From contig JARLGV010000059.1 in the NCBI GenBank assembly GCA_031292555.1, positions 1 through 61,160 of the forward strand: a DNA stretch of 61,160 nucleotides. The letters are read 5' to 3'. The DNA comes from Fimbriimonas sp. (GTDB lineage: Bacteria; Armatimonadota; Fimbriimonadia; Fimbriimonadales; Fimbriimonadaceae). Shown here piece by piece: positions 1 to 61,160 of the stretch; positions within the stretch are counted from its first letter, which is position 1; the number at the start of each line of letters is the position of its first letter. The notes under the pieces were generated by a model, which had not been told where the DNA came from, did not search any database, and saw only the letters and a list, made by a program, of their open reading frames with translations. The position numbers and the translations under genes were made by a program.

Positions 1-110
1 CCCGCCCTCTCCCTCCTCGGAAGGAAGGCGAGGGAGCGCGACCGCTCGGCTGTGGCGGACCCGTGGGTTGGCTGGGAGTCGGTACTCGCGCTCCCTCGCC
101 CCCAGCGGAG
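1..110. repeat. CT-rich dispersed repeat, copy A
   Basis: This non-coding stretch resembles positions 280-385. The shared blocks CCTCTCCCTCC (6-16 and 285-295) and GGGTTGGCTGG (65-75 and 345-355) sit 59 and 60 bases apart in the two copies, so they are homologous direct repeats rather than chance matches. Copy A also contains a perfect 15-base inverted repeat (27-41 with 86-100, GGCGAGGGAGCGCGA) that could fold into a hairpin. It may belong to a REP- or MITE-like family. No transposase is present, and the left edge may lie outside the window. Confidence 0.6.
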
Positions 111-279
111 CGAACAGGGGGTAGAGGGTGGGGAGAGGGGGATAACCATAAGCCGCCGACGAAGTCGGAAGTCCATTCTTGCATTCGGCCCCGTCATTGG
201 AACTGACTGGCTAGAGAGCACCGAAATGCGGCGGTTTGGGCAGAAATAGCGAGCCAGGGGCGCGACTGCGGAAACCTCC

Positions 280-385
280 CCCCCCCTCTCCCTCCGCGGA
301 CGGAAGGTCAGAGGGAACCGGTCGCCCGGCCGTTGAGGGCCTGCGGGTTGGCTGGTGGTCAGCAGTTACGAAAGGAGAGGGTACT
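280..385. repeat. CT-rich dispersed repeat, copy B
   Basis: This is the diverged second copy of the element at 1-110, with the same block order and spacing. The long inverted repeat of copy A is not kept here. The DNA between the two copies (about 110-280) has no gene I can support; short open frames there have no recognisable product. The copies lie just beyond the end of the rplT operon, a usual place for such intergenic repeats. Confidence 0.55.
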
Positions 386-441
386 GAGCCAAATCTCCTA
401 CAGCCCCGGAACTCACCCTCCAGCACTCCCCTACCCCAAAC

Positions 442-484
442 AAAAAAAGAGCCCGACGCAACCGGGTTGGGTTGCGTCGGGCTT
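442..484 (-). terminator. Intrinsic terminator of the infC-rpmI-rplT operon
   Basis: A perfect 13-base-pair stem (451-463 with 470-482) has a 6-base loop. On the minus strand it is followed by a run of seven T (A run at 442-448 on the plus strand). It lies directly downstream of the rplT stop codon and fits a Rho-independent terminator for that operon. Confidence 0.93.
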
Positions 485-492
485 GCGAGAAC

Positions 493-846
493 CTAGATCC
501 CGGCTTTGGCTTGGCTGACTACGGCTTTGAATGCCGGCATGTCGGCGATTGCCAACTCGCTCAGCATCTTGCGGTTCACTTGGATACCCTGCGAGTTAAG
601 CCCATGGATAAGCTGCGAGTACTTGATGTCGCAGGTCGTGCATGCGGCGGTGATGCGGGCAATCCAGAGTCTGCGGAAGTCGCGCTTCTTGGCTCGGCGG
701 TCTCGGAAGGCATACTGCCCCGACTTCATGACCTGCTCGTGAGCTCGACTGAAGACGTTCTTCTTACGGCCCCAATAGCCGCTCGCCTTCTCGATAATCT
801 TCTTGTGGCGCTTGTGGCGCATCAAACCACGCTTAATACGTGCCAT
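493..846 (-). CDS. rplT: 50S ribosomal protein L20
   Basis: This 117-residue basic protein has the L20 signature: it opens MARIKRGLMRHKRHKK and continues through SGYWGRKKNVFSRA and RDRRAKKRDFRRLWI. L20 binds 23S rRNA early in large-subunit assembly and in many bacteria also represses its own operon. The length is typical. A Shine-Dalgarno GAGGAG (854-859) sits 7 bases before the ATG. It is the last gene of infC-rpmI-rplT and is followed by a strong intrinsic terminator. A hairpin in the spacer after rpmI (928-960) could tune its expression. Confidence 0.98.
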   Translation of the reverse strand: MARIKRGLMRHKRHKKIIEKASGYWGRKKNVFSRAHEQVMKSGQYAFRDRRAKKRDFRRLWIARITAACTTCDIKYSQLIHGLNSQGIQVNRKMLSELAIADMPAFKAVVSQAKAGI

Positions 847-927
847 TTACTGTCTCCTCGTTTTCTGTCGTGACCGGTTCCCAGCCTCACTTGGGCGGTA
901 GCGGTAGAGTGACGCTCGGTCGACACA

Positions 928-960
928 AAAGCAGAACGAATGAAATACTCGTCCTGCTTT
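928..960 (-). promoter_or_regulatory. Hairpin in the rpmI-rplT spacer
   Basis: AAAGCAG (928-934) pairs with CTGCTTT (954-960) and ACGA (936-939) with TCGT (949-952), with one mismatch between the two helices. On the transcribed strand the hairpin runs into a short T tract. It could be a weak attenuator, an RNA-processing site or an L20 control element. The fold is visible; the function is inferred. Confidence 0.4.
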
Positions 961-981
961 GCGAGCAACCAAGCGGTGTTC

Positions 982-1176
982 CTAGATGACTAGAAGGCGT
1001 CGAACGCGCTTCCTTTCACCCTTGAACACTTCGGGCTCCTGCTCAAGCCTCCGCTTCCGGGACGCATTCTTGTGCAGGAACTGGTGGTTGTTGTGCGACT
1101 TGCGGCGCGTGATCTTTCCCGTTCCGGTGATCTTGAACCGCTTTGCCGCCGTCTTGCTTGTTTTGATCTTTGGCAT
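982..1176 (-). CDS. rpmI: 50S ribosomal protein L35
   Basis: This 64-residue protein starts [14 protein letters not shown] and carries the L35 pattern of Lys/Arg-rich segments ([16 protein letters not shown]). The open frame runs six codons further upstream, but family alignment places the start at the ATG at 1176. The first 134 bases of the gene lie inside the 3' part of infC in another frame, so the rpmI start region is translated by ribosomes finishing infC. The Shine-Dalgarno is weak (GGAAAGAAG), consistent with translational coupling. L35 is a small component of the large subunit. Confidence 0.95.
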
Positions 1177-1726
1177 CTTTCTTCTTTCCGGCATTCGGCT
1201 TCGGCACGAGCACCATGATCATCATGCGCCCGTCCAATGTCGGTGTCCGCTCGACGGTAGCCAACTCAACGACTTGCTCGGCGAAGACTTCTAACTTCTT
1301 TTTGCCGAGTTCAGGGTGAGTTATCTCTCTCGCCTTGAACATGCAGGTCACTTTGACCTTGTGCCCCTCTTCAAGAAAACGCGAAGCGTTTCGTATCAGG
1401 AAGTCAAGATCGTGTTCTGCTATGCGCGGACTGATCTTTATACCCTTTACTTCTTGCTGTTTGCCTTTCTTGTCCTTTCCCAGCTTGCCTTCGAGATATT
1501 TGTGCTTGCCGTAGTCGATGATTCGACAGACGGGCGGTTGTGCCGTGGGCGAAACCATCACGAGGTCCAACCCCTCTTCCTTTGCGATCGTGAGAGCCTG
1601 CCGGCTCTGCATGATGCCCAGCTGATCGCCTTCTGGGCCTATTACTCGAATGTCTCTATATTTCAGCACTCGCTGATTGATCTCGGGTCCTGGCTCGGGC
1701 CGGGGCGGTCTTCTAAATCCTGCTAT
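1043..1726 (-). CDS. infC: Translation initiation factor IF-3, probable ATA start
   Basis: IF-3 binds the 30S subunit and checks start-codon selection. The core is clear: [29 protein letters not shown] and a C-terminal domain ending near [14 protein letters not shown] at 1669 would cut off the conserved INxRV segment. The in-frame reading continues upstream to an ATA (1724-1726) placed 7 bases after a good Shine-Dalgarno AGAGGTG (1734-1740) and just inside an in-frame stop (1733-1735). IF-3 genes commonly use rare starts (AUU, AUC, AUA) for autoregulation, so ATA is the preferred start (227 residues). The C-terminus has an unusual tail of about 45 residues that overlaps rpmI in another frame. 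Confidence 0.93.
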
Positions 1727-1767
1727 GTTCGTTCACCTCTGTTGCCTTGTGTATTCGCAACCCCCTA

Positions 1768-1796
1768 AGTATATCGTAGGTTCAAATGTCCGTCAA
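1768..1796 (-). promoter_or_regulatory. Sigma-70-type promoter of infC operon
   Basis: On the minus strand a -35 box TTGACG (1791-1796) and a -10 box TATACT (1768-1773) are separated by 17 bases. It lies about 40 bases upstream of the infC start and matches the housekeeping consensus closely. Confidence 0.85.
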
Positions 1797-1811
1797 AGGA
1801 GAAGAGGACCC

Positions 1812-1839
1812 TTGAGCGAATTCTTACGCTAAGTAATGC
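1812..1839 (+). promoter_or_regulatory. Possible promoter of the fadN-like gene
   Basis: TTGAGC (1812-1817) and TAATGC (1834-1839) are separated by 16 bases, upstream of the fadN-like gene and divergent from the infC promoter. The match is moderate and it is offered as a candidate only. Confidence 0.35.
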
Positions 1840-1931
1840 AGTTCGTGGTTTCTCCGTATAGGCAGTTGGAGTAAATGGGTAACCTACGACGCCAAGCAAC
1901 CGCCATAGAGTCGGACAAGCGAAGGTCAGCA

Positions 1932-4109
1932 ATGTCAGATCCAGCATCGATAAAAAAGATTTGTGTCATTGGCGCCGGCACGATGGGAAGCGGTATCGCC
2001 GCCCATCTGTCAAATTTGGGTTTTGAGGTGACGCTGCTCGATGCGACGCACCAGATGGCGGTCCAAGCATTTGGACGCGCAAAAAGTGCCAAACCGCCGC
2101 ATTTCTATGTGCCGGATCGCGCAAATGAGATCCGGCTCGGCGGCGTGAACGAGAACGCAGCCTGGATTGGAGAAGCAGATTGGGTCTGCGAAGCCATTGT
2201 TGAGCGCGCCGCTGAAAAGCATGCACTCTTCAGTCGAATTCAACCCGTCCTTCGTCCAGACGCATTCCTCAGCACGAACACAAGCGGAATTCCCATCTCA
2301 TCTTTGGCTAGAGGCTTCTCCGAGTCGTTTCGCAAGCGGTTCGTCGGTACGCACTTCTTTAATCCGCCTCGCTACCTCAAGCTGCTGGAACTCATTCCCA
2401 CGAGTGAGACCGATCCCAGCGTTATCGCGGCATTCTCCGCGTTTCTAGAGGAGAGGGTGGCGAGACGGGTAGTGGTCGCGAAAGACACGCCCGGGTTCAT
2501 TGCCAACCGATATGGAATGTGGTGCATGTTCCATGCGATTCACACTGCTGAGAAGCTGAGGCTCACCGTGGAGCAGGTCGACGCGATCACCGGGTTCTTT
2601 CTTGGCAGGCCAAAAAGCGCATCGTTTCGGCTCAACGACATCGTCGGTCTCGACGTTATGCAGGATATCGCGGTCAGCCTGATCGAGCGTTGCCCGAATG
2701 ACCCGCACATCCAAACACTCAAACTGCCGCGATCCGTCGCGATCCTACTTGAGAAGGGCTGGATCGGCGAGAAGGCGGGCCAAGGATACTATCGACGCGG
2801 CAGCGGCAAAGAGTTTCTCGTTTTCGACCTCTCCACTTTCGCGTATCGTCAGAAAACAGACGTCGATTTGCCGGGGATGAAGCACCTCGAGAAACTACCT
2901 TTGCCGGAGCGGATACTCAAGGGACTGGATCTGAAGGACGAAACGGGTGAGTTTCTCCGCCACTATCTCCTTCCCACGCTCAAGTACGCCGACTATCTGA
3001 AGGCTGAAATCAGCCACAGCGTGCTTGATATCGACCATGTCATGCAGTGGGGCTTCGGCTGGCAAATGGGGCCGTTCGAAATGATCGATCTGATCGGACC
3101 GTCTCGCATCGGCCTTCCCGCGGGCCGTTACTACGAGTCAAGCAGCGTTCGAGCCATGGACGGCGCCTACACACCGATCAGGAGTGACCCTAAGTACATC
3201 CGGATGAAAGAATGTCCGTTGGTCTCGAGCCGCCGAAACTTCAATCTTAGGGATCTCGGAGACGGTGTTCATTCAATAGGATTGACCACCAAGATGGGTA
3301 TCGTGAGCCCCGATGTCGTCGAGGAGTTGTCCGATTTTCTTGAGAATGGGTCAATCGATCGGTTCGTTCTGACGGGAGAAGGCCGGTCGTTTTCCGCCGG
3401 CTTTGACCTGCGCTTCTTCTCGCAGGCAATCGCCCAGGAGCGATGGACCGATATCGACCGGGAACTTGGCCGACTGCAGAAGCTAGGCGAACTTCTCGAA
3501 AGATCGAATGCGGTTTCGGCAATCTTCGGGCATGCGCTTGGCGGCGGACTTGAGTTGGCGATCTCTTGCCCCAAGGTCGTGTCGCTCGTGGAGACCCAAA
3601 TCGGCTTTCCCGAGGCAAAGGTCGGCCTGATCCCGGCCGGTCGCGGCATCACTCTTATGCGCCTCTACAACCAACAGAATGCGAAACGGCTTTCGGAAGT
3701 CGCGATACATCTTGGGACGGGTGTGGTCGCCAGCAATGCCGTTGAAGCTCGGTCCCTTGGTTTCCTTCGGTCAACCGACGTCACGGTCTTCCATCCCGAC
3801 CGGCTTATCTACGAGGCCAAAATGGCTGCCCTTGAAGTCAAACCCGAGGTCAGGCCGGAAGTCAGCCAAGCGTTAGGGCCTCTTAGCGGCATGATCGACC
3901 GACTTCTTGAGATGGCGTCCGCGAAAGGCGAACTAAGTGCTTACGACGAGCAGATCGGCCAGCGGATGAAGATGATCTTCTCAAAGGCACGCACCTACGA
4001 TGAGTGCATCGCCAAAGAGCGAACAGAATTCCTGGACTTGTGTGGACGTGCCCTGACGGTCGCTCGGATAAACCACATGCTGGAGCACGGCACCCCCCTT
4101 CGAAATTGA
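1932..4109 (+). CDS. fadN: 3-hydroxyacyl-CoA dehydrogenase / enoyl-CoA hydratase, FadN type
   Basis: This is a bifunctional beta-oxidation enzyme that hydrates enoyl-CoA and oxidises 3-hydroxyacyl-CoA with NAD. The domain order is dehydrogenase first and crotonase second, as in Bacillus FadN and opposite to E. coli FadB. Visible features are the NAD loop GAGTMG (14-19), HFFNP with H141 and E153 of the dehydrogenase, and the crotonase glutamates E541 (GGGLE) and E561 (PEAKVG). The last residues (HMLEHGTPLRN) resemble the FadN C-terminus. The ATG at 1932 has AAGG six bases upstream; an in-frame ATG at 1875 has poorer spacing. The adjacent ETF genes would accept electrons from an acyl-CoA dehydrogenase not found in the window. 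Confidence 0.92.
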   Translation: MSDPASIKKICVIGAGTMGSGIAAHLSNLGFEVTLLDATHQMAVQAFGRAKSAKPPHFYVPDRANEIRLGGVNENAAWIGEADWVCEAIVERAAEKHALFSRIQPVLRPDAFLSTNTSGIPISSLARGFSESFRKRFVGTHFFNPPRYLKLLELIPTSETDPSVIAAFSAFLEERVARRVVVAKDTPGFIANRYGMWCMFHAIHTAEKLRLTVEQVDAITGFFLGRPKSASFRLNDIVGLDVMQDIAVSLIERCPNDPHIQTLKLPRSVAILLEKGWIGEKAGQGYYRRGSGKEFLVFDLSTFAYRQKTDVDLPGMKHLEKLPLPERILKGLDLKDETGEFLRHYLLPTLKYADYLKAEISHSVLDIDHVMQWGFGWQMGPFEMIDLIGPSRIGLPAGRYYESSSVRAMDGAYTPIRSDPKYIRMKECPLVSSRRNFNLRDLGDGVHSIGLTTKMGIVSPDVVEELSDFLENGSIDRFVLTGEGRSFSAGFDLRFFSQAIAQERWTDIDRELGRLQKLGELLERSNAVSAIFGHALGGGLELAISCPKVVSLVETQIGFPEAKVGLIPAGRGITLMRLYNQQNAKRLSEVAIHLGTGVVASNAVEARSLGFLRSTDVTVFHPDRLIYEAKMAALEVKPEVRPEVSQALGPLSGMIDRLLEMASAKGELSAYDEQIGQRMKMIFSKARTYDECIAKERTEFLDLCGRALTVARINHMLEHGTPLRN

Positions 4110-4182
4110 GGACAAGCCCTGTTGCCGTCACGCGGTATTGCTGAACTAGTGTCCGGAGCATACGGTTGCGCATACCTGAACC

Positions 4183-4236
4183 AATGGTCCGAACTGAGCG
4201 GAAACGGGTAGAACACTGATTTGGCTTCGGACCATT
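4183..4236. promoter_or_regulatory. Inverted repeat upstream of etfB
   Basis: A perfect 11-base inverted repeat, AATGGTCCGAA (4183-4193) and TTCGGACCATT (4226-4236), is separated by 32 bases in the gap before etfB. It could be a paired operator half-site for a fatty-acid regulator or an mRNA hairpin. etfB has no clear Shine-Dalgarno, so leader control is possible. The function is inferred. Confidence 0.4.
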
Positions 4237-4272
4237 TACAGTGCGTCCGGATTCGCTAATCCACCCTGACAC

Positions 4273-5010
4273 ATGAAAATTCTTGTACCGATCAAACGCG
4301 TCGTGGACCCGTATTCGCGAGTGAGGCCGTTGCCCGACGGTTCCGGCATCGATACGACAGGCATCAAGTTCGAGATCAACCCGTTCGACGAGATCGCGCT
4401 CGAAGAGGCGGTTCGCCTTCGCGAGAGAATCGGAGACGTCGAGATCGTAGCAGTTTCGTTGGGTACTAGTGAATGCGAGGAGCAGCTCCGGAAGGCACTT
4501 GCGATGGGCGCCGACCGGGCAATTCTGATCGAGACTGACCAGCTTTATGATCCTCTCGGTATCGCCAACGAACTCGCAGCGCTCGCGCAGGAGTTCCAGC
4601 CGGACATCGTTCTGATGGGAAAGCAGGCTACCGACGACGATTGCAATCAGGTGGGCCAGATGGTCGCTGCCATCTTGGAACTGCCGCAGGCAACATTCGC
4701 TTCAAAGGTCGAAACGGTTCCCGGAGGTGTGCGCGTGACACGGGAAACCGACGAGGGACACGAAACGCTCGAACTCAATTTCCCGTGCCTGATCACGACG
4801 GATCTCCGACTAAACGAGCCACGTTACGTGGCCTTACCCGGCATCATCAAAGCGCGATCCAAGCCGCTCGATAGGCGCCCTGCGGTGACATCGTCTTCTC
4901 CCAAAATACGTACGGTTCGAGTGGAGGCTCCCCCCGCCCGACAAGCGGGCCGGATGGTGACGGGTGTCTCCGAACTTGTTGCGATCCTCAAAGACAAGGG
5001 GGTGCTCTAA
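4273..5010 (+). CDS. etfB: Electron transfer flavoprotein beta subunit
   Basis: This 245-residue protein starts MKILVPIKRVVDPYSRVR and has the ETF-beta pattern EINPFDEIALEEAVRLRE. ETF-beta binds AMP and, with ETF-alpha, carries electrons from acyl-CoA dehydrogenases to the respiratory chain through FAD. The length is near the family norm. No clear Shine-Dalgarno precedes the ATG. The stop codon is immediately followed by the etfA ATG, so the subunits are probably translated together. The fadN-like gene 163 bases upstream gives a beta-oxidation context. Confidence 0.95.
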   Translation: MKILVPIKRVVDPYSRVRPLPDGSGIDTTGIKFEINPFDEIALEEAVRLRERIGDVEIVAVSLGTSECEEQLRKALAMGADRAILIETDQLYDPLGIANELAALAQEFQPDIVLMGKQATDDDCNQVGQMVAAILELPQATFASKVETVPGGVRVTRETDEGHETLELNFPCLITTDLRLNEPRYVALPGIIKARSKPLDRRPAVTSSSPKIRTVRVEAPPARQAGRMVTGVSELVAILKDKGVL

Positions 5011-5907
5011 ATGTCGAAGCTTCTAGTCATTGCCTTTGCACCTGACGAGGCTGTTCGTTCCGTGGGCTTTGCCCAGGCGGTCGGGCTTCCCTACGACATT
5101 CTCTTCCTTACCGGTGAGCCTGCCACCGATCTCGGAGCGGATCGTTGCCTAGCGGCGAACCTATCCGAGGTGCCGCCCGCTGATGGCATCGCTCGCTTCT
5201 TGGCTGATTTCGCGGCAGAGTATTCGCATGTCGCCGCTCTCTCCAGCATGCGTTCAAAGGACGTCATGGCTCGGGTTGCTGGCCGGATGCGCGCGGGAAT
5301 GATCACTGATGCGATTGGCGTCGAGTCTCCGTCGGTCTTTAGGCGTCCGATCCTGGCGGGATCGATCATTGAAACTGTCGAAACACTCTCTTTTCCGATC
5401 TTGCTCACATTCCGTCCGGCAGGATTTCCTAAGCCGGAGCGAACCGGTGCCTCCAGCGTAGAGTTGATCGCCGCGACCATAGTTTCTGCGGCGACCCGTG
5501 TAGCTCAAACAGCACAGTCAGGTACGCGTCCCGATCTTGGCCAGGCCAAAGTGATCGTCAGCGGAGGTCGGCCATTGCGAGACGCCGAGACATTTGAGCG
5601 CGTAATCGGCGGCCTTGCCGATCGACTGGGAGGCGCCGTCGGCGCGACTCGTGCCGCTGTCGATTCTGGGATTGCCCACAACGAGCTTCAAGTTGGGCAG
5701 ACCGGCAAAATCGTGGCTCCCGACCTATACATCGCCGCCGGAATATCCGGTTCAACCCAACACATGGCGGGAATCAAAGACAGTAAGGTGATCGTAGCCA
5801 TCAACAAGGATCCCGATGCGCCAATATTCGAATTTGCCGATCTGGGTATCGTTGCGGACCTCTACGATGCGATTCCGGCGTTCGTGCAGGCGCTCGGCGA
5901 CTCATGA
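5011..5907 (+). CDS. etfA: Electron transfer flavoprotein alpha subunit
   Basis: This 298-residue protein carries the FAD-binding C-terminal domain of ETF-alpha: [17 protein letters not shown] (from residue 242) followed by [20 protein letters not shown]. The N-terminal half ([15 protein letters not shown]) is the ETF Rossmann-like domain and is slightly shorter than usual. A good Shine-Dalgarno (AGGGGGTG) lies inside the end of etfB and the genes abut without a gap. It forms the heterodimer with EtfB. Confidence 0.95.
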
Positions 5908-6037
5908 CGATGCGATGCAACCAGATTTTGGAGTTATTTGTTTTGTGCCGCTCCGATCGGTATGTACGCACGTTCAACCTCAGTAGTAATTATCGGAATC
6001 AGGACGTGATCCTGTCCAACCCAATGGAGAACCAGTA

Positions 6038-7057
6038 TTGAACAAAATCGCCGCTATCACCGCCCTCGTGGCTGTCGGGGTCCTCGGTTCTGGCACACGT
6101 GCGATCGCACAGCAAGACAATTCGCCTCAGAAAATGGTGGACCCGAACCGTGTCGTGCTTGTCGTTAACGGCGATGAGATAAAGGGCGCCGAGTACTACC
6201 GTCGAATGGAATATCTACCAGGCGTGGGGAGGCAGATGGGAAAGACCTTCTCGGAGTTCCCGCCCGGCTTCCTTACCATTCAGCAATTGATCGACGAGCG
6301 GCTCATTTTCGAGTTGGCTCGCCAGAAGGGCGTCTATCCCTCGGACCAAGAAGTCGAAGACGAGTTGAAAATTCGCCAAGCCGACAATCCGAACGTGCTT
6401 CAGGAATGGCTTGCCTCGGGCGGTACATCGGACGACTTGAAGTACCAGTTGCGGCTGCAAATCGCCCAGTTCAAGATTGAGACCTTCGGTGTGACGATCA
6501 CTGACACCGAGGTCCAGAAGGAATACGACGATCGGCCGGATGCTTATACAGTGCCCAAGCAGTACACGTTGAGGGTCATCTACGTAGCGAACGCAGACGA
6601 CACCAAGGCGGTCGATCAAGAGTTGACTAACGGAAAGGCATTCGCGGACGTTGCCAAAGAGAAAAGCATCGATTTGACTCGAGTGGTTGGAGGTCTCTAC
6701 GGAACGATTCCGTTCGACAAACTCGACACCGAAACCCAGAATGCTCTTGCGGACGTCAAGATCGGCCAGTCATCCAAGTGGCTGACTACCAGCCCATCCG
6801 GAGGCAACGGCGTCTATTTGAAGTTTTATCTCGAGAACGTCATTCCGGCCAAAAAGATGCCTCTTGACGATCGCCTTCGTCGAGTGATTCGGCGCCGTAT
6901 GATGATCGACCGAGGACATGTTAAGAACCCGAATACTGCAAAGGAACTTGATGGCCTGCGCGCCAAAGCCAAAGTGGATATAAAGCAGCACGAGTTCGCC
7001 GATGCTTATCAAAAGTTCCTCAAGGCGTACCTACAGCAGCACGGAGGCGCAAACTAA
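6038..7057 (+). CDS. Exported SurA/PrsA-like peptidyl-prolyl isomerase
   Basis: This 339-residue protein has an N-terminal signal peptide (about 1-25, hydrophobic ITALVAVGVLGSG, ending AIAQ). A SurA-type N-terminal chaperone region follows (about 40-170; FLTIQQLIDERLIFELARQKG). A parvulin-like segment (about 175-275; YTLRVIYVA, FADVAKEKS, VGGLYGTI) completes it. It probably assists folding of exported or outer-membrane proteins. The start is TTG, 8 bases after GGAG. The same bases also form a five-codon frame ATG GAG AAC CAG TAT TGA whose stop overlaps the TTG, which may be chance. The mazG start is three bases after its stop codon. Confidence 0.85.
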   Translation: MNKIAAITALVAVGVLGSGTRAIAQQDNSPQKMVDPNRVVLVVNGDEIKGAEYYRRMEYLPGVGRQMGKTFSEFPPGFLTIQQLIDERLIFELARQKGVYPSDQEVEDELKIRQADNPNVLQEWLASGGTSDDLKYQLRLQIAQFKIETFGVTITDTEVQKEYDDRPDAYTVPKQYTLRVIYVANADDTKAVDQELTNGKAFADVAKEKSIDLTRVVGGLYGTIPFDKLDTETQNALADVKIGQSSKWLTTSPSGGNGVYLKFYLENVIPAKKMPLDDRLRRVIRRRMMIDRGHVKNPNTAKELDGLRAKAKVDIKQHEFADAYQKFLKAYLQQHGGAN

Positions 7058-7060
7058 CCC

Positions 7061-8017
7061 TTGCCTCGTCTGATCTACCTTGAACCGGGCCCGCTCAAAG
7101 CGGAAGTCCTCGCTGAACTCAGGGACTCTCAAGTCGTTCTGCTTTCGCCGAACCGCTTTGTCGAATCTCGGCTCGCTCAGGCAGGTGTCGGGTTTGCTCA
7201 CTTGGGGTCGGATCCGATTGGCGGCGATGCGCTATTGCTTCAATCGAGAGGTCCGCTCGACGAGTTGGTCTATATCGTCGATCGGCTGCTCGGACCGGGA
7301 GGATGCCCGTGGGATCAGGCCCAGACCCACGAAAGCCTGAAGAAGTACCTTCTCGAAGAGGCGTACGAAGTGCTCGATGCGATCGACGCGAAAGACGATG
7401 CCAAATTCTGCGAGGAGTTGGGTGATCTGATCCTGCAGCCCATCATGCACGGTCAGATGCGCAGCATGGCAGGCGGATTCGACACGGACGCGGTTGCGCA
7501 AGGCATCGTCGACAAACTGGTCAGGCGTCACCCGCACGTGTTCGGCGAGGTGGATGTGGCCGACGCCGATGAGGTCCTCAAGAATTGGGACAAGATCAAG
7601 CAGACCGAGAAGGGCGAAGAAAAGGCCTCGCTGCTTGCAGGCGTACCCAAAGGAATGGCTTCCCTATTGCGTGCCCACGAAGTCAGCAAACGTGCGGCCC
7701 GTGCCGGCTTCGAGTGGCCGGATATCAATGCCGTATTCGACAAGCTACATGAAGAGGAGTTCGAACTGCGCGAAGCGCTGGGCCAGGGCGTTCGTGAGCG
7801 AATCGAGTCAGAAATCGGCGACCTTCTCTTTACCGCCGTCAACATCGCCCGGTGGGCCGGAATCGAACCGGAAGAGGCGCTCCGAAAGATGCTCAACCGC
7901 TTTACGGAGCGCTTCATGCATATGGAAGTGCAAACGGAAAAGGACCTCCGAGACCTAACTCCTGAAGAATGGGACATCCTTTGGAGCCAAGCTAAGCACG
8001 CAGCGCAAATCAGCTAG
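7061..8017 (+). CDS. mazG: Nucleoside triphosphate pyrophosphohydrolase MazG
   Basis: MazG hydrolyses (d)NTPs to NMP and pyrophosphate. Both MazG repeats are visible: GGCPWDQAQTHESL with LLEEAYEVLDAI and EELGDLIL, then a second copy with HEEEFELREAL and SEIGDLLFTAVN. The acidic metal-binding ExxE...ExxD pattern is intact in both. The start is TTG at 7061, three bases after the preceding stop. The first 65 residues are extra compared with E. coli MazG and faintly recall the start of the tetrapyrrole-methylase domain found in YabN-type fusions (LEPGP, SQVVLLSPNRFVE). It may be a cut-down fusion. Its stop overlaps that of the convergent oxidoreductase gene. Confidence 0.93.
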   Translation: MPRLIYLEPGPLKAEVLAELRDSQVVLLSPNRFVESRLAQAGVGFAHLGSDPIGGDALLLQSRGPLDELVYIVDRLLGPGGCPWDQAQTHESLKKYLLEEAYEVLDAIDAKDDAKFCEELGDLILQPIMHGQMRSMAGGFDTDAVAQGIVDKLVRRHPHVFGEVDVADADEVLKNWDKIKQTEKGEEKASLLAGVPKGMASLLRAHEVSKRAARAGFEWPDINAVFDKLHEEEFELREALGQGVRERIESEIGDLLFTAVNIARWAGIEPEEALRKMLNRFTERFMHMEVQTEKDLRDLTPEEWDILWSQAKHAAQIS

Positions 8018-9015
8018 CGCAAAGCGCGAATCTTCAGCATCGTGTTGACGGATTCGATGGCAGCGTGCAGGCCGTACGGTGTAGTGGGTTTGGAGTTGGC
8101 CCACTCCCGAAAGGCCGGAGCAACCAAGTCGAGACGGGAGCCGGTAAGGATCGCGAGGGGGCTTTCGAAATCATCGTCCAAATAGAGCCTGCTCGGTTCG
8201 ACGAATTCCATCGTTGCCTTCCCTTTTGAACCGTAGATCCGGAAGGCTCGGTCGTCGCCTGTTTCCACGTACTTCCCTGCCCGGAGGCTGAACTCGATGC
8301 CGCCGGCCGAACGAAACTCAACCGAGCCATACGTTTCAGAGGAGTTCGGCGGTGCGCTGGATACCGTAGACCGCTTGACTGAGAGGACTTCCAGCGGTTG
8401 GTCGATCACCGTGAACCACATGGCCAGGTGATGATAGGCCATGTCCCATAGAACGCCGCCATGCGTTGGGTCCCACAGCCACTCGCGTCCCGCGAAGCTG
8501 GCATATGGCCCGGTGCCTTCAAGGAGTGTCGCCTCGACTCGCTGAATTTCTCCGATCGATGCAATGCCGGCCTGCCATGCCACTGAACCCTCGTCGACGA
8601 CGGTGCGGGGCGATAGGCATGCCGCTGTCTTCATGCCCACCCAACGCAAAAGCTGGGCGCCCCACACGTCGACATAGAAGTCCGAGCAATAAAGGGCCGG
8701 ATTGACCTCAACGCACTTCAGTATTCGTAGGAGGTCCTCTGCGCTGGTCACCAACGGCTTCTCTACGAAAGTCGGCAAACCAAGCGGAGCTACTTCCTCG
8801 ACATGCTCGGCATGGAACTGATTTGGAGTGAGGATCATCACTGCGTCGGGGCTACAGCTGTGCACATGGTCCTGTAACCCACCAGGATGGGGTGCATAGT
8901 CCGACTTATCGATACGGGCTACCACTTCGAAGGCGGCTTCAATTCCAGGAAGTATCGCACGATAGAAGTCGCCGACTCCAATGACGGCGAGGCGCGGCTT
9001 GTTTTGAGAATTCAT
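8014..9015 (-). CDS. Gfo/Idh/MocA family oxidoreductase
   Basis: This 333-residue NAD(P)-dependent dehydrogenase-like protein has an N-terminal Rossmann strand and turn (LAVIGVGDFYRAILPG), the family EKP motif with its catalytic lysine (FVEKPLVTS) and a C-terminal substrate domain (MAYHHLAMW). Members act on sugars, inositols or related polyols; the substrate here is unknown. The start was moved to the ATG at 9015, immediately before the Rossmann fold; the frame runs 25 codons further upstream without family similarity. Its stop codon overlaps the mazG stop on the opposite strand at CTAG (8014-8017). It is divergent from the S1/P1 nuclease gene. Confidence 0.88.
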   Translation of the reverse strand: MNSQNKPRLAVIGVGDFYRAILPGIEAAFEVVARIDKSDYAPHPGGLQDHVHSCSPDAVMILTPNQFHAEHVEEVAPLGLPTFVEKPLVTSAEDLLRILKCVEVNPALYCSDFYVDVWGAQLLRWVGMKTAACLSPRTVVDEGSVAWQAGIASIGEIQRVEATLLEGTGPYASFAGREWLWDPTHGGVLWDMAYHHLAMWFTVIDQPLEVLSVKRSTVSSAPPNSSETYGSVEFRSAGGIEFSLRAGKYVETGDDRAFRIYGSKGKATMEFVEPSRLYLDDDFESPLAILTGSRLDLVAPAFREWANSKPTTPYGLHAAIESVNTMLKIRALR

Positions 9016-9129
9016 CGATGAAGGGTTCCTCTGAACAACTCCGAACAGTTTGCCTGAAATCGAATACCAATAGAAGGCGGTGGGCATCAAGAAGTCGCTT
9101 GCTTGCCTTCAGCGGGTAACGTTTCCAAC

Positions 9130-9996
9130 ATGCCGCTTGCCAAACGCAATCTCGCCGTCTGCGCGTTGTTCGCAATCTCCGCTCTGAGCCAAGCATGGAT
9201 CGATACAGGCCACATGCTGGTAGCCACCATAGCCGCAGCAAATCTGAAGCCTAAGGTTCGTGCCGAGTGCGACCGGCTGCTCAAGAACGGCGCCGACGAA
9301 CGTAACGCAGACTTTGTGACGACCTCGCCCTGGGCAGACGACGTGCGGAGGGATCGTCCGGAGACTGGGCCATGGCACTACATCGATTACCACTTCCGTT
9401 CGGACGGGAAGCCAACTACCAACCAGCCCGACGCCGAGAACGCGGTCTGGGCGATCCGTAAGTTCTCAGCGATTCTCAAGGATCACAGCAAACCCGATGC
9501 AGAACGTTCGGAGGCCCTGCGCTATCTCATCCACTTCGTTGGCGACATTCATCAGCCCTTGCACGCAACGGCTCGGGATTCCGATGAACACCCCAATGGA
9601 GACAAGGGTGGCAACGATTTCCGAATCGGCACGGCTGCCATTTTTGCCGGTGAGAGCCGTCCTCCTCGCAATCTACACTCCTTCTGGGACTTTGGTGGTG
9701 GGCTCTTCAAGGGTGAGCGACGTCCACTCAGTAGGCCCGCCAGGGAAAGAATCGACACGCTTGCCCAGTCCCTCATGGAGAGGATGCCGATGCGGTCGAT
9801 GGGTGGAGTCAAAGACATGAATCCGGAGAACTGGGCCAAAGAGAGCTTCCAGATCGCAAAGACGCTTGTCTATGACCTTCCTGAGAACAGTGTTCCAAGC
9901 GACGAATATGTACGAAGGGCTCAGAACGCATCGTCTCAACGGATAACTCTTGCGGGCTATCGACTGGCCCGGCTTCTCAACGAACTGCTCAAATAG
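9130..9996 (+). CDS. Secreted S1/P1-type nuclease
   Basis: This 288-residue protein is a zinc-dependent single-strand nuclease of the S1/P1 family. A signal peptide (1-22) ends before W23, which as the mature N-terminal Trp would be a zinc ligand in this family. Further ligand motifs are TGH (H28), WADDVRRD, WHYIDYHF, DIHQPLHA and NLHSFWDFG. The ATG at 9130 gives a proper signal peptide; a TTG nine codons upstream is less likely. It probably degrades extracellular or periplasmic nucleic acids for phosphate or nucleosides. The following GTG-started gene begins four bases after its stop codon. Confidence 0.92.
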   Translation: MPLAKRNLAVCALFAISALSQAWIDTGHMLVATIAAANLKPKVRAECDRLLKNGADERNADFVTTSPWADDVRRDRPETGPWHYIDYHFRSDGKPTTNQPDAENAVWAIRKFSAILKDHSKPDAERSEALRYLIHFVGDIHQPLHATARDSDEHPNGDKGGNDFRIGTAAIFAGESRPPRNLHSFWDFGGGLFKGERRPLSRPARERIDTLAQSLMERMPMRSMGGVKDMNPENWAKESFQIAKTLVYDLPENSVPSDEYVRRAQNASSQRITLAGYRLARLLNELLK

Positions 9997-9999
9997 CCA

Positions 10000-11415
10000 G
10001 TGATTGCCATCTGCTTGCTCCTGCCTTTCGTCGCAGTTGCTGGCCAAACGCTGGCAAACCCGACGTTTGTGGATCGAACTGCAGCGATGGGATTGAAGCT
10101 AAATGGCGATGCGGTATGCCTCGTCGACATCGACAACGACGGGTGGACTGACATATGTGCTTCATCCGGCATCTGGCACAACGACAGGGGCAGGCAATTC
10201 AGGCGAATAGGCGAAGGCGGGCAATTCGTGGCGGCCGACTTTGATAACGACGGGTACGTCGACCTGTTCGACTACGCGCGTCTGAAGCTCTATCACAACG
10301 AACGGGGGAAGGGATTCAAGGAGGTCGCATTGCCCAATCTTCCGCCGAACGCATCACGTGGCGCATGTTGGGGTGATTTCAACGGTGACGGCTTCGCTGA
10401 CCTGTATGTTGGCGGATTTGAGGACTGGAATCGCGATATCACATACCCCAGTTTCATTCTCATCAACGAAGTTGGGAAGTCGTTTAGGTTGGCTTGGTCC
10501 GAAGCCAGATACCGCACACGCGGGGTGACTGCCTGCGATTTCAACCGAGACGGCAATTTGGACATTTACGTTTCGAACTATCGACTTCAGCCGAATCAGC
10601 TCTGGCTGAACCAAGGTAGGGCGACTTTTCGCGATGCCGCTGCCGAATTCAACGCCGTCGCCACTTCTCCGGGATTCGATGGTGGGCATTCGATCGGCGC
10701 TGCCTGGGGAGATTTCGACAACGACGGCTATATGGACCTGTTCGCCGGCAACTTTGCCCATCGAGACGACCGAGGCGATCAGCCGAAATCCCGGTTCCTG
10801 CGCAACATGGGGCCGGCTAAAGGCTACAGATTCGATGACCTAGGACCGTGCGGCGTTTTGTATCAGGAATCTTATTCGTCTCCGGCCGCAGCCGACTTTG
10901 ACAACGACGGAAATCTGGATCTATTCCTCACCACCGTCTATCCGGTCGCCTCATTCAATACACCAAATTACCCCGTTCTGTACCGAAACGCCGGCCACTT
11001 CAAGTTCGATGACGTGACATCAGTGAACGGCCTGGCCAAGTTTGGAGCCACGAATCAGGCCGCATGGGCAGATTTCGACCACTCTGGACGAGTCGACCTA
11101 GTGACGGATGGGAAGCTGTACATGAATCGGGGACCTGCCCGCCATTGGCTCGAAGTTCGCCTCCACGGTGACGGCAAAGCCGTCAATCGATCGGCCATTG
11201 GCGCCCAAGTTCGAGTTTCTCTCAAAGGTAAGACGCTCACGCGACAAGTGGAAGCCGGGACTGGAGAAGGAAACCAAAGCGACCTTACGGTTCATTTCGG
11301 ATTGGGGGCAATCGGCGAATCGATGCACCTCGAAGTGTTTTGGCCGAATCGAAAGTCCGAAATCGTCCGCCACGTACATTGTGATGACATCGTGGATATC
11401 CAATACCGGCCTTAA
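10000..11415 (+). CDS. Exported VCBS/FG-GAP repeat protein with ASPIC/UnbV domain
   Basis: This 471-residue protein has a short signal peptide (MIAICLLLPFVAVAGQ) and about seven calcium-binding-like repeats of the form DxDxDGxxDL (DIDNDGWTDI, DFDNDGYVDL, DFNGDGFADL, DFNRDGNLDI, DFDNDGYMDL, DFDNDGNLDL, DFDHSGRVDL). These suggest a beta-propeller. The C-terminus matches the ASPIC/UnbV domain (HWLEVRLHG, IGAQVRVSL, HFGLG, LEVFWPNRKSE). The start is GTG. It is probably co-transcribed with the nuclease gene upstream. The molecular role is unknown; a structural or binding function at the cell surface is likely. Confidence 0.85.
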   Translation: MIAICLLLPFVAVAGQTLANPTFVDRTAAMGLKLNGDAVCLVDIDNDGWTDICASSGIWHNDRGRQFRRIGEGGQFVAADFDNDGYVDLFDYARLKLYHNERGKGFKEVALPNLPPNASRGACWGDFNGDGFADLYVGGFEDWNRDITYPSFILINEVGKSFRLAWSEARYRTRGVTACDFNRDGNLDIYVSNYRLQPNQLWLNQGRATFRDAAAEFNAVATSPGFDGGHSIGAAWGDFDNDGYMDLFAGNFAHRDDRGDQPKSRFLRNMGPAKGYRFDDLGPCGVLYQESYSSPAAADFDNDGNLDLFLTTVYPVASFNTPNYPVLYRNAGHFKFDDVTSVNGLAKFGATNQAAWADFDHSGRVDLVTDGKLYMNRGPARHWLEVRLHGDGKAVNRSAIGAQVRVSLKGKTLTRQVEAGTGEGNQSDLTVHFGLGAIGESMHLEVFWPNRKSEIVRHVHCDDIVDIQYRP

Positions 11416-11460
11416 CTCAAAGGAGCTTTCGGGGTTGCGCCCACCCTGCATAATCATGGA

Positions 11461-12246
11461 GTGCCAATTTGGGGGGTAGTCAATCAGAAGGGTGGCGTCG
11501 GGAAGACGACTACGGCGGTGAATCTTGCTGCCGGCTTGGCAAAAGCCGGATTTCGGACCCTTCTCGTCGATTGTGATCCACAAGGCAACGCAACGACAGG
11601 GCTTGGGCTAGACAAAGGGAAAGCCGAATCGACCCTTTATGAGGTGTTCGTCGACGCAGTCGAGAATGCGGAGAACCCGACTGTAATCCGTTCCGCAATT
11701 ACTGAGATCGCCGATAACCTCTGGTTGGTGCCGGCGACACTCGACCTCGCGGGGGCAGAACCGATCCTCCTCAACGCGGTCGGCAAGGAGTTGATCCTGA
11801 GAGATGCTCTGGAGCCAGTTCGCAACGATTACGACTGGATACTCTTCGACGCTCCGCCAAGCTTGGGACTCCTGACAATCAACATACTATCGGCAGCCGA
11901 CGGTGTGCTCGTGCCCATGCAATGTGAGTTCTATGCCCTCGAAGGCCTGAGCCAGCTACTCAAGACGATCGACATAGTCAAGAGGCGTATCAACCCTCGA
12001 CTACACGTCGCCAAGGTACTTCTCACGATGTTCGACTCTCGAAACCGATTGACCTTTCAGGTAACCCAGGAGGTTCGCGACTACTTTGGCGACAAGGTGG
12101 CCAAAACGGCGATCCCCCGCAACGTCCGTCTCAGCGAAGCGCCCAGCTTCGGAGCGGCCGCCGTGACCTGCTTCCCCACATCTCGAGGAGCAGAAGCCTA
12201 TCTCGAATTCGTCAAGGAGGTGGTCGCCGAATGCGCCGTGCACTAG
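11461..12246 (+). CDS. parA: Chromosome partitioning ATPase ParA (Soj)
   Basis: This 261-residue ParA/MinD-family ATPase has the deviant Walker A KGGVGKTTT (residues 10-18), DPQGNATTG and a Walker B-like DWILFDAPPS. ParA moves ParB-parS complexes over the nucleoid. The start is GTG with no clear Shine-Dalgarno nearby; a CATAAT a few bases upstream could be a -10 box for a nearly leaderless message. The gene overlaps parB by 16 bases. I saw no parS palindrome by eye in the window. Confidence 0.95.
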   Translation: MPIWGVVNQKGGVGKTTTAVNLAAGLAKAGFRTLLVDCDPQGNATTGLGLDKGKAESTLYEVFVDAVENAENPTVIRSAITEIADNLWLVPATLDLAGAEPILLNAVGKELILRDALEPVRNDYDWILFDAPPSLGLLTINILSAADGVLVPMQCEFYALEGLSQLLKTIDIVKRRINPRLHVAKVLLTMFDSRNRLTFQVTQEVRDYFGDKVAKTAIPRNVRLSEAPSFGAAAVTCFPTSRGAEAYLEFVKEVVAECAVH

Positions 12247-13073
12247 GAAAGGGTCTGTCCCAGCTCATCGCCGAGCAATACGAAGGATCGACGAACGAGG
12301 TGCCGATCGACCAGATCGTGCCCAACACGCGTCAGCCTCGCACGATCTTTAACGACCAGACGCTGAAGGAACTCGCCGCGTCAATTCTCGAGGTAGGGAT
12401 TCTGCAGCCGCTGGTTGTTCGTCCGATTGCTGAGGGGCGATATGAACTGATAGCAGGCGAACGACGGCTGCGGGCCTCCAAAATTGCGGGTCTCAAAACT
12501 GTCCCTGTACTTGTTCGCTCGGCCGGTAATCAGACGTCCCTTGAACTGGCCCTTATCGAGAACCTTCAGCGCGAGGATATCAACGCGCTTGAATCCGCAA
12601 GGGCTTATCGAAAGCTCATTGACGAGTTCGGCATGACTCAGGAGCAAGTTTCCGAACGTGTCGGCAAGTCGCGCACCGTCATAGCCAACACTGTTCGCCT
12701 GCTTCGACTTCCGCCACGGATTACTCAGGGTCTGGAGGCCGGCATGATCAGCGAAGGTCATGCGAGGGCTCTCTTGGCCTTCGAGAGCGAGGCTCACCAG
12801 CTTGCGGTTTACGATCAGATACTAGAACGTGGATTGACGGTACGAGACGTCGAGAATGTCGCCAAGCCCAAAACCCAGAAGGCTGCACCCACTAAGTCTA
12901 AGCGAGAGCCACGCGCACGGGTACACGATGCTGCCATTGAAGAAGGTTTGAGTGCGCACTTCGGGACGCCGGTTAAGATTGTGCACAGCGAATCCAGCGG
13001 CAAACTCACGATTGAGTTCTTCTCTGAAGACGACCTCGACCGAATTCTGGAGACCATCGGTTTTCGGCTGTGA
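12231..13073 (+). CDS. parB: Chromosome partitioning protein ParB (Spo0J)
   Basis: This 280-residue ParB starts MRRALGKGLSQLI. It has the CTP-binding N-domain motifs (GERRLRAS and ENLQRED), a helix-turn-helix (MTQEQVSERVGKSRTVIANT) and a C-terminal dimer domain (LTIEFFSEDDLDRIL). ParB binds parS and loads onto DNA as a clamp. The Shine-Dalgarno AGGAGG lies inside parA, so translation is coupled. Its TGA stop overlaps the GTG start of the GNAT gene. Confidence 0.95.
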   Translation: MRRALGKGLSQLIAEQYEGSTNEVPIDQIVPNTRQPRTIFNDQTLKELAASILEVGILQPLVVRPIAEGRYELIAGERRLRASKIAGLKTVPVLVRSAGNQTSLELALIENLQREDINALESARAYRKLIDEFGMTQEQVSERVGKSRTVIANTVRLLRLPPRITQGLEAGMISEGHARALLAFESEAHQLAVYDQILERGLTVRDVENVAKPKTQKAAPTKSKREPRARVHDAAIEEGLSAHFGTPVKIVHSESSGKLTIEFFSEDDLDRILETIGFRL

Positions 13074-13702
13074 TCGGACCCATCCCTTTCCAGATTCGAA
13101 AAATGGTGCCAGCCGATGTTCTGGCGGCAGTGGCCTTACAGAAACTCGCGTTCCCTCCCCCATTCTCGGAAGATCTCCATTGGGACCACGAACACCTCCT
13201 GTCCCATATCGAGACCTTTTCCGATGGCCAGTTCGTTGCGTGCGATGGCGATCGCATCGTCGGCAGTTGCAGCAACGCAATCCTCTCTGAGGAGAGTTGG
13301 CTGGCGCATGGAAGTTGGGCAGATACAGTCGGCGGGCCGTTCATTCGACGGCATTGCTTCGAAGGCACGACCCTTTATGGCCTCGACATTACGGTCCATC
13401 CCGAATTTCGGCGCCAAGGCATCGGTCGCGCCTTCTACGGAACCCGATTCGATTTGGTAAGGGATAAAGGGTTGGATCGATATGGCACCGGATGCCGCTT
13501 ACCAGACTATCGGTGGACGTGCGAAACGCAGGGTTCGCTATCGTTGGAAGAATACGCACGCCGGGTTGTGGAAGGGCAAGTTCAGGACCGAACCTTGAGC
13601 CCGCTGCTTCGATACGGGCTTTGCTTTCTTGGTATCGTAGAAGACTACATGCAGGACGAGGAATCGGGCCACGCCGCTGCCCTACTGGAGTGGCTGCCAT
13701 GA
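13070..13702 (+). CDS. GNAT-family N-acetyltransferase, partner of the adjacent nitrilase
   Basis: This 210-residue protein is a GNAT acetyltransferase with the acetyl-CoA loop EFRRQGIGRAFYGTR following the strand LYGLDITVHP. The GTG start overlaps the parB stop (GTGA), and its own stop overlaps the next ATG (ATGA). Many bacteria encode a single polypeptide with a GNAT domain followed by a carbon-nitrogen hydrolase (for example Bacillus YhcX-type proteins); here the two halves are separate, overlapping genes. The likely role is acylation or deacylation of a shared small metabolite; the substrate is unknown. Confidence 0.85.
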   Translation: MIGPIPFQIRKMVPADVLAAVALQKLAFPPPFSEDLHWDHEHLLSHIETFSDGQFVACDGDRIVGSCSNAILSEESWLAHGSWADTVGGPFIRRHCFEGTTLYGLDITVHPEFRRQGIGRAFYGTRFDLVRDKGLDRYGTGCRLPDYRWTCETQGSLSLEEYARRVVEGQVQDRTLSPLLRYGLCFLGIVEDYMQDEESGHAAALLEWLP

Positions 13703-14601
13703 ACATGCGATTGGCCACCGCGGCTTGGAAGATCCGGCCGGCCCGCCGCGACAGCAGTTATTTCGCTCACTTCTACGATCTAGTGAGCGAAGCCCACGAT
13801 GAAGGGGCATCTGTCCTGGTTGTTCCAGAACTGCACGTACTGGAGCTTCTCCCGATCGTTCCAGACTTGAGCATTCGTAACGTCGCCAAGTATCTCGCCC
13901 AATACGCCGAGGCGGTCGAATCGTGGATAAAGCGCATCAGTGACTCTAGCGGCATGATCATCGTCGGAGGATCGCACTTCAAGGAAACTCCTGACGGAAT
14001 CAAGAATGTATGCGCAATAGGCGTTCCGGGCCGAGAACTCACGTTCAACGAAAAGAACAAGCTGACCGTCTACGAGCGACAGGTTTGGGACATCCAAGAG
14101 GGAGCTGGCCTGGCGGCACTGCCGAATCATCTGGGCGTAACCGTGTGTTACGATTGTGAATTCCCCGAATCGGGGAGAGCGCTTGCGGAAGCGGGCACGC
14201 TTGTTCAGTGCGTTCCCTCCTGGACGGAAACAAAGCGTGGTTTTCAACGAGTGCGATGGTGTTGCCAGGCTAGAGCCGTCGAGAACCAAGTATTCGTGGT
14301 CCAATCCTCACTTGTAGGCGAACTCGGATATGAGCCGGTTCCTCACACCTACGGCTCGGCGGCCATCATCGCTCCGAGTGTCGAGCCTTTTCCCGTGAAT
14401 CCGATCCTCAGAGAGACGGCAGTTAACGAAGAAGGAGTCGTTTACGCGGATCTCGATTTGGAGCTGATCTCCGAAGCGCGATCCTCCGGCGAAGTTGCGA
14501 ACTGGAAGGATCGGAGCGCCTCCTCCTGGGAATTGATCGGAGGGCCGGCCGAACCCTACCAACCTTGGTCCCCGGATCAACCGGTCGACCCCTTGAGTTA
14601 G
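13699..14601 (+). CDS. Carbon-nitrogen hydrolase (nitrilase superfamily)
   Basis: This 300-residue amidase-like enzyme has the Glu-Lys-Cys triad: E44 (VVPELHV), K119 or K121 (NEKNKL) and C150 (VCYDCEFPE). Members hydrolyse amides or nitriles and some act in polyamine or metabolite-repair routes. The ATG overlaps the GNAT stop by four bases, giving strong translational coupling. The frame extends 69 codons upstream inside the GNAT gene, but no family similarity supports that. After the stop, 14602-14859 contains no visible gene or clear terminator. Confidence 0.9.
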   Translation: MNMRLATAAWKIRPARRDSSYFAHFYDLVSEAHDEGASVLVVPELHVLELLPIVPDLSIRNVAKYLAQYAEAVESWIKRISDSSGMIIVGGSHFKETPDGIKNVCAIGVPGRELTFNEKNKLTVYERQVWDIQEGAGLAALPNHLGVTVCYDCEFPESGRALAEAGTLVQCVPSWTETKRGFQRVRWCCQARAVENQVFVVQSSLVGELGYEPVPHTYGSAAIIAPSVEPFPVNPILRETAVNEEGVVYADLDLELISEARSSGEVANWKDRSASSWELIGGPAEPYQPWSPDQPVDPLS

Positions 14602-14859
14602 CGTTTCTCGACGCCAGCCACCAAACGATGGTGTCGCTTATGGGCCAAGATGTCTCCAATACGGGGCGTTGACGTGTATGACGCGGACGGATCTGCCGTA
14701 GTCGGACAACCTGGTTAGTGACAGGAACGAACCATTGTGAATGCCGTCCAACCAGTAGATTGGCGCAAGGGATCCTGCTTCCTTGGAGCATCCCCAGTTG
14801 CGCCTCTACATGAAATGAGTTAGCAAAGCCACGAGCGGCTCAACTGAGAACATCGAAAA

Positions 14860-17800
14860 ATGAGATCAAGGACATACCTTCTATTTGGCATTCTCCTAAC
14901 CTTCGCTTGCGCCTTGGGCTTTCTTGGGTGGAAGAAACATAGTTCATCTGGGATCGGGTCTAGGGTTGCCGTCATACGCGACGAAGATGCCGATACGGAT
15001 AGCCCGGATCGGGCAGTGGAGTGGAGGCGATTGGCCTGGCGGGACGAATTCGGCCGGATTCCGGCGGACGGACTTCAAAGGGCACTTGCCCAAAAGAGGG
15101 AGCTTGCACGCGTCCATCCGATGACTTCAGGCGACGGCTGGATCGAAGAAGGCCCCGCCGATCTATCCGGCAGAAGCTGCTGCATGGTTATCGACCCGAA
15201 TAGCCCTCAGACGATTTGGCAAGGCAGCGCCGGAGGTGGGATCTGGAAATCGACGGACTGGGGTGCATCGTGGGTGCCGGTCGGTGACAACCTGAAGTCA
15301 CTTGCTGTGAACTGTATGACGCTCGACCCGAACGACAAGAAGACCCTTTACGCCGGGACCGGCGAAGGCTACTTCAATGCCGACGAGATCAGCGGCTTTG
15401 GGATCTTCAAGAGTACGGACGGCGGACTCACCTGGAATCAGCTTCCGTCGACCGACACGTTTTCGCACGTTAACCGGATCGCGGTGATGCCCGGCAATTC
15501 GAAAGTCATCTTGGCAACCGCACAGTACGGTGGAATCTATCGTTCGAACGACGGGGGAACTACATGGACGTCGGTCATGTGGGCCCAAAGCGGCCATGCG
15601 GTAGCGTTCTGTCCTTCAAACACCCAACGCGTCATCGGGACGATCCAGGACTACGATTTCGGATCCGGCAACTGGTACGCGTCTGCCGTCGTTTCAAATG
15701 ATGCTGGTGTTACTTGGAAGAAATCAACCGGTGGGCTAAACGAATTCGTGGGGTTCAACCGCATCGAAACGGCGCCGGTCCAGACCGACGCAAACACGGT
15801 CTTTGCGTCCGTGAGCGATGGAGCCATATGGAAGTCGACTGACGGTGGCCAGAGCTATTCCAAAGTTACGACCAACGGAAACTCGGGTGCGAGTTGGTAC
15901 GGAAATGCTATCTGGGTCGATCCAACGAACGCCAACCGGATCGTCGTCGGTGGCGTAAACGTCTACGGGAGCACCGATGGGGGCGTGACTCTCAACACGA
16001 TTGGCCAAGGCTACATACAAACGACACAGCCACACCCAGACGTACACTTCTTCATGGCCGCTCCGGGCTATGACGGCAAGTCGAACAAGACGCTGTATGT
16101 TTGCACCGATGGCGGACTTTACGTTGCGCCCGACATTACTATCGCGTCGACGGGTGGCGGATGGCAACGCAAAGACCAGGGCGCGAGGACGACCCAGTAT
16201 TACTCTATCTGTGGGGACGGCCCCTCGGGCCGCATCGTTGGTGGCCTCCAAGACAATGGAACCCAGTCCAACCTCCAAGGAAGCAATCTAGCGGGATACA
16301 TTTTCGGCGGTGACGGCGGTTTTGTAGCCATCGACCCAGAACAACCCCAATATGTGTATGGCGAGTACATCGACCTTCAGATCTTCCGTAACAACGATGG
16401 CGGAACCGGGGGCAATGTTGGATACATCTATGGTGGCTTGGGCGATGCAGGTAGCAACGCCAACTTCATCGCCCCGTTCATTCTCGATCCGAACCAGCCT
16501 CAAACACTTCTTGCCGGCGGTGGCTCTCTTTGGAGAACGACTAATGCGCGTGCGTCGTCACCGTCATGGTCTGTCATTCGCTCTCCCGGTTCGTCGCTGA
16601 TCTCCGCGATCGCAGTCGCGAAGGGAAACAGCGACGTCATTTGGGTCGGCCAGAACGATGGTGTCATTAGCATGACGACCAACGGTACCGGGGCGAACCC
16701 CACATGGACGACGATCAGCAGTGGGAATCCTATTCCGAGCCGCTATGTGACCCGCATCTTGATCGACCCTGATAACTCGAACATTGTCTACGCAACATTG
16801 GGCGGCTTCTCCTCAAACGATATCTGGAAGACAACGAACGGTGGGTCGACGTGGGTCTCGATCACCGGATCAGGATCTGCCGCCCTGCCTCAGGTTCCCG
16901 TTCGAGCCATCGCTCGTCAGCCGGGAGCACCGAATACGCTATACGTCGGCACGGAAATCGGGATCTTTACGACGGCTGACGGGGGCCAAACGTGGTCTGC
17001 GTCGAACTCTCTCACTGCCAATGTGTCCGTCGACGATCTAGAGTACATGAACAACTCGAACATCCTTCTTGCAGGGACCCACGGACGAGGCGTTTGGCTG
17101 CTCCCTTCGCTGTCTTACAGTATCTCCTCGCTTACATTGTCTCCCACGTCGGTGGTTGGTGGTAACTCATGCACAGGAACCGTCACACTCTCGCAAGCTG
17201 CCGCCGAGCCGGGTGTCACCGTCTCGTTGAGCGCAGCCAGCAAGGACGCCCAGGTACCTGATTCAGTTGTCGTGCCCGCCGGTTCGACGACGGTAACGTT
17301 CAACGTGGGAACGTTAGGCGTGGCAAAATCCGAAACCGTCGGCATCACGGCGACGATTGGTTCAAGTCAAATGAGCACCAATGTCACTCTCTATCCGGCA
17401 GCAGCCCAATCCGTTTCCGTATCACCCAATCCCGTTGGCGGCGGGTCATCTTCGACTGGAACGGTGAGGCTGAATGGCAAAGCCGGTGCCGGTGGGGCGG
17501 TTGTAAACCTTGGAGCGAGCAATGGCCTTGCCGGCGTTCCCAGTACGACTACCGTTCCTTCGGGATCTACGTCAACGACATTTCTCATTCAAACGGTCGC
17601 CGTTCAGAAGCCGTCGTCGGTCGTCATTACGGCGCAGCTAGGCACATCTCTCGTCACGACAAGCTTGACCGTGAATCCGGCGTCGCTCCAGTCAGTAACC
17701 CTGAATCCTGCGATTGTTGTCGGAGGCTCGCAAGACGCCGTAACCGGTACCGTTACGTTGAATGGTGCAGCCTATACCGGTGGCGTCACCATTACCCTGA

Positions 17801-18555
17801 CGAGTTCCAAAGCCTCTGTTGCCCAGGTTCCGGCGAGCGTAAAAATCCCAGCCGGCTCGTCGAGCGCGACCTTCGTAGCGACTCATTTTGCAGCAACCGT
17901 TTCATCCTCAGCGACGATAGCTGCTAAGTACGGGACTACGACACAATCCGCTACGTTAAGCGTCAGTCCGTTCCAATTGATGTCACTTACAGTAGCCCCT
18001 ACGTCGGTCATCGGGGGCCAATCTGCGATTGGCACGGCTACTCTGAATGCCGCCCCCGGATTGAAGACGAACTCGGTTGCCGTTAAGCTGTCCTCCAGTT
18101 CGAAGTCGGTTAAGACTCCAGCCTCGGTAAGTGTGCCTCGAGGGACGAAATCGCAGACCTTTGCCATAACTACGTCGCCTGTCAATCAAACGACGACCGG
18201 CAATATTCTTGGCATACTCGGTTCCTCCTCACAACAAGCCGCTTTAGCCCTGCAACCAGCCGCCTTGGCTTCGATCGCTGTTAGTCCGTTGTCGGTCAAG
18301 GGGAGTTCGACGACAACTGTTTCTGCGACGGTAACCCTGACGGGACCGGCGCCGACCGGAGGTCTGCAAGTGAAACTATCGAGTTCGAATTCGGCAGCGG
18401 CAAGTCTCTCATCCTCACTAACGATTCCCGCCGGCAAGTCGACCGCGAAATGTACAGTAACGCACAAGAAGGTTTCGGCACAGACCAACGTGATCCTTAC
18501 GGCGACGATGCAAAGCGTTTCGACTTCCGCGACCTTAACCGTGACGCCTGGATAG
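14860..18555 (+). CDS. Exported BNR-repeat propeller protein with five Ser/Thr-rich repeats
   Basis: This 1231-residue protein has a signal or anchor segment (about 6-24). Residues about 75-750 hold sortilin/BNR-like propeller blades with repeated GIWKSTDWGASW and STDGGLTW motifs. Residues about 755-1231 consist of five tandem Ig-like repeats of roughly 95 residues, each opening with a variant of SLTLSPTSVVGG and containing VxxPAGSTTxTF. It resembles glycoside-binding or xyloglucanase-like propellers, but no catalytic acid was identified. It is probably a surface or secreted adhesin-like protein. The flanking spacers carry no clear promoter. Confidence 0.8.
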   Translation: MRSRTYLLFGILLTFACALGFLGWKKHSSSGIGSRVAVIRDEDADTDSPDRAVEWRRLAWRDEFGRIPADGLQRALAQKRELARVHPMTSGDGWIEEGPADLSGRSCCMVIDPNSPQTIWQGSAGGGIWKSTDWGASWVPVGDNLKSLAVNCMTLDPNDKKTLYAGTGEGYFNADEISGFGIFKSTDGGLTWNQLPSTDTFSHVNRIAVMPGNSKVILATAQYGGIYRSNDGGTTWTSVMWAQSGHAVAFCPSNTQRVIGTIQDYDFGSGNWYASAVVSNDAGVTWKKSTGGLNEFVGFNRIETAPVQTDANTVFASVSDGAIWKSTDGGQSYSKVTTNGNSGASWYGNAIWVDPTNANRIVVGGVNVYGSTDGGVTLNTIGQGYIQTTQPHPDVHFFMAAPGYDGKSNKTLYVCTDGGLYVAPDITIASTGGGWQRKDQGARTTQYYSICGDGPSGRIVGGLQDNGTQSNLQGSNLAGYIFGGDGGFVAIDPEQPQYVYGEYIDLQIFRNNDGGTGGNVGYIYGGLGDAGSNANFIAPFILDPNQPQTLLAGGGSLWRTTNARASSPSWSVIRSPGSSLISAIAVAKGNSDVIWVGQNDGVISMTTNGTGANPTWTTISSGNPIPSRYVTRILIDPDNSNIVYATLGGFSSNDIWKTTNGGSTWVSITGSGSAALPQVPVRAIARQPGAPNTLYVGTEIGIFTTADGGQTWSASNSLTANVSVDDLEYMNNSNILLAGTHGRGVWLLPSLSYSISSLTLSPTSVVGGNSCTGTVTLSQAAAEPGVTVSLSAASKDAQVPDSVVVPAGSTTVTFNVGTLGVAKSETVGITATIGSSQMSTNVTLYPAAAQSVSVSPNPVGGGSSSTGTVRLNGKAGAGGAVVNLGASNGLAGVPSTTTVPSGSTSTTFLIQTVAVQKPSSVVITAQLGTSLVTTSLTVNPASLQSVTLNPAIVVGGSQDAVTGTVTLNGAAYTGGVTITLTSSKASVAQVPASVKIPAGSSSATFVATHFAATVSSSATIAAKYGTTTQSATLSVSPFQLMSLTVAPTSVIGGQSAIGTATLNAAPGLKTNSVAVKLSSSSKSVKTPASVSVPRGTKSQTFAITTSPVNQTTTGNILGILGSSSQQAALALQPAALASIAVSPLSVKGSSTTTVSATVTLTGPAPTGGLQVKLSSSNSAAASLSSSLTIPAGKSTAKCTVTHKKVSAQTNVILTATMQSVSTSATLTVTPG

Positions 18556-18602
18556 GCTGAAAACTTGCCGTATTCCCGACGGAATGGCGTTAAGATGAAG
18601 GC

Positions 18603-19835
18603 ATGAGGCACCTTGCTGCTCTACTGTTGCTGGTAATGCTGCCTCTTTTCGCGCGGGCGGACGGCTTGTATACAAAGATAGGGGACTATACCAAGCCACA
18701 ATTGCCTTACCAACGTGCATTGATCGCTTGCCGCAATGGGCAAGAGACGATGGTGGTTTCCAGCGAACTGAAGGGCCCCTCCGGAGACTACGCTTGGATC
18801 GTGCCCCTTCCAAAGCCGCCTAGCATGGTTCGCCAGGTGGATTCAGCCGGTTTTGACAGGTTGCCACGCCGATATTCCCCCCAATATGGTTCGCCAAGCC
18901 TGGATCCTCCACTCGTTGGCCTGGCGTGGCTGTTGCTGATCCTTGCGTTTGCAGGTGCACTCCAGCCGAAGCGCACTTCAGCGCTCATCATGTTTTTGGT
19001 ATTCGTTGTCGCCCTTGTCCTCTTTCCCGTCTACGCTCAGCCCAAATTCGCCTCTAAATCTGTCGAGCGGATTAGTTCGATGGTCGTGGGCGACTACAAA
19101 ATCGATGTGGTTCGATCTCAGGACCCATCCACGCTTTCTACGTGGCTGCGGCTTCACGGAGGAAGACTGCCGGTGGAGGCGGAACCAATCATCGCTCAAT
19201 ATGTAAAGGAGGGCTGGTGCTTTGCCGTCGCCTCTCTCGACCGCACGACCGGCCAGGGATCTCCGCATCCTCTTGCATTCACGTTTCCATCGAAGCAAGC
19301 GATCTACCCGATGCGCCTAACCGCCGCTCAGGGCAACCGCACCATTGTCGATTTGTTCATCGTCTCGGATGGAACACCCTCAGTGGACCACCTCAGAGTC
19401 TGGCGTTCACTCCGTCTATCGGACTTCAACTACATGAAGAACGACGAACTCCTTGAATCTCAGCCGGCGTACTACGTCGCTTGGCCGGGAGCGAAGATCA
19501 CCCGCCTTCGAGGTGAATTGAATCCTGCTGACATGAAGTTCGACTTGGTAGTAAAGGACGGCCCGTTCTCAGAATCGCGGATTCGCGTCGCCACAAAGGA
19601 TGGATTTAGCACGGACCGGCTGGGAACGATCGTCGGTTGGATGGCCGCGTTTTGCGCCCCGCTGTCCTTCCTTGGATGTTTGCTGCAGGTTAAGCGGCGA
19701 GATGCGCTGGTCGTTTTGGGTGGTGTCGCCCTGGCAGTGGGGTGCTGGTCAGGCTTCGGGTACGGAAAAACATTTGCTCCGCTCGAAACCGGCCTCATGT
19801 ACGACACTTCACCGCCTCCTGTCCTGGCAAACTAG
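18603..19835 (+). CDS. DUF2330-like membrane protein
   Basis: This 410-residue protein has a signal peptide (1-19). It resembles DUF2330 proteins through QRALIACRNGQETMVVSSEL and DYAWIVPLPKPPSM near residues 38-75. Two hydrophobic segments interrupt the domain (near 104-122 and 127-147) and two more lie near the C-terminus (about 345-390), so it is probably membrane-embedded. The function of the family is unknown. GAAGG lies almost directly before the ATG, a short spacing. Its TAG stop shares the palindrome CTAG with the stop of the convergent peptidase gene. Confidence 0.65.
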   Translation: MRHLAALLLLVMLPLFARADGLYTKIGDYTKPQLPYQRALIACRNGQETMVVSSELKGPSGDYAWIVPLPKPPSMVRQVDSAGFDRLPRRYSPQYGSPSLDPPLVGLAWLLLILAFAGALQPKRTSALIMFLVFVVALVLFPVYAQPKFASKSVERISSMVVGDYKIDVVRSQDPSTLSTWLRLHGGRLPVEAEPIIAQYVKEGWCFAVASLDRTTGQGSPHPLAFTFPSKQAIYPMRLTAAQGNRTIVDLFIVSDGTPSVDHLRVWRSLRLSDFNYMKNDELLESQPAYYVAWPGAKITRLRGELNPADMKFDLVVKDGPFSESRIRVATKDGFSTDRLGTIVGWMAAFCAPLSFLGCLLQVKRRDALVVLGGVALAVGCWSGFGYGKTFAPLETGLMYDTSPPPVLAN

Positions 19836-21997
19836 AGCCTGAATGTGAGGTACCCGCTCGTCTTCGGCTCAGTTTTCCCTCTCAAGAAATGTCCCAGTCC
19901 ATCCGTTAGGACAAGTCGAGCGCGTCCAAAGTCGGGCGCCACTCGGGTTTTACCCATGCCGATAACGCAAGTCTTTCCTCCGCCAAGATCCACCACCGCC
20001 ATCGCGCATCCGTCGTTTAGGTCGATCGTTGTCCCATCGTAGGTCAGTTGACTACCATTTACCGTGAATCCCGCTGCCCGGCAAAGCTTGTTCAACGTCG
20101 GCATCGTGGCCGGATTTCCCACAAGGAACGTTCCCGCCGGGTCATCGGGCGGAGGTGCTTGCACACCCTTCCCTCCAACGTTTGTCAAGTAGTCCGTGTG
20201 GCTGGGATCGGAGTAGCGCGAGTATTGTGCGACGAAGCGGCTCAGTTCGACAGGCTGCTCGTCCGGTTCGATCCTGCGAAGGATGCGCCTCCATGGGTCA
20301 ACGGACAGGATATCCGGTTTTCGATCGCATGCAATCTCCACGTAGCCGGGAGACTTGAGGTCAATCGTCTTGAACACTCGACTGCCATCGGCAAACTGGA
20401 GCATGACTTCGAGCGGAATGCGATAGGAAGCGCCTCCGAATGCGACCTTCATTCTGACCCTTCCATCGGCGAAGTGGACGTCCGAGACCTTCAAGTCTGC
20501 ATATCCTGGCTTTCGGATCCAGTCGTCAAAGAACGACTTTATGTCGCGGTCCGGGTTCAGTTGTGCGACCACCGATTCGTATTCGGACCAGTCGCTGGCA
20601 GTCCCATGACATTTTCGAATCCACTCCTGCATCGTCTGGATCATTTTGTCCGTGCCGAGAAGCTGTTCCAGCATCTGGAGAACCTGCCCCCCTTTGCCGT
20701 ATCCCAAGCTGCTTCCTATCCCACCGACATCTGCACCGCTCTTGGCGATGGCCACCTGATTGTACGAATCGTTGCCTTCCCCGCTTTGGATAAACGCCTG
20801 ACGCCGCTCTGCGACACTTCCGATCTCGGCATTTCGATGGTAGAGGCCGTCGGAAAAGACAGCGAAGCTCTCGTTCCAGAAACTCCCGAGATAAGTGTTG
20901 TTGACAATGCCGCCCCACCATGTGTGAGAAGGCTCGTGTGCATCCTCCATTGGCAGGCTACCGTGGCCCCAGGTCGTAAAGGAGTAAGCCTCAAGCGCTC
21001 CTCCTCCGTACACTTCGCTATCGATTGCCCCGTAACCCTTGAATGGGAAGGGCATGAAGCGACTATAGAACTCGATGATCGGAGCGTAAAGCTCGGCTTG
21101 GGCTTGCATCTGCCGTGTAGTCATCGTCGAGCTCCAGCAGGAGTAGATCTTCCCATGAATCTCAGCGGTGACCTTCTTGAACGGCCCTGCCGAGACGCTG
21201 TAGAACACGCAGGGCAAGTCCATGCGGTATTGGAACGTTCGCTCCTGCCCTACCGTCTTGTCGACGACTAGATCGCCTTGTCCGATAGCAATCCAGCTTG
21301 GCTGAGTATGAACGACCAAATCATACGGAGTAGGTTGCCGGGCGACCATCGGATACCAATAGTCGTTTGTCAGGGTGGCCTCTTTTGGTCCGATGCTTCC
21401 TGCGTAGTTTGGCTGATCCACGGAGGCTGAATATGAAATCGCATACACATCCACTCCGGCTGGCATCTTCGTGGAAACCACGCCACCAGCCTCTAAGAAT
21501 GGAACGGGACGGCCGTCTTTGTCCTTGATCGATGAGACGATGTACTGAGGCGACATTCGGAAAAGGAAGGCAGGTCGGGACGGGTTCCCGGAAAGCCGAA
21601 GCCTATCGACGAGAATGGCCTTCTTTGAGGGAACGTCGAATCTCAGGTCAAAAGAGTGTCGAACTAGTTTGACGCCGAAGCTCTCGCTTTCTGGCACGAA
21701 TTCAAGCGTCTGCCCGTCGCGCTTGAAAACAAGCTCGCCCGTATCTTCGCTGGTTAACGGTGTGCTAAAGATGACGTATTCCTGACCGTCGACGCCTTTG
21801 AGCGGCAAAGCGTGCCACCCGAAGCGACCTACCTCGTAGGCGCCGTTGGTCCGAAGTAAGTTGAAGGGACTCCTCCCGCCGGCGGGGTCACTCGACAGGT
21901 ATTTCGTCAACACGGCGACGTTACGGCTTTGGGCCAGCTGGTCCAAGACTCTGATGCTGGGCCCCTGTTGCAGGACGAGAAGTGGGACGAGAAACAC
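19832..21997 (-). CDS. M1-like zinc metallopeptidase (gluzincin)
   Basis: This 721-residue protein has a short hydrophobic N-terminus from a GTG start. The zinc site is HEPSH (354-358) followed by TWWGG and a downstream glutamate E376 in WNES. The exopeptidase loop is GGALEAY (332-338), equivalent to GAMEN. The spacing between the second His and the Glu is 17 residues, one fewer than the classical 18. The C-terminal 200 residues are a separate region with no assigned role (LSRFVAQYSRYSDPSHTDYLTNVGG). It is likely an exported peptidase; substrates are unknown. Confidence 0.8.
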   Translation of the reverse strand: MFLVPLLVLQQGPSIRVLDQLAQSRNVAVLTKYLSSDPAGGRSPFNLLRTNGAYEVGRFGWHALPLKGVDGQEYVIFSTPLTSEDTGELVFKRDGQTLEFVPESESFGVKLVRHSFDLRFDVPSKKAILVDRLRLSGNPSRPAFLFRMSPQYIVSSIKDKDGRPVPFLEAGGVVSTKMPAGVDVYAISYSASVDQPNYAGSIGPKEATLTNDYWYPMVARQPTPYDLVVHTQPSWIAIGQGDLVVDKTVGQERTFQYRMDLPCVFYSVSAGPFKKVTAEIHGKIYSCWSSTMTTRQMQAQAELYAPIIEFYSRFMPFPFKGYGAIDSEVYGGGALEAYSFTTWGHGSLPMEDAHEPSHTWWGGIVNNTYLGSFWNESFAVFSDGLYHRNAEIGSVAERRQAFIQSGEGNDSYNQVAIAKSGADVGGIGSSLGYGKGGQVLQMLEQLLGTDKMIQTMQEWIRKCHGTASDWSEYESVVAQLNPDRDIKSFFDDWIRKPGYADLKVSDVHFADGRVRMKVAFGGASYRIPLEVMLQFADGSRVFKTIDLKSPGYVEIACDRKPDILSVDPWRRILRRIEPDEQPVELSRFVAQYSRYSDPSHTDYLTNVGGKGVQAPPPDDPAGTFLVGNPATMPTLNKLCRAAGFTVNGSQLTYDGTTIDLNDGCAMAVVDLGGGKTCVIGMGKTRVAPDFGRARLVLTDGLGHFLRGKTEPKTSGYLTFRL

Positions 21998-22399
21998 GCC
22001 GTAAAGTATGACCGGATCGGATTCCCTATCGATAAATCGAACCGTCTACATCATCCGAAATGCGCCCACAGCGGAGGCGCCCTTTGACCCGATTCTTGGT
22101 GATGGGCCATTGAACGAGGTTCAGGAAATGATAGGAACATTAAGATTTACGTTGCGTCATAAAGGTAATAACACGCGAAGTTCGCCCCTTCAGCCGGCAA
22201 TGGCATCAGGTTTCACGATAGGGGAATGTACTCTAACGTGGTCTGTATTACATCAATGCCAATTAGGGGGCTACTGGGACCGAAAGCTTAGGCAACGATA
22301 AATATTTCTTACCTTTCGCAACCTCGGAACCCTGTGAACCGATAGTTCCGTAAAGACTATTAGAGAAACCAAGGTGTTTGACGAACCAATCAGGCGATT
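21998..22399. other. Intergenic region without supported gene
   Basis: About 400 bases lie between the M1-like gene (minus) and the structured region ahead of the TMEM14-like gene. An open frame of 97 codons at 22008-22301 has no recognisable domain, so I do not call it. The base composition is more AT-rich than the neighbours. A small hairpin (GGAAC and GTTCC near 22327-22353) is visible. Promoters for both flanking genes must lie here, but none is convincing. Confidence 0.5.
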
Positions 22400-22540
22400 A
22401 GATCGTTTAATACCATGGACATTGGATTTGAAAACCTAAAGGCACATCTCGGAGATTTCTCACGGGGGGCCGCAAAACCCCTACTCAGGTAGGAAGTGGC
22501 ATTGGCTGTCGGCCTTAAGCAATCCGGCAGCCTTTTTCTT
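22400..22540 (+). ncRNA. Candidate structured leader RNA upstream of TMEM14-like gene
   Basis: No protein gene lies upstream on this strand, yet the stretch ends in an intrinsic terminator. Two compact hairpins precede it: GGGG with CCCC enclosing a purine-rich loop around CGCAAAA, and CCTAC with GTAGG around a TCAG loop, with a possible enclosing CAC/GTG helix. A segment CCGATAG near 22340 could pair with CTGTCGG in the terminator's left arm as an antiterminator. This layout suggests a riboswitch or an sRNA. I could not match it to a known class. The boundaries are approximate. Confidence 0.4.
22504..22540 (+). terminator. Intrinsic terminator ahead of TMEM14-like gene
   Basis: GGCTGTCGG (22504-22512) pairs with CCGGCAGCC (22524-22532) with one G-T wobble across an 11-base loop, followed by TTTTTCTTT. 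It lies 40 bases before the TMEM14-like start codon and downstream of no coding gene on this strand. Confidence 0.8.
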
Positions 22541-22580
22541 TAGCGGGCTTTGATTCTGCCGAGAGAGGTAGCATCCATCA

Positions 22581-22952
22581 ATGGCGTGGCTGAACGTTGT
22601 CCTCCTCCTCTACGGTCTCCTAAACATCGTCATGGGCTATCTCGGCTATGCCGAGAAGAACAGCGTGATCTCACTTATTGCCGGTGGTGCGGCTGGATTG
22701 ATCGTCCTTGGGTCGATCGTCTATTCCAAGTACAAACCGCGCACCGCACGAATCACCGCTTTGGTCATCACGATCCTGCTGATGGGAAGATTCGGGCCCA
22801 AAACATTCTCGGAGAACAAGCTCTATCCTGACGGTATCGAGTTCGTGGCGTCCCTGGCCACATTCATCTGTCTGGGCGTGGGGCACATAATGGGAATGAG
22901 GTCCAAGAGAACGCGTGAAGGTAGCACATCGGACGTTGCGCCCAAGGTCTGA
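22581..22952 (+). CDS. TMEM14/UPF0136-like small membrane protein
   Basis: This 123-residue protein has about four hydrophobic segments (WLNVVLLLYGLLNIVMGYLG, LIAGGAAGLIVLGSIVY, ITALVITILLMGRF, ASLATFICLGVGHIMG). The order of small-residue motifs recalls the TMEM14 family, whose bacterial function is unsettled. GAGAGG lies about 12 bases before the ATG, a long spacing. The upstream terminator and folded RNA suggest conditional expression. The convergent ygfZ stop lies one base after its TGA. Confidence 0.7.
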   Translation: MAWLNVVLLLYGLLNIVMGYLGYAEKNSVISLIAGGAAGLIVLGSIVYSKYKPRTARITALVITILLMGRFGPKTFSENKLYPDGIEFVASLATFICLGVGHIMGMRSKRTREGSTSDVAPKV

Positions 22953-22953
22953 C

Positions 22954-23949
22954 CTAGTCGAATTTCAACAGGGGCATCGTCCGGAGTTCGGCAGAAGTCG
23001 TTCCATCATGCCCTTCAATTTCTACCGCTTCCCGGTCGAATGCAACTTCCCGCCGGACCATGGCAGCGCCGATATATCCGAAATCCGGCGAACAGGCGGC
23101 ACTGGTCACCTTGCCCGCGTCGGCTCGATTTGGATGAATTACCGTCGCCCCGATCGCAATCGGCTTGTCGGCGAGCACACCCATCCAACTTCGGTTGGTG
23201 TGTCCACGGCTGTGTAATCGCATCAGCACTTCCTGCCCCATATAGCACCCCTTGGAGTAGCTAATGTGACGGGCCTCAAATGACGGTCCCATTTCAGGAG
23301 GCATGGTGCGATCACTCATATCCCGGCCATACACCGGGATACCGGCTTCGATTCGTGCAGCCTCAAACGCCTCCGAGCCCAATCGGGGAAATGAATGTGA
23401 CAAACAGTCCATGGCATTTGAATCGTTGGCCGGTAAGCATAGGTCCCATCCACCTAAACCTGTTCGATTCGATCGCATACAGAAGACACTCGCGCCCTCC
23501 AACTCCGCCACCCCGGCGTCCAGATTGGGGAGAGCGAGGACACGAGATAGCTTAGCGGTTGCTGCTGGACCTTGGATGCTGACGAGGCGTAGGCGCTGAG
23601 ACGCCTCAGAGGCATAGACGTCCTCCATGATCACCATCTGTTCAAACCGGCGCAAAACAGAACCGACGGACTCCGTTGCGCAGGTTATTAACATCGACCC
23701 TTCGAATGCCCATGCTTGGCAAACCGAGAGGAGGTGGCCGCTTATGGAGGTCAGGCAAAACTCGCTAGATGCTCCCGGTTCAAGTTTCCTGAGGTCGTTG
23801 GTCGCTTGGCCCTGCAACCACCCTTTTCGATCGTCGCCTGTGATCTCCAAGAGCGAGATGTCCGGCAGTTCCAACAAACCGCAATCATCTCGAAGAAGGT
23901 CATAATCTCTCAGCGTTTCCTCGCTGACTTGCATTTGTAGTTCAAACAT
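22954..23949 (-). CDS. ygfZ: YgfZ/GcvT-like folate-binding protein
   Basis: This 331-residue protein contains the diagnostic YgfZ motif KGCYMGQE (233-240) with its cysteine. A GcvT-like fold is evident (ISLLEITGDDRKGWLQGQATNDL). YgfZ proteins bind tetrahydrofolate and support repair or assembly of certain Fe-S proteins. The start ATG at 23949 has GAGGGA upstream at long spacing; M6 is an alternative. It is divergent from the DUF2993 gene across 79 bases. Confidence 0.9.
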   Translation of the reverse strand: MFELQMQVSEETLRDYDLLRDDCGLLELPDISLLEITGDDRKGWLQGQATNDLRKLEPGASSEFCLTSISGHLLSVCQAWAFEGSMLITCATESVGSVLRRFEQMVIMEDVYASEASQRLRLVSIQGPAATAKLSRVLALPNLDAGVAELEGASVFCMRSNRTGLGGWDLCLPANDSNAMDCLSHSFPRLGSEAFEAARIEAGIPVYGRDMSDRTMPPEMGPSFEARHISYSKGCYMGQEVLMRLHSRGHTNRSWMGVLADKPIAIGATVIHPNRADAGKVTSAACSPDFGYIGAAMVRREVAFDREAVEIEGHDGTTSAELRTMPLLKFD

Positions 23950-24028
23950 CGACTGCTCGGTCCCTCGCAGCTCGTAGCTCTAGGTCCATTATGGAATACG
24001 GTTTTCGCCGCCGGCGCATCTCCAAGAC

Positions 24029-24865
24029 ATGACCTTCCTAATCCTCGGAATTCTCGGTGGGTTAATCCATGTGTCGAATGAGCAAGTTCACCTCTTCGAG
24101 AAGCATGCCGCGACCGACATCGCCCAACGACTCGATGGCCCAAACCGGCGAGTGGAGGTTAAGGCCAATGTCGGCCCAGAGGCCCTTTGGGGTGATATTC
24201 ACTCCGTCGCAATCCACGCATCAGGATTCAGGGCGTCGGGCTTGCCGTTCTTTACCGAGCCGAAGCGATCCCAGAGGGGCCTTGTGAGAGATCTGCAAAT
24301 CGACCTGACTGACTTCTCGCTCGGCAAATTGCACGTCCAGAAGATGCAAGCGGAGATACCAGATTGCCACTTCGACTTTCCGCTGGCCGTCAATCATCGA
24401 AAGATTCGCCTCAGCCGCAGCGGAGTCGGACATGGAGAGGTCGTCGTAGGGCAGGACGATCTAGAGCAATTCGTACTCGCAAAGTATCACGAGATCAGGC
24501 GAGTCTCGGTGAAGATCGACAAGGACAAGATATTCATCGACGGCACTGGAGAGTTCCTCATATTCAAAGCATCATTCACAGTGATTGCCCGTTTGGAGTG
24601 CATCGATGGCAATACACTCCATTTGACCCACGCCCGGGTTCTGATCGACGGCCTTCCGGCCGATGAGGGGGTTCGCAAAGTCCTCCTCGATGTTCTGGAT
24701 CCGGTCGTCGACGTTGATCGGGACTTGGACCTACATGGGGCAATCCGAGTCCAGGGGCTCACACTTCGAGATGGCCAACTCCGTGCCGAGGGTGTTGCCG
24801 TGATTCCGGACGCCCCATCCACTGGATCAACCGAGAAATCGACGCCCCTTGGGCACAAATTGTGA
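24029..24865 (+). CDS. DUF2993-like exported lipid-envelope protein
   Basis: This 278-residue protein has an uncleaved or signal-like N-terminus (MTFLILGILGGLIHVS). Its pattern resembles DUF2993/LmeA proteins: an amphipathic opening (EKHAATDIAQRLDG), a beta-rich body (VRDLQIDLTDFSL) and the paired strands LECIDGNTLHLTHARVLIDGLP. Actinobacterial LmeA acts on cell-envelope lipoglycans; here the role is unknown. The glycosyltransferase that follows 22 bases later supports an envelope role. No clear Shine-Dalgarno is seen. Confidence 0.6.
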   Translation: MTFLILGILGGLIHVSNEQVHLFEKHAATDIAQRLDGPNRRVEVKANVGPEALWGDIHSVAIHASGFRASGLPFFTEPKRSQRGLVRDLQIDLTDFSLGKLHVQKMQAEIPDCHFDFPLAVNHRKIRLSRSGVGHGEVVVGQDDLEQFVLAKYHEIRRVSVKIDKDKIFIDGTGEFLIFKASFTVIARLECIDGNTLHLTHARVLIDGLPADEGVRKVLLDVLDPVVDVDRDLDLHGAIRVQGLTLRDGQLRAEGVAVIPDAPSTGSTEKSTPLGHKL

Positions 24866-24886
24866 ATCTGAACTGTTTCCTGTCTT

Positions 24887-25636
24887 GTGAGTTTCGCGGA
24901 AGCGCTTCGGAACGAGTATCCTCAGCCAGTCATGGCAAACCTCGACGGGCCTGAAGTGACCGTCTTAGTACCCGCGCTCAACGAGGAGCACACGATTGCC
25001 GAGGTCGTGGATAGAGTCCTGAAGCTCCCGCTGAAGGTCGAAATGATCGTCATCGACGACGGTAGTTCGGACGGTACCACCGAGATCCTCAAGCGCTATG
25101 CAGATCGAGTAAGGGTCCTTAGGAACGAAAAGCCCTCGGGTAAAGGTAACGCGATCCGTCAGGCAATACCGTTTGCCACCGGCGCCACCGTAATCGTGCA
25201 GGATGCCGACTTGGAGTACGCACCCGAGCAGATCCCAGACTTGATTCGGCCTATTCTCGAGGGTCGAGCAAACGTCGTCTATGGAACCCGATTTGCCCAC
25301 GGCTTTCCCAATGGCATGGCACTTCCCAATCGCATTGTAAACCTACTCTTGGCCTGGACTGTTCGCCTTCTGTTCTTCCACCGTTTGACCGATGAGGCTA
25401 CGTGCTACAAGGCGTTTCGAACCGATCTGATCAAGCGGATGAACCTGCAGTGCGAACGATTTGAGTTCTGCCCCGAAGTCACCGCCAAAAGCTATCGGCT
25501 GGGCGAGAGAATCATGGAATTGCCGATCACGTACGTCCCACGATCGAAGGAAGCAGGCAAGAAGATTCGATGGACTGACGCCCCCGATGCCTTCTGGACC
25601 CTTTGGAAATACCGATTCTGGAAGTCCGGCAAGTAG
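24887..25636 (+). CDS. Glycosyltransferase family 2 (DPM1/GtrB-like)
   Basis: This 249-residue GT-A enzyme has the nucleotide-sugar motifs VLVPALNEE, IDDGSSDGT and the metal-binding DAD in QDADLEYAP, with the acceptor-site region ATCYKAFRTDLIK. There are no C-terminal transmembrane helices beyond one short hydrophobic stretch (LLLAWTVRLLFF). It probably transfers a sugar to a lipid or polyprenyl phosphate. The GTG at 24887 is used here; the ATG at 24932 is equally possible, because neither has a good Shine-Dalgarno. It ends 12 bases from the convergent protease gene. Confidence 0.87.
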   Translation: MSFAEALRNEYPQPVMANLDGPEVTVLVPALNEEHTIAEVVDRVLKLPLKVEMIVIDDGSSDGTTEILKRYADRVRVLRNEKPSGKGNAIRQAIPFATGATVIVQDADLEYAPEQIPDLIRPILEGRANVVYGTRFAHGFPNGMALPNRIVNLLLAWTVRLLFFHRLTDEATCYKAFRTDLIKRMNLQCERFEFCPEVTAKSYRLGERIMELPITYVPRSKEAGKKIRWTDAPDAFWTLWKYRFWKSGK

Positions 25637-25648
25637 CGACCGATCTGT

Positions 25649-26533
25649 TTATGCAGCCTGTTGACTGCTCGCGGAACTGGGCTGAGACCTTGGAATCCCT
25701 TCGATGCCGATGCTCGTATACTGCATTGCCATAAAGAGGAAAGCCGACAGCGCTACGTAGGCCACACCCATCACTACCCGCTGGGCAGGAGTCGTCTTTG
25801 TCCCGCCGATAGGGTCCGCGGTTCCCCGCTTCAAACCGTTCCAAACGTGAGGGACAGATAGGATGACGAGAAGCCAGATCATTGGATTCGACACGAAGCC
25901 AGTGATTGCCATGCCCAAGAGGGCGACTAAGCCGATCAGCCACAGGTAAGGAGAAACGGCGCCAACAATACGCCCTCCGTCTAGTGGAAACAGCGGGATC
26001 ATATTGAAGAGGTTGAGCAAGAAAGTGAAGTAGGCGGCGCCGAGAAACATGCCGCTTCCGGTTTCCAAGTACAGCCCCCACATAAGCATGCCGGCGAGCG
26101 TGCCGCCCAAAGGACCGCCGATACCGATAAGCGCCTCACCCCAGGCAGATTGTGCCCACTTCTTCTGTACGATCAGCGCCCCAAATCCCGGCAGAAAGAT
26201 CGGGGCGGACACTGGCACTCCAAGAAAAGCAGATGCCGCCACGTGACCCAGTTCATGGATCAAGATGCCGACAACAAACAGCCCCGCGAACCACCATCCG
26301 AAACGTAGTGAGTAGAACCACATACTCGCAAACATCGTGAGACCGGTGAGCAGGAATTTTGCGCTTGGCAGGAGCTTTATCGCCGGCAAGACGAACTTCC
26401 ATGCCGCGATCGCCATGGCTCCGATTGCACCGAGTGGTCCGCGCCCCTTGGTAGAGCGCGGTTGCGACCGGGCAGAAGGTTCGGGCGCCCGTTGAATTGG
26501 GGGCCTCATAACGGGCGGCGGTTCCAAACTCAT
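25649..26533 (-). CDS. Site-2 protease family (M50) membrane metalloprotease
   Basis: This 294-residue polytopic protein has the M50 zinc motif HELGH (93-97) within a membrane helix and the second motif NMIPLFPLDGGR with the metal ligand D185. The N-terminal 30 residues are Pro/Arg-rich and cytosolic. No PDZ domain is visible, so it belongs to the compact group rather than RseP. Site-2 proteases cut membrane anchors of regulators such as anti-sigma factors. Its neighbours are two exported LTxxQ-like proteins, and an ECF sigma/anti-sigma pair lies about 9 kb away; a link is only inference. Confidence 0.88.
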   Translation of the reverse strand: MSLEPPPVMRPPIQRAPEPSARSQPRSTKGRGPLGAIGAMAIAAWKFVLPAIKLLPSAKFLLTGLTMFASMWFYSLRFGWWFAGLFVVGILIHELGHVAASAFLGVPVSAPIFLPGFGALIVQKKWAQSAWGEALIGIGGPLGGTLAGMLMWGLYLETGSGMFLGAAYFTFLLNLFNMIPLFPLDGGRIVGAVSPYLWLIGLVALLGMAITGFVSNPMIWLLVILSVPHVWNGLKRGTADPIGGTKTTPAQRVVMGVAYVALSAFLFMAMQYTSIGIEGIPRSQPSSASSQQAA

Positions 26534-26575
26534 GGTAGGTAACGATTCTACGGTTCCAAAGACGCTTCGATCTGG

Positions 26576-27277
26576 TTATCTTCGCTTCTTCGGCGGAACG
26601 GCGGTGAGCGCGAGCCACTCGGAGCGCTGAGTCGGGTTCATCATTTTTAAAATCGCCTTGTCCGACTCCCTCTTGTCGCGACTCAGCCGGTCTCGCTCAG
26701 CTTGATAGCTTGCAAATACCTGGTTCTTCTTGGCCTCATATTCGGTCGTATCCGCTCCCGCCTTCGGAATCGGAATGGCGGCGATGGCCTCGCCTTCCAT
26801 CGCGTCCACATCCTCCGCCTTTTTCTCATAGGCCCGATAGGTGGCAGCGATACGTCTCGCCTGCTCCGGAGTTAGGTGGAGTTTTGCCGCAACGTAAGAG
26901 TCCAGGAGTCCTTCCGTGCCTATCTGCTGGAGACCCAGCTTGAGGACCGCATCTTTCTGGACCGGATTCAAAGCTCCTAGACAAGAGTTGGCAAAGCGCG
27001 TGTCGTTGGCTGCAATCTCCTTCTCCGAAGGTTCCTTGAGCTGAGCTTGCTGCGCCGCGTCGGCGTCGTACCGCTTTAGGGCAGCCTGAATGGCGGTCGA
27101 TTGCGCCGAGCTTAGAGCCAGGCTCTTTGCAACATAGGGGTTGGAAACGAGGAAGGCGCATCTCTGCGGTACGGAAAGGTACGGCGCACTCGGCACCGAC
27201 TGCGCCAAGGCACAGCCAAGAGTTGCTGCCGCACAACCCACTTGGGCCAAGAATGCGGAATAGGATCTGCGTATCAT
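26576..27277 (-). CDS. Exported LTxxQ-like helical protein A
   Basis: About 233 residues from the ATG at 27277; a GTG seven codons upstream is an alternative. A signal peptide opens RRSYSAFLAQVGCAAATLGCA and ends ALAQ. The mature part is helical and charged with repeated L-S/T-x-x-Q motifs (LSSAQ, LTPEQ), as in CpxP/Spy-type periplasmic chaperones. The segment IGTEGLLDSYVAAKLHLTPEQ matches the neighbouring paralogue (VGLSGMLDAVVAKRVGLSEAQ). The C-terminus is basic (PPKKRR). The function is unknown; a periplasmic stress or folding role is plausible. Confidence 0.65.
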   Translation of the reverse strand: MIRRSYSAFLAQVGCAAATLGCALAQSVPSAPYLSVPQRCAFLVSNPYVAKSLALSSAQSTAIQAALKRYDADAAQQAQLKEPSEKEIAANDTRFANSCLGALNPVQKDAVLKLGLQQIGTEGLLDSYVAAKLHLTPEQARRIAATYRAYEKKAEDVDAMEGEAIAAIPIPKAGADTTEYEAKKNQVFASYQAERDRLSRDKRESDKAILKMMNPTQRSEWLALTAVPPKKRR

Positions 27278-27303
27278 AGGTCTTCTTTTGCGTTCCACGC
27301 CTG

Positions 27304-28017
27304 CTACTTCGGCTTAAAGGTCTTGCCACCAAGAGCCTTATATGCGGCGAGTTGCGACGGTGATACGACGGATTCAAACTCCTTCCGAGTTTGAAGTGCG
27401 ATCTTTTTTATTTCAGGTTGCCTCTTTGCCATGGCGGCGCGTAGCAGCGCTCCTATCTTGTCGTTGAGCGCTTGAGCCTCTTGTTGCGTTTTTGGGCGAA
27501 TCGTCTTGTAAGGGGCAATCACCTCTTCCCTAACCTTCAATTCGATTTGGTGGCTGGCGTTTGAGCCCTTTGTGTAGATCTGAATCGCCTTCTTTAGCTG
27601 TGCTTCGGAAAGTCCGACACGTTTTGCGACCACCGCATCGAGCATCCCTGAGAGACCGACAGATTGGAGAGTCAGTTCCCGAATCCGCTTGAGCTGAGCA
27701 GGAGAAAGATGCGACAGCACCTGCTGCTTAAGCTCAAGATAGGTTTTTTGCAGAATCGGATCAGTGTCCGGGATTCGGTTTGGATCCCGGCCCGCCTTGG
27801 CCACCTGTTCCTGATAGGCGCGCAATTTCCGGCGATTCTCGTCAGCAAGTGCGTTCATCATCGTGATCTGAGCAGGCGCCAAGCGAATCTCCGATTGAAT
27901 GCGCTTGTCGGTGATGAGGCGGATATCCGCTACATGAAAGTCAAACGGGTCCATTTTCTGGCAAAGCGCGATCGCCGAGATCGAACATGCCAGCAGAACC
28001 CCAACCAATTTCTTCAT
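27304..28017 (-). CDS. Exported LTxxQ-like helical protein B
   Basis: This 237-residue protein has a clear signal peptide (MKKLVGVLLACSISAIALCQ). It is a paralogue of the next gene downstream: similar length, helical charged body and L-x-x-x-Q motifs (LAPAQ, LSPAQ, LSEAQ). The gap to protein A is short, so they are probably co-transcribed. Spy/CpxP proteins hold unfolded periplasmic clients; the resemblance here is in motif and layout only. The site-2 protease follows downstream on the same strand. Confidence 0.65.
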   Translation of the reverse strand: MKKLVGVLLACSISAIALCQKMDPFDFHVADIRLITDKRIQSEIRLAPAQITMMNALADENRRKLRAYQEQVAKAGRDPNRIPDTDPILQKTYLELKQQVLSHLSPAQLKRIRELTLQSVGLSGMLDAVVAKRVGLSEAQLKKAIQIYTKGSNASHQIELKVREEVIAPYKTIRPKTQQEAQALNDKIGALLRAAMAKRQPEIKKIALQTRKEFESVVSPSQLAAYKALGGKTFKPK

Positions 28018-28059
28018 AGTGCCACGTCTGTCTACAACTGTGAGCCGTTCAAGGTTCCC

Positions 28060-31000
28060 TCAAGCCGCTTCGTTGTGTTGGATTTCAAGTTCACACCGCG
28101 AAAGACCCTTGGAAATCGTCTTCTGGAACGACTCAGTCGGGTTCACATGGTGATTCAGATAAATCGGAATGGTTCCGTTGCCGTTGACGATTTTGAGAAG
28201 GACTTCGTACTCGCCAGGGTGATCTTCGATTACCTGCCTCAACTTGAACATCTGTCCTTCAGTCGCTCGCCAGATAGAAATCGTCACAATGCCTGCCGCT
28301 CCCATGCCCTTGGTGAAATCGGGAAAGAGAGAGGCTTCCAATGGCTTGATATCCTCAAGACGAACTTCGATCGACTTCTCGCCTCGCATTTCCCGGTGCA
28401 TCACGTATCCGGTCGCCTGGACGACAGTGTCCTTTTGCAGGAGGTCTTTGACCTTCTCAAAGGTGGCCGGGAATGCGATAAAACCAGCCGAGCCGCTAAA
28501 ATCTTCAATCGAGAACGAAGCCATCCGCTTCCCTTCCGATTTCGTAATGATCGTCCGGACCTTTGAGAGCACTCCCGCAATCTTTACGAACGTGTTCTCG
28601 TCCTGTTCCGCAACACTTGAGCACGTATGGCTGGCGCTTTGGGCGAGAACCCGTTCGTGGCCGCGTAGCGGGTGATCAGACACGTAGATGCCCATCACTT
28701 CCTTCTCCATAGCGAGGTTTTCGCTGCGAGTAGCGATTGGACAGTCGGGTAGTGGCGGATAGGACGTCTGCGAACTTCCGGAATCCTCTCCAAACAACGA
28801 ATTCTGGCCGGCAAGTCGGGAACGGTTCTGCAGGTCCGCATATTGCAGGGCGCCTTCCACATGGCTTAGGAGTTTCTTGCGATTCGGGTCTATGCTATCG
28901 AGAGCGCCCGCCTTGATGAGGGCCTCGGCCGAAGTTCGATTCAAACCGGCGCCTCGGACGCGGTCGCAGAACTCGTAAAGGTGTGTATATGGGCCGGCCG
29001 CCACTCTTTCCCGTATGATTGCGTCGACGATGGCTTCGCCGACTCCCTTGATTGCCACCAGGCCGAAGCGTATTGCCATCTTGGAACGAGCCTTGGACGA
29101 TCGGCTTGATCCACACTCTTCGATCGAAAAATCCCGAATCGAGCCGTTGACGTCTGGCTGGAGCACTGGGATTTTCATCCTGCGGCACTCCTCGATTGCA
29201 GATATCACCTTGTCTTCTTTATCGAGGTAGGCGCTGAGGACGGCCGCCATGTACTCGACAGGGTAGTGAGCCTTGAGATAGGCGGTCTGATAGGAGAGAA
29301 TTCCATAGCAGACGGCGTGGGCCTTGTTGAAGGCATAGCCGGCAAAGGGCTTGAGCAATTCCCAAACCTGGTCCGCAACTACCTGTTCAATGCCGAATCG
29401 GGAGGACCCCTCATCGAATTCGACCTTCATGCTGGCCATCGCTTTCGGGTCCTTCTTTCCCATCGCACGCCGCAAGACGTCGGCCTTTCCAAGGCTGAAT
29501 CCAGCAATCGCCTGCACGAGCTTGAGCACTTGGTCTTGATAGACGATGACTCCGTAGGTCTCTTCCAGGATCGGCTTCATCCGCTCGTCCAGATACTCCG
29601 CCTTTTGGCGGCCGAACTTGGTGTCGATAAATTCGGGAATGTGCTTCATCGGCCCCGGACGGTAGAGCGCGATCATAGCTGAAAGCTCTTTGATGTTGGC
29701 CGGCTTCAGTTGAGTCACCCAACGCGTCATCCCGCCGCCCTCAAGCTGGAAGACTCCTACTGTCTCCCCCCTGCCTAGCATGTCGTACGCATCTTTGTCG
29801 CCGTCGGGAAAGTTCCGTACATCCACTTCGACGCCGCACGTTTGCCGTATATTGGCGACCGACCGAGCAAGAATCGTCAGGTTGCTCAGGCCGAGGAAGT
29901 CCATTTTGAGCAGACCGATCTTCTCAAGAATGCCCATCTCGTAGGCGGTGATCGCCTGGCCGTCATTGCCCCGATACAGCGGAACGTAATCGACCAGGGG
30001 GTCCTTGCTAATCACGACGCCAGCCGCGTGTACTCCGGCGTGACGGGCAATCCCCTCGACAGACTTTGCCGTTTCGAACAGATGCATCATCTTCGGATCG
30101 GAATCGACGATCTGCTTGAAATCCGCCAACTCGTCATAGGCTCGTGTGAGATTCCATCCCGGTAGGCCCGGTATGGTCTTTGTCAGCCTCTCGGTTTCTT
30201 GTGGCGTGTAACCCTGAACGCGGCCACAGTCTTTGATGGCGGCTTTCGCGCCAAGGGTCCCGAAGGTCACGATCTGAGCTACGTGGTCGGTTCCGTACTT
30301 CTCCGTGACGTACTGGATGATTTCCTCGCGCCGGGCATCCTCGAAGTCCATGTCGATATCGGGCATCGAGATGCGCTCGGGGTTGAGGAATCTTTCGAAT
30401 GTGAGGTCGTATTCGACAGGATCGACGTCGGTGATTCCGACGCAATAGGAAACGAGCGAGCCAGCGGCCGACCCGCGAACGCCGAAGTAAATCCCTCTGT
30501 CCCGGGTCGCCTGGGCGAATTCTCGAACAAGCAGGATGTAGTCGATAAATCCCGTGCGCTCGATCACGTCGAGTTCGTAGTTGAGCCGATCGAGAGATGC
30601 TTCGGGATCCTTGGTCCTCGCCCTGAGACCGGATTCGGACAGTTGCCGGAGAAATGTAGCGGAGTCGACGCCTTCGGGCACGTCGGGCTGTGGCATAGGC
30701 GCACGCTGCTTATCCAAACCGACATCGCACATTTCGGCGATCATCGCCGTGTTCTCCAGAGCCTCCGGGACGTCTCGAAAGAGTTCCCCCATCTCCTCCT
30801 TCGATTTGAGATAGAAGTTGTCGTTTTGGAACTTCATCCTCTTCTCGTCGGATTGGTTCGCCCCGGTTTGGATGCACAGGAGCACATCGTGAGGGAGCGA
30901 GTCGGTGCGACAAAGGTAGTGGGCGTCGTTTGTCGCTACCAATGGCAGCTTCAATTCCTTCGAGATGCGGATCAGGGATTCCCGAATCAAGGCTTGTTCT

Positions 31001-31545
31001 GGCAGGCGGTGATCCTGAAGTTCGATGAAGAAATTGCCGTGACCGAAGATATCGTCGTACATGCCTGCGATGTACTGGGCCCGGTCGTAGTTGCCTTTAA
31101 GCAACTCTTGACAAACCTCTGACCCCAGGCAGGCGCTGGTGGCAAGCACACCCTTGCTATGATTTCTCAGGATATCGTGGTCGACGCGCGGGTGTTTGTA
31201 GAACCCTTCTAGCGCCGCAATACTGCTCAACTTGCAGAGATTGCGATACCCTTCAAGGTCCTTCGCTAGCAACAGGAGATGGTACGCGCTTTTCTCGCCG
31301 TCCCCTTTTTTTACGTGGATTCCCTGAGGAGACACGTATGCTTCGACTCCGAGCAGCGGTTTGATGCCTGCCTTGGTCGCCTCGAGATAGAACTCCATAA
31401 CACCGAACATGACTCCATGATCGGTGATGGCCAAGGCTTCCATCTCCATCTCTTTGGCTCGCTCCATCATCTTGGGGATGCGGTTTGCGCCATCCAGGAG
31501 CGAGTATTCCGTATGGTTATGGATGTGACAGAACGTTTTGCACAT
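28060..31545 (-). CDS. dnaE: DNA polymerase III alpha subunit
   Basis: This 1161-residue replicative polymerase opens with the PHP domain (HIHNHTEYSLLDG) and carries the catalytic aspartates in PDIDMDFED (D396, D398, D400 region), equivalent to the E. coli active site. The finger motif GPMKHIPEF is also visible, and the C-terminal OB-fold and tail are present. The length matches DnaE1 proteins. The start is the ATG at 31545. It extends DNA at the replication fork with the clamp and loader, none of which are in the window. Confidence 0.97.
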   Translation of the reverse strand: MCKTFCHIHNHTEYSLLDGANRIPKMMERAKEMEMEALAITDHGVMFGVMEFYLEATKAGIKPLLGVEAYVSPQGIHVKKGDGEKSAYHLLLLAKDLEGYRNLCKLSSIAALEGFYKHPRVDHDILRNHSKGVLATSACLGSEVCQELLKGNYDRAQYIAGMYDDIFGHGNFFIELQDHRLPEQALIRESLIRISKELKLPLVATNDAHYLCRTDSLPHDVLLCIQTGANQSDEKRMKFQNDNFYLKSKEEMGELFRDVPEALENTAMIAEMCDVGLDKQRAPMPQPDVPEGVDSATFLRQLSESGLRARTKDPEASLDRLNYELDVIERTGFIDYILLVREFAQATRDRGIYFGVRGSAAGSLVSYCVGITDVDPVEYDLTFERFLNPERISMPDIDMDFEDARREEIIQYVTEKYGTDHVAQIVTFGTLGAKAAIKDCGRVQGYTPQETERLTKTIPGLPGWNLTRAYDELADFKQIVDSDPKMMHLFETAKSVEGIARHAGVHAAGVVISKDPLVDYVPLYRGNDGQAITAYEMGILEKIGLLKMDFLGLSNLTILARSVANIRQTCGVEVDVRNFPDGDKDAYDMLGRGETVGVFQLEGGGMTRWVTQLKPANIKELSAMIALYRPGPMKHIPEFIDTKFGRQKAEYLDERMKPILEETYGVIVYQDQVLKLVQAIAGFSLGKADVLRRAMGKKDPKAMASMKVEFDEGSSRFGIEQVVADQVWELLKPFAGYAFNKAHAVCYGILSYQTAYLKAHYPVEYMAAVLSAYLDKEDKVISAIEECRRMKIPVLQPDVNGSIRDFSIEECGSSRSSKARSKMAIRFGLVAIKGVGEAIVDAIIRERVAAGPYTHLYEFCDRVRGAGLNRTSAEALIKAGALDSIDPNRKKLLSHVEGALQYADLQNRSRLAGQNSLFGEDSGSSQTSYPPLPDCPIATRSENLAMEKEVMGIYVSDHPLRGHERVLAQSASHTCSSVAEQDENTFVKIAGVLSKVRTIITKSEGKRMASFSIEDFSGSAGFIAFPATFEKVKDLLQKDTVVQATGYVMHREMRGEKSIEVRLEDIKPLEASLFPDFTKGMGAAGIVTISIWRATEGQMFKLRQVIEDHPGEYEVLLKIVNGNGTIPIYLNHHVNPTESFQKTISKGLSRCELEIQHNEAA

Positions 31546-31634
31546 CGGGCTTTAGGGTGCCGTCGCCGCAACATACGCGGTAATCGTCGGTGCCTTTATT
31601 CTGACGGCCCAAGGGCCTTTACTGCCGCAAGAAT

Positions 31635-33566
31635 TTAGTCACCTTGCACGTCTTCGCACCATGCCCGCAACATCTCTGCAACGCTCCATGCTTGCCACGG
31701 ACAGCCTCCCGGAGACTGGGGGAGATCGCCGTCATAAACCTCGGCAATACCTCCCAAACCGTACTCCACCAGCATCTCCTTGACGTTGCGCAGAAGTTGC
31801 CGCGCAAGCCGCCGATCCTGGGTGTATCGAACGAGCGAGGTGATATAGCTGCCCATAAGCCAGGGCCATACGGTGCCCTGATGGTATGCCGCGTCCAGTT
31901 CGGGAAGCGACCCAGAAAACTTGCCCCGATAACCGGGCTCGTCGCGTCCGAGGGTCCTCAATCCCATGGGAGTAAGCAGTTCTCGAGCGACTACATCAAG
32001 TGCCGATTTGGCGTGCTGCGGGTCGCACGGACTGAACGGCAGTGCCATGGCGATCACTTGGTTCGGGCGAAGCGTACTGTCGTCGGGGTCAACCGTGTCT
32101 AGGTATCTTCCAAGGTTCTCGTGCCAGAATTTTAGTTCGAAGCTGCTTGCGGCTCTCTCCGCTTCAAGTTGGTAGGCGGTCGACTTTCTGACACAGTCGC
32201 TCTCGAAGCCTCCTTTCTCGAGGTTCTTTGTCAACCACTCAAGTACGCGAAGAAGGTTGATCCACAGAGCGTTGATCTCGACAGGCTTGCCTCTTCGAGG
32301 AGTAACCACCCAGTCTCCGACCTTGGCGTCCATCCAGGTCAGTTGAACACCTTCTACTCCTTGATACAAGAGCCCATCGGACGGGTCCACTCCGATACCG
32401 AACAGGGTTCCCCGTGTGTGCCACTCGTAAACCGACTCGAGGACCTTTACCATATCCCGAGCGAATGAGTCGTCCCACTCTGCCTCAAGAGTCTTGTAGA
32501 TCGCATTCGCGAACCAGAGTGTCGCATCGACAGTGTTATAGTCGGGATGCTCCCCCTGCTCCACAAAACGGTTCGGTATAAGACCTTGAAACATCTGCGA
32601 CGAATACGCTCGCAGAATCGCGCGAGCTTGCTCGATTCGTCCAGTCTGAAGGCATAGACCGGGGAGTGAGATCATTGTGTCTCGGCCCCAATCTGTAAAC
32701 CACGGGTATCCGGCAATGATGGAAGACCGTTCCTCGGTCTCAACGAAGAATGCCTCCGCCGCCTGCTTGAGCATCACCGAGAGGCGGTACTCCGGACCAT
32801 CCGCTTCTGAAGCGGGCTCGGTTAGCACAAAATCCGGTTCCGTACTGGCTGATAGGGAGACTGTCTCTCCTGGAGCGACCATGAATCGCAGTTCACAGGG
32901 GCAGAACAAGTCGTCACGGGACGGCAAACCGCGTTCCGTTTCCCGAGCGTGCTCGAATCGGTAGTACCAACCCTGCACTGGCATCCGTTCCGCATTTGGG
33001 TGAGTAAGGTGAAGCTTGACGTTAAAGTGTTCAACGACCGTCGCATCTGGCAAGAACTCGAGGTGTTCCGGATATCGATTGTCTTCGCCGAAGTTTCCAT
33101 GATGGTCACGGTGGCAAACGAGCGGCCGAAGCGTCAGGGCACAGGTCGATTCACCACAGTTCTGATATTCCACCGTAACTGCGTTATAGCCCTGATGCAT
33201 GAGCACGCGCCGCTCGAACTCGAACGCGGTTGCCTTGTAGCGCCATATCGCGGTTGCCCCACTCGAGAACTGCCGCAAATAGTGGTAGCCCTCCGGGTAG
33301 ATGGCTCCCGGGTACTGGTTTGCCGATATTCCAAGGGGGCTACTCACCGATTCAACAAAGGCGTCGATGGCGCTAAGGAGAAGCATGCGGCCAGTCGGAG
33401 GCGTGGTTGCGGCCACAAGTAACCCGTGATATCGTCGCGTGTTTATGCCCGCCGCCGTGCCCATGGAATATCCGCCGATTCCATTCGTCAACAGCCACTC
33501 GCGCCGCGACGACAAATCGATGTTCTGGCACTGCCTCTCGTCAAGAACGTATCGCATTTTCTGCAT
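31635..33566 (-). CDS. Glycogen debranching enzyme (amylo-alpha-1,6-glucosidase)
   Basis: This 643-residue protein has the two-domain GDE layout: an N-terminal beta-rich domain (REWLLTNGIGGYSMGTAAGINTR, residues about 22-45) and a C-terminal alpha/alpha barrel with FTDWGRDTMISLPGL and YHQGTVWPW near the active site. It removes alpha-1,6 branches from glycogen in the cytosol; no signal peptide is present. The ATG at 33566 has only a weak Shine-Dalgarno. It lies between dnaE and the LptD-like gene on the same strand; the link to them is probably only positional. Confidence 0.92.
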   Translation of the reverse strand: MQKMRYVLDERQCQNIDLSSRREWLLTNGIGGYSMGTAAGINTRRYHGLLVAATTPPTGRMLLLSAIDAFVESVSSPLGISANQYPGAIYPEGYHYLRQFSSGATAIWRYKATAFEFERRVLMHQGYNAVTVEYQNCGESTCALTLRPLVCHRDHHGNFGEDNRYPEHLEFLPDATVVEHFNVKLHLTHPNAERMPVQGWYYRFEHARETERGLPSRDDLFCPCELRFMVAPGETVSLSASTEPDFVLTEPASEADGPEYRLSVMLKQAAEAFFVETEERSSIIAGYPWFTDWGRDTMISLPGLCLQTGRIEQARAILRAYSSQMFQGLIPNRFVEQGEHPDYNTVDATLWFANAIYKTLEAEWDDSFARDMVKVLESVYEWHTRGTLFGIGVDPSDGLLYQGVEGVQLTWMDAKVGDWVVTPRRGKPVEINALWINLLRVLEWLTKNLEKGGFESDCVRKSTAYQLEAERAASSFELKFWHENLGRYLDTVDPDDSTLRPNQVIAMALPFSPCDPQHAKSALDVVARELLTPMGLRTLGRDEPGYRGKFSGSLPELDAAYHQGTVWPWLMGSYITSLVRYTQDRRLARQLLRNVKEMLVEYGLGGIAEVYDGDLPQSPGGCPWQAWSVAEMLRAWCEDVQGD

Positions 33567-33620
33567 AAATCTTACACCCGATCCCGTTTTTGAAGGGCTA
33601 ATTCCCGCAAGGCGGCATGG

Positions 33621-35264
33621 TCAGGGCTTCCCGTCTGGACCCGGACTGATGACCGTTTTGGTCGTCCCAGGACGCACGAAGTTTCGACGAGTGATGAGAT
33701 CGGTCAAATTACCGATGCTCAGTCTCAGTCCAAACGCATACTCATTTGGATACTCCCGATATAGGATGAACGGTTCGAAGCAGCCGACAACCTGAGAGAA
33801 CGTGTATTCGTGATCGAACCATCCGAGGCGCGGATCGTATTTGGACATGAAGGTGAATTTCGTCGGCCCAAGATCAAAGTCGCCACGAAAGACGCAGCCG
33901 TTGATCGAGGCGAGCCGATCGAACTGATAGTCGGGCCTTCCCGAATCCGCCGCCAGATACCCGGCCGCCGACAACCTGACCTGCTTAACGGGCTCGTAGG
34001 CAAGCCCGGTAATCAGCCTAGCCCACGCAAAATCGCGAGGTCCGAGAAACCCTTTCATGTCGATACGAGCAAGAGTGCGAATATCTCGGCTGATCTTGAC
34101 GGCTGGAAGGCCAAGCGCATCGTTCACGATCGCCCTTGCCTCGACGTTCTGATCGAGTTGCTTGATCGTCTGGAGACGCGTTTGGCTCATATACGCGAAT
34201 TTGCCGAGCGGTCCACCTAGATCGAAAACCACCTCGGCCGGCTGATCGTAAAGGAGATCGATGCGCTGTCCGGTAGGCGACACGTTCCAGTTCGAATCGA
34301 ATGCAAGTGACTTTCGCGCATATCGAAGGTTGCCGTCTTCCTGGCTTGGCGATGAGACATGGATGCTCTCGAAATACCCCTCGCTGAACATCTCGCCGAA
34401 GTTCGAAGTCGGCGTAAGGTAAGTCGTCGACTTCTCGTCCGGCAAGTATGTGTGCGTCAAGCTCCCTCCATAGGAAGGAAATGACCCCGGAAAGGCGCCG
34501 AGGGCGAACGCAAAGTCCGTCGAGTGGTCGACGAAGAGCCCCCCTTGCCAGTTAGTTCCGAATTGGCCGTTCGAAAATGCAAGCGACGGAAGGCCCAATC
34601 CCTCGCTTCGAGGGTCCAGATTAAACGTACGATCCGGAAAAGTGCCGATGAGGTGACCAAAGAGATATAGGCTCGGCCTGGTCAGTTTGCCGTACTTGCC
34701 CGGAAAGAGCGTGACTTTCCTGGCGCGCACCTCGTACCAAGGTGGTGTCGCGCGGGAAGTGGTTCCACGGGCGTTGAGCATCACCCACAGCTTTGGCGCA
34801 ATGTCCAGCCTGTCTACCGTCAAATGAGCTGACCCGACTCGGACCTCTCCGTGATTGATCACGCTTCGGCGGGATTCCTTGTTCCACCAGACCTCGATGT
34901 TGTCAGAGTCCACCGTTCCGGTCGGGTCGTCCACGTGAACGTGGCCCTTCGCGCTCGCGTGCTGTCCCTTCTGGTCCACTGTCACGGTGTCGGCGTGGAT
35001 GGTGGTTTCCTCGTACTTGACGATGACCCCGTTCGTAAAGGTGGCAACGTTCGACTTCGCGTTGATTAGGACGTTCCGAAAAGTGAAGGTAACGCCGTCC
35101 ACCGATTGCGAAGAGTAGATCGGCACACCCGTTTGCTGAATCGGCGGCATGGCGGCCGACGGCAACAATGGCCACAGGCAGGGCATAGAGCAGCCAGTGT
35201 ACCGCTGCAAACGACGCCACCATCCGGCTCGTGCTACCGGTTTTGAGTTTTCCGCTGACCGCAT
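33621..35264 (-). CDS. LptD/OstA-like outer-membrane protein, uncertain N-terminus
   Basis: About 547 residues. An N-terminal OstA/LptA-like beta-jellyroll region (VTFTFRNVLINAKSNVATF, IHADTVTVDQKGQHASAKGHVHVDD) is followed by a long beta-rich barrel-like part (YLFGHLIGTFPDRTF, SLAFSNGQFGTNW). LptD places lipopolysaccharide in the outer membrane; this may be a distant relative. The N-terminus is unclear. In this frame 35264-35150 gives a poor hydrophobic core, whereas the neighbouring minus-strand frame encodes a better one (WLLYALPVAIVAVG) that would need a one-base shift near 35150. No Shine-Dalgarno decides the start. Confidence 0.7.
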   Translation of the reverse strand: MRSAENSKPVARAGWWRRLQRYTGCSMPCLWPLLPSAAMPPIQQTGVPIYSSQSVDGVTFTFRNVLINAKSNVATFTNGVIVKYEETTIHADTVTVDQKGQHASAKGHVHVDDPTGTVDSDNIEVWWNKESRRSVINHGEVRVGSAHLTVDRLDIAPKLWVMLNARGTTSRATPPWYEVRARKVTLFPGKYGKLTRPSLYLFGHLIGTFPDRTFNLDPRSEGLGLPSLAFSNGQFGTNWQGGLFVDHSTDFAFALGAFPGSFPSYGGSLTHTYLPDEKSTTYLTPTSNFGEMFSEGYFESIHVSSPSQEDGNLRYARKSLAFDSNWNVSPTGQRIDLLYDQPAEVVFDLGGPLGKFAYMSQTRLQTIKQLDQNVEARAIVNDALGLPAVKISRDIRTLARIDMKGFLGPRDFAWARLITGLAYEPVKQVRLSAAGYLAADSGRPDYQFDRLASINGCVFRGDFDLGPTKFTFMSKYDPRLGWFDHEYTFSQVVGCFEPFILYREYPNEYAFGLRLSIGNLTDLITRRNFVRPGTTKTVISPGPDGKP

Positions 35265-35380
35265 TCCAGTGATACATCGATTCAGTTCTGGAAATTCCTT
35301 GGCTCGAACGTTTGCCCATTGACGACCCGTCGTGTACCATGTATTTAGCCAGGTTCGTAACAAGACCGGTGGGTGTGCCT

Positions 35381-35923
35381 ATGACATATTCGATTGGAGC
35401 TGAAGCAGCCGCGCAGGAAAGACAATGGGTCGGCCGGTGCCGGCTGGGTGATGAAGCCGCGCTTGGCTTCCTGATCGCTCGACACAGAAATCGACTGATT
35501 CGCACGGCCACGAACCTGCTCAGAGATCGGCACGAGGCAGAGGACGTGGCCCAAGAGGCTTTTCTCAAGGCCTTTCGCGAGATCGCGAAGTTGCGAGACG
35601 ACCGAGCATTCTCCGGATATCTCTATCGGATCTGCGTACGTCTGTGCATGGATCGGTTACGGCTGAAGAGAGCCGAACTCGTCGAATTCGATTCCGCGCA
35701 GCCACACTGCGGCGGAGCCGTGGAGAACCGAGTCGTCATCGAAAAGCTCTTAAGCCAGTTGCCTGCGGAATTGCGAACCACACTCGTTCTGCGTGAAATG
35801 GAGCAGCTCAGCTACGAAGAAGTCGCCGAGGTGATGCAGGTTCCAATCGGCACCGTACGCTCCCGTCTTCATACTGCCCGTGAGCGCTTCCGGAAGCTCT
35901 GGATCGAGGCGGTGGGTGAATGA
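35381..35923 (+). CDS. ECF-family RNA polymerase sigma factor
   Basis: About 180 residues from the ATG at 35381 (GGTGGG seven bases upstream); in-frame starts at 35312 and 35339 would add unmatched residues. Region 2 is clear (LLRDRHEAEDVAQEAFLKAF, SGYLYRICVRLCMDRLR) and region 4 contains the helix-turn-helix (LSYEEVAEVMQVPIGTVRSRL). Its stop overlaps the anti-sigma start (ATGA). It probably directs polymerase to an envelope or stress regulon, controlled by the next gene. It is divergent from the LptD-like gene, which may be a target. Confidence 0.93.
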   Translation: MTYSIGAEAAAQERQWVGRCRLGDEAALGFLIARHRNRLIRTATNLLRDRHEAEDVAQEAFLKAFREIAKLRDDRAFSGYLYRICVRLCMDRLRLKRAELVEFDSAQPHCGGAVENRVVIEKLLSQLPAELRTTLVLREMEQLSYEEVAEVMQVPIGTVRSRLHTARERFRKLWIEAVGE

Positions 35924-36360
35924 ATGTTCGCCTCTTCGGCTGCAAGAAGTTCATTCGACTTTCGAATGAGCAAGCCGATAGATCCTTGTCCGTACCCGAA
36001 GAGCGGTTTCTGGACAAGCACCGAAGGGTGTGTTCCGAATGCCGGAAGGCCGAGGTTTCCGCAAGCTACGCCTTGAACATGCTTCGACTGGCGACCCTCG
36101 AACCGGAGGTTGCACCGATGTTCGAAGATCGAGTGCTACGAAGGCTTAAGGTGCAACAGGTCAAGGAAAGCTTGAATTATTGGTCTCCTGCACTTCTTGG
36201 CGCAGGCCTCGCTTGCGCGGTAATCTTCGTGACTCTTCACTTGGCCACCGAGCCGGGACAGGCACAGCGCGCCAAACTTCCTTTAGCGCAATCCAAGAAC
36301 TCTGCACCATCGAGGATTTCGCCTCGGCTGGAGTTGAATCACCCTCCGATTCTGAGATGA
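35920..36360 (+). CDS. Zinc-binding anti-sigma factor, single-pass membrane protein
   Basis: This 146-residue protein has the ZAS motif H-x3-C-x2-C (H34, C38, C41 in HRRVCSEC) in its N-terminal cytosolic part and one membrane segment (about 87-109, SPALLGAGLACAVIFVTLHLA). It should hold the ECF sigma factor inactive until a signal acts. The ATG overlaps the sigma stop, and its own TGA overlaps the next ATG. The short exported tail is Lys/Pro-rich. Confidence 0.85.
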   Translation: MNVRLFGCKKFIRLSNEQADRSLSVPEERFLDKHRRVCSECRKAEVSASYALNMLRLATLEPEVAPMFEDRVLRRLKVQQVKESLNYWSPALLGAGLACAVIFVTLHLATEPGQAQRAKLPLAQSKNSAPSRISPRLELNHPPILR

Positions 36361-37907
36361 CTTCGGTCGGCCGGGCTTTCTTGGGCGCACTTCTTGGCGC
36401 CCTGTTGACCTTGTGCATTCATCCAGCGTCACGGCCGTTTATGATCGGCCTTTGTTGGCGCATTCCCCCATCGGTTCTCCTTGATAGCGTCGATGCGAAC
36501 GCAATGACCCTCCCCGAACCGAGTTCTCTGGCGCAGGCGAGTCTTTGGGAACAGCTTGCCGCCACTCGGATCAGGAACTTCGAGAAACTGTCCAACAACG
36601 AATGGAAGAGCCTAATAGCGATTGCGGGGGCGGCGCAAGGACGAGACCCGACCAACGCCTTTTGGCCCCAAATTCAAGCGGTGCTTTTCGACGATCGAGG
36701 AGACACGCCTGCCGCCGTAAAGGCCTGGATCGCCGCAGCCAAATGTTCAACTTGGAACGACTACCAGACCGCTAGGCTTTTAAACGCCCGAGAAAGGCTA
36801 AAGCAAATCAGTGGAACAAAAGCGTCCTGGCAGTTGGCATTTCTGTATTACGCTAGGTCCGATGATGTGGCGTCTTGCCTGGAGCGATTAACGAAGCATC
36901 TGCTTCAGAACCTTCCCGACAACACCGCCGATAGCCTTGAGCTGAGGTTCGCGACGCTTCTGAACGGAGACCTAATTCGCAGATACGCGCGCTCGACCAA
37001 AACGAACGTCGACGCGATGAACATTGTGGAGTTGGCCACTTTTCCCTCCAATCTTCTGGCAACAAACGTTACTCCGCGCCTCGTCCATAGCGCCCACATC
37101 GAGATCCTGTCCAACTTCCGGACGATCCTTCACCGCCAGGACTATTGCGATGTGGCCAAGCGGATCTTCTCGAACTGCGAGTCTTGGCGGGCCTTTACCG
37201 TGCGGGATACCAACGACGAGGACGTAGCCCAGTACTCTGCGGTTTCGGTCTTGGCCGCCTCGGTTGCCGGAGCCTTCATGGTGCTATCAGCGCTTGGAGT
37301 CCTAATATGGACGATCGGGAAGTTCGTCGAGTGGCGCCTTTCTCGATTCAAGGAGATCAAGTGGCAAGTGGCGGTCGCCATTGGAATTCTGCTCGGCTCG
37401 CTAGTCTATGCCCTCACGCAGTACGTGCCAGCTTCTTTCGTATTGGCGCTTTGCGCGGCATTTCTAACGGTGGCGCCCGATCGCTCCCGAAAGGCGCGTC
37501 CAACTGACCTCGGGCCGCTCTTCGTTTTTATGGCGATTGTTCTTGGAATCGCATGCTCGGCCCTCCTTGCGACCTTTTTCGTGATGACGACCGCCGAATC
37601 AATTGTCATCCTGCCCAATGTAGGCGTGCCTCCTGACTATCTGGAGAAGCCAGTTTTAGCCGGGCTGTCAGCCGTAATATTTGGACTCGTCTTGCTGATC
37701 GCTCCGTTTTGGGCGATTGCCCACCGCGTAGGTACTCCCCATGTGTTAGGATTGATCCTGACCAAATTCGGGGCTTTTATCTTTGTGAGCTGCCTGACAC
37801 TAAGCGTTATTCTTGGGCCCCTCGCCGTGTACGCCGATCTTCAGGTCGAACATGTGCTGTTCCAATTCCTGACGAATGAACCCCTGCACTACTATGTGAT
37901 TCAATGA
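36357..37907 (+). CDS. Polytopic membrane protein of the sigma/anti-sigma operon
   Basis: This 516-residue protein starts at the ATG that overlaps the anti-sigma stop; the frame extends further upstream but without support. One N-terminal membrane segment (about 8-24) is followed by a helical soluble part of about 230 residues with TPR-like spacing (LWEQLAATRIRNFEKL, LNARERLKQI). Six further membrane segments fill the C-terminal half (SVLAASVAGAFMVLSALG, IGILLGSLVYAL, FVFMAIVLGIACSALLA and others). I do not recognise the family. Its position suggests a sensor or a partner for the sigma/anti-sigma pair. The glnD ATG overlaps its stop. Confidence 0.65.
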   Translation: MTSVGRAFLGALLGALLTLCIHPASRPFMIGLCWRIPPSVLLDSVDANAMTLPEPSSLAQASLWEQLAATRIRNFEKLSNNEWKSLIAIAGAAQGRDPTNAFWPQIQAVLFDDRGDTPAAVKAWIAAAKCSTWNDYQTARLLNARERLKQISGTKASWQLAFLYYARSDDVASCLERLTKHLLQNLPDNTADSLELRFATLLNGDLIRRYARSTKTNVDAMNIVELATFPSNLLATNVTPRLVHSAHIEILSNFRTILHRQDYCDVAKRIFSNCESWRAFTVRDTNDEDVAQYSAVSVLAASVAGAFMVLSALGVLIWTIGKFVEWRLSRFKEIKWQVAVAIGILLGSLVYALTQYVPASFVLALCAAFLTVAPDRSRKARPTDLGPLFVFMAIVLGIACSALLATFFVMTTAESIVILPNVGVPPDYLEKPVLAGLSAVIFGLVLLIAPFWAIAHRVGTPHVLGLILTKFGAFIFVSCLTLSVILGPLAVYADLQVEHVLFQFLTNEPLHYYVIQ

Positions 37908-40288
37908 CCGATTCGACTCGAGTGAAGATCCTCGCGCTTGCCGCTGAACGTAAAGACCACTTGGTGGCCCTGGCTGCTCGTCCGGGTGGGCTGACTTGGT
38001 GTATCCAGCAGACCCTGATCGCAGACAAGGTCGTGCAAACGCTGCATGAGGATGCAGTGGCCAACCACGTGGACCTGCCGCCATTCTCACTCATCGCTAC
38101 CGGCGGGTATGGCCGACGAGAGATGTCTCCCTACTCCGACATCGACATCACGGTTGTGCCTTCCGACGAAGCCTCGCCGATTCTCGACTCAGCTATCAGG
38201 CTGTTGTTTCAAGATCTCCATTGGGCTTTCTGCACTGCGCTGAATATGGATGTGGGGTACGCCTACCGGCTTATTTCGGATGCGCCAGGTCTGGACGACA
38301 AGACCCAGACCGGACTCATGGACATGCGTCTGGTTGCAGGATCGCACGAGCTTTATCGAGAACTTGAGAAAGCGCTCGTCGACAGCTTTGAAGTCGGCGA
38401 ATTCCTTCTCGCCAAAATCATTGAACGCGAGGAGATGTTTCACAAGTATCACGACACACCTCTCGTCGTCGAACCGCACCTTAAGGACGGAGCGGGTGGC
38501 CTGCGCTGCTTTCACTGCGCCAACTGGCTGCGAGAGGCAATCGGTGAACGAGCTTCGCGGCCCACGCCTGAATACGACAGGATTCTTCGAATTCGAAACC
38601 TGCTTCACCTGAATACCGGCAAGCACCAGGATCTCTTGACCCGCCAGCGCCAGGCCGAGATCGCGGAACAGCTTCACGCAGACGTTCCCACGATGATGGC
38701 TGACGTCGTCCAGTGTGGGATCGCGCTCCACGATCACTACCGCAGCACCCGTGAGAAAGTCGGTGAGTCGCGATTCACCCTAAACAAGGGAGTCGTGGCT
38801 TTTCATGGAGAGGCCAGGCTGGTGGGCAATGCGGATGCAGGAGAAGCCAGCGTCGGAATCGCCCTTGCCACCCAACTCAAACTCCGGGTTGCCGATCTGC
38901 CCGTGTCTGTCAGCAATTCGGTCAGAGGTCCCGCCGTCGTGTTTGCACTTTCGACCGGCGAGCCGACGTTACGAAACCTGGACCGATGCGGCCTTCTCAA
39001 ACAGCTTCTGCCAGAGCTTGACGCCTGCCGAACGCTCGTCCCGATGGACCCCGTTCATGAGTACACCGTTTTCGAACACACGATGCGGGTTGTACGGTAT
39101 TTGGACGGCATCGAATCGAACACGTTCCTGGGCGAGATCAAGGATACCGTCACCGATCTTGAACCGCTCTATCTTGCCGCGCTTCTCCATGACATCGGCA
39201 AAATTGCGCCGGATGAGGATCACAGCATCTTGGGCGCCGAGATGGCTCGTACCGTCTGCGAGAGATGGCAACTCTCGGACCAGGTGCGGGAAACCGTCGA
39301 GTGGCTGGTTCTGGAACACCTCACGATGGCGAGGTTCATCCGAGTTCGAGACATCATGAACCCGAACACGGTGAACGAATTCGCCAACATCGTCGGCGAC
39401 GTCAACCGGCTTTGTCTCCTAACCCTCCTCACCTGGGCGGATGTGAGTGCAGTTGCGGAAGGCACGTGGACCAAGGCCCAAGACACTTTCTTGCGTCAGC
39501 TCTTTGGTCGCACCGAAGCCCGATTCCAGGACGAAGATAGCTTCATGCCGGATCCTGCCGTCTATCGCCAGCGGCTGCTTAGGCAACTCAACAGTCAGAA
39601 GGAAGATGAACAGGCGGTTCAAACCTTTGTTCAGAGCCTCCCCGCTCACTACCTCACCAGCACGCCGTTCGAGCACATCCGTCTCCACCTCGGATTCACC
39701 AAGAAGGCGATCGCCGGAGAACCCACGGTCGAGTTATTCCATCGCTCCGATATGAATGCCACGGAGATTACCGTTTGCACGCTGGACGGCCCAGGACTCC
39801 TAAGCAAGCTGCTCGGGGTCTACTACGCGTTTGATCTGAGCGTGGGCGGTATCAGGGCATGCACGACGATGACCGACCCGCCGGTTGCCCTCGACGTATT
39901 TACGGTTAGCTTCTCTGGACGTCCCGTTCCTTCCGCGACGATGAAGAACGTCACCGCCAGCATCCTCGATGTGATCGAAGGGCGAAAGGAACTCGATGCC
40001 TTGCTCGTCCAACGTGGGAAGGACCCTTCACGGAGCCAGAACATTCTTCGCCATACCTACGTGGAGGGTTCGCCTGGAATTCTGGAAGTCCGCTCGCCCC
40101 GTGGACGTGGCATGCCGTTCCGGTTGTCTCGCCTTATCTCCGCCCTGGGCTGGAATGTAGTGTCGGCTCGCGTGGGTCAGTGGGCGGGAACCGCAACCGC
40201 TGCGTTCTATCTCCTTGGTCCGAATGGATCGACGCTGCGCAAAGAAGACGTCGATCGAGTTTTCGGTGCGATTTCATCCCAGTCCTAG
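37904..40288 (+). CDS. glnD: Bifunctional uridylyltransferase/uridylyl-removing enzyme GlnD
   Basis: GlnD adds or removes UMP on PII proteins in response to glutamine. This 794-residue protein has the nucleotidyltransferase motif GGYGRREMSPYSDID (67-81, with D79 and D81), a PII-uridylyltransferase region, an HD hydrolase domain (EYTVFEHTMR and LLHDIGKIAP) and two C-terminal ACT domains (about 600-670 and 705-790). It is somewhat shorter than proteobacterial GlnD. The ATG overlaps the stop of the membrane protein gene. glnB, glnA and amtB are not in the window, and linkage to an ECF sigma operon is unusual. Confidence 0.93.
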   Translation: MTDSTRVKILALAAERKDHLVALAARPGGLTWCIQQTLIADKVVQTLHEDAVANHVDLPPFSLIATGGYGRREMSPYSDIDITVVPSDEASPILDSAIRLLFQDLHWAFCTALNMDVGYAYRLISDAPGLDDKTQTGLMDMRLVAGSHELYRELEKALVDSFEVGEFLLAKIIEREEMFHKYHDTPLVVEPHLKDGAGGLRCFHCANWLREAIGERASRPTPEYDRILRIRNLLHLNTGKHQDLLTRQRQAEIAEQLHADVPTMMADVVQCGIALHDHYRSTREKVGESRFTLNKGVVAFHGEARLVGNADAGEASVGIALATQLKLRVADLPVSVSNSVRGPAVVFALSTGEPTLRNLDRCGLLKQLLPELDACRTLVPMDPVHEYTVFEHTMRVVRYLDGIESNTFLGEIKDTVTDLEPLYLAALLHDIGKIAPDEDHSILGAEMARTVCERWQLSDQVRETVEWLVLEHLTMARFIRVRDIMNPNTVNEFANIVGDVNRLCLLTLLTWADVSAVAEGTWTKAQDTFLRQLFGRTEARFQDEDSFMPDPAVYRQRLLRQLNSQKEDEQAVQTFVQSLPAHYLTSTPFEHIRLHLGFTKKAIAGEPTVELFHRSDMNATEITVCTLDGPGLLSKLLGVYYAFDLSVGGIRACTTMTDPPVALDVFTVSFSGRPVPSATMKNVTASILDVIEGRKELDALLVQRGKDPSRSQNILRHTYVEGSPGILEVRSPRGRGMPFRLSRLISALGWNVVSARVGQWAGTATAAFYLLGPNGSTLRKEDVDRVFGAISSQS

Positions 40289-40292
40289 CACT

Positions 40293-41843
40293 TCAGCTTT
40301 CTACGTGAATCGTCTTCTCATTCACGTACAGGGCGGCGCCGGCCGCCGCACCTTTTGGCCGGCGAACGTATTTTTTTAGTGTGTAATCGACCGGCACGTA
40401 CGAGGAGTGCTTCGCTCGCGAGTTCTGGGCCGCAATTTTGGCTGCGAAGACCAAGGTCTCGCGCTGGACCTTCTCAGGATGATTATTGGTGACGATCACG
40501 ACGTGGGCCGAAGTATCGCCCCTCACGTGCAACCACAAGTCGTTCGGCTTAGCGATACGGAGAGTCAAGTGGTCATTACCCTCGGAGTTCTCGCCGTAGA
40601 GCACGGTATATCCTCCAGGTCCCGCCAATTCTCTGATCCGATATCCGCCGAAAGGGCGTTCTTCCTTGCGTGCGCTGACGATCGGCTGCACGTTGAGATA
40701 TCGGCGTCGGACCGCCGATTCTCTGAGCTGTTCGAGGCCGGCCAAACGTGGCTCCTCTCGGACGCCCTGCAGCAGGTCGAGGATTTCGGCCCGTTGGGCC
40801 GAAATCCGACCGATCTGATCGAGGACCATCGCCATGCGTCCCTTAGCCTTCTTGGCCCGATCGAAGTAAGCGGTCGCGTTCTGTTTGAAGTCAAGCTCCG
40901 GGTCGAGCTTGATGACAATTTGAGTTCCGTCGTAGTCCCATGCAACCAGATCGGCGCTTCCCGGGGCTTGCGCCGGGCCATAGGCTAGGATCAGTTCACC
41001 TTGTCTCTGCCACCCGGTTGCCCTACCCCCCGATTCCTCTGCCTGGCGCAACTCGGCGAGCGCCACGTCCTTTGCGAGGAGGACGCGGTTCAACTGATTG
41101 AGGAGCGAAGCTCGGAGCGCCTCCGTCGCCTGCGCGGGAATCGAAAGCGCGAAGTGTTGCTCCAACGCGATACTGATCGAGGCACGGGAAAACTCGGGAA
41201 GTCCCAAGCTGGTCACACTGACTGGATAGGCCCCGTGTCCAGGAGACAGCACCGGTGCAAAATGGTCGAGAATCCCTTCTCCGGACGCTGTCACAAGCTT
41301 GGTCAGAAATGGGCTGCGCGGAGCAAAACCTTCCGCGCACATCACCGGCGGCAAGATATATTTGGTGTTGGGCAGAATCGGACGAGAGCTTTTGGCGGCG
41401 CCGACCCACTTGGAGGCCGCGAGTATTCGGTCGTCGTCGTCCACGAAGATGAGATTCGAGTGCTTCCCCATGAACTCGCCGACAAGCCGGTGAACGCCTG
41501 CGGCGGACTGAAAGGTCAGAACCAACATGCGATCGCCTCGCACCTGTTCCACCGAAATCAGCCTTCCGCCTTCAACCCGAGAACGAAGCGTTGCGCACAG
41601 CAAGGGAGGACGGCTAGGATTTGCCAGGCGCTTTGTGATGAAGTGGCAGCGCGCATGTTCGGGATGGCAGCATAAATAGAACGCCGATTCGCGCCCGGCA
41701 GCGTAGATTCCGATTGAAAGCTCGTATTCGCTCGGCTGCCGCACGTCCTGCACCTTGCCGCCGACGTACGCACCGAGCTCGCTAGTGACGGCACTCAGAG
41801 TGAAGCTATCAAACGGTATGCGGATCGGCCTTTCGGTCAGCAC
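40293..41843 (-). CDS. rqcH: RqcH/NFACT ribosome quality-control protein
   Basis: RqcH binds stalled large ribosomal subunits with peptidyl-tRNA and recruits tRNA-Ala for C-terminal alanine tailing. This 516-residue protein has the NFACT-N domain (FDSFTLSAVTSELGAYVGGKVQDVRQP), the conserved DR pair (D104, R105 in VRGDRMLVL), a charged coiled-coil middle and the NFACT-R domain (PNDLWLHVRGDTSAHVVIVT). The GTG at 41843 was chosen because the family starts just before FDSF; the frame is open 33 codons further. GGCAGGT lies upstream at long spacing. It ends four bases from glnD, converging. Confidence 0.9.
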   Translation of the reverse strand: MLTERPIRIPFDSFTLSAVTSELGAYVGGKVQDVRQPSEYELSIGIYAAGRESAFYLCCHPEHARCHFITKRLANPSRPPLLCATLRSRVEGGRLISVEQVRGDRMLVLTFQSAAGVHRLVGEFMGKHSNLIFVDDDDRILAASKWVGAAKSSRPILPNTKYILPPVMCAEGFAPRSPFLTKLVTASGEGILDHFAPVLSPGHGAYPVSVTSLGLPEFSRASISIALEQHFALSIPAQATEALRASLLNQLNRVLLAKDVALAELRQAEESGGRATGWQRQGELILAYGPAQAPGSADLVAWDYDGTQIVIKLDPELDFKQNATAYFDRAKKAKGRMAMVLDQIGRISAQRAEILDLLQGVREEPRLAGLEQLRESAVRRRYLNVQPIVSARKEERPFGGYRIRELAGPGGYTVLYGENSEGNDHLTLRIAKPNDLWLHVRGDTSAHVVIVTNNHPEKVQRETLVFAAKIAAQNSRAKHSSYVPVDYTLKKYVRRPKGAAAGAALYVNEKTIHVES

Positions 41844-41980
41844 CTCAGTGTTGTACCTGCCCGTGGATTCGCGCCGGAGAAAACATGCATCCCCTGCAAT
41901 GAACGAATCCGCCACAAATCGGCACCCATTGGGGGAAGCCAACGTGGCGATTGCGCGTCTGACTTCCGGACAGTAAAGTC

Positions 41981-43672
41981 ATGAACCCTTTGATCCTCGT
42001 ACCGATGACTCTCGTTTTGCAGGCCGCCACGTCTCCCGTGGAACTCAAAAGCCGCATCGTCGACGCTTCCGTGTTCAAGTCGGGCCTCGCGATGCTCACG
42101 CGGGAGGTGACCGTTCCAGCCGGGGACGGCGAGTATGCCCTCGACACGGTGCCGGAGGCTTTGGACGGCAGTTTCTGGTATAGCTCGCCCGACGGTTTGC
42201 TCGTCACGGACGTGACGACGTCGATCCGCTTCACCGAACAGAAGCTCAAGATGGATGCCCAGTCGATTGGCGACTACCTCGCCGCAAACGTGGGACACCG
42301 AGTGAAGTTCGTCATTCGAGTCACACCCTATCCCAACACCGGCCCCGAGAAGGAGGAGACAATCGAAGGAACCCTGAACGGCGTTCCTCGAAACGTCGTT
42401 CCGATAAAGCTGGACGATGGGATGCTCGAGAACATAAACGCGGGCAGCATCGTTCGCCTCGACACCAAGGGGCTTAACCAGGTGATGACTCGTACAATCA
42501 AAGTCCCCGAGTTGCGAGTTCGCTTCCGTGCCGCTTCGGACAAGCCGGCTCGGCTTCAGTTCTTAAGCATGGAAGCAGGTGCGGCCTGGATCGGAAACTA
42601 CCTGGTGAAGCTGGATGCAAACGGCGCCTCCCAGGTTGTCGGCAAGGCACAAATCGGACTCGGGAGGCTCACATTCGCGGACACCACCGTGAAGGCGCTT
42701 GCGGGAGAGCCCCACCTCAACGAAAGCGGTCGGTACGACCTCGCCGCCGGCGTCGGCGGGCTAAGCGCGTTTCTCGATCATAACCAGGAGCAGTATTTGC
42801 AGTTCCAGCCAGGCGACCGCGATCCGTACCTGCTTCTGCAGCAATATGCGAACGAAGCGGCGGCAGCTCGGAATGCGATGGACCCGAACAACCGATCGCA
42901 GAGTTACGACTACATGGCATATGGCGGTTTTGGCGGCCAGGGAGGAGGCGGAATGGGTGGAGGCTTCGGCGGCTATGCCGGTCCTGGAGCGGGTGCGGCC
43001 CAGACCGACGTTGCCGGTCGAGCGACCGTTGCCCGGGCGTTAGCACCTCAAGCAAACGCTGATCGCCTTGAGAGCCTCTACTCCTATCCGCTTGGCAAGG
43101 TCAACCTGAAGCCTGGAGATCGGCTCAGCCGCGTCCTCTTCTCTCAAACTTCGACCTATGAGAGCATCTTTCGCTGGGACGCTGAGGTCGGCAATGACAA
43201 TAGCATCGTTAAGAGCCTGCTTCGCATCCACAACACCGGAACCGTGCCGTGGACCGGAGGGCCGGCGTTCGTCACCAAAGTGGACACGCCACTGGCTCAA
43301 GTCGATATGCCATTCACTCCAGCCGGCAAATATGCCGACCTTGACATGGCCAACGCGCAGGACATTCTCACCAAGAAGGATGAGACCGAGATTTCACGCG
43401 ACGCCATTGCGATGCCGGGCCATCCGAAAACGATTCTGCCCCGCACCACGAACGAGGTCCACCTTACCGTAGAGAGTTCCCGTAACGAAACGACCAAGTT
43501 CGAGCTCACTCTCCTCGTGCCAGGCGAGGTCCTCGACGGAAATGGCGGGAAGGTCGAGAAGCTCACTCGGAAGCTTGACTTCCTTAACGGCCAGGCTCGA
43601 ATCACCTGGAGCTTCCCCCTGAACGCCGGCGATCGTCGCGAATTCCGCATCCAATACCGTCGTCTAGGTTGA
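41981..43672 (+). CDS. DUF4139-domain exported protein with Gly-rich insert
   Basis: This 563-residue protein has a signal peptide (NPLILVPMTLVLQAATS) and a beta-rich body typical of DUF4139/MuiA-like proteins (ARLQFLSMEAGAAWIGNYLV, WSFPLNAGDRREFRIQYRR at the end). Residues about 316-345 form a glycine-rich stretch (GGFGGQGGGGMGGG) between the two parts. The function of the family is unknown, with suspected envelope roles. It is divergent from rqcH, and its Shine-Dalgarno is weak. Confidence 0.72.
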   Translation: MNPLILVPMTLVLQAATSPVELKSRIVDASVFKSGLAMLTREVTVPAGDGEYALDTVPEALDGSFWYSSPDGLLVTDVTTSIRFTEQKLKMDAQSIGDYLAANVGHRVKFVIRVTPYPNTGPEKEETIEGTLNGVPRNVVPIKLDDGMLENINAGSIVRLDTKGLNQVMTRTIKVPELRVRFRAASDKPARLQFLSMEAGAAWIGNYLVKLDANGASQVVGKAQIGLGRLTFADTTVKALAGEPHLNESGRYDLAAGVGGLSAFLDHNQEQYLQFQPGDRDPYLLLQQYANEAAAARNAMDPNNRSQSYDYMAYGGFGGQGGGGMGGGFGGYAGPGAGAAQTDVAGRATVARALAPQANADRLESLYSYPLGKVNLKPGDRLSRVLFSQTSTYESIFRWDAEVGNDNSIVKSLLRIHNTGTVPWTGGPAFVTKVDTPLAQVDMPFTPAGKYADLDMANAQDILTKKDETEISRDAIAMPGHPKTILPRTTNEVHLTVESSRNETTKFELTLLVPGEVLDGNGGKVEKLTRKLDFLNGQARITWSFPLNAGDRREFRIQYRRLG

Positions 43673-43684
43673 CGGGCCGGGAGA

Positions 43685-43701
43685 CCCGGACCAAGTCCGG
43701 G
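43685..43701. terminator. Strong hairpin between convergent genes
   Basis: CCCGGAC (43685-43691) and GTCCGGG (43695-43701) pair perfectly around a 3-base loop, with additional GC pairing outside. It lies just after the DUF4139 stop and before the end of the M3 peptidase gene. No T run follows on either strand, so it may slow polymerase from both sides rather than act as a classical terminator. Confidence 0.5.
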
Positions 43702-43818
43702 CCCCGTGACCCACATCACAGTTGAGAAGCGACTCGCCGCTCTGAAAGTGCGACCTTCGCTGCCCAACCAGAACGAGGCTTCGCCGCTAGTTCCTGCGTC
43801 GGACGATCGTCGGCGTCG

Positions 43819-45600
43819 TCACACTGGAGTCGGGCAAAGGGCTTCGAATCGACAAATATCGGCTCGGATTTGGTCCAGGCTACCGCGCCAGAACTCGACT
43901 TGGGTGATATCGATGCCGAATCGCCGACCCAGCGTGGCCGCATCCGCCATCCCCGTTGAACTCAACAAGTCATCGTAACGCCCATGGAATGTGTTCGGCT
44001 CCTTTTCGTAGACCGAGTACAGGCCCAGCCCAAAGAGCAGGCCGAACATGTATGGGAAGTTGTAGAAACTTCGCCCGTAGTAGTGGCTTTTGGCTGCCCA
44101 CATATAGGGATGCAGCTGCTCTTGGTCCAAACCGTCGCCGTAAGTTGCCTGTTGGGCGTCGAGCATGTGTTCGCACATTTCCCGCGACGATAGCTCCCGC
44201 TTTCGTCGGCCTCGAAAAACAGCCCGTTCGAACAGGAACCGGCTTGAGATGTCCACCACGACTTGGCACGAACCCTGCAGCGACGCCTCCAAAACAACGA
44301 ACTGATCGGACGGTGCGCCGTCACGCAGGACGGCTTGGCGAATGATGGTCTCGCAGAAGATGCTTGCCGTCTCGGCTAGCGTCATCGGCAAGGTCCGCTG
44401 TACGGCGGTGCGCCCATTCAAACACAGGTTATGGTAGCCGTGCCCCAATTCGTGAGCCAGCGTCGATACCGCGCCAAAAGAGGGTTCGTAGTTCAAGAGT
44501 ATCCGGGATTCGTCCTTCCGCAGCCCCATGCAGAAGGCGCCGTCCGACTTCCCGGCCCGAGGCGGGACATCGATCCAGTTCTCTCGGAAAGCTCGCTCCG
44601 CGAACGAGCCCAATTTCTCGGAATACGCGGTGAACTGCTCGATGACAAACGATTTGGCCCGGTCGTAGTCCCATTCGTCTGCCGATTCGCCAACCGGTGC
44701 AAATAAGTCAAAGAACGCAAGTTTCTCGATGCCAAGGCACCTCGCCTTGGCGCTCAGATAGCGGCGAAAATCTGGGAACGACTCGCGCGCCGCTTCCATC
44801 ATCGCATCCAGCGTCGCGCGATCCATATTGCAGTTGAACAGGGTTTCGTCGAGCGGGTCTTTCCAACCACGTCGTTCGCCCAAGCTCAATGTCTCGCCCT
44901 TTACGCTGTTGAGTGCGGCCGACAAAGGGACCTCGACTGACTTCCATGCCTCCAACTCCGCGCGGAATGCAGCCTCCCGAACCTCCCGCTTTGGACTGCT
45001 CGCAAGGGTACGGACCACGCTCATCGGCAAGTCCTGCTTCCCTTCCTCCAAACAAATGGAAGCGGTCAGGCGGCTCACCACGTTCCCGTGCAGTTTGGTC
45101 CAAGCGAACATCCCGGTGATTTCCATGTCGGACGCAAGCGACTCCTCGGATGCCGCCATTAGGTGCTGGGCGCCGATCTCGGCTTTCATGACGGCGAACT
45201 CGTGCTCGCGAGCGAGTTGGCTTCGACCAAACAGTTCTTCTGCGTTCAGCCGGCCCAACCAAGCGGTAAAGCTCTTGCTGAGCTTTCGGAGCCTTCCAAG
45301 CTGCTTATCCATCTCGCTGTTTTGCGCCGAGGCTAGCTCATCCAGCGAATTGGTAGTCGTGAATGAGCGTATGAAAGCTGTCACAGTGCGAACCTTCTCG
45401 TTCAGTTCATTGAACGCCAACATCAATTCGTCGAAAACACCGATGTCGCCGCCGCCGTCTGTTGCGATACCGTAAGTATTAAAGAGGCTCTCCAGTCTGG
45501 CCAGGAGGGAATCGACTTCCGCACAGGCGGCTTCGAATTCCGGTGAATCCAGGCCGGGAAACACGACCTCCATGTCCCAGTGCGGCAATCCTTGTGTCAT
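43819..45600 (-). CDS. Oligoendopeptidase F-like M3 metallopeptidase
   Basis: This 593-residue cytosolic zinc peptidase has the M3 motif HELGH (383-387) in STLAHELGHGYHNL and a conserved downstream Glu. It trims small peptides. The ATG at 45600 has GGAGG about 12 bases upstream; the frame runs further upstream without similarity. The Lrp/AsnC regulator gene diverges from it across 84 bases and may control it. Confidence 0.93.
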   Translation of the reverse strand: MTQGLPHWDMEVVFPGLDSPEFEAACAEVDSLLARLESLFNTYGIATDGGGDIGVFDELMLAFNELNEKVRTVTAFIRSFTTTNSLDELASAQNSEMDKQLGRLRKLSKSFTAWLGRLNAEELFGRSQLAREHEFAVMKAEIGAQHLMAASEESLASDMEITGMFAWTKLHGNVVSRLTASICLEEGKQDLPMSVVRTLASSPKREVREAAFRAELEAWKSVEVPLSAALNSVKGETLSLGERRGWKDPLDETLFNCNMDRATLDAMMEAARESFPDFRRYLSAKARCLGIEKLAFFDLFAPVGESADEWDYDRAKSFVIEQFTAYSEKLGSFAERAFRENWIDVPPRAGKSDGAFCMGLRKDESRILLNYEPSFGAVSTLAHELGHGYHNLCLNGRTAVQRTLPMTLAETASIFCETIIRQAVLRDGAPSDQFVVLEASLQGSCQVVVDISSRFLFERAVFRGRRKRELSSREMCEHMLDAQQATYGDGLDQEQLHPYMWAAKSHYYGRSFYNFPYMFGLLFGLGLYSVYEKEPNTFHGRYDDLLSSTGMADAATLGRRFGIDITQVEFWRGSLDQIRADICRFEALCPTPV

Positions 45601-45657
45601 ATGCTTCAATTTCCTCCGTAAGTATGTCTGGCCCGAATCGCCTATCATACGATTGCC

Positions 45658-45672
45658 AAACGCGAAACGTTT
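45658..45672. promoter_or_regulatory. Palindrome in the Lrp/M3 divergent gap
   Basis: AAACG-CGAAA-CGTTT is a 15-base interrupted palindrome (45658-45672) located just before the Lrp/AsnC start. It is a plausible operator for autoregulation and control of the divergent peptidase. The symmetry is visible; the role is inferred. Confidence 0.35.
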
Positions 45673-45684
45673 TTCCCAAAAGCC

Positions 45685-46149
45685 ATGAAAACCCACCTAG
45701 ATGAAGTCGACGTCCAACTTCTTGCCCTTCTGCAGGAAGACGGACGCATCACGAATGCGGATCTTTCAAAGAAGGTCGGCCTTTCGCCCCCGTCCGTTCT
45801 CCAAAGAGTGCGAATTCTTGAAAAATCGGGACTAATCCGCGGGTACCACGCGCTTCTCGACGCTGAGCGTTTGGGACTACGGATAACTGCCTTGGCGATG
45901 ATCAGCCTTTCGTTGCACCAAGAGCAACCGATTGAGCGTTTCCGCCGCAGCGTCAACGAGATCCCCGAGGTGCTCGAGTGCTACCACGTGAGCGGCGAGT
46001 TCGATTTCCTTCTCAAGATCGTCGTGAAGGACATCCGGGCCTATGAACAACTCATTCGAGAGCGGCTAAGCAAAATCAAAGGGATCCAGCAGATCAAGAC
46101 GTCGTTCGTGCTTGCCAACACGAAATACACGACCAAGATTCCGCTCTGA
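45685..46149 (+). CDS. Lrp/AsnC family transcriptional regulator
   Basis: This 154-residue protein has the N-terminal winged helix-turn-helix (DGRITNADLSKKVGLSPPSVLQRV) and the C-terminal RAM ligand domain (VLECYHVSGEFDFLLKIVVKD). Lrp/AsnC proteins sense amino acids and form octamers on DNA. No Shine-Dalgarno precedes the ATG at 45685. Its divergence from a peptidase gene suggests control of peptide or amino-acid use. Confidence 0.93.
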   Translation: MKTHLDEVDVQLLALLQEDGRITNADLSKKVGLSPPSVLQRVRILEKSGLIRGYHALLDAERLGLRITALAMISLSLHQEQPIERFRRSVNEIPEVLECYHVSGEFDFLLKIVVKDIRAYEQLIRERLSKIKGIQQIKTSFVLANTKYTTKIPL

Positions 46150-46165
46150 TCTTGTTTGCATGGAA

Positions 46166-46210
46166 GGGCACAATGGTCTTCGCGCAAGAGCCTGTGCGCA
46201 CTTTGTGCCC
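46166..46210. other. Nested hairpin after the Lrp gene
   Basis: GGGCACAA (46166-46173) pairs with TTGTGCCC (46203-46210), enclosing a second helix GCGCA/TGCGC. A run of seven A (near 46221-46227) follows on the plus strand. It may end the Lrp transcript or be a leader fold for the next gene. The spacer 46150-46317 also holds AGCCC/GGGCT (46286-46300). Confidence 0.4.
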
Positions 46211-46317
46211 TGCCCGGAACAAAAAAACTTCCCTGGCGACTAACGAATGTCGGTTTCGACATACCTTTTAGTCGCAACTTGTTCTAGCCCTCTTTGGGCT
46301 TGGCGAAAGATGTTTCC

Positions 46318-46764
46318 ATGATCGTAGTACCCTCTGCCTCTGACTGCCTAGTGCTATACGGCGACTTTCTCAACTTCACTCCGGAAGAGTTGTTCGACCA
46401 TTGGGTGAAGCCCGAGTTACTGCTTCTTTGGTGGCCCAAGGATGTGGAACTCGACGCCGTCGTTGGCGGCATGTACAGGTTTGGCTGGCCGGAGCAGGAT
46501 TGGGTTCTCCGGGGGCGATACGAGGCATTCGAACCGGGCCGCCGCCTGCGATTCACCTGGCACTGGGATCAGCACCCGGCAGACATCGACCCGATGTGGG
46601 TCGACGTGTTCTTCATGCCGATCGATCGGGGCGTTCGGCTGTCCATTTTCCACGGCCCCTATTCGGAATCCGCATCAGACCAGGGCGCCAAGCAAGGACA
46701 CCTCGAAGGCTGGATTCACTTTGGAATGCGCCTCGCCGGGTTGCGGCCCGGCGAGGTCGTCTAG
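46318..46764 (+). CDS. SRPBCC/AHSA1-like protein
   Basis: This 148-residue protein has the SRPBCC cavity fold seen in AHSA1-like families: FTPEELFDHWVKPELLLLWW near the N-terminus, GGMYRFGW, a middle strand GRRLRFTWHW and a C-terminal helix EGWIHFGMRL. Such proteins bind hydrophobic small molecules; the ligand is unknown. The ATG at 46318 was chosen over a TTG eight codons upstream. It converges with the phosphoesterase gene three bases later. Confidence 0.8.
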   Translation: MIVVPSASDCLVLYGDFLNFTPEELFDHWVKPELLLLWWPKDVELDAVVGGMYRFGWPEQDWVLRGRYEAFEPGRRLRFTWHWDQHPADIDPMWVDVFFMPIDRGVRLSIFHGPYSESASDQGAKQGHLEGWIHFGMRLAGLRPGEVV

Positions 46765-46767
46765 CCG

Positions 46768-49248
46768 CTACCGGATCATGCCGTGAGTCGGCGCTGGCGC
46801 GATGCCGGATCCACCGTGCGTCGCCTGCCAAAGAATGTCGTTGAACTCCTTAGGATCGGCGCGATCAATGTCGCTGAAGTCCAGTTTGGCGGACCGGGCC
46901 GCCAGTTCCCCTTTAGCCGGGTTGCGCTTCATCAGGTCGATCTGAGCCGGAACCGCTTCGTAGGGGGCCGGGTCTGGAGTTGCGTTCAAGCACGCGAGCA
47001 TCGGCATTGCGTTGGCGTCATACTGGCTCATTGGCGGAAGGCCGAGCATCAGTTCCATCGTGCGAATCATGGAGGACGTGGAGTACTGCGTGTGGTCGAC
47101 AAGCCCTCGTTTGACCAACGGACAGATGAAGAACCCGGTAGTGCGGTGGCAGTCCACGTGGTCCGGCCCGTCCTGGGCGTCGTCCTCAATGACAAACACA
47201 GCAGTCGTAGACCAGAAACGGCTATGGCTGATCCCTTCGATGAGCTTTCCAACGGCCTGGTCGTTCGATGCCACCATCGCCTGGGGCGAGAACGTTCCCG
47301 CGCTCATGCCTCGTGTGTGGTCCTCGTTGAGAGCCATCACCATCAGGTTCGGCCATTTACCCGTCTTCTCTGCCGCCCGCAGTTCGTTCATGAACACATC
47401 AACCTTCTCTGTATCCCGCCCCCCTCGAGCGAAGACCTTCTCGAACTCGGCGGAACAACCGTACTTCTCGGGGTCCTTCTTGACGTCGCCGTGTGCCGAA
47501 TTGTGGTCTTCCTGCCACTGGATGTACTCGCCATAGATCCGAGCGGACCTACCGTGCTTCTTCGCGTTCTGCCAAATGAAGCCTCCAGGCGAGGAGTGCA
47601 ACCTCTCATCGCTTTCGACCTCTTCATGACCGCCGTAAGACAGCGTCCATTGCTTTTCGGTGTAGTCGCCAGCATAGGCGCCGTCCGTCCACTGGTGGCC
47701 AACCTGCGAGACTTCGCCGTCGCAGAATAGGTTATCGAAGAGCACGAATTGGTCTGCCAATTTGTGCTCGTTCGGAGTCACCTTCTCGCCGAACATCACG
47801 AGCCCCCTGTCGCCGTTGCCGCGAGAATCGTCCCCCAGAACCTGGTCATACGTTCGGTTTTCCTTGATCACGTACACGACATGTTCGATCTTCCTGAGTC
47901 CTTGCGCAATGCCAGGTGCGACAACCGAGCGAAGCCGCTTGGTGCCGTCAGGACGGTCGTCATACACCGCTTGCGTGTATTTGGCCAGCATCTCCGGTCC
48001 AGGCAGATCCACCGACGCAAGGTGGCCGGACAGAACGTCGCCGACGTACTTGTGCGGGACAACGACCTCGCCGTTCTCAGCTTTTGCCTCCATAGCCTCC
48101 TTCTCGCCCGCGTTCAGACTAGACGACAAACCCTTGGCCGTTCCGATTAGCAACTGCCCGCCATCGGCAGAGAGCGCAAGTGCGCTCGGGTACCGGCCGG
48201 TTGGGATGAACCCCACCACGCGTGAGTGGCCCGCCGCATGGACGTCCACGACGGCCACGCAGTTGTTGTCCGAATTAGCGGCGAACAACTGCTTCCTAAC
48301 ATCAGAGTAAGCGAGCGCGATCGGCGCCGCGCCAAGCGGATCGCGCGGAAGCAGGGTGACGCGGACCGACTCGATCACCCGGCTACCGCTCAAAATGCTC
48401 AGCGTGTCCGATCCAGAGTTGGCGACGACCAACCGGCCGTCCGGAAGGTACTGCAGCGCGTTCGGGTGGGACCCAACCTTGATTCGAGCTTTCTCTTCCA
48501 GGCTTGCCGAATCGAGCAGCGAGACGCTGGCGTCGCCCCAATTGGAAACTGCGAGATTTGCGCCGTCGGGAGAGAGCGCCAGTCCGTACGGCCGGTAGCC
48601 GACCTGCCGACTCGCCTTCACAGTGACGCCCTCGGCGCCCAGGCGGTAGACGGTGTCGTTCTGGATATTTGCGACCAAAAGGTCTCCGTTATGCCGCGTC
48701 ACCGACGAAACGAATCGGGCATCTTCCGCGAGGCCAGGGATACTCACCCCTGGCTCATTGACCAGTTTGTCTCCATCTAGCTTGAACCGAATCAATGCGG
48801 TGTTTTCGATGCCGGCAGAGCCCGACTTCGCACGCTTCTTCTTCTTGGTCGGATTCTTGCCGGAGCCACCGGACACGAGCACTTCGTTCGTAGTCGCGTC
48901 GTAGGACAGACCGATCCATAGCCGCGGCAAAACGACTGAATCGAGCACCTTGCCGTTACCGATGTCGACGAGACTCACGCTGTGATCGTGATAGCCGCAG
49001 GTATTGACCAACGCTCGGCGGCCATCCGGTAGGGGGATGATCGACGCCGGCATGTCGCCCGGCAACTCGACAAACTTGCCGGCCGGAGACGTCTTCCAAC
49101 CGTTCGGCCAAACGCGCGCGCCACTTTCGTCGACTTGATTCACCGGCGCTTGGCTGGCATCTCGTTGCGGGCCGACAAGAACCATCCTCCCGGCAAACCC
49201 CACGGCAACGAGCCCAACGAAGATGACCCCCACTGCTTCCCTTTTCAT
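46768..49248 (-). CDS. Propeller-phosphoesterase fusion (YVTN propeller and AcpA-type domain)
   Basis: This 826-residue exported protein has a hydrophobic N-terminal anchor (VGVIFVGLVAVGFAG). Residues about 50-370 form a YVTN/40-bladed-like beta-propeller (ALVNTCGYHDHSVSLVDIG, YGLALSPDGANLAVSNWGD, PNALQYLPDGRLVVANSGSD). The second half is a phosphoesterase/acid-phosphatase-like domain (IEHVVYVIKENRTYDQVLGD, ALNEDHTRGM, VFVIEDDAQDGPDHVDCHR) with metal-ligand-like Asp/His. It resembles AcpA/phospholipase C relatives. The substrate is unknown. Confidence 0.87.
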   Translation of the reverse strand: MKREAVGVIFVGLVAVGFAGRMVLVGPQRDASQAPVNQVDESGARVWPNGWKTSPAGKFVELPGDMPASIIPLPDGRRALVNTCGYHDHSVSLVDIGNGKVLDSVVLPRLWIGLSYDATTNEVLVSGGSGKNPTKKKKRAKSGSAGIENTALIRFKLDGDKLVNEPGVSIPGLAEDARFVSSVTRHNGDLLVANIQNDTVYRLGAEGVTVKASRQVGYRPYGLALSPDGANLAVSNWGDASVSLLDSASLEEKARIKVGSHPNALQYLPDGRLVVANSGSDTLSILSGSRVIESVRVTLLPRDPLGAAPIALAYSDVRKQLFAANSDNNCVAVVDVHAAGHSRVVGFIPTGRYPSALALSADGGQLLIGTAKGLSSSLNAGEKEAMEAKAENGEVVVPHKYVGDVLSGHLASVDLPGPEMLAKYTQAVYDDRPDGTKRLRSVVAPGIAQGLRKIEHVVYVIKENRTYDQVLGDDSRGNGDRGLVMFGEKVTPNEHKLADQFVLFDNLFCDGEVSQVGHQWTDGAYAGDYTEKQWTLSYGGHEEVESDERLHSSPGGFIWQNAKKHGRSARIYGEYIQWQEDHNSAHGDVKKDPEKYGCSAEFEKVFARGGRDTEKVDVFMNELRAAEKTGKWPNLMVMALNEDHTRGMSAGTFSPQAMVASNDQAVGKLIEGISHSRFWSTTAVFVIEDDAQDGPDHVDCHRTTGFFICPLVKRGLVDHTQYSTSSMIRTMELMLGLPPMSQYDANAMPMLACLNATPDPAPYEAVPAQIDLMKRNPAKGELAARSAKLDFSDIDRADPKEFNDILWQATHGGSGIAPAPTHGMIR

Positions 49249-49457
49249 ACCGTCCGGTTTACCTTCTCAGGCGCACTCTTAACCGGGCCTTAGCTTTCAG
49301 ACCAGCCCCAGTGAGTGGTTCCAGAGTCAAACGGCGGATGAGTGCCTGGCAAAACTGCTGGATACTGAGCCTCATGTAGCACCCTGGGTTTTTCAATGGG
49401 CCGTGCTGAATAGAATGAGGCTAGAGAGCATCGACTTAACCGGTGCAGGAAATCGAA

Positions 49458-51980
49458 ATGATCACTTTTATTTTGGCGCCCACCCTGATGTGCGGCATGA
49501 CCACTCTCACGTTACAAGCAACTCCATCGCAAGATGCACGGCAGAGTGCGCTGGCGATCGCGCAAAGCGCTTACAGTACTAGCCTGGTCAAGCTCACTGG
49601 AACTCAGAAGTTCAATCTGAAAGAGGCGATCGGGGCGGTGTCAATCTATCGCAAGTCCGATCCGGTGGGCCACTTTACCGGATGCTTTCTCCAAGCGCTC
49701 TCCCAAAACACAAGCAACGACGTGCTCACCGCCCTTGCTGCCTGGGAAGTTGAGCAATTCCCTCTATCCGCTCCCTTGCTGAACAACCTTGGCTACGCCC
49801 TGTTCCTTAAGAAGGACTACCCCCACTCGATCCAGATTCTCAATCTATCGATCAAGGCTGACGCCAAGCAAGCCGAGTACTTTACGAATCTCGGAAATGC
49901 CTACCTGGATAGCGACCAAGACGAATTGTCGAGTCAAGCATTCAACAAAGCGATCGCCCTCGATCCTAACCATGAGACGGCATGGCTTGGGCTTGCGGCC
50001 TACTGCATGAAGAACCACAAGGTCAAGCAGGCGATGGACATTCTCGGAAGGCATAAACCGATGAGCATCGTCCGAACCAGCCAACGCAAGGTTCAAGATG
50101 AACTGGATGCCGTTCCTGAAGGTGAGAAGTGCGACTGGGTGCTGGAAGAGGACGAAGTTGCGGCAATGGCGGAAAAGGTGTCAAAAATCGCCGACGTGAA
50201 GCCCCTGAGCTTGGCGCCCGTCGTCGAGACGATCTCCAAGGATCTGGCAAACGAGATCCGCGATTCTACAGAGAAGATTCCGGTCACGATCGCGGCGCCG
50301 ATGGACCCGTTCCTCATCGATTTCTCTGATTCCCAAAGTCACACGATAACCATGAAGGCGTATAGCTCGGTTCAACCCATTCCCATGGAGACGCCTTACC
50401 TGACTCCCGAGCAAGAGAAGATGGCCAAGATGTCCCAGGGCGATCGCAAGGCTCTGTCCGGCAAATACCGCCAGATTGGCAAGGATCTCCAGGCCAAAAT
50501 CAAGGCTCTGAAGGACTCAAAGGATCCACAGGCCCTGCAGAAAATCATGGACCTCGTCAAGAACATGCCGGATCCAGATCACCTGATCACCAAGCCGAAA
50601 TACGAGTTCAAGGGCTGGCAGACAACAGGAGACACAGCCAACGCGAAGGCTACTCCGAGCGTCATGGATGCAGCAACCGCGGCAGACAGCGATGGGATGG
50701 TTACGACCAGCAACTATGTGAACCACGCCAAGAACCAAATCAACTTCAAGATGTACGTCGACAAACTCAGGTCCATTCTCACGCAGCATCAGGTCGATAC
50801 CGGCAAGCAATTTGATGACGAGATGGCCGACGTGCTCAGAAGGCAAGCCGAGGAACGCGACAACAAGCAAGGCGACAACGAGCAGTTACTCAAGCAACAG
50901 CGAAAGACTCGGAACGCTCTTCGCGACAACTTCATTCATCGGTACGGCGACTGGATGAAGCAGTACTACTCGATGTATGTGAAGCCCGCGCTCGAAAAAA
51001 TCGAGACAGCAGATGCTCTGTTCATCAAAGGAATCAACAATCCGGAAGTCAAGAAGCGCGAGGCGAAGGCGATGCGGACTCAACTCGATGCATTGCTTAG
51101 CGACTACAGTGTGTCCGCCGCTCCAGTAGGTGACTATGAGCCAGATTCGGACCAGGCGGCAAAGCAGCTTCAAGAGAAGATCGACGCTTTGAAGGCACAG
51201 GTCAAGCCCAAGAAAGGCGAGGCTACCAAGAAACTCGCCGAGTGGGACGATCGCGAGAAGTCCCTCCTCACATGGATCTACAAGGACGCAAAAGCCAGCG
51301 TATCTCTTGGCGTGCTGAAGGTCGAATACAAGAATAACGAATTGACAATGGGGCTCTCCGATGTCCTCCACAAAGAGTACATGGCGATAGGCGTGAACTT
51401 GGTCGACTCCACCGTATCTCTGACCGAAGCCAAAGGAGTGGACTTTAACGTTGCCGTGGGCGTCAAGAGCGAATCCGGTGTCGGGGCCAGTGGAACTCTG
51501 GGGATTACTGAACTCGGCCAAGGTACGAAGACCACGCTCCACTACGATGACAGCTTCAATGTGGACGATGCCAAAGTTGAGACCACCAAGGCAGTTGACA
51601 GCCTCACCGGTTCGGTGAAGGTAGGCGACTCGGACAACACGGGACTGGGCGTAAAGGGCACCGTCACCGCATCGATCGCCGAGGGATTCAGCAGCCTTAA
51701 GGGAGCGACCGAAATGTCGTACGAGAAGGGCCTCGTCGCGGCCAAGGCCGAGACGACACCCGACGGCTCTAGCGCTTCCGCCAGCCTCGGCATCGACAAT
51801 AAGACCGTCTCTGCCAAAGGACAAGCAGGGCTGTCCAAGGATGCGAATGGGGACTATTACGTGGAGGCCGCCGTTGAAAGCACCTTTAGCACCGAGGCCA
51901 AACTCCGGGACAAGACCAAGGGCCAAAAGGCAAAGGCGAAGCTGTTCTCAAATAGCTACAAGGTCAAGATCAACCAATAG
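49458..51980 (+). CDS. Exported TPR protein with coiled-coil and beta-rich C-terminus
   Basis: About 840 residues. A hydrophobic N-terminus (MITFILAPTLMCGMTTLTLQA) precedes about three TPRs near residues 105-200 (NNLGYALFLKKDYPHSIQIL, FTNLGNAYLDSD). A charged, Gln/Lys-rich coiled-coil middle (about 330-620) follows. The final 200 residues alternate hydrophobic and polar residues (SLGVLKVEYKNNELTMGLS, GASGTLGITELG), as in a beta-barrel or amyloid-like repeat. I do not recognise the family. AGGAAA lies eight bases upstream of the ATG. Confidence 0.68.
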   Translation: MITFILAPTLMCGMTTLTLQATPSQDARQSALAIAQSAYSTSLVKLTGTQKFNLKEAIGAVSIYRKSDPVGHFTGCFLQALSQNTSNDVLTALAAWEVEQFPLSAPLLNNLGYALFLKKDYPHSIQILNLSIKADAKQAEYFTNLGNAYLDSDQDELSSQAFNKAIALDPNHETAWLGLAAYCMKNHKVKQAMDILGRHKPMSIVRTSQRKVQDELDAVPEGEKCDWVLEEDEVAAMAEKVSKIADVKPLSLAPVVETISKDLANEIRDSTEKIPVTIAAPMDPFLIDFSDSQSHTITMKAYSSVQPIPMETPYLTPEQEKMAKMSQGDRKALSGKYRQIGKDLQAKIKALKDSKDPQALQKIMDLVKNMPDPDHLITKPKYEFKGWQTTGDTANAKATPSVMDAATAADSDGMVTTSNYVNHAKNQINFKMYVDKLRSILTQHQVDTGKQFDDEMADVLRRQAEERDNKQGDNEQLLKQQRKTRNALRDNFIHRYGDWMKQYYSMYVKPALEKIETADALFIKGINNPEVKKREAKAMRTQLDALLSDYSVSAAPVGDYEPDSDQAAKQLQEKIDALKAQVKPKKGEATKKLAEWDDREKSLLTWIYKDAKASVSLGVLKVEYKNNELTMGLSDVLHKEYMAIGVNLVDSTVSLTEAKGVDFNVAVGVKSESGVGASGTLGITELGQGTKTTLHYDDSFNVDDAKVETTKAVDSLTGSVKVGDSDNTGLGVKGTVTASIAEGFSSLKGATEMSYEKGLVAAKAETTPDGSSASASLGIDNKTVSAKGQAGLSKDANGDYYVEAAVESTFSTEAKLRDKTKGQKAKAKLFSNSYKVKINQ

Positions 51981-52119
51981 GCTGCCAGCAGCGGCGTGAC
52001 GAAATCCATGCAATAAACAGTGTGGGGTCGCCCGTTCGGCCCCTCGCTTGCCATGACTGACGGCTAACTTCCCAATAGCATCGAGCCTCTTTGCGAACTC
52101 CTGCTTCGTCTTCCCCTGT

Positions 52120-53154
52120 GTGCCCTATCACGTACGCGAATTGACCGAACGTCGCGAGCTTCAGTTCCTCTCGGAGTACTCCGCGAAATCCGCTTATTCA
52201 GCCGGCAGGGCCAGCGCTATCCCCGACGATCCAGTGCGAACGTGCTTCCAACGTGATCGAGACCGCGTCGTCCATTCCAAGGCGTTCCGTCGGCTCAAGC
52301 AGAAGACCCAGGTATTTATCGCGCCGACCGGTGATCACTATCGCACGCGGATGACCCACTCGCTGGAGGTCTCCCAGATTGGCCGCACGATCGGCCGTGC
52401 CCTCCGTTTGAACGAGGACCTCATCGAAGCGATCGCACTTGCCCACGATATCGGCCATACGCCGTTCGGCCATGCCGGGGAAGCCGCACTTGACGAAGCG
52501 ATCCGGGACTACTGGGCGGCCCATCCTGAGGGTCTCCAGACCCCTGGTGGATTTCGACACTACGAGCAATCGCTCCGCATCGTGGACGTGCTGGAGGACC
52601 TCAATCTGACCGCCGAGACCAGAGCGGGAATCGACGGACACTCCAAAGGACGCAACGACCTTTCCGCCCACGACGGCGAGCCGACTTCGACGCTTGAGGC
52701 CGCCGTCGTCCGGATCAGCGACCGCATCGCCTACCTCAACCACGATCTGGACGACGCCCTGAGAAGTGGCATCATCGGTGAGGTCCCCTCCCAGTTCGAT
52801 TTGCTCGGAACGGATCATTCCTCCCGGATCGGCGGCATGGTGGAGGATGTGATCACTCAATCGCTCGACGCTCCGGCGATTCGGATCTCGCCGGCTCGAA
52901 TGAAGTGCATGAATGACCTCAAAGAGTGGCTTTTCGAGAACGTCTACATGCTCTATCCGGTGAAGTACCCGGACATTCCGAAGGCGCAATGCCTTGTGAA
53001 GTCTCTGTTTGCGTCGTTCATGAGAGAGGAAGCGCTTCCAGAAGGCTATTGCGGCGTGCAGGGGGCCGTAGACTACATCGCCGGCATGACCGATCACTTC
53101 GCTATCGACACCTTTGTCCGCTTGAACCTACCAAGCGCATGGCCCGCCATCTAG
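52120..53154 (+). CDS. dgt: dGTPase-like deoxynucleotide triphosphohydrolase
   Basis: This 344-residue HD-domain enzyme removes triphosphate from dGTP or other dNTPs. Motifs are RDRDRVVHSKAFRRLKQKTQVF, RMTHSLEV and the HD core LAHDIGHTPFGHAGE. The start is GTG with no clear Shine-Dalgarno. The length fits the short dGTPase-like group. The next gene starts close behind, and the 139-base gap upstream shows nothing notable. Confidence 0.92.
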   Translation: MPYHVRELTERRELQFLSEYSAKSAYSAGRASAIPDDPVRTCFQRDRDRVVHSKAFRRLKQKTQVFIAPTGDHYRTRMTHSLEVSQIGRTIGRALRLNEDLIEAIALAHDIGHTPFGHAGEAALDEAIRDYWAAHPEGLQTPGGFRHYEQSLRIVDVLEDLNLTAETRAGIDGHSKGRNDLSAHDGEPTSTLEAAVVRISDRIAYLNHDLDDALRSGIIGEVPSQFDLLGTDHSSRIGGMVEDVITQSLDAPAIRISPARMKCMNDLKEWLFENVYMLYPVKYPDIPKAQCLVKSLFASFMREEALPEGYCGVQGAVDYIAGMTDHFAIDTFVRLNLPSAWPAI

Positions 53155-53204
53155 ATCTCTCCCCCCGTTGGCGCAAAACTGGGTGGGCGATTCAAACTAT
53201 AGGA

Positions 53205-55205
53205 GTGGTTCGCCTACCTCTCGCCCGGCTCACATCTCTCGCCTTATTGTCGATGGCGCTCGTCGGTTGTCAAAGCGGCAGCGCACCGTCGTCGTCGGTC
53301 GCCTCGACCACGCCGGCAGCCAAGGCGCCTCTAGACCCCTGGCTCTTGACGACTCTCGACCCGAACGTGCAGACCCCTGCCCTGCTCTGGAATGGATCGC
53401 TCGGGTTCCGGATTGGGCGCGACGGGGGTGCGAAGGGCCAGCCGTTCTTCTCCATCGAAGAATACGACACGAGTGGCGAAGAGAAGATCCGAACGCTTGC
53501 CAGCCCGCTTCCGAACGGCTTTCTGATCGACGGCAAGCCCTTGCCGATTACCGGCGAGTATCGCCAGACGCTCGACATGAAGACTTCCCTACTGACCACT
53601 CACTTCCGTTCGGGAGGCGCGGTAATCGATTGCGTAGCCGTTCTCGACCCGGGCAAGCGAATCGTAGGCGAGGAATGGACGTTGGCGGGAGGTGTATCTT
53701 CCGGCATCGACTTCGATTTGGGTCCTTACGGAAAGATGGCCGGCGCGAACCTAGTCGCCAAGAACATCGAAGTCGGACCGTCCAAGATGCTTGGCAAGTT
53801 CTGGGCGAAGGCCAAGATCGAATCGACGATCAAGGTCGACTACGTCCTGACTCTCGCCAACAGCCCGAACGGCGCGCTGATCCTGAACGCGCGCGGCGCC
53901 AAGATTTCGCTAAGCCCCGTAGCGGCCCCCGCTCCGGATGTAGTAGATTTCGCCGACGTCCAACAAAGCGCGGAAAAGACATGGGCGAATAGGTGGAAGA
54001 CCGATATCGAGATCGACGGGCCGGTCGAAGACCAGCAGGCGGTACGGTCGTTCCTGTTCTATCTGCGCTCCGCCGTCCGGCACGACAACCAGGCCGACCT
54101 CGACGTAATGTCGATCAGCCCGTTCGGCCTCAGCGATGCGATGTACAACGGCCACGTCTTTTGGGATGCGGACATCTGGGTCTTCCCTGCTTTGGCCCTT
54201 CTCGATCCGGTAGCAGCAAAGGCATTTCCCGACTATCGGTTTGCGACGATCGTTGGGGCGGCCTCCGAGCATAGGGGTGTGCACTATCCTTGGGAGTCGT
54301 CCATCAGCGGGAAGGAAACGGTGCCCGGTTCCTCTCGCCACGAGCTTCACATATCGGGAGACGTTGCCTGGATGCTCAAGCAAGCAGCCGCGCTGGGCTT
54401 AACCGATCCGGCACATGCCCAGGACGTCCTGCACGGAGTCGATGTCTTCTATAAGTCAATATCCAAACCGGTCCACGGGACTCGAGAACTAGGCATTCCG
54501 AAGGTGATGAGCCCCGATGAGAATCACATCGGCGACAACGATCTTTACACAAACCTTCTCGCCCAGTGGGTCAGCGACGGAGGTAAATGGGTTGTCCACG
54601 GCCCTTCCGACACGGCACCAGTCTATTACTTGCCCAAGGACGCCACATCGTTCCTGACCTACGGCAACGACCCGCTCAAGGCGTACAAGCAGGCGGCCGC
54701 CGTCCTGAGTATCTATCCGCTCCAATATCCCCCCGCTGAGGCGGAAGCCAAGACGATGATGGAACGGTTTGCCGGCAAGGTCATTAAGAACGGGCCTGCA
54801 ATGTCCGATTCTGTTCATGCGCTTATCTGGGCCCGATTAGGGGAGCGAGAGAAGGCGTACGAAACATGGAGGACCAGTTGGCAGCCGTTTACCGACCATC
54901 CGCTTATGCTCTTTTCGGAGAAGCGGACCAAAGCGACGACCTACTTCACGACGGGCGCAGGAGGATGTTTGCAGACGGTGCTATTCGGTTTTCTCGGTTT
55001 TCGGTTAGACTCGGTATCGGAGCGGGAGGCGGCGTGGTCCACCAAGCTCCAGGGGGATTGTTGGTTGAGCGCTAAACCGAACTTTCCGCGGCAATGGAAG
55101 TCTGTGAGGTTAAGGAACTTCACGGTGCTCGGTCGCAAATTCTCCCTTACCGCAACTCACCTGCCGGCCGGCAACGACGCCGTAAAAGTGACCCAAGGAG
55201 ATTGA
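53205..55205 (+). CDS. GH65-like glycoside hydrolase/phosphorylase lipoprotein
   Basis: About 666 residues from a GTG. The N-terminus is a lipoprotein signal with the lipobox LVGC at residues 19-22. GH65 motifs are HVFWDADIWVFPALALLDP, YPWESSISG and MSPDENHIGDNDLYTN, where E439 sits at the general-acid position seen in kojibiose and maltose phosphorylases. It probably acts on an alpha-linked disaccharide or glycan outside the cytosol. An ATG overlapping the dgt stop region (53139) is an alternative start. The deacetylase-like gene follows six bases later. Confidence 0.82.
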   Translation: MVRLPLARLTSLALLSMALVGCQSGSAPSSSVASTTPAAKAPLDPWLLTTLDPNVQTPALLWNGSLGFRIGRDGGAKGQPFFSIEEYDTSGEEKIRTLASPLPNGFLIDGKPLPITGEYRQTLDMKTSLLTTHFRSGGAVIDCVAVLDPGKRIVGEEWTLAGGVSSGIDFDLGPYGKMAGANLVAKNIEVGPSKMLGKFWAKAKIESTIKVDYVLTLANSPNGALILNARGAKISLSPVAAPAPDVVDFADVQQSAEKTWANRWKTDIEIDGPVEDQQAVRSFLFYLRSAVRHDNQADLDVMSISPFGLSDAMYNGHVFWDADIWVFPALALLDPVAAKAFPDYRFATIVGAASEHRGVHYPWESSISGKETVPGSSRHELHISGDVAWMLKQAAALGLTDPAHAQDVLHGVDVFYKSISKPVHGTRELGIPKVMSPDENHIGDNDLYTNLLAQWVSDGGKWVVHGPSDTAPVYYLPKDATSFLTYGNDPLKAYKQAAAVLSIYPLQYPPAEAEAKTMMERFAGKVIKNGPAMSDSVHALIWARLGEREKAYETWRTSWQPFTDHPLMLFSEKRTKATTYFTTGAGGCLQTVLFGFLGFRLDSVSEREAAWSTKLQGDCWLSAKPNFPRQWKSVRLRNFTVLGRKFSLTATHLPAGNDAVKVTQGD

Positions 55206-55210
55206 TTACA

Positions 55211-55963
55211 ATGCCCAATGTTGTCTTAACTGTCGATTGCGAAGGAGCGATGCACGACAGGTGCTACTCGCTCGAGTACATCAAAGTACTCGAGGAAGAA
55301 TTCGTTCCTTGCACTTGGCTCGTTCATGTTTCCATGAAGGACCCTAGTGCAAACACCAACCTCTACTATCACGAGTTTGTCCACAAGATTCCTTCTTGGC
55401 ACGAGATCGGCATGAAGGTGAATTTTGAGAACGAGCGAGGATATATCGAAGACGAGAAAGAGCGCGGCAAGATCATCTGGGTCGCCAAAGACACCCTGAA
55501 ATCCCACATGATCAAGTGCACCGCATTCCGGGCCGGCGCATTTGCCTTGCTACCGAGCGACGTCCCGTATCTCGAAGAGATCGGCATCCTCGTCGACAGT
55601 TCGATTGTCCCCGACGCGAACTACAAGATGTTTGTTAGGTGGGACGGAGCGCCCCACAACCCGTACCACAGCCACACGGATGACCTCAAGCGAGAGGGTA
55701 GCAATCGCTTGCTGCATCTTCCCATCGCGACCCACGATGGTCAGCACGGCTATCTGGACATGGGTTTCGACGCCCTTGTGCCGCTATTCGAAGCGAACAA
55801 GAACTGCGAGGTGATCACGCTCGGCATGCGCGACTACCACGACAGCGTCAACGATCTACGCAAGACCATTCGATACTTCCGCAGTCAGGGCGCCCATTTC
55901 ACGACTATGACCCAAGCGGCCAGCGAGCATTTCGAGCATCACGCGGTCCTCGCCGGCGTCTGA
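55211..55963 (+). CDS. Polysaccharide deacetylase-like (NodB-type) protein
   Basis: This 250-residue protein fits the NodB homology fold: VVLTVDCEGAM at the motif-1 position, TAFRAGAFALLPSDVPYLEEIGILVDSS in the motif-3 region, and a C-terminal strand-helix (VITLGMRDYHDS). Motif 1 lacks the usual DD pair (DCE) and the H-x3-H of motif 2 is not obvious, so activity may be altered. A good Shine-Dalgarno AAGGAG lies ten bases before the ATG. It probably belongs to the glycan operon with the GH65-like gene. Confidence 0.7.
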   Translation: MPNVVLTVDCEGAMHDRCYSLEYIKVLEEEFVPCTWLVHVSMKDPSANTNLYYHEFVHKIPSWHEIGMKVNFENERGYIEDEKERGKIIWVAKDTLKSHMIKCTAFRAGAFALLPSDVPYLEEIGILVDSSIVPDANYKMFVRWDGAPHNPYHSHTDDLKREGSNRLLHLPIATHDGQHGYLDMGFDALVPLFEANKNCEVITLGMRDYHDSVNDLRKTIRYFRSQGAHFTTMTQAASEHFEHHAVLAGV

Positions 55964-55991
55964 CGTCCAATCAACTTCTCCTCAACCAACC

Positions 55992-56022
55992 GGCCCCGTC
56001 CTGGATTGCCTCCGACGGGGCC
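55992..56022. terminator. GC-rich hairpin after the deacetylase gene
   Basis: GGCCCCGTC (55992-56000) and GACGGGGCC (56014-56022) pair perfectly around a 13-base loop, with AACC/GGTT pairing outside across a bulge. There is no T run. It probably separates the deacetylase and fucosidase transcripts or stabilises the 3' end. Confidence 0.55.
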
Positions 56023-56066
56023 CGGTTCGGAAACAAAGTCGGCAAGCTCCGCTCTAACCTATTGAT

Positions 56067-57326
56067 ATGCTTGCCCTCCTCGCCGCATGCGCGGTCATGC
56101 CCACGGCAGACGTCGCTGCCGATCGCCTCGCCTGGTTCCGAAACGCCCGAATGGGCATGTTCATCCACTGGGGTCCCGTCAGCCTAAGGGGAACCGAGAT
56201 AGGCTGGTCGCGCGGGAGCCAAGTGCCGACCGACGAGTACGACAACCTGTACAAGCAGTTCAACCCGACGGCATTCAACGCCGACGAGTGGATGAAGCTG
56301 GCGAAACAAGCGGGCTTTCGATACGTGGTGCCGACTGCCAAGCATCACGACGGTTTCTGCCTCTTCCCGAGCACACAGAGCGATTACAGCATTGCATCGA
56401 CGCCCTTTCACCGGGACATCATGGGCGAGATCGCCCAAGCCGCAAGGCGAAACGGGATAGCGATGTGTTCGTACTACTCCATCCTCGACTGGCACGATCC
56501 GAACTACCCCAAAGGCAGCCCGGGTGGAAGTACCGACAAGCCGAATCCGAACATGACCAAGCATATGCAGACGGTGAAGGCGGAACTCGCCCAGTTGATT
56601 TCGGACTACCACATCAAGATGGTCTGGTTTGACGGTCAATGGGAGGCTCCCTACACTCGCGACGACTCGATCTCCTTGAACCGGTATCTCCGAGCCATGG
56701 CTCCCAATCTGATCATCAATAACCGGATCAACTCAACAAAGCTGGAACCAGCCGATCCCCACGGCGACTACGGGACGCCCGAGCAGGAAGTCGGCGCTTA
56801 CAACGTCGACACGCCCTGGGAGACCTGTATGACCCTCGGCGACCAGTGGGCATTTCGTCCGCACGACCATTACAAGTCGGTCGACCAAGTAATCGACGTG
56901 CTTATTGAGACGGTCACTGGCGACGGAAATCTGCTGCTGAACGTCGGCCCCGACTCGACGGGCCAGATTATTCCGGAACAGAAGGCGCTCCTCGTGGGCC
57001 TCGGCGATTGGGTCCACAAGTATGGGCAGAGCATCTATGGAACGCGCGGCGGACCGTACCGCAACGGCAAGTGGGGCGGCGCCACCCGGAAGGGCCGCAC
57101 GATCTACTTCCAGGTCTTGAAGTGGACCGACGGTAAAGTCACCTTGCCTGCGCTCCCCGCCAAGATCCGGAGTTGCCGCGCCTTGCAGCCGAACGTCCAC
57201 GTCCGATGCGAATCGACCGCCGAAGGTTTGACGTTGAGCGTCGACGGCCCAGTCCCGGCCGAACCTACGACAGTCCGCGTCGACATCGACAAGGACGCCT
57301 GGTCCCTCGGCACAATCCAGCCTTAG
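56067..57326 (+). CDS. Alpha-L-fucosidase (GH29)
   Basis: This 419-residue secreted enzyme has a signal peptide (MLALLAACAVMPTADVAA). GH29 features are GMFIHWGP, PTAKHHDGFCLF and the nucleophile D189 in MVWFDGQW, with INNRIN and LLNVGPD further along. It removes terminal alpha-L-fucose from glycans. No clear Shine-Dalgarno is seen. Its stop overlaps that of the convergent xylanase gene by four bases. Confidence 0.93.
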   Translation: MLALLAACAVMPTADVAADRLAWFRNARMGMFIHWGPVSLRGTEIGWSRGSQVPTDEYDNLYKQFNPTAFNADEWMKLAKQAGFRYVVPTAKHHDGFCLFPSTQSDYSIASTPFHRDIMGEIAQAARRNGIAMCSYYSILDWHDPNYPKGSPGGSTDKPNPNMTKHMQTVKAELAQLISDYHIKMVWFDGQWEAPYTRDDSISLNRYLRAMAPNLIINNRINSTKLEPADPHGDYGTPEQEVGAYNVDTPWETCMTLGDQWAFRPHDHYKSVDQVIDVLIETVTGDGNLLLNVGPDSTGQIIPEQKALLVGLGDWVHKYGQSIYGTRGGPYRNGKWGGATRKGRTIYFQVLKWTDGKVTLPALPAKIRSCRALQPNVHVRCESTAEGLTLSVDGPVPAEPTTVRVDIDKDAWSLGTIQP

Positions 57327-58567
57327 CCCGACGGAGGGAGGCTAGATTGCCAAGGATTTAGGGAAATCGTTTTGAGCGCGGCTTCACCTTCCGCGATCTC
57401 GAATGGGACCCATCGCCCGTCAATCTGGACCTCGTACGAACCCGGCGCCGCTTCGAAACCTACCCGCCGGTGGGCGTCGACGCAGAACTCAGTTTCGTTA
57501 AGCCACCAGTCGTGCTTCACCAGTCGCTTCAGCGCCTCGTAGGCCGGCTTGGGCGAATCGTCTTGTCTCAGCAGGCCCGACGGGGCTTTGAGCCAGCCAC
57601 CGTCGTTGGCGCCCCACCAGGTGATGGCGCGAACAGCGGGGTGATTGAACAGCAAGGAGTAATGGGCGGTGAGTTCCTGGGCCTGTCGTTCCTCGCCTTC
57701 GGGATGAGTCGGCCACGAATCGACCTGCCAGTCGTTGAGATCGCCGATATGGGCCGGCATGAGGTCACCGCTTACAAGCGTGGTCTCGGTGAAGTGGAGT
57801 GGAATGCCAAACCGAGAGAACCGGCGGAGGACGTCTCGAGTCTTCTCAACGCCCCACCATCCTTGATGCATGTGAGATTGAAGCCCGATCGCGTCGATCT
57901 GCACTCCCGCTTCGAGCACCGCCTCGATGAGGCACTCGAAGGCGGTCGACATATCGAAGTCGTTGAGCACAAGAGAAGCGGTGGGATTGGTCTCGCGCGC
58001 AGCCTGGAAGGTGCTGCGCACGATTTCGACCCGGCCCTTCTCCCAACAAATCCGCGTAATCGCGTTGTCGTACTTATCGAAAACGGGCATGATCACCGCC
58101 TCGTTCACGACGTCCCATCGATCGATGAGCCCGTCGAACGCCTTGACCTCGCGCCGGATTCGATCCAATTGACGACCGAAGATGCCTTCGTTGGAGTACC
58201 TCATCAACCAGTCGGCACAAACGGTGTGCCAGCAGAGCGGGTGTCCCTTTACAATCGCGCCCCTCGACACCAGCCTCTCCGCAGTTCGCAGAGTGCGTGG
58301 TATGTCGGGCTTTCCTTCCTCCCGCTCGAATTGGCCCCAATAGAACGGAAGGGTGAAGTAGTTGAAAACATCGTGGAGGAGCGTCTCATGCCTCTCGGCC
58401 TGCTCGAGCGCAGCTCCTGCAATCTCGTGGTTGGCGAGCGGAGAAAGTTCGAAGGCGGTACAGCCGAATAGGAATGAGTGTCTCGTCTGCCGGATCCGAA
58501 CCGATGAGCCCACTTGGGCGCATGTTAACTCGAGCATCCGTCGCTGAATCCGGTTGAAGTCGTTCAT
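57323..58567 (-). CDS. Endo-1,4-beta-xylanase (GH10)
   Basis: This 414-residue enzyme has the GH10 barrel motifs: GHPLCWHTV, acid/base E156 in WDVVNEAV and nucleophile E261 in HFTETTL. It cleaves the xylan backbone. No signal peptide is seen at the ATG (58567), so it may act on imported oligosaccharides or be released by another route. A C-terminal segment (SYEVQIDGRWVPFEIAEGE) extends past the barrel. It lies on the same strand as the large glycosidase-like gene upstream. Confidence 0.92.
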   Translation of the reverse strand: MNDFNRIQRRMLELTCAQVGSSVRIRQTRHSFLFGCTAFELSPLANHEIAGAALEQAERHETLLHDVFNYFTLPFYWGQFEREEGKPDIPRTLRTAERLVSRGAIVKGHPLCWHTVCADWLMRYSNEGIFGRQLDRIRREVKAFDGLIDRWDVVNEAVIMPVFDKYDNAITRICWEKGRVEIVRSTFQAARETNPTASLVLNDFDMSTAFECLIEAVLEAGVQIDAIGLQSHMHQGWWGVEKTRDVLRRFSRFGIPLHFTETTLVSGDLMPAHIGDLNDWQVDSWPTHPEGEERQAQELTAHYSLLFNHPAVRAITWWGANDGGWLKAPSGLLRQDDSPKPAYEALKRLVKHDWWLNETEFCVDAHRRVGFEAAPGSYEVQIDGRWVPFEIAEGEAALKTISLNPWQSSLPPSG

Positions 58568-58670
58568 GAGAAGAACCTACGGTCCAATCATGATTCTGAC
58601 CAATCCAGCATCCAGACGGGTTCGTTCTCAGGTTCCTCGCTGTTACGGAATGGGGATCAGACGGTCTGGC

Positions 58671-61160
58671 CTATCTAGAGCCCCCCTTCTGCACTACAAT
58701 TAGCCAGCCTCGCTTCGGGTCTATCGGGATGGCGGCGTTGGGTTCGAAGGCTCGCTCGGGCTGGAAATTCGCGATCTGGGGAGTAGACATCCGACACTTC
58801 GCTGGATCGAGACCTAGGCGCTTCCAGTCTACGGCCAGACGGCAGGAGGCCGGGTTCGATCCGAAATTGCCGAGCGCGATGAGGACGCGGTCCTTTCGCA
58901 CGTAGACGGTCGCTTTGACGTCGGGCGAGTCGGTCGTGACCGGACAATCCTTCTCCCAATAGCCGATCATTTTGGACTCCGCGATGCCGAACCGGTCCCA
59001 GAACCTCCAGATTGGGTCGGGGTTGTTGGCGGTTTCGTAGTTCGTCCATCCGAAGCGCGTCGTCATCCCGTAGACCATCCCCAGCCACCGGTTGCCGCCC
59101 CCTTGAAGCATCTCGCCCATCAGGCCGAACGGAATGCCGGACGTTTCCACGAGCCACTGGTCGGGAGACATATGGTCGTAGTCGAAGCTCTCCCCAAACC
59201 AGAGCCGGTCGACGTAGGGAAAGAACTCGGTGTACTGGTTCGCGGGGCCGATTGAGAACCCCGTATTTGAGTGAAGGTCGATCATCGGAGCACGCCCGCC
59301 GGCGGCGAGCACTCGGCGCATCCGCTTGAGGACCTGCCGGTCGTAGCTCACGTCATCCAGGTAGAGCCCATCGATGTTCACGTTTTTGGCCAGCCAGTTC
59401 AGCCCCTCCACGTAGTAGTTGATCCAGCGCGAGAACCCTACGGTCACCATCGATGCGTCCGCCGTGCCCGATTGAGGGTACGGGTGGTACCACGAGGGCA
59501 CGTAACCCCTTCCCACGTGCTCTTGCAACCAGGAGAACCCGCCGCCGTCTCCCTTTACGAATACTTCCCCGTCGAGCGCCAACAACGGCCAGACCTCGGC
59601 GGTGTAGTTGCTCAGTTCGCGGATCGTGTCGTATATCTTCACCTTTCGCTTCGCCGCATGCTGCTCGTCGACGAACGCCTTCATCTTCGCCACCGACCGG
59701 AACGGGTAGTTGATATACGGGTTTACGTCGTTGGCATGGTGAACGTTCACCACATTCGCCCCCGCGTCGATCGCGGTTTGGGTGGGCCGGTACTCGGCGG
59801 CGTTGTGATAGAAGCGCGTCTTGAACTGCCAGGTCGTGTCGATCTTCTTCACCGGAGTGACCAAAAGCGCGAACTCGAAACGAACTTCCTGGCCCTTTGC
59901 CAGCCGGAAGGCGCCAGTCGATGCTCGGACCTCGGCTGCGCCATCGACAAGTGTCTCACGGACCCTTCCCAGTCCTTTGTTGAACCATGCCGGAGGTGGT
60001 GCAGGATGATACAGGTTCAACAAAGGGCCATGGTACGAGCCGCCCCTTAGCTCGACCCTCATTCCGCTTTGCACGCCGCCGAGCCACCAGCTATCGTAGG
60101 GGCCCTTCCAATCCCACTCATGGTGTGACGGCGTCGCACCTCCACGATGCCCGATCCCCATGAAGTAGCCGGAGCTTTCCTTGGCATACGGTACGACCAA
60201 GCCGATGTCGGGGATTTCCACGTCCTTCTTTGCCTTGAGCGTCACTGAGAAGGAAAAGTGACCGTCGAACTCCAACGATCCCCTTACCTGCTTGGTGAGC
60301 CGTTCTGATTCGGTCGACGAGGACCAGGTGACGCGTCCAGCCCCCTGCCTTTCAAACGAGGTCCAGATCCCACCGACGTCACTGGAATCGCTCGCATCGA
60401 GTCGAATTGGACCGGCGAGGACTGGCAGATCGCCGACGTCGATAGACGAAGGCAACCCATTGGGCCCGATTCTTACACTGCAGTTCGAAGCGACGAGATC
60501 GCCGCCGAGAACTCCGGCCCCTTTAACTTCGATCCCTTTGTATGGTGGTATCGGGTCGTTGGACGTTCCCAGAGTCGAGTTCAGCCAGCGCAGGCGAGCG
60601 TAGCGCCAAAGCTCGGAATCCCCACGGTCGGCGAGGCGCGCGCCGGTGATGGACAACGAGACCTGCACGGTCGTCGCGGACGAGTTCTGGGGGACGATCC
60701 TTACCGTGCCCCGGTAGACGCCGGGCGCAATGCGGTCGGGCACGTCGACGCCGATCCAAAACGGCATCACGCTTCCCTGCGCGACGTTGACAACTTTATG
60801 CAGAGGGGAGCCATCCCAGTTGGTCCCGCCGAGGTTGAAGCAGGTCAGGCGGTTCTTGGCGATCCTCCTGCCACCCGGACCGACGAGGTCGTCGAAATCG
60901 ATGCGAACGTCCTTCAGGTCGGAGGTCCTTGGGCAGACCGCCAGCTGGTACACGTAGTACTCGTTCGGTCTCGCTTCGCCGACAAGAACGTTGGAGGGCC
61001 CCCGGGCCGCCCAGAGGGCCGGTATCCGGTCGAACGTCCTTACCGGCCTGGTCCGATCCTCCGGAAAGACCCAATACGGTTCTGGGTGCTGCTCGGACAG
61101 GCGCTCTAGCTCTGTCGCCGTCGCCGGCAGTTCCATGGGGGCGAAGCGATCGAATTCCGA
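58671..61160 (-). CDS. Large glycoside-hydrolase-like protein (DUF6067/DUF4091 type), partial at 5' end
   Basis: At least 829 residues; the frame is open to the window edge beyond an internal ATG at 61136, so the N-terminus is missing. A beta-rich N-terminal region (VPDRIAPGVYRGTVRI) is followed by a lectin-like middle and a barrel-like C-terminal half (NVNIDGLYLDDVSYDRQVLKRM, APMIDLHSN, FFPYVDRLWFGESFDY). This architecture is seen in DUF6067/DUF4091 glycosidase-like proteins. The catalytic residues were not assigned. It probably works with the GH10 and GH29 enzymes. Confidence 0.7.
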   Translation of the reverse strand, partial: SEFDRFAPMELPATATELERLSEQHPEPYWVFPEDRTRPVRTFDRIPALWAARGPSNVLVGEARPNEYYVYQLAVCPRTSDLKDVRIDFDDLVGPGGRRIAKNRLTCFNLGGTNWDGSPLHKVVNVAQGSVMPFWIGVDVPDRIAPGVYRGTVRIVPQNSSATTVQVSLSITGARLADRGDSELWRYARLRWLNSTLGTSNDPIPPYKGIEVKGAGVLGGDLVASNCSVRIGPNGLPSSIDVGDLPVLAGPIRLDASDSSDVGGIWTSFERQGAGRVTWSSSTESERLTKQVRGSLEFDGHFSFSVTLKAKKDVEIPDIGLVVPYAKESSGYFMGIGHRGGATPSHHEWDWKGPYDSWWLGGVQSGMRVELRGGSYHGPLLNLYHPAPPPAWFNKGLGRVRETLVDGAAEVRASTGAFRLAKGQEVRFEFALLVTPVKKIDTTWQFKTRFYHNAAEYRPTQTAIDAGANVVNVHHANDVNPYINYPFRSVAKMKAFVDEQHAAKRKVKIYDTIRELSNYTAEVWPLLALDGEVFVKGDGGGFSWLQEHVGRGYVPSWYHPYPQSGTADASMVTVGFSRWINYYVEGLNWLAKNVNIDGLYLDDVSYDRQVLKRMRRVLAAGGRAPMIDLHSNTGFSIGPANQYTEFFPYVDRLWFGESFDYDHMSPDQWLVETSGIPFGLMGEMLQGGGNRWLGMVYGMTTRFGWTNYETANNPDPIWRFWDRFGIAESKMIGYWEKDCPVTTDSPDVKATVYVRKDRVLIALGNFGSNPASCRLAVDWKRLGLDPAKCRMSTPQIANFQPERAFEPNAAIPIDPKRGWLIVVQKGGSR

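Follow-up and report, generated by a model that had tools for sequence, protein, structure and literature searches.

The closest described systems to the locus analyzed here are the ECF sigma factor and anti-sigma factor pairs sigW-rsiW of Bacillus subtilis and rpoE-rseA of Escherichia coli, in which the anti-sigma factor is a class I membrane protein, and the amtB-glnK-glnD operon of the Actinomycetales. ECF promoters carry AAC at -35 and CGT at -10, self-activation of the sigma factor is usual, and soluble anti-sigma factors arise from membrane ones by truncation (PMC8103513). GlnD modifies PII at Tyr51 (PMC3612183). Here we describe a locus from a Fimbriimonas sp. genome in which an ECF sigma gene and an adjacent anti-sigma gene are followed by a gene for a membrane protein and then by glnD. 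A literature search found no report of such an operon.

Four overlapping genes form a conserved operon

The window, that is the whole 61,160-nucleotide stretch of DNA analyzed, is one contig (G000:C115) in a 6.46 Mb, 140-contig genome. Four consecutive open reading frames on its + strand encode an ECF sigma factor (S), an anti-sigma factor (A), a membrane protein (M) and GlnD (D), and their coordinates agreed with the ATGA overlaps that the original prediction had read at every junction (3/3; Table 1). S matched Sigma70_r2 with 60.6 bits and Sigma70_r4_2 with 53.9 bits using Pfam and NCBIfam, and SigH, SigW and RpoE/SigE chains are among its closest relatives of solved structure. A was matched by profile to RsiW (5wuq, E 2.4e-7), by NCBIfam to antisigmaE (E 2.6e-6; 27.1 bits, below its cut-off of 50) and by Pfam to zf-HC2 (16.1 bits, below its cut-off of 22.2), and hydropathy indicated a single TM helix (KD 2.18 at residue 91). 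The predicted pair of an ECF sigma factor and a ZAS anti-sigma factor was upheld by these Pfam and NCBIfam matches, the match of A being weak. The gene divergent from S encodes an LptD/LptA-like outer-membrane protein (LptD_N E 0.0012; 19.5 bits, slightly below the 20.4-bit cut-off), is kept by synteny as the neighbor of S in family f1, and probably has its real start downstream of the listed TTG.

Table 1. Positions of the operon, its parts and the neighboring gene in the window
Feature	Position	Strand	Basis
Divergent LptD/LptA-like outer-membrane protein gene (context, outside the operon)	33621..35363	-	LptD_N, synteny
ECF-type promoter of the operon: -35 GAAC (35306-35309), 18-nt spacer, -10 CGTC (35328-35331)	35306..35331	+	motif
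TGTACCAT, candidate overlapping housekeeping -10 element	35333..35340	+	TAnnAT pattern; putative function
S, ECF sigma factor, 180 aa, regions 2 and 4 only	35381..35923	+	Pfam/NCBIfam
A, anti-sigma factor, 146 aa, RsiW-like zinc anti-sigma domain and one TM helix	35920..36360	+	profile, NCBIfam, hydropathy
ZAS motif HRRVCSEC (H-x3-C-x2-C), A residues 34-41	36019..36042	+	sequence
TM helix of A, ~residues 89-109, overlapping the conserved YWSPAL stretch	36184..36246	+	hydropathy
M, 516-aa membrane protein, TM1, extracytoplasmic TPR-like domain and six TM	36357..37907	+	
TPR-like helical domain of M, ~residues 52-283	36510..37205	+	AF2 model, VIA-align
D, GlnD, PII uridylyltransferase/uridylyl-removing enzyme, 794 aa, start overlapping the M stop	37904..40288	+	
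GlnD nucleotidyltransferase motif GGYGRREMSPYSDID (GG..SDxD type)	38102..38146	+	sequence
GlnD HD domain (uridylyl removal), residues 389-476	39068..39331	+	Pfam HD, 51.6 bits

The S-A-M-D order was found in families f1 and f5 of the Fimbriimonadales, including Fimbriimonas ginsengisoli, as well as in named genome records, and is not unique to this genome, as the original prediction had allowed it might be. Among this genome and 60 relatives, M was present in 37/61 and D in 49/61, a few of the D matches covering the HD domain only. M and D were adjacent at all 28 loci measured with a gap of exactly -4 nt in 22 of them, and the same gap was seen between A and M (21/32 loci) and between S and A (16/37). 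D is ~40% identical in f5, yet the exact 4-nt M-D overlap was kept there. Ribosome-binding potential was strong before A, where 86% of loci reached -4.5 kcal/mol or lower, and low before M (11% of loci) and D (18%) as compared to a background of 36%. M and D thus appear to lack ribosome-binding sites of their own and to be translated by coupling, and coding constraint may lie partly behind the low potential at these two starts. None of 28 loci carried a near-consensus sigma-70 pattern or the ECF pattern within the 300 nt that precede D, in keeping with a single operon behind one ECF-type promoter. No gene in common replaced glnD at GlnD-less loci. Together these data confirmed that the conserved four-gene operon is real.

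An ECF-type promoter precedes the sigma gene

Of 41 homologous regions upstream of S, 28 carried GAAC-N16-20-CGTC, as compared to a mean of 0.83 and a maximum of 4 in dinucleotide shuffles. The spacer was 18 in 24 of them and the motif usually lay 42-75 nt ahead of the S start. This is the sigma factor's own promoter motif that had been proposed upstream of 35381, and it fits the ECF signature and self-activation (PMC8103513), suggesting that S activates its own operon. The motif was absent on the opposite strand, that of the LptD-like gene. Within 24 aligned promoters, 15 carried CGTC-N0-8-TAnnAT (shuffled mean 1.3, maximum 5). The TAnnAT element makes a second, housekeeping transcription possible, and a housekeeping promoter may overlap the ECF -10.

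The same element bears on a neutral-passenger reading of GlnD, in which the overlapping housekeeping-type -10 would drive constitutive expression of the operon and the arrangement would have no nitrogen-regulatory meaning. Such a reading would also account for the several lineages that lost D with S-A-M visibly unaffected and for families f2 and f4 and genus g45, in which D is located away from S-A-M. However, both the 4-nt overlap and the ECF motif survived the large divergence of D seen in f5, and without selection the arrangement should have broken up more frequently, which makes this reading unlikely.

Genome-wide, GAACKTT-N14-15-CGTC occurred at 22 sites versus 9 in a reversed control and most of these sites were intragenic. 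Three copies were promoter-like (loci L310, L304 and L307), ahead of a signal peptidase-like gene (G000:C80:12577), a lipoprotein-like gene (C63:5130) and a secreted-protein gene (C77:89948). The signal peptidase site had a partial counterpart in the near relative G019 only. Three promoter-like sites are too few for a genome-wide S regulon to be claimed.

GlnD of the operon co-occurs with PII

D matched Pfam GlnD_UR_UTase with 40.9 bits (cut-off 21) as well as HD (Table 1). TIGR01693 matched with 342.4 bits (E 5.7e-102), below its curated cut-off of 519.4, and D was called a divergent GlnD on its domains and co-occurrence instead of on this cut-off. D residues G67, G68, R71, S78, D79 and D81 were invariant in alignment A3. 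The GlnD model aligned up to residue 787, and there was no Pfam ACT match at the C-terminus.

D, M and PII were searched for across the order in 113 genomes and co-occurrence was tabulated for the 77 near-complete genomes of f1, f3, f4 and f5, with f2, whose D lies away from any S-A-M found, excluded. The D, M and PII labels were transcribed by hand, and G155 was scored as M-bearing with an M that runs off its contig. Most genomes are metagenome assemblies, and absences are uncertain in the incomplete ones. PII was present in 56/56 D-bearing near-complete genomes and D in 0/13 PII-less ones (Fisher p 1.1e-9, without phylogeny correction). When T-loops were read, PII with Tyr51 was present in 39 of 40 sampled D-bearing genomes, and in G009 (89% complete, 440 contigs) D was present and only a divergent PII was seen, with no Tyr51 PII. 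Six D-less genomes with PII were also read (G001, G002, G003, G010, G015 and G018), and in each of them the sole PII was without Tyr51. G144 and G038, which carry M and a PII match (weak in G038) and are D-less, lay outside the T-loop-read set. By these patterns GlnD here evolves like a real PII-modifying enzyme. GlnD and PII constitute a natural experiment in which, when GlnD is absent, PII is either absent or, in the six genomes read, without the modified tyrosine.

The Fimbriimonas genome itself has four PII genes (L150-L153), one of which (L152) is divergent with no tyrosine at position 51. Its PII and amtB genes are on contigs other than that of the operon.

The original prediction suggested that the sigma module senses or adjusts nitrogen status. 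As a nitrogen regulator, S would respond to nitrogen, GlnD would serve as effector or sensor and M would relay signals to GlnD, a reading with which the tight and conserved M-D coupling agrees. However, GAAC-N18-CGTC, which had been expected at PII genes, did not occur at any of this genome's four PII loci, and regulation of PII by S was rejected on that ground. S-A-M also outlives PII: of the 21 near-complete genomes that lack D, 13 retained M, and 11 of these 13 S-A-M-bearing genomes were PII-less. The GAAC/CGTC promoter was likewise kept ahead of S in GlnD-less G026, G028, G029 and G035, and D was kept without M in G006. A nitrogen role for S is hypothetical, and the nitrogen-regulator reading is quite improbable. 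The distribution of M, D and PII argues against the proposal that M reports envelope state to GlnD, and M-to-GlnD signalling as a conserved function was rejected.

M accompanies the membrane segment of the anti-sigma factor

A TM-like hydrophobic segment was detected in A in 34/34 M-bearing loci. At 6/6 M-less loci (G001, G002, G003, G006, G010 and G018), A was a protein of 79-95 aa that kept the zinc motif and was without the TM. In a tree of the neighboring gene, for glycogen-debranching enzyme, the M-less genomes sampled (G002, G003, G006 and G018) clustered with support of 88/90 and G006, in which D is still present, branched first among the M-less genomes. M-less sigma factors sat on long branches in the sigma tree. 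The grouping of the M-less genomes, together with D still present in G006, suggests that M and the A helix were lost together, seemingly once, ahead of D. The loss is confined to one clade and counts as one event, and the co-occurrence tests were not corrected for phylogeny. Judged from these distributions, M belongs with the anti-sigma factor and not with GlnD.

The zinc motif was missing from A in G011, G020, G022, G024, G026, G029, G033, G034, G035 and G038. In zinc-less A proteins the N-terminal anti-sigma domain was often mostly gone and the juxtamembrane stretch and TM were kept. G003 contained several short orphan anti-sigma genes (L348, L104) and no recognizable sigma gene at the syntenic site.

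M is predicted to combine seven membrane helices with a TPR-like domain

M matched no Pfam or NCBIfam family. Its AlphaFold2 model, built from 18 sequences, was all-helical with a pLDDT of 88.6. Structural comparison of residues ~52-215 using VIA-align returned TPR proteins as top matches (Z up to 9.3), possibly reflecting a common helical arrangement, and Pfam TPR models matched only single members of the 34 M proteins, weakly. Foldseek with the whole M model returned no match with E below 0.001. A topology of seven TM helices, N-in and C-out with the soluble domain outside, agreed with hydropathy and with charge, the charge signal being weak. Both the model and the hydropathy profile fit the seven helices and soluble helical domain originally described for M.

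Remote M-like proteins, often of ~600-700 aa, were found phylum-wide in many genomes, some of which carry multiple copies. Among 22 remote M-like loci examined, a set counted besides the G038 ortholog, an ECF sigma gene lay just upstream in 7 (L245, L276, L280, L290, L291, L294 and L295), which belong to other Armatimonadota and to paralogues in family f1. In the flanking DNA examined at the other 15, an ECF sigma gene was undetectable.

In Bacillus, the release of sigma factor from RsiW depends on a multi-pass membrane protease. The resemblance of A to RsiW and the way M tracks the TM of A would fit a protease-like M that acts directly on A as a PrsW analogue, not as a sensor or scaffold. No match to membrane protease Pfam families was found in the 34 M proteins at E up to 0.1, however, and the TM segments in M alignment A1 were without invariant catalytic-looking residues, making a PrsW-like role very improbable.

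Discussion

We consider it likely that S-A-M is an envelope-sensing ECF unit to which glnD was attached as the last gene, with GlnD output following the ECF promoter. The zinc anti-sigma domain of A would lie in the cytoplasm and, anchored by one membrane helix, A would hold S. M, as a membrane neighbor of A that exposes its TPR-like domain to the outside, would sense or relay envelope state and thereby free S, and freed S would activate its own operon from the GAAC/CGTC promoter, probably atop basal transcription. GlnD would be an ordinary PII-modifying enzyme encoded by the last gene, with its translation coupled to that of M; its amount would therefore track the sigma module and its activity would still track glutamine. 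The attachment of glnD to S-A-M in f1 and f5 is what would place GlnD output behind the ECF promoter. An envelope signal is the natural guess from the LptD-like neighbor, the predicted extracytoplasmic M domain and the diderm cell plan, described for F. ginsengisoli Gsoil 348 (PMC4072686); the signal carried by M could also be of another kind. The ~10 M-bearing loci at which A is without the zinc motif or most of its N-terminal domain count against this explanation and strain the simple model in which A holds S. Of the original interpretation, the conserved and apparently coupled operon, the ECF promoter and a PII-linked GlnD stood, and M-GlnD signalling and a nitrogen sigma factor fell away.

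A further reading, that an ECF envelope-stress module with a dedicated TPR/seven-helix membrane component directly sets GlnD dosage and couples envelope state to PII modification, is offered tentatively and is somewhat doubtful. The literature searched contained no wiring from an ECF envelope module to GlnD dosage. Should the ECF promoter indeed determine how much GlnD is made, envelope stress would reach nitrogen control through enzyme amount. M may represent a third component of ECF signalling, and its remote relatives occur close to sigma genes in other parts of the Armatimonadota, a phylum in which experimental genetics is scarce. F. ginsengisoli is a cultured strain that has the operon, which makes these proposals testable.

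Like sigW-rsiW and rpoE-rseA, the operon combines an ECF sigma factor consisting of regions 2 and 4 with an adjacent membrane anti-sigma factor bearing an RsiW-type zinc domain and an AAC/CGT-type promoter ahead of the sigma gene. Unlike these pairs, its third gene encodes a TPR-like seven-helix membrane protein and its fourth is glnD, and the anti-sigma zinc domain is gone in some relatives. As in the amtB-glnK-glnD operon of the Actinomycetales (PMC3612183), glnD lies in a conserved operon and the target is Tyr51 of PII, but here glnD accompanies an ECF module and PII and amtB are on other contigs. The short TM-less A proteins of the six M-less genomes resemble soluble anti-sigma factors derived by truncation (PMC8103513) and differ from them in that truncation here coincides with loss of the partner M.
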